Shown here: positions 1 to 29,127 of the stretch, one piece after another
Numbering within the stretch: the first letter of the stretch is position 1
Layout: each line of letters opens with the position of its first letter
From: a virus
Direction: 5' to 3' (one strand)
Length of the DNA: 29,127 bases
Virus record (IMG/VR): IMGVR_UViG_3300046411_000544
Span: 1 to 29,127 of that record
The notes under the pieces: model-generated
Told to the model about the DNA's origin: nothing
Seen by the model: only the letters and a program-made list of their open reading frames with translations
Databases searched by the model: none
Made by a program: the position numbers and the translations under genes

Positions 1-1
1 T

Positions 2-250
2 CCTGACTTTTCAATAACCATTGAAAATCATGACGTGAAAGGTTTGCTGGAGGATGTCAACACGCGTGAAGTCAATGAGCTGATCCAAGCTGGCGACAAG
101 CGTTTGACGGTTGCGGCAAAAGATTTGCCATCAGTGCCAGAGACAAAGGATCGAGTGATTATTGGCGGTATTGAGCATCAGATCATTCGTGTGCAGACGA
201 CTGAGCCGGACAACACGCCGATCAAACACGAACTGATTTTGAGGGTCTAA
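2..250 (+). CDS. Head-tail joining (connector/stopper) protein, 5'-truncated
   Basis: The frame is open to the left edge of the window, so the true start lies upstream; the GTG at 35 is an internal valine codon. The visible 82 residues end in IIGGIEHQIIRVQTTEPD...HELILRV, a beta-rich C-terminus like that of lambda gpFII-type head-tail attachment proteins, which often end in a GxxYxVxxVxPDGxGxxxLxLR-like pattern. Such proteins sit at the capsid connector and form the surface the tail docks onto. The gene lies 2 bases before a tail-completion gene and a tail terminator, the expected place for a connector. The family assignment rests on the short C-terminal pattern and on position, so it is moderate; any small neck protein is possible. 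Confidence 0.6.
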   Translation, partial: PDFSITIENHDVKGLLEDVNTREVNELIQAGDKRLTVAAKDLPSVPETKDRVIIGGIEHQIIRVQTTEPDNTPIKHELILRV

Positions 251-252
251 CG

Positions 253-642
253 ATGGCACGCGAGATCAAGATCAAGGACATTGCTGGCTTGATGGAAGAT
301 GAGGTTGAGCATGTTGTTAGGGCAACTGCGTTGGAGTGGACAGCCGCAGTAAAAGAGCAAACTCCTGTTCGCGTGGTCTTGCCTTCTGACCCTCCCTCTT
401 ACCAAGGAGGCAACGACTTGCGTAATGCTTGGCAAACGCAAATTGGCAAGTTTCAAGCCACGATCACAAACAACATGCAATATGCAGAGCCTGTGTTGTA
501 CGGCAACAATCTGCCGTCATCATGGAAGGGGCAGTACCGGACACGGCAGGGCACTATTCCTGGCTTCCCTGACTTGCTTGGCAAAGAGATCGCAACCAAA
601 CGCGTGCCTAAATTTATTGCAGCGTTTAGACGGCGAAACTAA
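253..642 (+). CDS. Tail completion / neck protein (HK97 gp10 or lambda gpZ-like)
   Basis: This is a 129-residue protein with the usual layout of HK97 gp10/minor tail protein Z-like neck proteins: an N-terminal helix with TALEWTAAVKEQTPV, a middle GNDLRNAWQ segment, then ITNNMQYAEPVLYGNNLP and a basic C-terminus (FIAAFRRRN). These proteins act at the head-tail junction so that a finished tail can join the filled head. The ATG at 253 follows the connector stop by 2 bases, and the stop overlaps the next start as TAATG, indicating a translationally coupled operon. Order and length (about 110-190 residues in the family) both fit. I see no odd features. Confidence 0.75.
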   Translation: MAREIKIKDIAGLMEDEVEHVVRATALEWTAAVKEQTPVRVVLPSDPPSYQGGNDLRNAWQTQIGKFQATITNNMQYAEPVLYGNNLPSSWKGQYRTRQGTIPGFPDLLGKEIATKRVPKFIAAFRRRN

Positions 643-1067
643 TGGCAGCAGCAGATCTCAATGCAATCCGCGCCACGATAGAAAGCCGTTTGGCGACAGA
701 GCTTGAAAACAACCCGACTCTGCCGGTCGTGTTTCACAATATGGCCTACGAGCCAGCACCAAACACATCATGGGTGCAGTGTCTAACGACCTTTGGCGCA
801 GGAGAATATTTAAGCCATGGCGGCACGACTAATTCTCAAAACCGCATCATCGGTTTGCTGCTGCTCAACATCTTTTCGCCCAAGGGCGTAGGCCCTGGAG
901 CCAACTACGTTATTGGAAAACGCATTCGAGACCTTTACAATAGAGCCATCGTGTCGGGGGTTTTCTTCGACGCTCCCACAGGCCCGGAGGCATTGGCATC
1001 GCCAACACCTGAGGGCTTTTTCCAAACACAGGTCCGTGTGACCTTTGAATTCATCGAGGAACTCTGA
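642..1067 (+). CDS. Tail terminator protein (lambda gpU / DUF4128-like)
   Basis: The 141-residue product starts MAAADLNAIRATIESRLATEL and continues with a beta-rich core (SWVQCLTTFGAGEYLSHGG, IIGLLLLNIFSPKGVGPGAN) and a C-terminal strand QVRVTFEFIEEL. The pattern of a short N-terminal helix, then a hydrophobic strand, a GxGxN loop and a helix (IGKRIRDLYNRA) is typical of DUF4128-type tail terminators, which cap the growing tail tube and fix tail length with the tape measure. The gene begins 1 base inside the preceding stop (TAATG) and ends 2 bases before the tail tube gene, exactly the expected order. Confidence is good for the role and lower for the precise family. Confidence 0.75.
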   Translation: MAAADLNAIRATIESRLATELENNPTLPVVFHNMAYEPAPNTSWVQCLTTFGAGEYLSHGGTTNSQNRIIGLLLLNIFSPKGVGPGANYVIGKRIRDLYNRAIVSGVFFDAPTGPEALASPTPEGFFQTQVRVTFEFIEEL

Positions 1068-1069
1068 CC

Positions 1070-1492
1070 ATGGCTACTATTCGCGGCGAGTCTGGATCTG
1101 TCCAGTTTGAAACTGGCGGAGGCAGTCTCGCGACTGTTGTCGGGACTCGTAGTTGGAGCCTAACAACAACCAAAGAAACCTTGGATACGACTGTCCATGG
1201 CAACACTTTTCGGCAGTTTGTTGGCAGCCTGATTAGTGGTTCTGGCACGGTTGAGCTGGTGTATGACCCTGACGCAACTGGCCAGGCTGGTTTGATTGAA
1301 GACATAATCAAGACTGGCGACAGCGCTGATGCGTCGTTTGAGCTGTTTACCACTGGGTCCTCGTCTGGCACAGACTCTATTGCCTTTGGTGCAATCATTA
1401 CAGACATGGAGATCACTTCTACTGTCGGTGAGCTGGTTATTGTGTCCTGCAGCTTTATTACCAGCAGCACTATCACTTCCAACCTTGAGTGA
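1070..1492 (+). CDS. Major tail tube protein
   Basis: A 140-residue, strongly beta protein rich in Ser, Thr and Gly and nearly free of basic residues. It contains the alternating pattern usual for siphovirus tail tube subunits: VQFETGGG...WSLTTTKETLDTTVHGNTFRQFVGSLISGSGTVELVYD, then SIAFGAIITDMEITSTVGELVIVSCSFITS. The 'WSL...ETLDTT..G..FR.FV.GL' and 'G.I.....S...G..V..S..F' signatures occur in many short phage tube proteins. Hexamers stack around the tape measure to make the tail shaft. It sits between the tail terminator and the frameshifting chaperone, as in lambda (U, V, G-GT). There is no C-terminal Ig-like domain. A short AT-rich gap of 36 bases follows. Confidence 0.8.
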   Translation: MATIRGESGSVQFETGGGSLATVVGTRSWSLTTTKETLDTTVHGNTFRQFVGSLISGSGTVELVYDPDATGQAGLIEDIIKTGDSADASFELFTTGSSSGTDSIAFGAIITDMEITSTVGELVIVSCSFITSSTITSNLE

Positions 1493-1528
1493 TAGAGCTA
1501 TAGTTTGAGCAATTGAGTTATTTACTTA

Positions 1529-1885
1529 ATGCCTGCTCAGGCTCGCACTGTTGATCTGCTGGTTGGGGCGTTTGACCTCAACCAGCGTCGCAAATTTGAA
1601 CTGAAGAACGCAGACGGCAAAAAGGTTGTCGATCTGTTCTTCAAGCCAATCACACGCTCAGATCGCAAGAAGGCACAAAGCTTGGCTGGCACTGACGAGG
1701 CGTTAGACATCAGCACGCAGATGCTGTGTCAAATGGCTGAGCTGGAGGATGGCAGCAAAGCGTTTGCTGCTGCTGATGCGGCGAAGCTACAGCGACAGTT
1801 GCCTGAATCTGTCCTCAACGAACTTGAGCTGTTCTTGTTCGGTCTTGGTGAAGAGACTGACCTGGAGGAAGCAAAAAACGACTGA
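1529..1885 (+). CDS. Tail assembly chaperone, short form (gpG-like)
   Basis: This 118-residue protein is the unshifted product of a G/GT-type chaperone locus. It has the expected character: an acidic, helical C-terminal half (LPESVLNELELFLFGLGEETDLEEAKND) and no transmembrane segment. Chaperones of this class bind the tape measure and recruit tail tube subunits; they are absent from the mature virion. The reading frame ends with TGA (1883-1885) just after a canonical slippery heptamer. Its place between the tail tube and tape-measure genes matches lambda G, and the protein level is expected to exceed that of the shifted form. Function is assigned mainly by context, supported by the frameshift architecture. 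Confidence 0.75.
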   Translation: MPAQARTVDLLVGAFDLNQRRKFELKNADGKKVVDLFFKPITRSDRKKAQSLAGTDEALDISTQMLCQMAELEDGSKAFAAADAAKLQRQLPESVLNELELFLFGLGEETDLEEAKND

Positions 1886-2061
1886 AGCAGGACAGCTGGA
1901 CTCTGTTTGAGTTTCATCTGGCCTGCGAGCTAGGCATGACCGTAAGCAGACTCCGCACTGAATTGACAGACGCGGAACTTGTGCATTTTGCTGCGTACTA
2001 CGAAATCAAGCGAGAGGAGGAGGAGAAAGCAATGGATCGCGCAAAACGGAAGCGGCGGTAG
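1529..2061 (+). CDS. Tail assembly chaperone, frameshifted long form (gpGT-like)
   Basis: A -1 shift at AAAAAAC (1873-1879) joins the first 117 codons to a 60-codon extension read from 1879 to 2058, giving about 177 residues. The extension reads RLKQDSWTLFEFHLACELGM followed by TVSRLRTELTDAELVHFAAYYEIK and a highly charged EEEEKAMDRAKRKRR tail. This is the classic gpT-type domain (W..FE..LA.ELGMTV..L...LT..E...WAAYYEI), which binds the tail tube subunit while the G part binds the tape measure. The extension has no good start of its own and fills the otherwise empty gap before the tape measure, which supports the shifted product. The shift is inferred from sequence only; its efficiency is unknown. 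Confidence 0.8.
1873..1879 (+). promoter_or_regulatory. Programmed -1 ribosomal frameshift slippery heptamer AAAAAAC
   Basis: The codons of the upstream frame here are GCA AAA AAC GAC TGA, so the heptamer A AAA AAC is in the correct X XXY YYZ phase, one codon before the stop. Slipping back one base lets the ribosome enter a frame open until the TAG at 2059-2061. A possible stimulatory pairing, GCAGG (1887-1891) with CCTGC (1922-1926), lies downstream; it has a 30-base loop, so it is only suggestive. Confidence 0.8.
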
Positions 2062-2084
2062 GATAGGAGCATTGCTGGGCAGCC

Positions 2085-3998
2085 GTGGCAAGGTCATCTG
2101 TTGAGCTTATTGTTGATGCCGTAAAGGCTCTCAATCCTCTTCGCGCAGTTGCGGCAGCCAGCAAAAAAACAGAGAAGGCAATAGAGGGTCTAAAGAAAAG
2201 CGCAAAGGCTACTGGTAAAACTCTTGAAGATATGGCCCGTAGGGGTAAAAAGGGATTATCAGCTTTAGCCGCTAGAGCAAAAACGGCAGCAGGCAGTTTT
2301 AGCAAGTTAGGTAAAGCGGCATTGCTGGCAGGAGCTGCCGCAGGTGCAGCGGCGTTAGCAAAATTTTCGTTTGGTCAGGCGGGTGAGCTTGAGAGACAGA
2401 CAAAAAGCTTACAAGTTTTAACTGGATCGCTTGAAACGGCCAAAGGTATTATTTCTGAGCTGCAAGCGTTTGGAGCTGTTACACCATTTACCAGTCAAGA
2501 GCTGATCGAAACGTCAAAACGTTTGAAGGCGTTTGGCTTTGAGACCAACCAAGTGGTCGATATAACAAAACGTCTTGCTGATGTTGCTGGCGCGACTGGT
2601 GCTGATCTTGGCGGTATCGCTACAGCGTTCGGCCAAATCCAAGCGAAAGGCCGATTGCAAGGAGAGGAGCTTTTGCAGCTGCAAGAGCGAGGTGTTGCGC
2701 TACAGGATGAGCTGCGCAAAATGTATGGCTTAACTGGAGAAGAATTTAGCAAGGCGCTGCAAAAAGGTCAGATAAGTGCAAAAGCTGCCGAGGTTGCGTT
2801 AATTAGGCTTACAGAGAAAGGCGGCAAATATGCTAACGGTGCAATTGCTCAGTCGGACACGTTGTTTGGCAAGCTTTCAACGTTGCAAGACGCGTTTCAA
2901 CGCTTTGGCCAAAACATCGGCAATGCGCTAGCGCCTGTTTTTAAAAGTATTATAGAATTTTTAACGACTATTACTAACCAGATAAACAATCTTTTTAGAG
3001 AAGCAGCGCTGGAGAATCAAGCTAGAAAAAATTTAGGCTTAGACAAAATGGGATCTACGCGCAAGTTTTTCAAAGAGGGAGGCCGTTCGCTTTTGGACGC
3101 AGAAAAAGAGCGATTAAGAGAGAAAGGGTTTGGGCTAGAACCAGTTATGCCTGACACAAAGATTCCTGAGCTACGCAATGCACAAGTCGATAAACAACTT
3201 AATGGAGTAAAAAAACTAGAAGATCGTAAGGGCAAGTTATTCAAAATGGAAGCTGATCACATTATGGAAATGCTTGATCTAGAAGAGCAAAGAAATTTTG
3301 ACGAAGGTGCGGCTTTAGGTAAGCGTTTGCAGGCTGGAGCTGATTTGATTGAACAGGCAGACAGACGGGCTGAGTTAATTAAAGCTAGAATAGATGGGAC
3401 GCAGAGTGAAGTTAGACTAAAACACAAAATAGCTGACATAAACAAGATGGATCTTGAGCCAGCAGATAAAGCGGCTCTTATCGCTAAAGAACAATCATTG
3501 CACCTTTTGAAAGAACAAATAAAAGCTGGTGCAGCGTTAGGTCAAGTTTACGAATCAATCGGACAGTCTATTTCAACAGGCATTGTTGATGCGCTGTCTG
3601 CTGCTGTTGAAGGCACTAAATCACTCGCTGATGTAGCGTCACAAACATTGAGGCAAGTTGCCAACATCCTGCTGCAGTTTGGCGTCAACACTGCATTGGG
3701 CGGCATTCCTGGACTTAGTAGTTTCTTTGGTGGTGCTAGAGCATCTGGCGGCACCGTGACTGGTGGTCGCTCATACATGGTTGGTGAAAAAGGCCCTGAG
3801 CTATTCACGCCTGGTCGTACCGGCAGCATTGCTCCGTCAGGTAGCTTCGGCGATACTAATGTCGTTGTGAACGTCGATGCATCTGGATCACAAGCACAAG
3901 GCAGTCAACCGAACGCGAAAGCACTCGGCGCTGCTATCGGAGCGGCAGTGCAGGCTGAGCTAGTGAAACAAAAACGTCCTGGAGGTCTCTTGAGCTAA
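2085..3998 (+). CDS. Tape measure protein
   Basis: A 637-residue protein with an Ala/Lys-rich helical N-terminus, a hydrophobic patch (AALLAGAAAGAAALAKFSFG) and then a tape-measure core with LERQTKSLQVLTGS, AFGAVTPFTSQELIETSKRL, GATGADLGGIATAFGQIQAK and GEELLQLQERGVAL, the block typical of the tape_meas_nterm family. A charged coiled-coil-like middle follows. The C-terminus carries ASGGTVTGGRSYMVGEKGPE (about residues 554-573), a signature seen at the end of many tape measures. It sets tail length and is threaded into the host on infection. The GTG at 2085 is the first start after an in-frame stop (2064-2066); AGGAG at 2065-2069 is a rather distant ribosome site. It is short for a siphovirus, suggesting a tail of roughly 95 nm at about 0.15 nm per residue. 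Confidence 0.92.
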   Translation: MARSSVELIVDAVKALNPLRAVAAASKKTEKAIEGLKKSAKATGKTLEDMARRGKKGLSALAARAKTAAGSFSKLGKAALLAGAAAGAAALAKFSFGQAGELERQTKSLQVLTGSLETAKGIISELQAFGAVTPFTSQELIETSKRLKAFGFETNQVVDITKRLADVAGATGADLGGIATAFGQIQAKGRLQGEELLQLQERGVALQDELRKMYGLTGEEFSKALQKGQISAKAAEVALIRLTEKGGKYANGAIAQSDTLFGKLSTLQDAFQRFGQNIGNALAPVFKSIIEFLTTITNQINNLFREAALENQARKNLGLDKMGSTRKFFKEGGRSLLDAEKERLREKGFGLEPVMPDTKIPELRNAQVDKQLNGVKKLEDRKGKLFKMEADHIMEMLDLEEQRNFDEGAALGKRLQAGADLIEQADRRAELIKARIDGTQSEVRLKHKIADINKMDLEPADKAALIAKEQSLHLLKEQIKAGAALGQVYESIGQSISTGIVDALSAAVEGTKSLADVASQTLRQVANILLQFGVNTALGGIPGLSSFFGGARASGGTVTGGRSYMVGEKGPELFTPGRTGSIAPSGSFGDTNVVVNVDASGSQAQGSQPNAKALGAAIGAAVQAELVKQKRPGGLLS

Positions 3999-4336
3999 TG
4001 GCTACGTTCCCTTCTATTGCCCCAACTTACGGCGTACAAAAACGCAGCGCACCAAACGTTAGAGGTATTCAGTTTGGTTCTGGCTACCAGCAACGCGCAC
4101 AGTTTGGTATCAATCAAAATCCAAAGGTCTACAATTTGACGTTTGAGGTTTCAGAGGCGGAGGCCGACACGATTGAGACGTTTCTTGATGCGCGTGGTGC
4201 GGTAGAAAGTTTTACGTTTACGCCACCAGCCGAATCCAGTAGTGCAAAATTTATCTGTCGCCAGTGGTCTAAGTCTATTCCTTACCTGAACCGTGCGACT
4301 ATTACGGCTACGTTTGAACAGGTGTTTGAAACCTAA
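3998..4336 (+). CDS. Distal/minor tail protein (lambda gpM-like)
   Basis: The 112-residue product matches the gpM-like minor tail family in size and pattern: an N-terminal FPSIAPTYGVQKRSAPNVRG, then QFGSGYQQRAQFGINQNPKV, YNLTFEVSEAEADTIETFLD and the C-terminal strand TITATFEQVF. In this family 'G..F.WTPP' is common; here the equivalent is ESFTFTPPAES. GpM-like proteins join the distal end of the tail tube to the tip complex. Its start overlaps the tape-measure stop as TAATG and its own stop overlaps the next start in the same way, so the three genes are coupled. The upstream GGAGGT (about 3979-3984) could help initiation. Confidence 0.85.
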   Translation: MATFPSIAPTYGVQKRSAPNVRGIQFGSGYQQRAQFGINQNPKVYNLTFEVSEAEADTIETFLDARGAVESFTFTPPAESSSAKFICRQWSKSIPYLNRATITATFEQVFET

Positions 4337-5316
4337 TGGCTTTTCCTTACGCAAATCACCCTTGGTTGGCGGCTAAATATTTTAAGGTCGGTGATGTTGT
4401 TAGGGCATCACGCGAGGAACGCCACACGCTTGCGTTTAAGTGTGTTGTTGCGGGCATCTCTGGATTAACTGAGCCAGTATTTCCGCGTCAAATCACGTCT
4501 ACTGTTGTTGACAACGAAGTAACATGGGAAGCGTTTGAGCCATTAGCAGAACAACTGCAGGCGTTAGCGCCAACTGCGATTATTGATTTGTTTGAAATTA
4601 AACTAACGTTAGACACAAATGGTGTTAATGACACGTTGCGTTATCACGCAGGGAAGAATGGTTTAATTTCTGACATTATATTTGATGGCAAGACATACCC
4701 TGCAGCGCCTGTAGAAGTTGATGGCTTTGAATTTACTAGCAAGGGTACGTTGCCGCGTCCGACGTTAAGGGTTGCGAATGTAAACGGTGCGATCAGTTCA
4801 TTGCTTGCACTTTACAACCCGCTAGGGGCAAGAGTCAGGCGTATTCGCACTTTTGCCAAGTTCCTAGACGTTGAAAACTTTAATCAGGTACAGTCGTCAC
4901 AAACAGAAGATGACAACGCTGTAACAACAGAAGGCGGTGATAATTTAATTTATCAGACCTTTAATGACACTGCCGACCCTGACGCAAAGATGGTTGAGAC
5001 GTGGAAAATTGACCGCATCTCTAGCGAAAATTTACAGTTTGTTGAGTTTGAACTTACAGCAAAGCTAGACCTTACAAACTTGCAGTTGCCACGTCGGACT
5101 GTAACTGAATTTTGCCAGTGGGAATACAGAAAACGCGATTGTCCCTACAAAGGGGATCAATACTTCGACATTGACGATCAGCCAGTTGCTTCTGAATCGC
5201 AAGATATTTGCGGTAAAAAATTGTCAAGCTGCAAGCTACGATTCCCCAACGGCACATCAGATAAATGCAATGCTCTTCCGTTTGGAGGTTTTCCAGGTGC
5301 CAGACTTCAAGCTTGA
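4336..5316 (+). CDS. Minor tail protein L with Fe-S type cysteine set and an extra N-terminal module
   Basis: The 326-residue protein has two parts. Residues 1-70 form a small module (HPWLAAKYFKVGDVV...FKCVVAGISGLTEPVFP...DNEVTWEAF) of the 'GTSG..P.F......DG.vtW' kind that recurs in phage structural proteins. The rest matches lambda gpL: FEIKLTLDTNGVNDTLRYHA, GFEFTSKGTLPRPTLRVANV, LGARVRRIRTFAKFLD and a cysteine-rich C-terminus. Cysteines at 260, 269, 292 and 299 are spaced 9-23-7, with another at 311. Lambda gpL is reported to bind a [4Fe-4S] cluster through four cysteines and, as I recall, with this same spacing. The protein belongs to the tail tip. Its end overlaps the JAMM gene. The family call is firm; the cluster is inferred from the cysteines. 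Confidence 0.88.
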   Translation: MAFPYANHPWLAAKYFKVGDVVRASREERHTLAFKCVVAGISGLTEPVFPRQITSTVVDNEVTWEAFEPLAEQLQALAPTAIIDLFEIKLTLDTNGVNDTLRYHAGKNGLISDIIFDGKTYPAAPVEVDGFEFTSKGTLPRPTLRVANVNGAISSLLALYNPLGARVRRIRTFAKFLDVENFNQVQSSQTEDDNAVTTEGGDNLIYQTFNDTADPDAKMVETWKIDRISSENLQFVEFELTAKLDLTNLQLPRRTVTEFCQWEYRKRDCPYKGDQYFDIDDQPVASESQDICGKKLSSCKLRFPNGTSDKCNALPFGGFPGARLQA

Positions 5317-5605
5317 AGCAGTTCGCCACGCACAACAGCAGTATCCAAAAGAGGCAGCAGGGTTAGTTGTCAACGACAGCTATTTTCCATGCCGCAACAT
5401 TGCTGATGATCCAGAGCACACGTTTGTCATTAGCCCAGTTGATTACGGCAGAGCGATGATGGCAGGCACAATTAAGGCTGTTGTGCATTCACACCCAAAA
5501 GGCACTCCAGTAAGTGACTATGACCGCAAAGCTTGCAGTCAAAGTAAAATGCCGTGGTACGTCTACTCTGTACCAGATGAGCAATGGTTGACTGTCGAGC
5601 CTTAG
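5297..5605 (+). CDS. JAMM/MPN metallopeptidase-like tail protein (gpK N-terminal half)
   Basis: With the GTG start at 5297, preceded by GGAGG at 5284-5288, the protein has 102 residues. An ATG at 5270 in the same frame is a possible longer start. It carries the JAMM zinc-peptidase set: Glu19 in KEAAGLVV, then His64-Ser-His66-Pro and Ser73/Asp76 (HSHPKGTPVSDYD). This is the domain found at the N-terminus of lambda gpK, where it sits before an NlpC/P60 domain in one polypeptide; here the two domains are separate overlapping genes. It is thought to act in tail-tip assembly or peptidoglycan remodelling. It overlaps the L-like gene by 20 bases and the NlpC gene by 22. Confidence 0.85.
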   Translation: MPDFKLEAVRHAQQQYPKEAAGLVVNDSYFPCRNIADDPEHTFVISPVDYGRAMMAGTIKAVVHSHPKGTPVSDYDRKACSQSKMPWYVYSVPDEQWLTVEP

Positions 5606-5973
5606 TCGGTCAGGAATGGGACTATGGCAAGCAAGATTGCTACACACTGGTTCGACAGTACTACGAGCAGCTCGGTGTGCAGTTGCGAGATTTTGAGCGA
5701 CCGGAAGATCTAGGCACGACAGACAGCATTTTTCTGAAACATGCAGAACGACTCGGGTTTCAGCAGGTCGAGTTTGAGCAACGGCAAAAAAACGATGTGT
5801 TGATTATGCGTCTAGGCACGAGAACGCCTATGCACGCTGCGATTTATGTGGGTGGTGACAGAATTTTGCACCAGCGAATGAACAGCATCAGTGCAGTGGA
5901 ACCGTTGCGGCAGTACTATTGGAAAAGGACTGTGGCAGTGTTTCGTCATGCAACTTGTCTTGCTGGCAGGTGA
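5584..5973 (+). CDS. NlpC/P60 cysteine peptidase tail protein (gpK C-terminal half)
   Basis: A 129-residue protein with a recognisable NlpC/P60 fold: EWDYGKQDCYTLVRQYYEQL carries the catalytic Cys19, DVLIMRL precedes the TPMHAAIYVG strand with His84, and RILHQ supplies a third polar residue (His96). NlpC/P60 enzymes cut the gamma-D-glutamyl-diamino acid bond in peptidoglycan; at a siphovirus tail tip this helps the DNA cross the cell wall. The gene begins inside the JAMM gene and ends inside the I-like gene, so the K-like function is encoded by two coupled cistrons rather than one fused gene. The catalytic residues appear intact. Confidence 0.88.
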   Translation: MVDCRALVGQEWDYGKQDCYTLVRQYYEQLGVQLRDFERPEDLGTTDSIFLKHAERLGFQQVEFEQRQKNDVLIMRLGTRTPMHAAIYVGGDRILHQRMNSISAVEPLRQYYWKRTVAVFRHATCLAGR

Positions 5974-7228
5974 GCTGGGCGAAAAGTATGGTCAGCAGCA
6001 TGAGTACTACAATCTGCGGACACCAGCAGACGCCATAAAACTGCTGTGCGTTAACTACCCGTCGTTGCAAAAGGATTTAACAGAAGCGCACCAAAACGGC
6101 ATTAGTTACAAGGTAATTCAGGGTGGCGCAGCCATGGGCTACGACGAGCTGCACCTACCGTTTGGCAGTAGACCGCTGATGGTTGTGCCTGTTATTAGTG
6201 GTAGTGGCGGCAGTACAGGTCAGATCTTGGCTGGTGTCGGTCTTGTAGCTGCTTCGTTCTTGTTTCCTGGTGCTGGGTTGTTTGGGGCTTCTGCGTTTGG
6301 TGCGTTTGGTGGTCCTATTGCAGCAGCCGGAACACTAACAACTGTTGGCACTGCAGTTAGCGCAGTCGGCGCAAGCTTAATTCTTGGCGGTACTGCAAAC
6401 CTCATATCACCACAGCCGGAAGTGCCAAGGCTTGGCAGAAACCGATTAGATGGCGGCACAAATGTGCGCGGTACTGGCCCAGAAGGTATTACACGCGGCG
6501 CGTCAGGTCAGCAATCGTATGCTTTTGGCGGACCTGTTAATACTGTTGGGACAGGCGCAACGATACCTGTAATTTATGGACGTGTTGTCACTGGCGGCCA
6601 TTTGCTTTCGTTGAACATTGACATCAGCGACGAGTCTGATCCATTGCGTAAAAGGCTTGGCAAATTCGACCGAAAAGAAGTTACTATTAACAATGAAGAA
6701 ATTAGCAACACTATTAACTCTGCAGGCGGCCTTGACACTAGAAGGATTCCTATTTCATTCCCTACCAATTTTGGTACTGACAGAGATAAGCGAGTCAATA
6801 TTGGCAATCTATTTGGGCCAAGCCTAAACGGCCTTGTCCAAAGCAACAGTCCGCTTTTGACCTTTAATACAGATCGTTTGAAATACAAAAAAGACAAGCG
6901 CAAAAAGGTTGACGTAGTGTTTGAACTTGCAAAAAACTTCTATGATTATGTCGGAGACGAGACGACAACAATTATTGATGCGTTTATTTCTTATGTAATT
7001 ACATTGAAATTAGGAGGCATTGGAAATCCAGTCGTCGCAAGCGCAAGTGCCACGCTGCAAGGCAAGTTTAAGTCAAGTGCAAGAAATCCTTTTATTTACG
7101 GCCATCGCCTCGAAGTGCCGGAATCCAATGACGCAAGTGACATTAAGCTAGAATTTGAAATAACAGACGCAAGCGTAAACGATGCTGTAACCTTTAAGCT
7201 AATTGGCTACGGCTACGGGTTGTTCTAA
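5948..7228 (+). CDS. Tail assembly protein I-like, long form
   Basis: The ATG at 5948 gives a 426-residue protein beginning MQLVLLAGELGEKYGQQHEY and continuing with LRTPADAIKLLCVNYP, ISYKVIQGG, LPFGSRPLMVVPVISGSGG: the beta-grasp, ubiquitin-like N-terminal domain of lambda gpI. A glycine/alanine-rich hydrophobic stretch (about residues 95-160) follows, also usual for gpI. Lambda gpI is near 220 residues. The extra C-terminal 200 residues (SYAFGGPVNTVGTGATIPVI, IYGHRLEVPESNDASD, LIGYGYGLF) resemble parts that in other phages belong to I or to the start of J. The 26-base overlap with the NlpC gene suggests coupling. It is needed for tail-tip assembly; whether it remains in the virion is unclear. 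Confidence 0.82.
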   Translation: MQLVLLAGELGEKYGQQHEYYNLRTPADAIKLLCVNYPSLQKDLTEAHQNGISYKVIQGGAAMGYDELHLPFGSRPLMVVPVISGSGGSTGQILAGVGLVAASFLFPGAGLFGASAFGAFGGPIAAAGTLTTVGTAVSAVGASLILGGTANLISPQPEVPRLGRNRLDGGTNVRGTGPEGITRGASGQQSYAFGGPVNTVGTGATIPVIYGRVVTGGHLLSLNIDISDESDPLRKRLGKFDRKEVTINNEEISNTINSAGGLDTRRIPISFPTNFGTDRDKRVNIGNLFGPSLNGLVQSNSPLLTFNTDRLKYKKDKRKKVDVVFELAKNFYDYVGDETTTIIDAFISYVITLKLGGIGNPVVASASATLQGKFKSSARNPFIYGHRLEVPESNDASDIKLEFEITDASVNDAVTFKLIGYGYGLF

Positions 7229-7233
7229 GCATT

Positions 7234-10200
7234 ATGTCATTAAATTCCAAGACGACAATCAAAGTTATCGACCTGATTTGTGAAGGTCCAATTGAAGGCA
7301 TACAGGGACGCAAAGGTGTATTCCTAAACGAAACACCTGCTGGTGATAAGAAAGTCCAAAAAGAAGACTTTGAACGAAGAGACGGTTTTAGAAATCAAAA
7401 AAGATTTGAAGGCGAAACAAGCATTGTCACTCCCCAAGTCGTAGGATTGCAGGTTGGCAATAATTACTCTGAAACCCTTAACGCAAGCAACGAAGTTACT
7501 GACAGAGATTATGGACCTGGCAGTGTTATACAAACAGTTACTGATTTAGAGGCCGATTCTGTTGAGCTAATTTTTACTGTACCAAGACTTTATTCAACTG
7601 CTGTTGAAGGCTTGGCCCGCGGGCAGTTATTTCCTGCGCGAATAAGAATGGAAGTTGAAATACAAAACTCTGGAGGTGGTTATGTTACGCGTTTTACGAA
7701 AGAAATTGAAGGCATATCAACTTCAGGATACCAGTTTAAAACGCCGAAGATTGATCTTCTTAAAAACTTTCTGCCTGGCGTTACTGGGCCTTGGAACATT
7801 AAAGTAAGGAAGCGCAAATTCGAGAATGCCGAAGATGCTTTTGAAATAAAAAAAACCGACTTAGTTGATTTACCTCAAGAGAAAACATCTTTGCAACAAG
7901 GTCGTGGTGACGTATTGGAATGGAGCCAGATTCTTGTCCACAAAGATGTCAAGGTTAACTATAGGGGCACTGCTTGCGCTGCTTTATCTCTTGACGCTGA
8001 GCAGTTTCAGTCGTTGCCTTCGCGTGCATACGACGTCAAAGGTCGGAGAGTAGCAATTCCATCTAATGCCACTCCACACAAAGATGGATATTTACAATTT
8101 TCAAGCCTTCCGTTCGACGGAAGATTAAAAAGTAAAGCAGCGTGGACAACGTGTCCAGTCTGTTGTTTTTACGATATGTTGATCAACAAGCGTTATGGTG
8201 CTGGCGACTTTATCAATGTTGACAACATAAGTTGGATTGATTTGATTCCAATAGCCAAGTATTGCAATGAGTTGATTGATGTACCTGGAGGTACAGAGGT
8301 GCCGCTCGGACCATATCCGCCTGGTGTCGAACCACCTGAACCCAAACTTCAAGAACCAAGGTTTGCAATTAATACTGTTATTGGCAACCAAGCTGACGCA
8401 TACAGCGTTATTCAAGATCTTGCCAGCGTGTTTCGTGGCATGGTTTTTTGGAAGGCTGATACGGTACAGCTTGCGGCAGATCATGGCAACTTAGATGGTA
8501 GCAACCTCGATCCTATTCATGTTTTTACCAACTCAAATGTAGTTGAAGGAAGCTTTGTCTATAGCGGTTCATCATTAAAAACACGGAGCACAAGAGTTGT
8601 CGCGAGATACAATGATCCAGGTAACTTCTACAAACCAAATTATATTATTGTCGAAGACAAAAACGCAATCAGCAAGTATGGATTGCAGACACGCGAAATT
8701 GTAGCGTTTGGTTGTACGTCTAAAACGCAAGCGCAACGCATGGCAAAATGGGTCATGACGTCAGAAGAGTTAGAAGGTGAAACAATTACATTTTCTGTTG
8801 GCTTAGAGGGTTTAAATGTTTTGCCTGGTCAAATATTTGCGGTGTCTGATGCGATGCGTCAAGGTGCAAGGTTGTCTGGACGAATAGTCGGAGCAAACCT
8901 AACGAAAATTATTGCAGATCAAAATGTTTCATCTTTGCCTGGCAGCAACGATCAACTGACTGTTGTCTTGCCTGATGGACGCGTGCAAGTGCGTGCGGCA
9001 ACTCTTAACGGCACATCGACGATAACTGTCAGCCCAAATTTTGACGAGCCGCCAGCTGATAATGCAGTTTGGACTATTACCGACACAAGCGTTGCAAACC
9101 AAAAGTTTAGGTGTTTGTCTGTAGCCGAAGGAGAGGACGGTGTCTATTCTATCGTCGGCGTTCAACATGTTGATAATATTTATGATGTTGTTGAAGGTAA
9201 AAATTCAGCCCTAGATTTTGTTGACACGACGTTATTTGACGATGCGCCCAACAAGCCGACAAATTTACAAATTCGTTTCTTTGACATTACACAAGATCGC
9301 AATAGATTTAAACAGATTAATATTTCTTGGTCGCGTGGTACAGATTCGCGAGCAGTTAAATTTCTTGTTAAATACAAGATTACAGACTCTGGCAATGTGC
9401 GACAAATCTCAACAACAAACACGAATATAGATGTTAGTGACAGTGTATTGGCGAACCAAAAAGTTTCTGTTGAAATCATCGCAATAGGTCCTGAACCCGA
9501 CAATAAACGTTCGGAACCTGCTGAGGCTAGTGCTTTTGCGGTGCCAGCCAATGTTTCGGATGTGATTGATGGTGGCACAGTGCAAAATCGCCCGCCTGAT
9601 CCAGAAGAGGTAACGCTAGAGCCAATAGGAAAAGATCAAGTCATTGTGCGTTGGTCGCCTACTGCAAATGGTCAAAACCTTGATGAGTTTGTTGCAGTGA
9701 TACGTCATTCTGGCAAGACAGATGGTTCAGGTATTTGGTATAAATCAAACTTGCTAAGAAAGGTAGAGGCAAGAACTACATACGCCTCATTGCCAATGCT
9801 AGAAGGAGAGTATTTAGTAAAATTTGAAAATGATCAAGGCGTAAGAAGTTTGAATGCCGCGAGCGCCGTAATCAACTTGCCGGATCAATTGCCGCTGTTC
9901 AACTATGAATCAATTCAAGCAGCAATTAGCGGCTTCCCTGGCTTAAAAGACGGTGTTTATTTTGATGATGGGTTTGATGGTTTGGTGCTTGACGGTGATG
10001 CGTCGTTTGATGATGAGGTTTCTAACCTTGACGCTTTAACTGCCAACATTGATTCTATTTTTGGGACGCAACGTACTAGCGGTACATATTATTTTGCAAT
10101 GGGCTTTGACTTTGGCGCAAAATACAGCCCTTTATTTAAGCGGACGCTAGATAGCGTAGGCATATACAGGACAAACACCTTCGATGATCGGCTTGATTTA

Positions 10201-10773
10201 ATTGATACTTGGTCTGACTTTGATGGTGAGATTGCTGACGATACCAATGTTGAGATCTACTTACGCACTGCGACAACTGCATTGGACAGAACAGATGACT
10301 TTGTTGATACGGAAGACGGTAGCTCTTTGCAGCTTGAAACAGCAGATAATTTTTTGAACGATTCAAACTTAAACTTTGGTCCCTGGGTGCCACTAGAAAA
10401 CACTAGCTTTGCCGGACGCTACTTTCAATTCAAGGCAGTGCTAACAACTGACAATGTTGACCAGTCGCCGTCTGTCGAAGGATTGGCAATTGATGTCAAA
10501 TTTGAGCGACGGACAGAACACAGTGAAAACGTTATTGAGTCAGGTTACGGAGCAAAAACTGTAAATTTTGAATACCCGTTTTACACAGACGCCAATACAG
10601 ATGCGTCCGTAGGCATCATTGCTTACGACATGCAGCCAGGAGATTACTTTACGCTTGGCGAGCCAACGTCAACAGGGTTTACTGTAACCTTCAAGGGTGG
10701 CGCGAGCGGCACTACATTGATCAATAGGCGATTTAGATATACTGCAGTAGGATACGGTACAAAGCAACCTTAG
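7234..10773 (+). CDS. Central tail tip / receptor-binding hub protein (lambda gpJ-like)
   Basis: An 1179-residue protein with the gpJ hallmark N-terminus (TTIKVIDLICEGPIEGIQGR, VFLNETPAGD) and the conserved WTTCPVCCFYDMLINKRYGA and NTVIGNQADAYSVIQDLAS blocks in the first 400 residues. Two fibronectin type III-like segments follow, near residue 670 (PNKPTNLQIRFFD) and residue 785 (PPDPEEVTLEPIGKDQVIVRW). The C-terminal 300 residues are beta-rich and phage-specific, with GRYFQFKAVLTTDNVDQSPS, which recalls the C-terminal part of other J proteins. The protein forms the tip spike that plugs the tube and contacts the receptor. It starts 5 bases after the I-like gene. Family assignment is confident; receptor specificity cannot be read. 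Confidence 0.93.
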   Translation: MSLNSKTTIKVIDLICEGPIEGIQGRKGVFLNETPAGDKKVQKEDFERRDGFRNQKRFEGETSIVTPQVVGLQVGNNYSETLNASNEVTDRDYGPGSVIQTVTDLEADSVELIFTVPRLYSTAVEGLARGQLFPARIRMEVEIQNSGGGYVTRFTKEIEGISTSGYQFKTPKIDLLKNFLPGVTGPWNIKVRKRKFENAEDAFEIKKTDLVDLPQEKTSLQQGRGDVLEWSQILVHKDVKVNYRGTACAALSLDAEQFQSLPSRAYDVKGRRVAIPSNATPHKDGYLQFSSLPFDGRLKSKAAWTTCPVCCFYDMLINKRYGAGDFINVDNISWIDLIPIAKYCNELIDVPGGTEVPLGPYPPGVEPPEPKLQEPRFAINTVIGNQADAYSVIQDLASVFRGMVFWKADTVQLAADHGNLDGSNLDPIHVFTNSNVVEGSFVYSGSSLKTRSTRVVARYNDPGNFYKPNYIIVEDKNAISKYGLQTREIVAFGCTSKTQAQRMAKWVMTSEELEGETITFSVGLEGLNVLPGQIFAVSDAMRQGARLSGRIVGANLTKIIADQNVSSLPGSNDQLTVVLPDGRVQVRAATLNGTSTITVSPNFDEPPADNAVWTITDTSVANQKFRCLSVAEGEDGVYSIVGVQHVDNIYDVVEGKNSALDFVDTTLFDDAPNKPTNLQIRFFDITQDRNRFKQINISWSRGTDSRAVKFLVKYKITDSGNVRQISTTNTNIDVSDSVLANQKVSVEIIAIGPEPDNKRSEPAEASAFAVPANVSDVIDGGTVQNRPPDPEEVTLEPIGKDQVIVRWSPTANGQNLDEFVAVIRHSGKTDGSGIWYKSNLLRKVEARTTYASLPMLEGEYLVKFENDQGVRSLNAASAVINLPDQLPLFNYESIQAAISGFPGLKDGVYFDDGFDGLVLDGDASFDDEVSNLDALTANIDSIFGTQRTSGTYYFAMGFDFGAKYSPLFKRTLDSVGIYRTNTFDDRLDLIDTWSDFDGEIADDTNVEIYLRTATTALDRTDDFVDTEDGSSLQLETADNFLNDSNLNFGPWVPLENTSFAGRYFQFKAVLTTDNVDQSPSVEGLAIDVKFERRTEHSENVIESGYGAKTVNFEYPFYTDANTDASVGIIAYDMQPGDYFTLGEPTSTGFTVTFKGGASGTTLINRRFRYTAVGYGTKQP

Positions 10774-10775
10774 AA

Positions 10776-11759
10776 ATGGCTCAGGCGTCTGATCGGACCG
10801 TTGATAATGGCACGGGCGCAGCAGTACGCTCAGACATCAATGCAAGGTTGTCCGCATTGTTTACAAACCATAGCGGTACTACTGATACTGCCATGGTTGA
10901 AAAATATGCGTATCAGTTTTGGGCTGACACTACGGCAAACCAGCTCAAAATACGCAATTCTGGAAACAATGCGTGGATACCGCTGCGAGGTTTGACCGAT
11001 GGTGCTGTAGAAGCAAGCACTACGTTGCCATTTAAGATTGGCGGCACCACTCGCATGAGCATTGGCGGCACCCTTTCGGATTCTGATGGCGGACCTTCTG
11101 TATTTATTAAGACTTCCGTCAATCCACTTCAGACGAACAACGCTAACAATGAAGGCGCTCAATTCACACAACGTGGACGATTAAACATTGGTTTAAACCA
11201 GGCGTTTGCTCTTGGCATAAACAGAATAGGCAATGACGGCAACTTAATTAGATTTTTTAGAGACGGCGGCACTACAGAGGTAGGAAACATAAGCGTAAGT
11301 AGCGGCACTGTCAGCTTGGTAGGTGCTCACTTGTCGCGTTGGTCTCAACTTTCAGGCAATGCAGACCGAATTGAGATACAGCGCGGCACCGTGCTTAGCA
11401 ACCTTGATGAGATGTGCGAATGGGGAAATGAATTCAACGATGTACTAAACCGCATGAAAGTATCAAGCGTTGAAGGCGACGTCAATGTGGCAGGTGTTTT
11501 TCAATGCTGGGACGACGATGATGATGTCTACACAAAAGATTTTTATTGTGCAATGACGGGTGATTTTGTCATTCGTGTTTCACAAGGCGTAACGGTTGCA
11601 AGAGGCGACCTGCTTATGTCTGCTGGAGATGGAACGGCTAAGCCACAAGGCGATGACATTGTGCGGAGTAAGACTATCGCCAAAGTTACTAGCGCAGAAG
11701 TCCAAACAACTTACGCTGATGGCAGCTATTGTGTACCTTGTGTTCTAATGGCTTGCTAA
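10776..11759 (+). CDS. Tail fibre protein with shared marine-phage C-terminal domain
   Basis: The 327-residue product starts with an attachment-type module (AAVRSDINARLSALFTNHSG...YAYQFWADTTANQLKIRN...AWIPLRG) common in marine phage fibres. A beta-rich middle follows (GAQFTQRGRLNIGLNQAFAL). The last 130 residues (RIEIQRGTVLSNLDEMCEWG, DFYCAMTGDFVIRVSQGVTV, RGDLLMSAGDGTAKPQGDDI, SYCVPCVLMAC) resemble C-terminal domains I associate with fibre maturation or intramolecular chaperones of the Peptidase_G2 type. I see no defined catalytic dyad, so cleavage is only a possibility. It begins 2 bases after J and ends 1 base before the next fibre gene. Confidence 0.75.
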   Translation: MAQASDRTVDNGTGAAVRSDINARLSALFTNHSGTTDTAMVEKYAYQFWADTTANQLKIRNSGNNAWIPLRGLTDGAVEASTTLPFKIGGTTRMSIGGTLSDSDGGPSVFIKTSVNPLQTNNANNEGAQFTQRGRLNIGLNQAFALGINRIGNDGNLIRFFRDGGTTEVGNISVSSGTVSLVGAHLSRWSQLSGNADRIEIQRGTVLSNLDEMCEWGNEFNDVLNRMKVSSVEGDVNVAGVFQCWDDDDDVYTKDFYCAMTGDFVIRVSQGVTVARGDLLMSAGDGTAKPQGDDIVRSKTIAKVTSAEVQTTYADGSYCVPCVLMAC

Positions 11760-11760
11760 A

Positions 11761-12858
11761 ATGTCAAATCGCAAAATAAGCGACCTTAGTGAAATCGTCA
11801 CACCTGCTAGTGGCGACCTGATTCCGATTGTTGATGTCAGTGAAGCGGTTGATGCGGCCAAAAATAAAAATGTCACTTACGGTAATTTATTTAAAAAAGT
11901 ACTAGACGGCACGGCGGCTGCACCAAGCATTGCTTTTGATTCAGACGCTGGGCAGACAGGCTTTTACCGCCCAGCTGCAGATCAAATTGGTCTAAGCATC
12001 AATGGATCTAATGTTGGCACCGTAACAAGTGCAGGGTTGCAACTTGGTACTGGCACAGCAGCAGCACAGTTTCATCTGTTCAGCACTGATACAACAGATC
12101 AGGTCATTATTGAAAATACTGATGCTGGCTTAGATACTGCGCCTGATGTCGTGTTGTATCGCAACTCAGCATCACCGGCAGACAACGACAACTTGGGTAA
12201 TATCGAGTTTCGTGGTCGCAATGACAATAGTCAGGATCATACATATGCACAAATCTTGGCAAAAATTGAAGATGCTAGCGATGCAACGGAAGATGGAATT
12301 ATTGAGATAATTACAAGCAGTGCAGGTACGCAGTCGGCAAGAATCAAAGCAGTTGGTCAATTTGTCGGCATCAACGAAGCAAATCCTTTGCACTCTTTGC
12401 ACGTTAGTGAGTCAACAGTAGCTACTGCACTTTTTGTTGAGTCAACAGAAAACGCAGCATCATCGGCTGCTGATATTGTTCTTTATCACCACAGGGGCGG
12501 CGCTGCTGGCGTAGATAATGACGTTATTAGCTCGATCATATTTCAGTCAAACAATGACGCGAGCACGCCTCTTGCTCACACTTACGCTTCTATGGTTGCG
12601 TCGATATTAGACGCTAGCGATACAACAGAAGATGGCAAGCTGGATTTGCAAGTTCAGTCTGCAGGCACACTGACAAGCATGGTCGCGATTGCTGCTGCCA
12701 ACATTACGCTTGGCGCACGTCCGATCATTCCGACCCTGACTCCTGCCTCAGCAACAGCTGCTGGCACTGCTGGCGAGGTCGCATGGGACGCAAACTATAT
12801 CTACGTTTGTACTGCCACGAATACCTGGAAGCGAGTGGCAATTAGCACTTGGTCTTAA
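11761..12858 (+). CDS. Tail fibre protein with two internal repeats
   Basis: A 365-residue fibre-like protein. Residues 1-45 (NRKISDLSEIVTPASGDLIP...KNKNVTYGNL) form an N-terminal module shared with the protein starting at 12883. Two related segments of roughly 75-80 residues follow, about 12103-12330 and 12427-12666: each has an ADIVLY/PDVVLY strand, a NDN/DNDVIS loop, HTYAQILAKI or HTYASMVASI, and a DASD-TTEDG turn. They look like successive blades of a trimeric beta-structured shaft. The C-terminus TAAGTAGEVAWDANYIYVCT plus NTWKRVAIS is a widespread fibre tail module. No receptor is predictable. Confidence 0.75.
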   Translation: MSNRKISDLSEIVTPASGDLIPIVDVSEAVDAAKNKNVTYGNLFKKVLDGTAAAPSIAFDSDAGQTGFYRPAADQIGLSINGSNVGTVTSAGLQLGTGTAAAQFHLFSTDTTDQVIIENTDAGLDTAPDVVLYRNSASPADNDNLGNIEFRGRNDNSQDHTYAQILAKIEDASDATEDGIIEIITSSAGTQSARIKAVGQFVGINEANPLHSLHVSESTVATALFVESTENAASSAADIVLYHHRGGAAGVDNDVISSIIFQSNNDASTPLAHTYASMVASILDASDTTEDGKLDLQVQSAGTLTSMVAIAAANITLGARPIIPTLTPASATAAGTAGEVAWDANYIYVCTATNTWKRVAISTWS

Positions 12859-12882
12859 ACTGTCGTCAAAGCCGTCTGAGCC

Positions 12883-13842
12883 ATGTCAAACGTCAAAATT
12901 TCACAGCTCACGGCTTACGTCAGCCCAGCTAGCACTGATGTCTTGCCGATCGTTGACTTGGTCAACGATCAGACTAAGAAAGTTACAGTTGCGTCTTTAG
13001 TCCAAGCGTCAGGCACTGTCGCTGCAGGCGGGACGACGGGTCAAGCATTGATAAAAGCGTCAAATACTGATTTCGATACAACGTGGACGACGCTGTCAAA
13101 TGGCACTGTTACTTCTGTAACTGTGTCTGGTGGCACAGGGATTGGTTCAACTGGTGGCGCGATTACGTCTAGCGGCACAATCACGATTAACTTGCTCGAC
13201 ACAAGTGTCTCTGCAGGCAGCTACACCAACGCCTCTATAACAGTTGACGCGCAAGGCCGTATTACTGCGGCTAGTTCTGGCACGGCGCTAACAGCAGACG
13301 GAGGCAGTTTTGCAAGTGGGACGCCATCGCCCCGTACTGCTATACGACTTGCACGCGGCACATACGCAAACTTGAACGCATCTCTTGCTGACCTGCAGGA
13401 AGGCGAGATCTGTTATGCCACCGATCAGGACAAGCTCTATGTCAAGAAGGGTAGTGCGCTTGTATCAACGCAAGCCGTTATACCTGCTGATAATGCGGTT
13501 ACTGGAGCAGCGCAAACCTTTACGGCTGCACAGCGTGGAGCGATTACAACGCTGACACCTGGAGCTACGGTCACGCCTAACTTTGCTGCGTCAAACAACT
13601 TTTCGCTAACCCTGGGTCAAACGACAACGATCGCCAACCCTACAAATCTAGTGGCCGGCCAGTCTGGCTCTATCTTCTTGGTCCAAGGCGGTAGTGCCTA
13701 TACCGCAAGCTGGGGCAGCTACTGGGATTTTGCGTCTGGCACCGCACCAGTGCTTAGTGGAGCGTCCAAGGTTGACCGGCTTGACTACATCGTGCGGTCT
13801 ACAACCTCAATCCATGCTGTATTTACTGCGGATTATTCTTGA
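12883..13842 (+). CDS. Tail fibre protein with Mtd-like middle and duplicated C-terminal domain
   Basis: A 319-residue structural protein built from three parts. The N-terminal 45 residues (NVKISQLTAYVSPASTDVLP) match the start of the preceding gene's product. The middle carries SAGSYTNASITVDAQGRITA and a segment LADLQEGEICYATDQDKLYV, the pattern seen in N-terminal domains of major tropism determinant-like proteins. The last 115 residues (TFTAAQRGAITTLTPGATVT through STTSIHAVFTADYS) recur in the product of 14477-14950. It looks like a receptor-binding or adaptor fibre assembled from exchangeable modules. Low Cys and high Ser/Thr/Gly content fit a beta-rich virion protein. Confidence 0.72.
   Translation: MSNVKISQLTAYVSPASTDVLPIVDLVNDQTKKVTVASLVQASGTVAAGGTTGQALIKASNTDFDTTWTTLSNGTVTSVTVSGGTGIGSTGGAITSSGTITINLLDTSVSAGSYTNASITVDAQGRITAASSGTALTADGGSFASGTPSPRTAIRLARGTYANLNASLADLQEGEICYATDQDKLYVKKGSALVSTQAVIPADNAVTGAAQTFTAAQRGAITTLTPGATVTPNFAASNNFSLTLGQTTTIANPTNLVAGQSGSIFLVQGGSAYTASWGSYWDFASGTAPVLSGASKVDRLDYIVRSTTSIHAVFTADYS
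13492..13839 (+). repeat. Fibre C-terminal domain, copy 1
   Basis: This segment encodes about 115 residues that match the C-terminus of the gene at 14477-14950 at most positions (AAQRG.ITTL..GATVTP.FAASNN.SLTL and IVRSTTSIHAVFTA). The DNA has diverged at many third codon positions, so the duplication is not recent. Confidence 0.8.
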
Positions 13843-13874
13843 ACGCTAAGCTGAGGCTGCACTAGGCGCTAGGT

Positions 13875-14474
13875 ATGTCAATACAACAGCTCCGCAGCAG
13901 TGCTGCTCATAAGCGACCGATCGCAACGACGTTGTCGGTTGGTCAGCTTGCTGTCAACACTAATCTTGCCTCTCCTGGCCTGTTTTTTAAAGACAGCAAC
14001 GGTGATCTAGTCAAGGCTGGTCCTGTTCACATTGGTGCTAACGCCCCAAACAGCTCACCAGCTACGACATCAGCAGCTGCTCTTGTTTCAGGCACCGTTT
14101 ATCAGATCCTGACGGTTGGAACGACTGACTTCACTGCTGTCGGCGCAAGTGGCAATACGGTTGGCGTCATTTTTACGGCTACTGGTGCGGCAAGCGGTAC
14201 AGGCACTGTTTCGGGGCAACAAGGCAACGAGAAGGGAGAGCTTTGGCTTGATACGACTAGCACGGCTCAATTAAAGGTCTATGACGGTAGTGCATGGCAA
14301 GCTTCTTCTCCGTCTGCTTCTTCTGGAACAGGGGTTGTTTTGCAGAATGCACAGGCTATTGCTGCGGACTTAACTTTGACGACCAGCTACAATGGCCTTA
14401 GTGTTGGTCCGGTCACTGTGAACGCAGGCACCACAGTTACAGTTCCAGCGAACGCTACCTGGCTAGTTCTTTAA
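13875..14474 (+). CDS. Virion structural protein, fibre-associated (unknown family)
   Basis: A 199-residue protein with an N-terminal module (RPIATTLSVGQLAVNTNLAS, PGLFFKDSNGDLVKAGPVHI) that I recall at the front of many cyanophage structural proteins. A Thr/Gly-rich beta segment (YQILTVGTTDFTAVGASGNT) follows, then a GELWLDTTSTAQLKVYDGSA 'display' module and a short C-terminal strand set ending TVPANATWLVL. No catalytic residues or membrane segments are seen. It sits in the fibre block, 2 bases before the next gene, so a role as adsorption protein or fibre connector is inferred from composition and position. I cannot name a family. Confidence 0.65.
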   Translation: MSIQQLRSSAAHKRPIATTLSVGQLAVNTNLASPGLFFKDSNGDLVKAGPVHIGANAPNSSPATTSAAALVSGTVYQILTVGTTDFTAVGASGNTVGVIFTATGAASGTGTVSGQQGNEKGELWLDTTSTAQLKVYDGSAWQASSPSASSGTGVVLQNAQAIAADLTLTTSYNGLSVGPVTVNAGTTVTVPANATWLVL

Positions 14475-14476
14475 TT

Positions 14477-14950
14477 ATGGCTTTCGGGACTGTCAAGGTT
14501 GATTCCATTACCAGCAGCACGCAGACGCTGACGGTTGATAGTTTATTGGAATCGGGTGATATTGGTACGACTGTTCAGGGTTATGACGCTGACACAGCCA
14601 AGACCGATACGGCTCAGACTTATACAGCAGCACAACGTGGAACGATTACGACGTTGACGTCTGGGGCAACGGTAACACCTGATTTTGCAGCATCTAACAA
14701 CTATTCTTTAACGCTTGATCAGAGCCTGACAATTGCTAACCCTACTAACTTGACCGCTGGTCAATCTGGTTCTATCTTCCTTGTCCAAGATGGTACTGGA
14801 TCCCGTTTAGCAAGCTGGGGTTCTTACTGGGACTTTGCAGGTGGAGTAGCGCCTGTCCTAACGACCGATGCCAACGCTGTTGATCGTGTGGACTACATTG
14901 TCCGGTCAACAACTTCTATCCACGCTGTTTTCACTGCTGCATACTCATGA
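14477..14950 (+). CDS. Short fibre-like structural protein sharing the duplicated C-terminal domain
   Basis: The 157-residue product has a short N-terminal segment (FGTVKVDSITSSTQTLTVDS) of the kind that anchors marine phage fibres. It is followed by a C-terminal domain of about 115 residues closely related to that of the 12883-13842 product, with the same SWGSYWDF and STTSIHAVFTAAYS blocks. It looks like a minimal version of that fibre: anchor plus terminal domain with the middle missing. Its stop overlaps the next start as ATGA, so it is probably coupled to the large fibre gene that follows. Confidence 0.7.
   Translation: MAFGTVKVDSITSSTQTLTVDSLLESGDIGTTVQGYDADTAKTDTAQTYTAAQRGTITTLTSGATVTPDFAASNNYSLTLDQSLTIANPTNLTAGQSGSIFLVQDGTGSRLASWGSYWDFAGGVAPVLTTDANAVDRVDYIVRSTTSIHAVFTAAYS
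14594..14947 (+). repeat. Fibre C-terminal domain, copy 2
   Basis: Second copy of the domain at 13492-13839. Protein identity appears to be around three quarters by eye, with most nucleotide differences at synonymous sites. The presence of the same terminal domain on two neighbouring genes suggests duplication followed by exchange of N-terminal parts. Confidence 0.8.
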
Positions 14951-17900
14951 GCATCATTGGATCTAATGTTCTTGCTGGTGCGTCTGGCGGTGCCGCTGAT
15001 ACTGGCTATCAGATTCAGCGTTCGCTCAGGTTTAATAGTGCTGACAGTGCGTACTTGAATAGAACTCCTTCGTCTGCAGGCAATCGCAAGACGTGGACTT
15101 GGAGCGGCTGGGTGAAGCGATCTGAACTGACAACTGATGATGCTCGTAACTATTTATTTTCCGCGCCAGACAGTGGCGGGCATTGTTCATTTTATTTTAG
15201 TGCTGACAAATTAAGGCAAAATCCTTATACGGCTGCAAATGGAAGTTTTACTACAGATGCTGTTTTTCGTGACCCGTCCGCTTGGTATCACATTGTTTAC
15301 GCTTATGACTCAACACAGTCAACTGCAACTGACAGAATCAAGCTATACGTTAATGGAGTATTGCAAACATTTTCTGCTTACAGTGCCCCAACTGAAAACC
15401 AAGATTCTCCTTTTAGTGCTGCAGCAGCGCATTACATAGGTAAGCACGCAACTGCTTCAACGTACAGTAACTTTTACTTAGCCGACGTACATTTTGTTGA
15501 CGGTCAAACACTTGCACCGACTGACTTCGGTGAGTTTGACGACAACAATGTTTGGCAACCGAAGGAGTTTTCTGGGACGTATGGCACGAATGGTTTCCAC
15601 CTAGATTTCAGCGACAACAGCAGCAACGCCGCATTGGGATACGATGCAGCGGGCAGTAACGACTGGACTGTTAATAACATTGTCGCTGCATCTAAGAACT
15701 ATGCAAATTATGTTTATGCCGGTGGTGCAACTTATAGTGCGACGGAAACTGGCAAGGCTTTTTACACAGGAGATGGAGATGATCTTTTTGACGGCACAAC
15801 AAACAATTATGTAGGTGGTGAAAATGTTTCAGGAGGGACTCTTTATTTTAGGCCAGCGACTGCAATAACAGGCGTAACTTCGATTGAGCTTTACGGCGCA
15901 TATGGCGGTGAAACTCGTGTTAATGGAAGTGTTGTAACTGTTTCGCCGTCTTGGAGTACTTCCGATCAGTATGTTTCCGTTCAAAATCCTCCTTCAACGA
16001 TAACTGAAATAAGCGTTAAAGGTGATACAGGTGTTGCAGCACGTTTAAAGGCTATTAAAGTCAATGGGGCAATGTTGGTTGATTCTCCAGCTAAAGATGT
16101 TGACAGCCTTGTAGACACGCCGACGAATTACGGCGATGACACTGGCGCGGGTGGTGAAGTCCGTGGCAACTATGCGACGTTCAATCCGTTGCTAAATCTT
16201 ATTTCTACATCAGGAGCTTTGACAAATGGAAATCTTAGATTAGAAGCAAACTCAACTGGTTTTATAAATTCAAAATCATCAATACCGGCGTCAGTTTACA
16301 ATTGCTATTGCGAAGTAAATGTAACCAACGGTGGTGGGCTTAGAGGTATTGGCGTAGGGGATGTGGAGGCGCAAATTTCTAGTGGATTTGGCTCTTATGT
16401 TACTTACAGACAAAACGGTGACGTTATTGAATATCCTGGAAACATCACATTAGGCACAGTAGCTTCTTACACTACAGGCGATCTGCTTGGAATGGCAATA
16501 AATTCAACGCAAATTCTTTTTTATAAAAATGGAACTCTTGTAGGTACATATAGCCATGGTCTAACCGGCACCTATTTTGTCATTGGCATGACGTATTATT
16601 ATGGAAGTGCGGCTGTCCTTGATTACAATTTTGGCCAACGTCCCTTCGCCTATCCCGCACCAAGTGGTTACAAGGCGTTATGCACGCAGAACCTGCCGGA
16701 GCCAACGATTGCTGATGGTTCGGATTACTTTGACACCAAGCTGTGGACCGGAGATGGCACGACCAGCAGAGCAATTACTGGTTTAAGTTTTAGCCCAGAC
16801 CTGTTATGGATTAAAAGCCGGAGTTCGGCAGGTTGGCACGCATTAGCCGACAGCGTAAGAGGTGATGGCAAAATTTTGGCTTCAAATGCAACTAACAGCG
16901 AATACAATAATTCTGATTCACAGACCGCCATTGAGTCTTTTGACTCAAATGGTTTTACCATTGGACATCAGAGCGGATGGGTTGTTAATAGCAGCAGCAC
17001 TACGATTGTTGGCTGGGCATGGGACGCAGGTGCAAACAGCAGCAAGACTTATGCCGTTACCGTCGTTTCAGATGGCGGCAACAAGTATCGCCTTGATGGT
17101 TTTGGAACGAGTGCTGTAACGCTTGATCTTGAAGAAGGCAGCACATATACATTTGACCAATCAGATAGCAGCAATGCAGGGCACCCACTGCGGTTCTCTA
17201 CAACATCTGATGGTACGCATGGCGCAGGTAGTGAATACACAACTGGTGTAACGGCTACTGGAACGCCTGGTAGTGCAGGTGCTAGCACAACGATTGTTGT
17301 AGCTTCTGGTGCACCAACGCTGTATTACTACTGCTCAGTGCATAGCGGGATGGGTGGTCAGCTTAATACGAACAGCACTGCTGGTGCAACAGTGTTGTCG
17401 GGTAGTTTGAATGATGACGTGTATGATCAAAGTCAGACTTGGAGTGGATTATGGACCGGTACAACTGGGTATGGCTCATTCACAAATCTGCACGATGCTG
17501 ATGATGATGATTTCGCACAAAGTCTAAGTGCGACTTTAACTTTTCCTTCTGCTATTTCACTTACGTCACTGCGGATCCAACATAGCTCAACCTTTGGTAC
17601 TGCCACCCTTAGTGTTAATGGCACAGATGTAACTAGCCAGCTCGCAACAAGTGGCACAAAACCATATAGCACAATCACTGGTTTTAGCTCTCTAACTTCT
17701 ATTGCAGTTACCGGGTCTGATTATCAGAGTAATGTGCATACTTTGTATAACATTGAGGTAAACGGCAGGAAACTTATTGACTCCGGCGTAAGTGTTACTG
17801 CCGTCCCATCAATCAATTCTGTAGTCCGCGCCAATCCGGCTGCTGGGTTCTCGATTGTTTCTGTAACTGAAGCGGCAGCGTCAGGCGGAAGCACCGTGGG

Positions 17901-18483
17901 CCACGGCCTGAACACGAAACCTCAAATGATCATAGAGAAAAGTAGAACTGGTTCTACGCCTTGGTACATACATCACTCTGGACTGGGTGATATGTCTGGA
18001 TCATTCCTCCGTTTTGACACTTCCGCCAAAGGAGTTGATAACGCTTGGAATTTAGTTGAGCCCACCTCTACAACTTTCGGAATTGATCCTACTTATGTGC
18101 TTGGTGACGCAAATGCTGACGTAATTTATTACCTGTTTGCCCCAGTGGAAGGCTACTCATCCATGGGCAGTTACACCGGCAACGGTTCTGCTAACGGTCC
18201 GTTTGTTTATACCGGGTTTAGGCCCGCTTTTCTTCTACGAAAAAGAACTGACTCAGCTGGGGTAGGCTGGTATTTGATAGACACAGCGCGTGATACTTAC
18301 AATGAATCTGACGCTTTTTTGGACGCGAGCGATGCTGATGCAGAAATTGCAGGTACAGATGTAGATATTCTTTCTAACGGATTCAAATTAAGAAATCCCG
18401 ATGCTGGTACAAACGCATCTAACGGCACCTACATCTACGCCTGTTTCGCCGAAAATCCCTTAAAAACCGCCCGTGCGCGGTAA
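14947..18483 (+). CDS. Large multi-domain tail fibre (LamG-like, SPRY-like, cupredoxin-like modules)
   Basis: A 1178-residue fibre. Residues about 25-190 form a concanavalin/LamG-like domain (SLRFNSADSAYLNRTPSSAG, KTWTWSGWVKR, IKLYVNGVLQTF). A SPRY-like segment ends in DYNFGQRPFAYPAPSGYKAL (near residue 560-580). Two copies of a 'LWTGDGT..RAITGLSFSPDLLWIK' / 'GLNTKPQMIIEKSR' lectin-like module follow (near 600-700 and 975-1178), the second closing with IYACFAENPLKTARAR. Between them, around residues 700-810, lies a cupredoxin-like module with His746, Cys796, His799 and Met802. Such proteins are carbohydrate- or surface-binding adhesins. It is by far the largest fibre here and the best candidate for host recognition together with J. 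Domain names are by pattern. Confidence 0.78.
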   Translation: MSIIGSNVLAGASGGAADTGYQIQRSLRFNSADSAYLNRTPSSAGNRKTWTWSGWVKRSELTTDDARNYLFSAPDSGGHCSFYFSADKLRQNPYTAANGSFTTDAVFRDPSAWYHIVYAYDSTQSTATDRIKLYVNGVLQTFSAYSAPTENQDSPFSAAAAHYIGKHATASTYSNFYLADVHFVDGQTLAPTDFGEFDDNNVWQPKEFSGTYGTNGFHLDFSDNSSNAALGYDAAGSNDWTVNNIVAASKNYANYVYAGGATYSATETGKAFYTGDGDDLFDGTTNNYVGGENVSGGTLYFRPATAITGVTSIELYGAYGGETRVNGSVVTVSPSWSTSDQYVSVQNPPSTITEISVKGDTGVAARLKAIKVNGAMLVDSPAKDVDSLVDTPTNYGDDTGAGGEVRGNYATFNPLLNLISTSGALTNGNLRLEANSTGFINSKSSIPASVYNCYCEVNVTNGGGLRGIGVGDVEAQISSGFGSYVTYRQNGDVIEYPGNITLGTVASYTTGDLLGMAINSTQILFYKNGTLVGTYSHGLTGTYFVIGMTYYYGSAAVLDYNFGQRPFAYPAPSGYKALCTQNLPEPTIADGSDYFDTKLWTGDGTTSRAITGLSFSPDLLWIKSRSSAGWHALADSVRGDGKILASNATNSEYNNSDSQTAIESFDSNGFTIGHQSGWVVNSSSTTIVGWAWDAGANSSKTYAVTVVSDGGNKYRLDGFGTSAVTLDLEEGSTYTFDQSDSSNAGHPLRFSTTSDGTHGAGSEYTTGVTATGTPGSAGASTTIVVASGAPTLYYYCSVHSGMGGQLNTNSTAGATVLSGSLNDDVYDQSQTWSGLWTGTTGYGSFTNLHDADDDDFAQSLSATLTFPSAISLTSLRIQHSSTFGTATLSVNGTDVTSQLATSGTKPYSTITGFSSLTSIAVTGSDYQSNVHTLYNIEVNGRKLIDSGVSVTAVPSINSVVRANPAAGFSIVSVTEAAASGGSTVGHGLNTKPQMIIEKSRTGSTPWYIHHSGLGDMSGSFLRFDTSAKGVDNAWNLVEPTSTTFGIDPTYVLGDANADVIYYLFAPVEGYSSMGSYTGNGSANGPFVYTGFRPAFLLRKRTDSAGVGWYLIDTARDTYNESDAFLDASDADAEIAGTDVDILSNGFKLRNPDAGTNASNGTYIYACFAENPLKTARAR

Positions 18484-18507
18484 CATTTCATTATCACCAC
18501 CACGGTC

Positions 18508-19173
18508 ATGTTCACTGTCAGCGGCAAAACGATCCAATACGATCGCGCTTGGACCCATCCAGACACTGGCGTTCACTACCCAGCTAACTGGTTGCGCCTG
18601 ACGACACTGGCCGAAAAGCAAGCTGTTGGCTTAGTCGAAGTCACAAATACAACGGCTTCGTATGACCAGCGGTTCTATTGGGGCGTTGACAACCCTAAGC
18701 AGCTAAACGATGAAGCTGTTCTCGACGAAAGCGGCAACGACACTGGTGAGGTGCAGACTGGTCTTAAGACCTTATGGAAGAACACGCAAAACGAGATTGC
18801 TGCCACCTTGCTTGCACCATCTGACTGGCGCGTGGTCAAGGTCATGGAAGTCAACAGCAGTTTTGCTAACGCCAAGTCAGCTTTGCCGTCTACTTGGCAG
18901 ACCTATCGTGCTGCTGTGCGTACAGCGTGTAACACGCGCCAAACTGAAATCGACGCTTGCACAACGGTTGATGCGTTGAAGGAACTGCTGTTTGGATCGG
19001 AACAGATCGTCAAGACCAAACAGCAGCAGCAGACTGATGAGGAAGGCAATGGCGTGGTTGACGACGATGGCAACCCTGTCATGGAAACAGTCAACGACCT
19101 TGATGACGACGGCAACATCGTGATGATCGCCAACCCAAATCTTGCTACTGCATGGCCTGACGTGCCGTCCTGA
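18508..19173 (+). CDS. Fibre-associated protein, possible tail fibre assembly chaperone
   Basis: The 221-residue product begins with a short beta module (TVSGKTIQYDRAWTHPDTGV) and ends with a helical segment, DWRVVKVMEV...LPSTWQTYRAAVRTACNTRQTEID, resembling the C-terminal 'DW...R..E........W..YR..VR' helix pair of phage tail fibre assembly chaperones. The tail of the protein is very acidic (EEGNGVVDDDGNPVMETVND). Unlike the surrounding fibres it is charged and partly helical, which fits a chaperone or adaptor that acts on the large fibre just upstream. Evidence is pattern and context only; it could instead be a virion protein. Confidence 0.6.
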   Translation: MFTVSGKTIQYDRAWTHPDTGVHYPANWLRLTTLAEKQAVGLVEVTNTTASYDQRFYWGVDNPKQLNDEAVLDESGNDTGEVQTGLKTLWKNTQNEIAATLLAPSDWRVVKVMEVNSSFANAKSALPSTWQTYRAAVRTACNTRQTEIDACTTVDALKELLFGSEQIVKTKQQQQTDEEGNGVVDDDGNPVMETVNDLDDDGNIVMIANPNLATAWPDVPS

Positions 19174-19189
19174 CGAGTTAAGATGGGCC

Positions 19190-19197
19190 AAGGAGGT
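19190..19197 (+). promoter_or_regulatory. Strong Shine-Dalgarno AAGGAGGT
   Basis: AAGGAGGT lies 5 bases before the ATG at 19203. It is the closest match to the anti-Shine-Dalgarno consensus that I noticed in the window; most other genes rely on overlaps or weak sites. This suggests independent, efficient initiation of the short protein that follows. Confidence 0.75.
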
Positions 19198-19202
19198 GTC
19201 TT

Positions 19203-19541
19203 ATGGCTGTCAGTCCTGGAACCTATAACTTCACAGTTCAGCGCAGGGCTGACCATAGTGTGACACTGCAGTTCAAGGACTCTAATAACGCTGCAATCAA
19301 TTTGACTGGTTGGACTGTGGCGGCTCAGGCATGGAATAAAGCACGCACGACAAAGCACGCAGATTTCTCTGTAACCTACACAAACAGATCGACAGGCACA
19401 ATTGCATTGAGTCTGACTGACACGCAGACTGCAGACTTCCCCGATCAAGCGTATTACGACGTCCTTCTTACTGATCCAAACGAAATCAAAGAATACTATC
19501 TAGAAGGCGTAATCGTTACTGCTCAGGGTTATACAACATGA
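19203..19541 (+). CDS. Small beta-sandwich virion protein (BppU-like/Ig-like, uncertain)
   Basis: A 112-residue protein with regularly spaced beta strands: YNFTVQRRADHSVTLQFKDS, INLTGWTVAAQAWNKARTTK, TGTIALSLTDTQTADFPDQA and YYLEGVIVTAQGYTT. The 'G.d....v.f.d..g.p.dLtG......vr' layout is common in N-terminal domains of baseplate upper proteins (BppU) and in small phage adaptor proteins. It has the best ribosome site of the window, so it may be made in larger amounts than its neighbours. Its end overlaps the next start (ATGA). A structural role near the fibres is inferred; the exact family is not certain. Confidence 0.6.
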   Translation: MAVSPGTYNFTVQRRADHSVTLQFKDSNNAAINLTGWTVAAQAWNKARTTKHADFSVTYTNRSTGTIALSLTDTQTADFPDQAYYDVLLTDPNEIKEYYLEGVIVTAQGYTT

Positions 19542-19768
19542 CAAGCGTAAACGTTACAACAACCAAGAATACAGTCACCGTCACTGGTGGTGACAGCAAG
19601 GTCGTTACAGTCACAACTGCTGGACCACAAGGTCCTCCTGGCGATTTTGGCCTCGACCAAACAGCTAAAGTAGACGGAAGCCTTATTTACTACGATGCTA
19701 CGGCAGCTAGTTTTAAGGCTGATGCCGTCAACACGACATCGACTCTGACTGACGGTGGTAATTTTTGA
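19538..19768 (+). CDS. Short collagen-like virion protein
   Basis: A 76-residue protein with Thr/Val-rich N-terminal strands (TSVNVTTTKNTVTVTGGDSK), a brief collagen-type GPQGPPGDFG stretch and a C-terminal piece SLIYYDATAASFKADAVNTT typical of marine phage fibre adaptors ('G..L.Yd..t..f'). Collagen-like Gly-X-Y runs in phage proteins usually make short trimeric linkers. Coupling to the upstream gene (ATGA overlap) and position just before a long fibre suggest it bridges small adaptor and fibre. Real gene status is supported by composition and tight packing. Confidence 0.65.
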   Translation: MTSVNVTTTKNTVTVTGGDSKVVTVTTAGPQGPPGDFGLDQTAKVDGSLIYYDATAASFKADAVNTTSTLTDGGNF

Positions 19769-19800
19769 CCACCACTAACTACCACCCCGCTTTTTGAGCC

Positions 19801-21615
19801 ATGACCATCCGCATCAAACGCCGCGTATCCGGTTCAGCCGGGGCTCCATCTTCGCTCGCCAACGCTGAAATAGCAGCAAACGAGGTAGGTGATCTCGTTG
19901 TTTATTACGGCAAAGGCACTGGTGGTGCTGGTGGTTCTGCAAGCACGATTGAGGCTTTTGGTGGTAAGGGAGCTTTCGTCTCGCTCAGCGACACACAGAC
20001 TATTACAGGCGCAAAAACCTTCAGTTCAACGGTAGCTCTTGGCGGTTCTGCTACTGCAACGACCCCTAGCAGCGGTGATGACAGCACCAGTGTTGCAACT
20101 ACGGCTTATGTCCAAGCAGAAGGATTTTTAACTGCCAACCAGACCATCACGGTTTCTGGCGACATTAGTGGCTCTGGAACGACTTCGATCACTGGCACGC
20201 TTGCCACTGTCAACAGTTCTCCTGGTACGACCTCTGGTGTAACGGTCAACGGCAAAGGTCTTGTTACTGCTATTGCAGCACTACAGGCATCTGACATTCC
20301 GTCTATTGCCCACACCAAGATCAGTGACTTTGATGCAGGCGTACAAGCAAATACTCTTGATTCGCTAGCCAATCCTACGGGCGCTGTTAGCCTTAACAGC
20401 CAAAAGATTACGAGTCTTGCAACACCCACAGCAGACTCTGATGGTGCGACTAAAGGATATGTTGACTCTGTTGCACAAGGTCTTGACGTAAAAGACTCGG
20501 TCAAAGTTGCAACTACGGCTAACATTACGCTTTCAGGCACTCAAACAATAGATGGAGTTGCTGTTAGCGCCGACGAAAGGGTTTTAGTCAAAAACCAGAG
20601 TACAGCATCTGAAAACGGATTATATTTGTGTAAGGCAGGTTCTTGGGCACGAACAGCTGATTTAGCTACTGGCGTTAATGCCGCAGGTGTGTTCGTATTT
20701 GTAGAGTCAGGCTCTACCCAAAGCGATCAAGGCTTTGTATGTACTAGCGACACCGGATCTGCCGTTGTTGGTACAAACAGCCTCGCATTTACGCAGTTCA
20801 GCGGTTCTGGCAGTTTTACTGCTGGCGACGGTTTAGACCTTAGCGGCACAACTTTCTCTGCTGACCTCAAGGCTAATTCGGGTGTCGTTATCAGCAGCGG
20901 CGAGATTGCTCTTGATCTCTCTGCTTCTAGTATTGCCGGCACTTTGGCTATCAGCGATGGTGGTACTGGTGCTACTTCCGCTAGTGCAGCTCGCAGTGCA
21001 TTAGGACTCGCAATCGGTTCTGACGTTCAAGCGCACAATGCGATCTTGGACGATCTGGCTGGTCTGACTCAAGCAGCGAACAAGCTTCCGTTCTTTGATT
21101 CTGGCTCTACTGCTGCAACCACTAATCTGACAGCTTTTGCTCGCACGCTGTTGGATGACGGCAGCGCGTCTGCTGTGCAAACGACACTTTCGTTGGTGCC
21201 GGGCACAAATATCCAGAGCTTTGACGCCGGGCTTGCCAGTATTGCCGGGCTGACGACTTCAGCTAACAAAGGTATCTATGCAACTGCATCAGACACCTAT
21301 GCGACTTTCGACCTAACTGCCTTCGGAAGAAGCATTCTTGATGATGCTGATGCTGCAGCAGTTCGTACCACGCTTGGCCTGGTCATCAACACTGATGTTC
21401 AGGGCTTCAGTTCTGTCACGAGCACCTTGGCTGGATTGTCTAGTGCCGATGGTAATTTTATCGTCGGTAATGGCAGTGCATTTACGGTTGAGTCTGGTGC
21501 AACTGCTCGTACCACTCTTGGACTTGGCTCAATTGCTACTCAAGCAGCAAACAGTGTGGCCTTAACTGGTGGCACCATTTCTTCTGGTGTCACTATCGAT
21601 GGCGGAACTTTCTAG
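19801..21615 (+). CDS. Long tail fibre protein with 62-residue repeats
   Basis: A 604-residue, Ser/Thr/Ala/Gly-rich fibre. The N-terminus (IRIKRRVSGSAGAPSSLANA) contains an anchor pattern recurrent in cyanophage fibres. The next part has modules widely found in fibres: TQTITGAKTFSSTVALGGSA, TSVATTAYVQAEGF, NSQKITSLATPTADSDGATK-GYVDS, and ISDGGTGATSASAARSALGL. Two full and one shortened copy of a 62-residue unit follow from 21001 to 21516. The C-terminus ends in VALTGGTISSGVTIDGGTF, a typical trimeric fibre tip. No enzyme domain is present. It is the last fibre gene of the late operon. Confidence 0.8.
   Translation: MTIRIKRRVSGSAGAPSSLANAEIAANEVGDLVVYYGKGTGGAGGSASTIEAFGGKGAFVSLSDTQTITGAKTFSSTVALGGSATATTPSSGDDSTSVATTAYVQAEGFLTANQTITVSGDISGSGTTSITGTLATVNSSPGTTSGVTVNGKGLVTAIAALQASDIPSIAHTKISDFDAGVQANTLDSLANPTGAVSLNSQKITSLATPTADSDGATKGYVDSVAQGLDVKDSVKVATTANITLSGTQTIDGVAVSADERVLVKNQSTASENGLYLCKAGSWARTADLATGVNAAGVFVFVESGSTQSDQGFVCTSDTGSAVVGTNSLAFTQFSGSGSFTAGDGLDLSGTTFSADLKANSGVVISSGEIALDLSASSIAGTLAISDGGTGATSASAARSALGLAIGSDVQAHNAILDDLAGLTQAANKLPFFDSGSTAATTNLTAFARTLLDDGSASAVQTTLSLVPGTNIQSFDAGLASIAGLTTSANKGIYATASDTYATFDLTAFGRSILDDADAAAVRTTLGLVINTDVQGFSSVTSTLAGLSSADGNFIVGNGSAFTVESGATARTTLGLGSIATQAANSVALTGGTISSGVTIDGGTF
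21001..21516 (+). repeat. Tandem protein repeat in fibre (62, 62 and 48 residues)
   Basis: Unit 1 (21001-21186), unit 2 (21187-21372) and a shortened unit 3 (21373-21516) each begin LxLxxxxxxQ and share an LAGL/IAGL element about 20 residues in. Units 1 and 2 also share a TAFxRxxLDD element. The third lacks about 14 residues. Protein-level similarity is clear, while the DNA is diverged. Confidence 0.75.
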
Positions 21616-21635
21616 TCAACCCGCTACTGTGCTCA

Positions 21636-22025
21636 ATGAAAACGCTTCTAACTCTTCCAATGATCAAGCGTCTAGTTGTGAGTGGTGCCGTCATTTCGGC
21701 AGCTGCATTGGCATCGCCTGTACTCGCAGGTCCTTACGTCAACGTTGAGAACAACGCCGGTTTTACTGGCGCTGACTTCAACGGTTCAGTAACTGATGCT
21801 CATGTTGGTTACGAAGGTGGCGACGGCGTTTATGGCTTCTACGTGCAGGGTGGTCCTGCTTTTGTCCAGCCTGATGGTGATGACGGCGAATTTGAGCTGT
21901 CTGGCAAGATCGGCGGAAGCGTCCAAGCTACTGAGCAGTTTGGTGCTTACGGCGAAATCAGTTTCATGACTGGCGATGACGACGCTTCTTATGGCACCAA
22001 AGTTGGCGTCAAGTACAACTTTTGA
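21636..22025 (+). CDS. Small outer-membrane beta-barrel-like protein with signal peptide
   Basis: A 129-residue protein; an in-frame ATG at 21660 gives 121 residues and a more usual signal peptide (MIKRLVVSGAVISAAALASP then VLA before GPYV). The mature part, about 100 residues, is a run of amphipathic beta strands separated by Asp/Gly turns: PYVNVENNAGFTG, SVTDAHVGYEG, VYGFYVQGGPAF, FELSGKIGGSVQAT, FGAYGEISFM, and the final TKVGVKYNF. The last strand alternates hydrophobic residues and ends in Phe, like the signal used by the outer-membrane insertion machinery. Six strands would make a very small barrel. It is acidic. An envelope function in the infected cyanobacterium is inferred; the true role is unknown. 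Confidence 0.65.
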   Translation: MKTLLTLPMIKRLVVSGAVISAAALASPVLAGPYVNVENNAGFTGADFNGSVTDAHVGYEGGDGVYGFYVQGGPAFVQPDGDDGEFELSGKIGGSVQATEQFGAYGEISFMTGDDDASYGTKVGVKYNF

Positions 22026-22051
22026 GCTAGTCTAGAAACAAACTAGATGCG

Positions 22052-22079
22052 CCCCCTGTCTCACACCAGGGGGTTTTTT
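22052..22079 (+). terminator. Rho-independent terminator of the late operon
   Basis: CCCCCTG (22052-22058) pairs perfectly with CAGGGGG (22067-22073) around an 8-base loop and is followed directly by six T. It lies 27 bases after the beta-barrel gene and should end the long structural transcript. The AGGGGG of the 3' arm is also the only Shine-Dalgarno-like sequence before the ATG at 22083. Confidence 0.85.
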
Positions 22080-22082
22080 ATT

Positions 22083-22319
22083 ATGCAAAAACTGTTCAAC
22101 GTCATGGCCGTGGCATCCTTCGTGATGTCTGGAACGTTAGTTGCTGGCGTCGTGGTGTTTTATTCCAACATCCCGTCGATCACCAAGCATTACATGAGCC
22201 AGCTGCAGGAAGAGCTAGGCAAGATGGTGACTGACAAGCTGCCTGTTCAGCTGGACAAGGCAATGCCAAAGCTGCCGACTAGCACCGGACCAGCTGTGCC
22301 AATCAAGTCACCATTTTAG
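22083..22319 (+). CDS. Small single-pass membrane protein of unknown function
   Basis: Starting at the ATG at 22083 gives 78 residues. A longer start at 22047 would run through the terminator hairpin and is unlikely. Residues 1-26 form one hydrophobic helix (FNVMAVASFVMSGTLVAGVV), followed by an amphipathic stretch (KHYMSQLQEELGKMVTDKLP) and a Pro-rich end with TSTGPAVPIKSPF. I recall similar small proteins ending in TGPAVP in marine cyanophages, but have no function to offer. A holin or envelope anchor is possible. It directly follows the terminator and its 3' end overlaps the convergent minus-strand gene by 17 bases. Confidence 0.65.
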   Translation: MQKLFNVMAVASFVMSGTLVAGVVVFYSNIPSITKHYMSQLQEELGKMVTDKLPVQLDKAMPKLPTSTGPAVPIKSPF

Positions 22320-22620
22320 TTTGAGCGGTTGGATCATCGTCATGAGCTTCAGGTCCGAAACCTTCAGCCTTGATCCGTTCAGTCAAGTGCGGTTCTGGCG
22401 CGGGTGCTTGCGATTTCTGCTCAAACGACGTCAGCCACTCTCGTAGCGCATCACCTGTTGGCGTACCTTTTGGCCATTTAACGTGCCGCAAGATCATTTT
22501 ATGATCAGTGAAGAGGCGAGAGGATCTGCCACTGAGTACGGTGTAGCTAATTTCAGGTCCTTCACGTCTACGGGTACGTTCAATCCAAAGCTGACCCGCA
22601 ACAAACCGCTCTGCCTTCAT
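22303..22620 (-). CDS. Conserved small phage protein of unknown function
   Basis: The ATG at 22620 gives 105 residues: KAERFVAGQLWIERTRRREG, PEISYTVLSGRSSRLFTDHK, LRHVKWPKGTPTGDALREWL and an acidic, Pro-rich end. The protein has ordinary amino-acid composition with two Trp and a folded-looking N-terminal two thirds. I have the impression of related proteins in cyanophages, which is why I accept it as a gene on the minus strand. Its start codon shares the palindrome CATG with the plus-strand gene starting at 22619, and its end overlaps the plus-strand gene at 22083-22319. A longer start at 22686 would lie deep inside the opposite gene. Function unknown. Confidence 0.6.
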   Translation of the reverse strand: MKAERFVAGQLWIERTRRREGPEISYTVLSGRSSRLFTDHKMILRHVKWPKGTPTGDALREWLTSFEQKSQAPAPEPHLTERIKAEGFGPEAHDDDPTAQTKMVT

Positions 22621-23380
22621 GCCAGAAATCCCTGAGATTGGTATTGGTGCGGTGCAAGTACGAGAAATTCCGACTTGGCGTAGCATCCCTCCTCAGAGTA
22701 TCCCGGTTCAACCACCTGTCACGTTGCAGCTTGGTCTGCCGATCATCGATATGCCGGGTTGCGTTGAGACTCGCAATACACAGCCTGGAAACGAAAAAGC
22801 GTATGACACGGATCCCAAAGGGAATCTTGTCGTATGTGACGGAACGATGCCGTCGTACAAGCCGTTGGACTTTACGCCTGGAACGTTGACGTATGGTTCC
22901 GCGAAGCCACCAACGCAAATAGAACAACCGCCAAAAAAATCGGCTGGTAAGCAAAACCAGCCGAAGGGAACCTCTTCGTTGTCTAGTGGCAAGCCAGACA
23001 TATCAAACCTACCCATAGAGCTACCGTGTCCGCCACCCGACGCAATACCTATTGGTGCGAAGAACAAGTCACAGACTGCGATTATTGTCGGCTACGAGCG
23101 TATCAACGGGATTTGCGAGGCGCAGTACGAGAAGCTAGACGTACAAGCAATTGTCAGCAACTACCTGCCTGGTGCGCCTGTGGTGATGACGACAGCAGCC
23201 ATTGCCGCAACTGCCACCACGTCTGCAATTGTGGCCAAGCCGTTAGGTGATCTTGTGTTGAAGGTCGTCAAGCCTCTGGTCAAAAAGACCATCAAAAAAA
23301 TTAAGGCGAAGCTTGGGAAGAAGATTGTTCCTGAGTCTGTTGCTGAGCGTCGGAAGTTTCAGCGGGCTCTCCGTAAGTGA
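22619..23380 (+). CDS. Proline-rich protein with C-terminal hydrophobic segment (unknown)
   Basis: A 253-residue protein. The N-terminus is Pro/Ile-rich (PEIPEIGIGAVQVREIPTWR, PPQSIPVQPPV), followed by GLPIIDMPGCVE and DPKGNLVVCDGTMPSYKPLD, a linker rich in Pro, Lys and Ser, and a second conserved region (ELPCPPPDAIPIGAKN, IVGYERINGICEAQYEKLD). Near residues 188-208 is a hydrophobic stretch (VVMTTAAIAATATTSAIVA), followed by a very basic tail (KKTIKKIKAKLGKKIV). This N-terminal pattern is familiar to me from marine cyanophage genomes as a protein without known function. Membrane association or a virion role are both possible. It overlaps the minus-strand genes on either side by 2 and 80 bases. 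Confidence 0.7.
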   Translation: MPEIPEIGIGAVQVREIPTWRSIPPQSIPVQPPVTLQLGLPIIDMPGCVETRNTQPGNEKAYDTDPKGNLVVCDGTMPSYKPLDFTPGTLTYGSAKPPTQIEQPPKKSAGKQNQPKGTSSLSSGKPDISNLPIELPCPPPDAIPIGAKNKSQTAIIVGYERINGICEAQYEKLDVQAIVSNYLPGAPVVMTTAAIAATATTSAIVAKPLGDLVLKVVKPLVKKTIKKIKAKLGKKIVPESVAERRKFQRALRK

Positions 23381-24032
23381 TCGTGTGTGTATGTGGAGCG
23401 ACTACGCCTGGCGGATTGACCAAGACAACGTCAGCACATATTGATGAGTAAGGCGAGTCAGGATGGAACATGACACCGTCTTTCATAAGACCAGCACAGT
23501 TTTTTAGCCTTGCTATCTCGTAGTTAAGTCGCTTGTCAGCCAACTGGGCGTCGAGTAAAGCCACTTGCTTCTCAGCTGCTCTCCTACAGCTTCTGATGTG
23601 GGAACGGTCAAGCGGTATCGAAATTGTGGCTGTGACTCCACCGTTGATCGAGTAATTCGACTTTTGACCCGTCCTGATTGGACGATAGTAAAGGACATTG
23701 CCCGGATTATCGGGGACGCCATCTGGGACGGCATTACCTTCCGGATCAGTCGCGCCAGTAAGATCGAGAGTGTCATAAACCGGCTCTGAGTAGAATTTCT
23801 CATAAGGATTAGCCCAACTGGTTGTTGTGCTGACAAAAGGATTGATGTTGAGTGTTGCACCTTGGCAGCTAATGCCTCCACCGTATGTATTAGTAAACTG
23901 CCTGCTTGGCACAACTTGCACAGCCTGATTGGTTACACTTCCAGAACTATTCGCAACTGGTGCGGCAGTGCTACTGACCTGTGCTTGCGCTGGAGCGGCA
24001 AACAGCAGAAGCGTTGCTATGACTCGCTTCAT
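23301..24032 (-). CDS. Secreted protein of unknown function (third of exported operon)
   Basis: A 243-residue protein with a clear signal peptide (MKRVIATLLLFAAPAQAQ, probable cleavage after AQA). Conserved-looking parts are VVPSRQFTNTYGGGISCQGA, TLNINPF, YYRPIRTGQKSNYSINGGVT, the helical CRRAAEKQVALLDAQLADKR, LNYEIARLKNCAGLMKDGVM and FHPDSPYSSICADVV. Four Cys in the mature part (CQG, CRR, NCA, ICAD) could form disulfides in the periplasm. The C-terminal 25 residues are Gln/Ser-rich and probably disordered; they are encoded antisense to the end of the 22619-23380 gene. The start overlaps the upstream stop as ATGA, so it is coupled to the preceding secreted-protein gene. Confidence 0.72.
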   Translation of the reverse strand: MKRVIATLLLFAAPAQAQVSSTAAPVANSSGSVTNQAVQVVPSRQFTNTYGGGISCQGATLNINPFVSTTTSWANPYEKFYSEPVYDTLDLTGATDPEGNAVPDGVPDNPGNVLYYRPIRTGQKSNYSINGGVTATISIPLDRSHIRSCRRAAEKQVALLDAQLADKRLNYEIARLKNCAGLMKDGVMFHPDSPYSSICADVVLVNPPGVVAPHTHTITYGEPAETSDAQQQTQEQSSSQASP

Positions 24033-24448
24033 TGGGTAAAGGTGCTTGTCGTCTCCGTTATAGATTCAATATCTGTATCGCGGTTGATGAGTGTATGGTT
24101 CACAAGACCTGGCCCCATCAACGTCTCAACAAACTGCATGGCCTCACCTTGATTGACGATAGTCCAGGTAGGTTTGCTAGCAGGGTCAACGCTTGTCCAC
24201 TTGCTCGTCACGCCATCTAGCGTATTAGTGGTATGGGTCAGGTTCATTGGAGCGATAGGACCACTAGGCTCAATGTTTGTACCTGACACGGTGTATTCAT
24301 AACCAGTGCGGTACTCGTAAGAGTTTATGACTTCAGTGACTTTAGTCTTGGTGGTTGTGGTACTGGATAGAACGCCTTGATTGAAGTTAGGCACAACTGG
24401 AACGGCTGCTGCTGGGGCGGCAATCAACAGCAGAAGTAATAACATCAC
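24029..24448 (-). CDS. Secreted protein of unknown function (second of exported operon)
   Basis: The 139-residue product starts with a very leucine-rich signal peptide (MMLLLLLLIAAPAAAVPVVP). The start may be the GTG at 24448 or the adjacent ATG at 24445; neither has a visible ribosome site, but the upstream gene ends at 24449, so re-initiation is likely. The mature part is Thr-rich and beta-prone (NFNQGVLSSTTTTKTKVTEV, INSYEYRTGYEYTVSGTNIE) with a conserved-looking EAMQFVETLMGPGLVNHTLI and NRDTDIESITETTSTFTQ. No enzyme motif is seen. It is presumably exported with its two neighbours to the periplasm or beyond. Confidence 0.7.
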   Translation of the reverse strand: MMLLLLLLIAAPAAAVPVVPNFNQGVLSSTTTTKTKVTEVINSYEYRTGYEYTVSGTNIEPSGPIAPMNLTHTTNTLDGVTSKWTSVDPASKPTWTIVNQGEAMQFVETLMGPGLVNHTLINRDTDIESITETTSTFTQ

Positions 24449-24943
24449 TTAGCGAATACTTAGTTCTTGAATAACCTGTCCGATTACAGATGTACCTGCA
24501 CCACCGGCTGTAATCGAGATAGCACCGTCAGTTGCAATCGTGCCTGCCAGCGTTCCGGCGACTCCACCCGAAGTAGTTGTCGTGTTACCAAAAACTGGGA
24601 GTGCTGGAACTACTCCGGCGGTGACTGTTGTTGAGAGGACTGCTGGCGTATTGTCTCCTCCTGTATAGCTTTCGCTGTATGAAAAAGCATCACCAGCAGT
24701 AGTGATGCTGTAAGCACCAGGAGTATAACCAAGGGCAGTCCCCGGAGTAAGGGTGCCAAGAGTAGGAGCAGTGCCCAAAGTGACGTTAGAGCCAGATACC
24801 GCCATAGAAGACGGTTGTCTAATCGCAACGGATCCTGCGCCATCAACCGACAATGAAACGCTTGACTGAATTTTATGCGTTATGTCAGCGTGAGCTGGAG
24901 CGGCGAGCAGGCTAGCCGTTAGCAGCAGGAGTGCCTTCTTCAT
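24449..24943 (-). CDS. Secreted Gly/Thr-rich protein of unknown function (first of exported operon)
   Basis: A 164-residue protein with a textbook signal peptide (MKKALLLLTASLLAAPAHAD, cleavage after AHA). The mature part starts ITHKIQSSVSLSVDGAGSVA and is dominated by Gly, Ser, Thr and Val in a strand-and-turn pattern (MAVSGSNVTLGTAPTLGTLT, SITTAGDAFSYSESYTGG, GGVAGTLAGTIATDGAISIT), with no Cys. It ends VIGQVIQELSIR. Such composition fits an extended beta structure. The ATG overlaps the stop of the two-helix membrane protein as ATGA. I recall cyanophage proteins of this kind but no function. Confidence 0.72.
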   Translation of the reverse strand: MKKALLLLTASLLAAPAHADITHKIQSSVSLSVDGAGSVAIRQPSSMAVSGSNVTLGTAPTLGTLTPGTALGYTPGAYSITTAGDAFSYSESYTGGDNTPAVLSTTVTAGVVPALPVFGNTTTTSGGVAGTLAGTIATDGAISITAGGAGTSVIGQVIQELSIR

Positions 24944-25212
24944 TGGATTCCGGCTTTTGTATCTTTGTTATCAATGATAGGCGGTTTCTTGTTGCCATTT
25001 CCGTTGCCGTTGGATTTGCGCTCGATACCAAAGGACGCCATAGCTCCAGTCAGGAGAGACGCGACGAACGTATTGTCCATCTTCATCTGCGGGAAAAAGC
25101 CAAGATATGAGACGGTTAAGAGTGTGGCGCTCCAAAGAAGCACCATGCACTTAACGATGTCCGCGATGGATACGCCTTCCTTTTCTTCGTGTTCGTCGAT
25201 GTTGGAAGCCAT
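24940..25212 (-). CDS. Two-helix small membrane protein (holin-like, uncertain)
   Basis: A 90-residue protein with an acidic N-terminus (ASNIDEHEEKEGVSIADIVK), a first transmembrane helix (CMVLLWSATLLTVSYLGFFP), a short loop and a second more amphipathic helix (FVASLLTGAMASFGIE), then a polar NG-repeat tail (NGNGNGNKKPPIIDNKDTKA). Two close helices and a hydrophilic C-terminus fit small class II holins, but also many accessory membrane proteins. It heads the minus-strand operon of secreted proteins and lies back-to-back with a plus-strand operon containing a peptidase. A holin role would make sense in either context and is not proven. Confidence 0.65.
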   Translation of the reverse strand: MASNIDEHEEKEGVSIADIVKCMVLLWSATLLTVSYLGFFPQMKMDNTFVASLLTGAMASFGIERKSNGNGNGNKKPPIIDNKDTKAGIQ

Positions 25213-25225
25213 GGCATGACAGAGC

Positions 25226-25240
25226 TACGCTTATAGCGTA
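25226..25240. promoter_or_regulatory. Perfect inverted repeat in a divergent promoter region
   Basis: TACGCT TAT AGCGTA is a perfect 6-base inverted repeat with a 3-base centre in the 44-bp spacer between the divergent operons starting at 25212 (minus) and 25257 (plus). Its core gives TATAAG on the minus strand, close to a -10 box, but no good -35 is seen in either direction. An operator or shared promoter element is a reasonable guess. Confidence 0.35.
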
Positions 25241-25256
25241 CCGCTTTTCGCAAGCC

Positions 25257-25430
25257 ATGCTTTTCCTCATTCGACCGGTTCTGTTCAAGTTTTTGCAGTC
25301 AAAGGGTGTGAAGAACTTAGTTGTTGAGCTGCTGGAGGCATACTGCAAGTCAACAGACAACACGGTTGATGACCAAGTCGTGGAATTTGTCAAGCACAAT
25401 CTATTTCCAACCACCAGAGTTGAGAAATGA
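25257..25430 (+). CDS. Small conserved protein, 57 residues, unknown function
   Basis: Starting with the ATG at 25257, this gene encodes 57 residues: MLFLIRPVLFKFLQSKGVKN, then LVVELLEAYCKSTDNTVDDQ and VVEFVKHNLFPTTRVEK. The N-terminal half is amphipathic and hydrophobic, the C-terminal half is helical and acidic-to-neutral. I have the impression of similar small proteins (with a 'TDNTVDD' core) in marine cyanophages. It is the first gene of the plus-strand accessory operon, and its TGA overlaps the next ATG (ATGA), which supports its being a real gene. It might be a membrane-peripheral protein; the function is unknown. Confidence 0.7.
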   Translation: MLFLIRPVLFKFLQSKGVKNLVVELLEAYCKSTDNTVDDQVVEFVKHNLFPTTRVEK

Positions 25431-25579
25431 TACCTAGAAAAAATCCAACGCTACTAGCGGTTGCTGGGTTCTTTCTAATTGGCAGCGGACTTGTGCTTAT
25501 AATTTTTGGTACGGGAACGCTGTTTTACATGGGATATTACGCTGGCAAAAGCACTTGTCCTCAGGCAGTATTGAAGTGA
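25427..25579 (+). CDS. Small single-pass membrane protein, 50 residues
   Basis: The ATG at 25427 overlaps the previous stop (ATGA) and the TGA at 25577-25579 overlaps the following GTG (GTGA). The 50 residues begin with MIPRKNPTLLAVAG and contain a long hydrophobic helix (FFLIGSGLVLIIFGTGTLFY), then MGYYAGKSTCPQAVLK. The short positive N-terminus and single helix fit a small inner-membrane protein such as a holin, antiholin or spanin-like helper. Being locked between two genes by 4-base overlaps is good evidence that it is translated, though no family is recognisable. Confidence 0.7.
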   Translation: MIPRKNPTLLAVAGFFLIGSGLVLIIFGTGTLFYMGYYAGKSTCPQAVLK

Positions 25580-26274
25580 TCTGGCTGCTTCTTGCTGTGG
25601 CCCTCGCATTACTACCCTTTTTTCAGTTTTTCCGTGGTACGCCCCACCAGTTGGCTGCTGTTAAACAGCTTGAGGAGTCCTTGCCAGAAAGCGTATTGGA
25701 TGAAGATGCAGAGTGGTTTGAAGCCTGGCGGGCGAGCGGCATTGAACAACAAGTGTGGGCTCCCTACTACCACCAGCTCGACAACAAAACAGGACGCGGA
25801 TACAGGGAGTGCTTTTCTAGCGCGGCGGCTATGGTCGCGGCTTTCTACGGCAGGGTCAGCAGCGATGACTACTACAACAAGATTCGCGAGACAATTGGTG
25901 ATACGACTTCAGTCAACGCGCAGGTGACAGCCTTGCAAGTGTTGGGGTTAGACGCTGACTTCGTAAAAAACGCTGACTCCGACTTGATTGAGGAGGAGAT
26001 CACGGCAGGCAGACCTGTTTTGGTGGGATGGCTGCATAAAGGTGACTTGCTGCAAGGGCATCCTCCTATGGGCACAGGCCACTGGAGTGTGGTCGTGGGT
26101 TTTAATCAAGATGAATTTATACTTCATGATCCGATGGGCTTTCCCCTTATGGAAAGAGGCGGTCATGACATCAGGAAATCAGGCGAATATGTCCGTGTCA
26201 GTCGTCCTGCCTTTCATCAGCGCTGGCAAGTTGAGGGTCCTTTCTCAGGCTGGGCAATCGTAGTTAATGACTGA
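25576..26274 (+). CDS. Membrane-anchored C39-like cysteine peptidase
   Basis: I choose the GTG at 25576, which overlaps the previous stop, giving 232 residues; a TTG at 25555 would add 7. An N-terminal hydrophobic helix (IWLLLAVALALLPFFQFFRG) is followed by a charged linker, then a papain-like C39 fold: YRECFSSAAAMVAAFYGR carries Cys79, GHWSVVVGFNQDEFILHDPM carries His169 and Asp185. These are the residues of the C39/Peptidase_C39_2 catalytic triad; the Gln of the oxyanion hole is not obvious. The helix could be a signal anchor that puts the enzyme in the periplasm. C39-like enzymes cut peptides or peptidoglycan cross-links, so a lysis role is plausible. No other endolysin is seen in the window. 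Confidence 0.78.
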   Translation: MIWLLLAVALALLPFFQFFRGTPHQLAAVKQLEESLPESVLDEDAEWFEAWRASGIEQQVWAPYYHQLDNKTGRGYRECFSSAAAMVAAFYGRVSSDDYYNKIRETIGDTTSVNAQVTALQVLGLDADFVKNADSDLIEEEITAGRPVLVGWLHKGDLLQGHPPMGTGHWSVVVGFNQDEFILHDPMGFPLMERGGHDIRKSGEYVRVSRPAFHQRWQVEGPFSGWAIVVND

Positions 26275-26542
26275 TCTGTACTGGTTATGGGCTTTCGCTA
26301 AAGCGTTTTTTACCACTGTCGTCGTGGGCTGTGCTCAGCCAGTGAACTGGGAACACTGCTATCCAGTTAGCGACTGGATGATTCCTTGGATGCATGACGT
26401 GATTCACATGCATGAGAATGGTGCTTACCATGCGGAGAAATGTACGCTGCAAGAGTCGATGCATGTTCATGGCAGCGACGCATCCCTGCATAGTCAACGC
26501 ACCAAACCAATTGACCGTCTTGCTGCATCTGATGCAAACTAA
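26267..26542 (+). CDS. His/Cys/Met-rich small protein of unknown function
   Basis: A 91-residue protein starting at 26267, overlapping the peptidase end by 8 bases. It has a hydrophobic N-terminus (LYWLWAFAKAFFTTVVVGCA) that could be a lipoprotein-like or uncleaved signal (VVVGCA resembles a lipobox), followed by an unusual region with many His, Cys and Met residues: VNWEHCYPVSDWMIPWMHDV, IHMHENGAYHAEKCTLQESM, HVHGSDASLH. Such content suggests metal binding. It ends just before the convergent terminator. The antisense strand also has an open frame here, but operon position favours this one. Function unknown. Confidence 0.55.
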   Translation: MTDLYWLWAFAKAFFTTVVVGCAQPVNWEHCYPVSDWMIPWMHDVIHMHENGAYHAEKCTLQESMHVHGSDASLHSQRTKPIDRLAASDAN

Positions 26543-26552
26543 GCTTTGCCAT

Positions 26553-26575
26553 AAAAAAGAGCCCCGTAGGGCTCT
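26553..26575 (-). terminator. Intrinsic terminator of the minus-strand early operon
   Basis: Read on the minus strand, AGAGCCC pairs with GGGCTCT around a 4-base loop and is followed by six T (the A run at 26553-26558). On the plus strand there is no T tract after the hairpin, although the structure may still slow polymerase arriving from the plus-strand operon. It sits between the two convergent operons, 21 bases beyond the last minus-strand gene. Confidence 0.8.
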
Positions 26576-26595
26576 AGGTCCCATGCCCTTCAAAC

Positions 26596-26880
26596 CTAGA
26601 AAGGTACGTCGCTTTTGTCAGCCTTAGGCTTGGCGTCACTTAGGGCCATTAGCAAATAATCGTTGCCTGCTTGGCTTTGACGTGGCATCAGGTTGGCACG
26701 CAGCTTGACGCAGTCATCACCTTTTTGATTTTGGACGCGGTCAGCAGTCTTGGCCCACTCGACAAGCTTGCGCAGCTCATCCAAAGGCACCTCCATGGCT
26801 GCCCAATAGTGACCGTCTTTCTTTTGATCTTTGTTGAAGTTGCCCCAGATGTTGAAGGCGTCGGGTGCGAAATCAGGCAT
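26596..26880 (-). CDS. Small protein with SSB-like C-terminal tip
   Basis: A 94-residue protein: FAPDAFNIWGNFNKDQKKDG, YWAAMEVPLDELRKLVEWAK, then a strand-rich CVKLRANLMPRQSQAGNDYL and an acidic/basic tail ending SDVPF. The final Asp-Val-Pro-Phe resembles the DDIPF tip through which bacterial single-stranded DNA-binding proteins recruit partners. The position two genes after a putative annealing protein and a resolvase fits a DNA recombination partner. No clear OB-fold signature can be claimed by eye. The start overlaps the previous stop by one base (TAATG). It is the last gene before the terminator. Confidence 0.6.
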   Translation of the reverse strand: MPDFAPDAFNIWGNFNKDQKKDGHYWAAMEVPLDELRKLVEWAKTADRVQNQKGDDCVKLRANLMPRQSQAGNDYLLMALSDAKPKADKSDVPF

Positions 26881-27065
26881 TACTTACCGTTGAAAAATTT
26901 AAGAATGATAGTTTGCAGTGCAGCGTTGACAACGCCTTGATGACGTTGCTTGGCATAATGCTGCAGTTGTGCGGCTAGTCCTGTGTCCAGCCGAACTTGA
27001 AAATGCTGAGCACGACGTTTTTCGTCTGATTTGGCTTGCTGCGTTTTTTCATCAGGCGTATTCAT
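26880..27065 (-). CDS. Ribbon-helix-helix-like protein
   Basis: The ATG at 27065 gives 61 residues; an upstream start at 27119 lies well inside the neighbouring gene and is less likely. After a polar N-terminus (NTPDEKTQQAKSDEKRRAQ) comes a short strand HFQVRLD, a first helix (LAAQLQHYAKQRHQ) and a second helix (VVNAALQTIILKFFN), the layout of Arc/CopG-type ribbon-helix-helix DNA-binding proteins. These dimers bind operators through the paired strands. It overlaps the annealing-protein gene by 14 bases and the following gene by one. It could act as repressor of phage or host genes. Family by pattern only. Confidence 0.6.
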   Translation of the reverse strand: MNTPDEKTQQAKSDEKRRAQHFQVRLDTGLAAQLQHYAKQRHQGVVNAALQTIILKFFNGK

Positions 27066-27750
27066 TGGCGACGGCCTGTATCCAGGCTTCATGTTTTTTG
27101 CTAGTGATTGCAGGGGCAACCTTGGCTGCTGAGTCTAATTTAAATCGCGAGCGAAAAGCTGTACAGAAAGCATCACGGCTTGATGATGACATTTCTTTGA
27201 TTAAACCTAGCAGCAGATCACGTTCGCTCTCAGACAGAGGTTGGTCCTCGTCTGCAATGTCCTTGACCTTTGGCGCTGGTGTTGGCTTGGTCTTTTTTTC
27301 TTCACGATGAGGGTTTTCAACCTCCTCGCGTGCCCACAACTGCCATGCCAATCCAAACTGTGCGGCTGCTGCGGTACAAAGGCAGCGACGGTGACTATCT
27401 GTTAAATCGCGTGCGCTGACCTTGTCAAAGGCAATTGCGTTGTTGCGATTGTCCATAATCGCCTGCGGAAAATGTGGCGATGTCTGACGATCAGGCCCAA
27501 TAAAGTAACCGACAACATAGCCGGTTTCATTCGGCGCTTTCCATACGTGACCGCCACCAGGCGCATTGGCTAAAGCAAATTGCCAACCTGGCGCGTGTTC
27601 ATGCAGCAGGTGCATCGTGCGGCACCAGTTGACATAATCCGCCTTGTAGCTACCTGTTCCTTTTTGGCTGACATCATCTGTGGTGATGACGTTGCCGAGA
27701 TTAGGAAAGGGCGGTGACGGTGATGATGGCGCAGGGTTGTTCTCTGTCAT
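27052..27750 (-). CDS. Putative single-strand annealing recombination protein (DUF1071/Sak3-like)
   Basis: The ATG at 27750 gives 232 residues; the longer frame would use a TTG at 27771. The core (GTGSYKADYVNWCRTMHLLH, VVGYFIGPDRQTSPHFPQAI, MDNRNNAIAFDKVSARDLTD, SHRRCLCTAAAAQFGLAWQL-WAREE) resembles DUF1071-type annealing proteins, with the aromatic 'Y..W...W..L....P', 'P.MD.RN.AI', 'dv..a.rRclvKA.a..fGLg..lwa.ee' pattern. These assemble on single-stranded DNA and promote strand annealing. The C-terminal 80 residues are a charged linker plus a small helical domain (SESERDLLLGLIKEMSSSSR). The adjacent RusA-like resolvase strengthens a recombination role. Assignment is from pattern and context, so moderate. 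Confidence 0.55.
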   Translation of the reverse strand: MTENNPAPSSPSPPFPNLGNVITTDDVSQKGTGSYKADYVNWCRTMHLLHEHAPGWQFALANAPGGGHVWKAPNETGYVVGYFIGPDRQTSPHFPQAIMDNRNNAIAFDKVSARDLTDSHRRCLCTAAAAQFGLAWQLWAREEVENPHREEKKTKPTPAPKVKDIADEDQPLSESERDLLLGLIKEMSSSSRDAFCTAFRSRFKLDSAAKVAPAITSKKHEAWIQAVANEYA

Positions 27751-28162
27751 GTGCAAAGCGACGGTGAGCAATGAGGCTGATGATCTGTGCGTCGTCGTTA
27801 TAAACGATGCCTGTCATGGCATCTTCAACAGCGCGAACAAGTTTTGAGACATCGCCAATACGACCTGTGCAATGCTCAGGCGCAGATGGCTTAAGTTTTC
27901 CATTAGACCTAAAGTGGTTTTTTGGACGAGCAAAAACAAACGTAGTTGACAAAAGCATTGCCCCATTCATATTGGCATACCAGTCTTTAGGTAGCAACTG
28001 AAGGGCGATGTGTCGTACGTCTTGGCGCCATGGCTTGCACCTCTTGGAGGATTCGATCATGACGCCTTTGCCGACGTGACGTTTGCTGCCTTGCGGCGCA
28101 GGCTTTCCTAGAACAGTAAACGTGAACGAATTACTGTGGCAGCTGGCTATAGGCTCGGTCAA
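27701..28162 (-). CDS. RusA-like Holliday junction resolvase
   Basis: The 153-residue product has the RusA fold signature: FTFTVLGKPAPQGSKRHVGK, then ESSKRCKPWRQDVRHIALQL, STTFVFARPKNHF, and the acidic block RIGDVSKLVRAVEDAMTGIV-YNDDAQI. RusA enzymes are homodimeric nucleases that cut Holliday junctions in phage DNA recombination or replication. Asp104, Glu113/Asp114 and Asp123/124 are present, but the position usually occupied by the second Asp of the D-x-D motif is Ser106. No ATG exists near the conserved N-terminus; TTG at 28162 is the most sensible start (CTG at 28168 is an alternative), and it overlaps the upstream gene by 32 bases. Confidence 0.85.
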   Translation of the reverse strand: MTEPIASCHSNSFTFTVLGKPAPQGSKRHVGKGVMIESSKRCKPWRQDVRHIALQLLPKDWYANMNGAMLLSTTFVFARPKNHFRSNGKLKPSAPEHCTGRIGDVSKLVRAVEDAMTGIVYNDDAQIISLIAHRRFAHDREQPCAIITVTALS

Positions 28163-28334
28163 TTGCAGAATTTAGAAGAGCTTGTGCAAGCTTTGTTCCG
28201 CTTAGCTTAGGCTGCTCAAACTCTATGTGCTCACCAGCAATAGACACATTTGTCATGTTGCCGCCTGTTTTGTCGCACAGCTTTTTGAGCTTTTCAGACC
28301 GAACGTCGTCAAGTCGGAAACTGATGGATTTCAT
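28131..28334 (-). CDS. Ribbon-helix-helix-like protein with internal insertion
   Basis: The ATG at 28334 gives 67 residues. A leading strand MKSISFRLDD and helix VRSEKLKKLCDKTG look like the first half of a CopG/Arc-type ribbon-helix-helix fold. An insertion of some 20 residues (GNMTNVSIAGEHIEFEQPKL) separates it from the second helix (GTKLAQALLNSAIDRAYS). The ATG overlaps the preceding TGA (ATGA), so coupling to the membrane-protein gene is likely. It may be a DNA-binding regulator. The longer start at 28373 would overlap the upstream gene further and adds a Cys/Arg-rich segment without apparent similarity. Confidence 0.6.
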   Translation of the reverse strand: MKSISFRLDDVRSEKLKKLCDKTGGNMTNVSIAGEHIEFEQPKLSGTKLAQALLNSAIDRAYSQLPQ

Positions 28335-28534
28335 TTGAGGGAGTTGCAAGCTTTTTGGACACCGGCAGCGCAATCGCGTTCGGTCATTTGATGTAAGGTG
28401 CTGTTAAGAGACAGCCAGAAGGCACCGCCCATAAGCAGCGCAAAAACAGTGCTGACGACAAAATTAGTCATCGGCTTGCTGCGTTTAGGGTCGTAAAACC
28501 TAGAACGCAGCTTGTGAGATTCGTAGGCAATCAT
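28331..28534 (-). CDS. Small single-pass membrane protein
   Basis: A 67-residue protein if started at 28534; an internal ATG at 28471 would give 46 residues. A basic N-terminal segment (YESHKLRSRFYDPKRSKP) is followed by one transmembrane helix (FVVSTVFALLMGGAFWLSLN) and a polar tail with two Cys (TERDCAAGVQKACNSLK) that may lie outside the cytoplasm. The ATGA overlap with the next gene supports its being real. The function is unknown; a membrane protein inside an early operon could affect superinfection or host takeover, but this is speculation. Confidence 0.6.
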   Translation of the reverse strand: MIAYESHKLRSRFYDPKRSKPMTNFVVSTVFALLMGGAFWLSLNSTLHQMTERDCAAGVQKACNSLK

Positions 28535-28588
28535 GAGCGAAGAAGAAAGGGCTCATGTGCGTAAGCATGGCACGAGTGGTATGCCATG

Positions 28589-28738
28589 TCAAGTCAAGCC
28601 AGCAAGCTTTTCTAGAATTGCCCTGCGAGCCCATGCTGTCGCTGGGATGTCTTCTTTTAATGCTTGCGCTTTGACTCGATCAAACAGTTCTTTTTTAAGG
28701 GTGACTGACAGCAGGTGCCGACGTTTCGATTCACTCAT
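28589..28738 (-). CDS. Short ribbon-helix-helix protein (49 residues)
   Basis: A 49-residue protein starting at 28738: MSESKRRHLLSVTLKKELFD, then RVKAQALKEDIPATAWARRA and ILEKLAGLT. It has the clean Arc-type layout: strand RHLLSVTL, first helix KKELFDRVKAQALKED, turn IPATA, second helix WARRAILEKLAG. Its start overlaps the end of the P63C gene by 8 bases (ATGAGTGA). Ribbon-helix-helix dimers usually repress promoters. About 54 bases without a gene separate it from the next membrane-protein start. The strand-helix-turn-helix pattern is among the clearest of the three RHH proteins in this operon. Confidence 0.75.
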   Translation of the reverse strand: MSESKRRHLLSVTLKKELFDRVKAQALKEDIPATAWARRAILEKLAGLT

Positions 28739-29127
28739 TTGGTTCAACGCTCTCTTGAGTTTCTTTTACATCATCGCATTGTTTTTTACGAGATTCATTA
28801 TATTCGCGCAATGCAGGAGGGTAAATTCCCCGGCGCTCCTGATTGCCTGATCTTGTTTTATACCTTGGCAACGTCTTGTCTAAACGCCGCAGTAGTCTGC
28901 GGTAGTCTTTTGGATCATCTGCCTTTGAACATGTGTTTGCAAGCTGATTAGTCACTACCGAAACCACCTCTCTCATCTGCGAAAGCATTTCTTCTGTCAT
29001 CAACTGTGCATACGAATGCTCTCTCCGACCTGTTTGTGGGTTAACTGGATTTATGTCTTTCAGCTTTTCGTACACAGGCTCAGGCAACCGGTGATATACA
29101 AGGTCAGCCAAGCAGACGGCGGCATAC
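28731..29127 (-). CDS. P63C-domain phage protein, 5'-truncated
   Basis: The frame stays open to the right edge, so the true start lies outside the window; a TTG at 29111 is an internal Leu codon. The visible 131 residues begin YAAVCLADLVYHRLPEPVYE and continue KLKDINPVNPQTGRREHSYA, QLMTEEMLSQMREVVSVVTN, with DYRRLLRRLDKTLPRY: the pattern of the P63C domain (LPEPV...L...NP...GRR..KhhQ.LT......l...l..v). P63C domains were described in large DNA virus and phage proteins together with KilA-N/Bro-type domains and are thought to act in regulation. The C-terminal 40 residues are charged. It heads the visible part of the minus-strand operon. Confidence 0.68.
   Translation of the reverse strand, partial: YAAVCLADLVYHRLPEPVYEKLKDINPVNPQTGRREHSYAQLMTEEMLSQMREVVSVVTNQLANTCSKADDPKDYRRLLRRLDKTLPRYKTRSGNQERRGIYPPALREYNESRKKQCDDVKETQESVEPNE

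What the first reader, a model, noticed from the sequence alone, without database searches (positions are those of the whole stretch)
23301..25212. Coupled operon for a membrane protein and three exported proteins
Four minus-strand genes are joined by ATGA overlaps (24940-24943, 24029-24032) or abut exactly (24448/24449). Three consecutive products have clear signal peptides, none has an enzyme motif, and the first gene encodes a two-helix membrane protein. Such a dedicated export set is not part of a normal virion or lysis module and may form a periplasmic or surface assembly. It is the best candidate here for an undescribed system, especially with the nearby barrel protein.
Basis: partly seen in the sequence, partly recalled or inferred. 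Interest (0 to 1): 0.62.

Follow-up and report, generated by a model that had tools for sequence, protein, structure and literature searches.

The report
Late envelope-targeted gene cassette of cyanophages
Four linked genes in a marine cyanophage, with three neighbours, encode proteins aimed at the host's cell envelope; the set was first noted in 2010, recurs in phages with all three tail types, appears to be switched on late, and may be how these phages break out of photosynthetic bacteria, which has not been tested.

Summary
Four minus-strand genes, A (90 aa, two membrane helices), B (164), C (139) and D (243), lie at 24940-25212, 24449-24943, 24029-24448 and 23301-24032; B, C and D have Sec-type signal peptides. 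The ATGA overlaps are conserved (A/B 98/98, C/D 104/105 related loci). It is not undescribed: A, B, D and the convergent gene E (22619-23380) belong to the cyanomyovirus cluster T4-GC 218/219/234/235/237, published in 2010 as five hypothetical proteins beside a 'plasmid stability' gene.

New here: (1) the set spans myoviruses, T7-like podoviruses and siphoviruses, whose virions are unrelated, so it is unlikely to be a virion part. (2) B and C are paralogues. (3) All seven linked products are membrane-borne, exported or outer-membrane proteins. (4) In T4-like cyanophages the B-C-D operon carries a late promoter about as often as virion genes do; early/middle genes almost never do. (5) In P-SSP7, E-A-C-D lies between tail fibre and small terminase, where T7 keeps its holin.

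Best guess: a late envelope-breaching (lysis/egress) module without lipoprotein spanins, confidence 0.45. Superinfection exclusion is the main rival. Function is untested.

The parts
24940..25212 (-). Gene A, 90 aa, two predicted membrane helices, charged N and C termini (hairpin, N-in/C-in inferred); T4-GC 218 / DUF6450; holin-like topology only
   Evidence: ORF; Pfam PF20048 8.7e-15; phrog_21865 1.6e-20; hydropathy; homologous to P-SSM7 GC218
24449..24943 (-). Gene B, 164 aa, Sec signal peptide, T4-GC 237 / phrog_564; paralogue of C
   Evidence: phrog_564 1.1e-38; hhalign to C 96% probability, E 3e-9
24029..24448 (-). Gene C, 139 aa, Sec signal peptide; T4-GC 236 / DUF6322 / phrog_650; AF2 model: two 23-24-residue strands around a small beta head
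   Evidence: PF19847 4.3e-36; AF2 pLDDT 83.8, pTM 0.43
23301..24032 (-). Gene D, 243 aa, Sec signal peptide, four invariant Cys (56,149,179,199), beta strands then a 42-residue helix; T4-GC 235 / phrog_848
   Evidence: phrog_848 2.9e-90; AF2; Cys
22619..23380 (+). Gene E, 253 aa, Pro-rich N-terminal domain with four conserved Cys, one C-terminal membrane helix, Lys-rich tail; T4-GC 234 / phrog_570; convergent with D, 80-nt overlap
   Evidence: phrog_570 4.6e-63; topology; Cys; convergent D in 78/78 window-type loci and convergent E in 72/72 myovirus-type loci
22047..22319 (+). Gene P, labelled 'plasmid stability' in PHROGs and GenBank; here a small bitopic membrane protein with a short Pro-rich tail (conserved start MQK, about 22083)
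   Evidence: phrog_568 7.1e-17; hydrophobic N-terminal segment in 140/140 homologues; in 57/57 window-type loci with room
21636..22025 (+). Gene O, 129 aa outer-membrane beta-barrel with signal peptide, linked in window-type loci; placed after the tail fibre gene
   Evidence: PF24653 Phage_OMP 1.9e-41; 50/50 window-type loci with room
25555..26274 (+). C39-like cysteine peptidase with N-terminal hydrophobic anchor, PHROG 'endolysin'; next to A in 40/40 window-type loci with room
   Evidence: phrog_10051 2.2e-60; PF13529 3.3e-9
25220..25240 (-). Single-copy inverted repeat TACGC-TATAA-GCGTA plus GCTCTG just upstream of A; candidate promoter/operator
   Evidence: 1 match in window, 0 in 100 shuffles; relaxed motif once in each of 20 loci, upstream of A where checked

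Best explanation
The four genes are the minus-strand half of a conserved cyanophage cassette (A, B, C, D convergent with P and E; core E-A-C-D) whose products all go to the host cell envelope and are made late in infection. Most likely it breaches the picocyanobacterial envelope so that progeny can leave. Proposed working: A oligomerises in the inner membrane as a holin-like hairpin; E and P are inner-membrane proteins with domains in the periplasm; D and the paralogues B and C are exported through Sec and assemble in the periplasm or outer membrane (C has the long beta-hairpin shape of proteins that form tall beta-barrel rings), so that the inner and outer membranes are opened together, alongside the neighbouring C39 'endolysin'. 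Shown: gene set, coupling, co-occurrence, signal-peptide-like N termini, membrane helices, conserved cysteines, late-promoter motif in T4-like relatives. Inferred: assembly, holin activity, membrane opening, lysis.
For: Every linked product is envelope-directed. Late control: CTAAATA/ATAAATA upstream of B in 28 and 18 of 59 non-redundant cyanomyovirus loci against 2 and 4 in shuffles, mostly 20-39 nt from the start, and CTAAATA upstream of A in 15/32; one of the two precedes 26/37 late virion genes but only 1/33 early/middle genes; NATAAATA is a reported cyanomyovirus late promoter (PMC2984593). Same set in T4-like, T7-like and siphovirus genomes, whose virions are unrelated. In P-SSP7 E-A-C-D sits between tail fibre and small terminase, the T7 gene 17.5 holin position (recalled, not tested here); Syn5, lacking the set, has there a membrane-helix plus coiled-coil-like protein, gp47. 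PHROG endolysin next to A. No holin or spanin family among ten small P-SSP7 proteins. In S-SM1, a virion-proteomics phage, the genes are called hypothetical while other unknowns are called virion structural.
Against: No sequence or fold match to any holin, spanin or pore protein; C's likenesses (lysenin, phi29 collar, CDTb stems) are Z about 4 and may mean only a common arrangement. D has no PDB match. None of B, C, D has a lipobox, so this is no canonical spanin pair. In myoviruses the cassette lies by regA/hsp20/DNA polymerase, not by an endolysin. S-PM2 and Syn5 lyse hosts without it. Seven envelope proteins are many for lysis alone. Late timing is inferred from motifs; no transcriptome table for these genes could be read.
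Confidence: 0.45

Rival explanations
1. Superinfection exclusion or surface remodelling: the exported proteins and the barrel protein occupy the periplasm and outer membrane of the infected cell and block adsorption or DNA entry of competing phages.
For: Small inner-membrane protein plus exported and outer-membrane proteins fit known exclusion strategies (T4 Imm is a small membrane protein; lambda Lom is a barrel behind the tail gene: recalled, not tested). The set is confined to phages of the same hosts, and T4-like relatives lack the T4 r genes tied to superinfection and lysis inhibition (PMC2984593).
Against: Exclusion genes are usually early; here the promoter motif is of the late class. 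PADLOC finds nothing (though it lists host defences). The set is near-universal rather than varied as in an arms race.
Confidence: 0.25
2. Virion or entry proteins: exported and assembled onto progeny at release, or carried in the virion for envelope passage at entry.
For: Late promoters as for virion genes; the long beta-hairpin of C resembles collar and tail proteins as much as pores; in P-SSP7 the genes follow tail fibre genes.
Against: The set is shared by three unrelated virion types; cleavable Sec signals are unusual for cytoplasmically assembled virions; not labelled as detected in S-SM1; the A homologue of S-CREM2 (gp131) is missing from its virion table between detected gp130 and gp132.
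Confidence: 0.1
3. A physiological module: an envelope complex for nutrient uptake or for keeping the host envelope working while photosynthesis fuels the infection.
For: In some cyanomyoviruses it lies near pstS/phoA or psbA/psbD.
Against: No transporter, binding-protein or enzyme family in any member; no host homologue found: genome hits are mostly contigs carrying the phage cassette.
Confidence: 0.1
4. A mobile gene cassette kept going by its 'plasmid stability' protein, as proposed in 2010, with hypothetical cargo.
For: Position varies between genomes, and T7-like, T4-like and siphovirus versions exist.
Against: The 'plasmid stability' protein is a one-helix membrane protein with a short Pro-rich tail in 140/140 homologues, not a nuclease or partition protein; order and coupling are conserved as in a functional unit.
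Confidence: 0.03

Closest known systems
Cyanomyovirus cluster T4-GC 218/219/234/235/237 plus 'plasmid stability' (Sullivan et al. 2010, PMC3037559)
   Same: Same families A=218, E=234, D=235, B=237 (and C=236, annotated in S-SM1 and S-ShM2), E convergent with D, P alongside
   Different: In the window A heads the D-C-B operon with ATGA coupling, T4-GC 219 has no room between P and E, an outer-membrane barrel gene is linked, and the phage is a siphovirus
Prochlorococcus siphovirus MED4-184 CPAG_00006-00011
   Same: Same order and strands P, E >< D, C, B, A
   Different: Strongly diverged proteins (D on a branch of 4.1 changes per column); all but the 'plasmid stability' gene annotated hypothetical
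P-SSP7 genes 042-045 (E-A-C-D)
   Same: Homologues of E (2.7e-17), A, C and D
   Different: Collinear, no B, between tail fibre and small terminase genes
Holin-endolysin-spanin lysis cassettes (lambda S-R-Rz/Rz1, T7 17.5/18.5/18.7)
   Same: Late, inner-membrane hairpin protein, envelope proteins, neighbouring peptidase-type endolysin; T7-like position in P-SSP7
   Different: No sequence homology, no lipoprotein partner, three soluble exported proteins, N-out Pro-rich anchor protein E

Membership tests
Cyanophage T4-GC 218/234/235/237 cassette | Members of T4-GC 218, 234, 235 and 237 together | tested here: met
   Homologues matched to S-SM1 and P-SSM7 genes carrying these GC numbers
Cyanophage T4-GC 218/234/235/237 cassette | GC 234 convergent with GC 235 | tested here: met
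   E >< D in the window and in 78/78 + 72/72 loci with room
Cyanophage T4-GC 218/234/235/237 cassette | 'Plasmid stability' gene alongside | tested here: met
   phrog_568 7.1e-17
Cyanophage T4-GC 218/234/235/237 cassette | GC 219 (about 190-210 aa) between P and E | tested here: inconclusive
   Only 300 bases separate P and E in the window; GC 219 was not sought elsewhere and the record is a fragment
Holin-endolysin-spanin lysis cassette | Small inner-membrane protein with 1-3 helices acting as holin | tested here: inconclusive
   A has two hydrophobic segments; activity and homology not shown
Holin-endolysin-spanin lysis cassette | Endolysin adjacent | tested here: met
   phrog_10051 endolysin at 25555-26274, 40/40 window-type loci; not adjacent in cyanomyoviruses
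Holin-endolysin-spanin lysis cassette | o-spanin lipoprotein (lipobox) | tested here: not met
   No lipobox in any B, C or D homologue
Virion structural proteins | Detected in purified virions | tested here: inconclusive
   Indirect: S-SM1 labels and the S-CREM2 table for A only
Beta-barrel pore-forming proteins | Fold match to a known pore protein | tested here: inconclusive
   C model: best Z 4.1, rmsd 4.7, 48 residues, to lysenin pore; no Foldseek hit below 1e-3
Superinfection exclusion systems | Blocks secondary infection when expressed | not testable with these tools
   Needs an infection experiment

The most novel reading that the evidence does not exclude
The cassette is a previously unrecognised, lipoprotein-free machine that opens the cyanobacterial envelope from the inside: holin-like A, membrane-anchored E and P, and exported D with ring-forming B/C paralogues, replacing holin and spanins in most marine cyanophages whatever their tail type.
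Probability: 0.28. Interest if true: 0.82.

Novelty: new member of a known kind. Interest (0 to 1): 0.5.

Why it matters
Phages of Prochlorococcus and Synechococcus are among the most abundant viruses known, yet how they break the cyanobacterial envelope has not been established as far as could be found here. A late, envelope-only gene set shared by unrelated cyanophages is a concrete, testable candidate for that step, or for a shared exclusion system. It also corrects a label: the 'plasmid stability' protein, from which cassette mobility and pseudolysogeny have been argued in print, looks like a small membrane protein.

Tried and rejected
Profile comparison of D with C: not significant (15.8%). 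A B+C read-through fusion for one structure job was dropped because MAFFT placed C homologues on B, which itself supports paralogy. Foldseek and VIA-align for D: no meaningful PDB match; BFVD gives mainly cyanophage homologues at significant scores. PDB sequence search: nothing for D; four marginal hits (0.001-0.006, WRAP-T entries) for C, not taken as real. Host-chromosome origin: 16 genome hits, mostly contigs carrying the phage cassette. Classing window-type loci as siphovirus or podovirus from 6-kb flanks failed because flanks share fibre genes. A sigma-70-type promoter before A: 0 of 36. Rfam: nothing. Syn9 and P-SSP7 transcriptome papers are not held and the P-HM2 table is in a supplement that could not be read. 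I first took the window phage for a podovirus; tape-measure and lambda-type minor tail genes show a siphovirus.

Full report
What is in the window. The record is a 29,127-base IMG/VR virus fragment. Its plus-strand genes include a tape measure protein, lambda-type minor tail and tail assembly proteins and fibre genes, so it is a siphovirus; the same arrangement of the cassette also exists in the isolated Prochlorococcus siphovirus MED4-184. I call them A (24940-25212), B (24449-24943), C (24029-24448) and D (23301-24032). Gene E (22619-23380, plus) runs into D and overlaps it by 80 nt; P (22047-22319) and O (21636-22025) precede E.

The gene set is real and conserved. Of 80 loci fetched only because they encode E, the neighbours were found wherever the contig reached far enough: D 78/78, C 77/77, B 74/75, A 68/68, P 57/57, O 50/50 and the C39 peptidase 40/40, on the expected strand where strand was scored. 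The ATGA overlap is kept in 98/98 (A/B) and 104/105 (C/D) window-type loci. Loci fetched through D in myovirus-type contigs show E 72/72 convergent, C 59/59, B 53/53, and A 47/58 on the E strand. tblastn finds D in 461, A in 458, C in 412, E in 372 and B in 213 phage records, all cyanophages or unnamed marine and uncultured phages. Many of these are near-identical isolates, so the numbers are not independent.

Three layouts. (i) T4-like: A, P, (GC 219), E, then D-C-B on the other strand. (ii) Window type: O, P, E, then D-C-B-A on the other strand, in this siphovirus and in the T7-like MedDCM-OCT-S37-C6; MED4-184 keeps the P, E >< D-C-B-A part. (iii) P-SSP7 type: E-A-C-D collinear without B (P-SSP7 genes 042-045, E match 2.7e-17). 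The core is therefore E-A-C-D. On a D tree the T7-like MedDCM copy falls among window-type copies, which suggests exchange between unrelated phages; its branch is long, so this is tentative.

All products point to the envelope. B, C and D have Sec-type N termini without lipobox. D has four invariant cysteines and E four conserved ones (100, 100, 80 and 99%), all on the N-terminal side of E's single membrane helix; with a net charge of +11 after the helix this suggests that E's Pro-rich domain is periplasmic. P, though named 'plasmid stability', has an N-terminal membrane helix and a short Pro-rich tail in all 140 homologues examined. O is a Pfam Phage_OMP barrel. The GC 219 proteins of myoviruses also begin with a hydrophobic helix and end in a glycine-rich hydrophobic region (read by eye).

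Folds. B and C are paralogues (hhalign 96%, E 3e-9; MAFFT places C homologues on B); the hhalign stretch includes the signal peptides, so the inference leans also on the shared SGSNV...AFSYSES-type core. C is predicted with pLDDT 83.8 but pTM 0.43: two strands of 23-24 residues around a small beta head. Its likenesses are long hairpins of oligomeric barrels (lysenin, CDTb, phi29 collar, flagellar MS ring) at Z about 4 or less: a shape, not a relationship. D is predicted as beta strands plus a 42-residue helix, pTM 0.40, and has no PDB match.

Timing. T4-like cyanophages use NATAAATA late promoters (PMC2984593). De novo word counts upstream of B recover CTAAATA (28/59) and ATAAATA (18/59), against 2.0 and 4.0 in shuffles, mostly 20-39 nt from the start; CTAAATA also precedes A in 15/32. 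As control, one or the other precedes 26/37 late virion genes but only 1/33 early or middle genes. So both arms appear to be late in T4-like phages. In window-type phages a single-copy inverted repeat lies directly upstream of A; its meaning is open.

Not a virion part, probably. The same set serves three unrelated virion types. In S-SM1, whose virion was analysed by mass spectrometry (PMC3037559), the cassette genes are annotated hypothetical while other unknown genes are annotated virion structural. The S-CREM2 virion table lists the products either side of its A homologue gp131, not gp131 itself. This is indirect.

Mechanism. Late, envelope-directed, shared by phages of the same hosts whatever their tail, and in P-SSP7 placed between tail fibre and small terminase, where T7 keeps gene 17.5 (the T7 layout is from general knowledge): I read this as an envelope-breaching module (0.45). 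Syn5, which lacks the set, carries there gp47, with an N-terminal hydrophobic helix and coiled-coil-like rest, and gp48. Against it: no homology to any lysis protein, no lipoprotein, and in myoviruses no neighbouring endolysin. Superinfection exclusion (0.25) is the chief rival.

Known or new. The cluster was published in 2010 as five hypothetical proteins, often with a plasmid stability protein, in 15 of 16 cyanomyoviruses and hypothesised to be clustered for functional reasons (PMC3037559). S-PM2, the published exception, lacks A-E here too. New, as far as I could find, are the link across three virion types, the E-A-C-D core in P-SSP7, the B/C paralogy, the late-promoter evidence, the membrane nature of the 'plasmid stability' protein and the conserved coupling. 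A search for the Pfam and PHROG names of the families found no paper; subscription papers are not held, so prior functional work cannot be excluded.

Noticed in passing
window 25220-25240 (-): Inverted repeat TACGCTATAAGCGTA followed by GCTCTG, once in the window; a relaxed form occurs once in each of 20 related loci, directly upstream of gene A where checked.
   Followed up: partly
window 25257-25430 (+): 57-aa gene (phrog_2738) divergent from A; look-alikes by eye are MED4-184 CPAG_00012 and Syn5 gp48, the latter also next to the fibre-terminase junction.
   Followed up: no
window 26267-26542 (+): 91-aa protein (phrog_703) after the C39 peptidase with a lipobox-like VVGC after a hydrophobic stretch; possible lipoprotein.
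   Followed up: no
window 22047-22319 (+): 'Plasmid stability' proteins of cyanophages (phrog_568) look like small bitopic membrane proteins; published arguments on cassette mobility and pseudolysogeny rest on that label.
   Followed up: partly
L127 (NZ_RMVE01000006.1), L121-L124, L126, L131-L133, L135: Contigs filed under Bacteroidota, Gammaproteobacteria, Euryarchaeota and Neomarinimicrobiota genomes carry cyanophage cassettes: probably misbinned or contaminating phage contigs, including in the assembly of a named strain (Nonlabens xiamenensis 1Q3).
   Followed up: no
L220:17535-20230 (S-PM2 p156-p161): S-PM2, which lacks the cassette, has a lysozyme-like fragment, an RlpA-like exported protein and a lipobox lipoprotein beside its C39 peptidase: a possible alternative lysis set (read by eye).
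   Followed up: no
L223:46180-46374 (S-CREM2 gp131): Homologue of gene A (1e-11) between tail gene gp130 and adaptor gp132 in a phage where B-E were not found in the stretches searched.
   Followed up: partly
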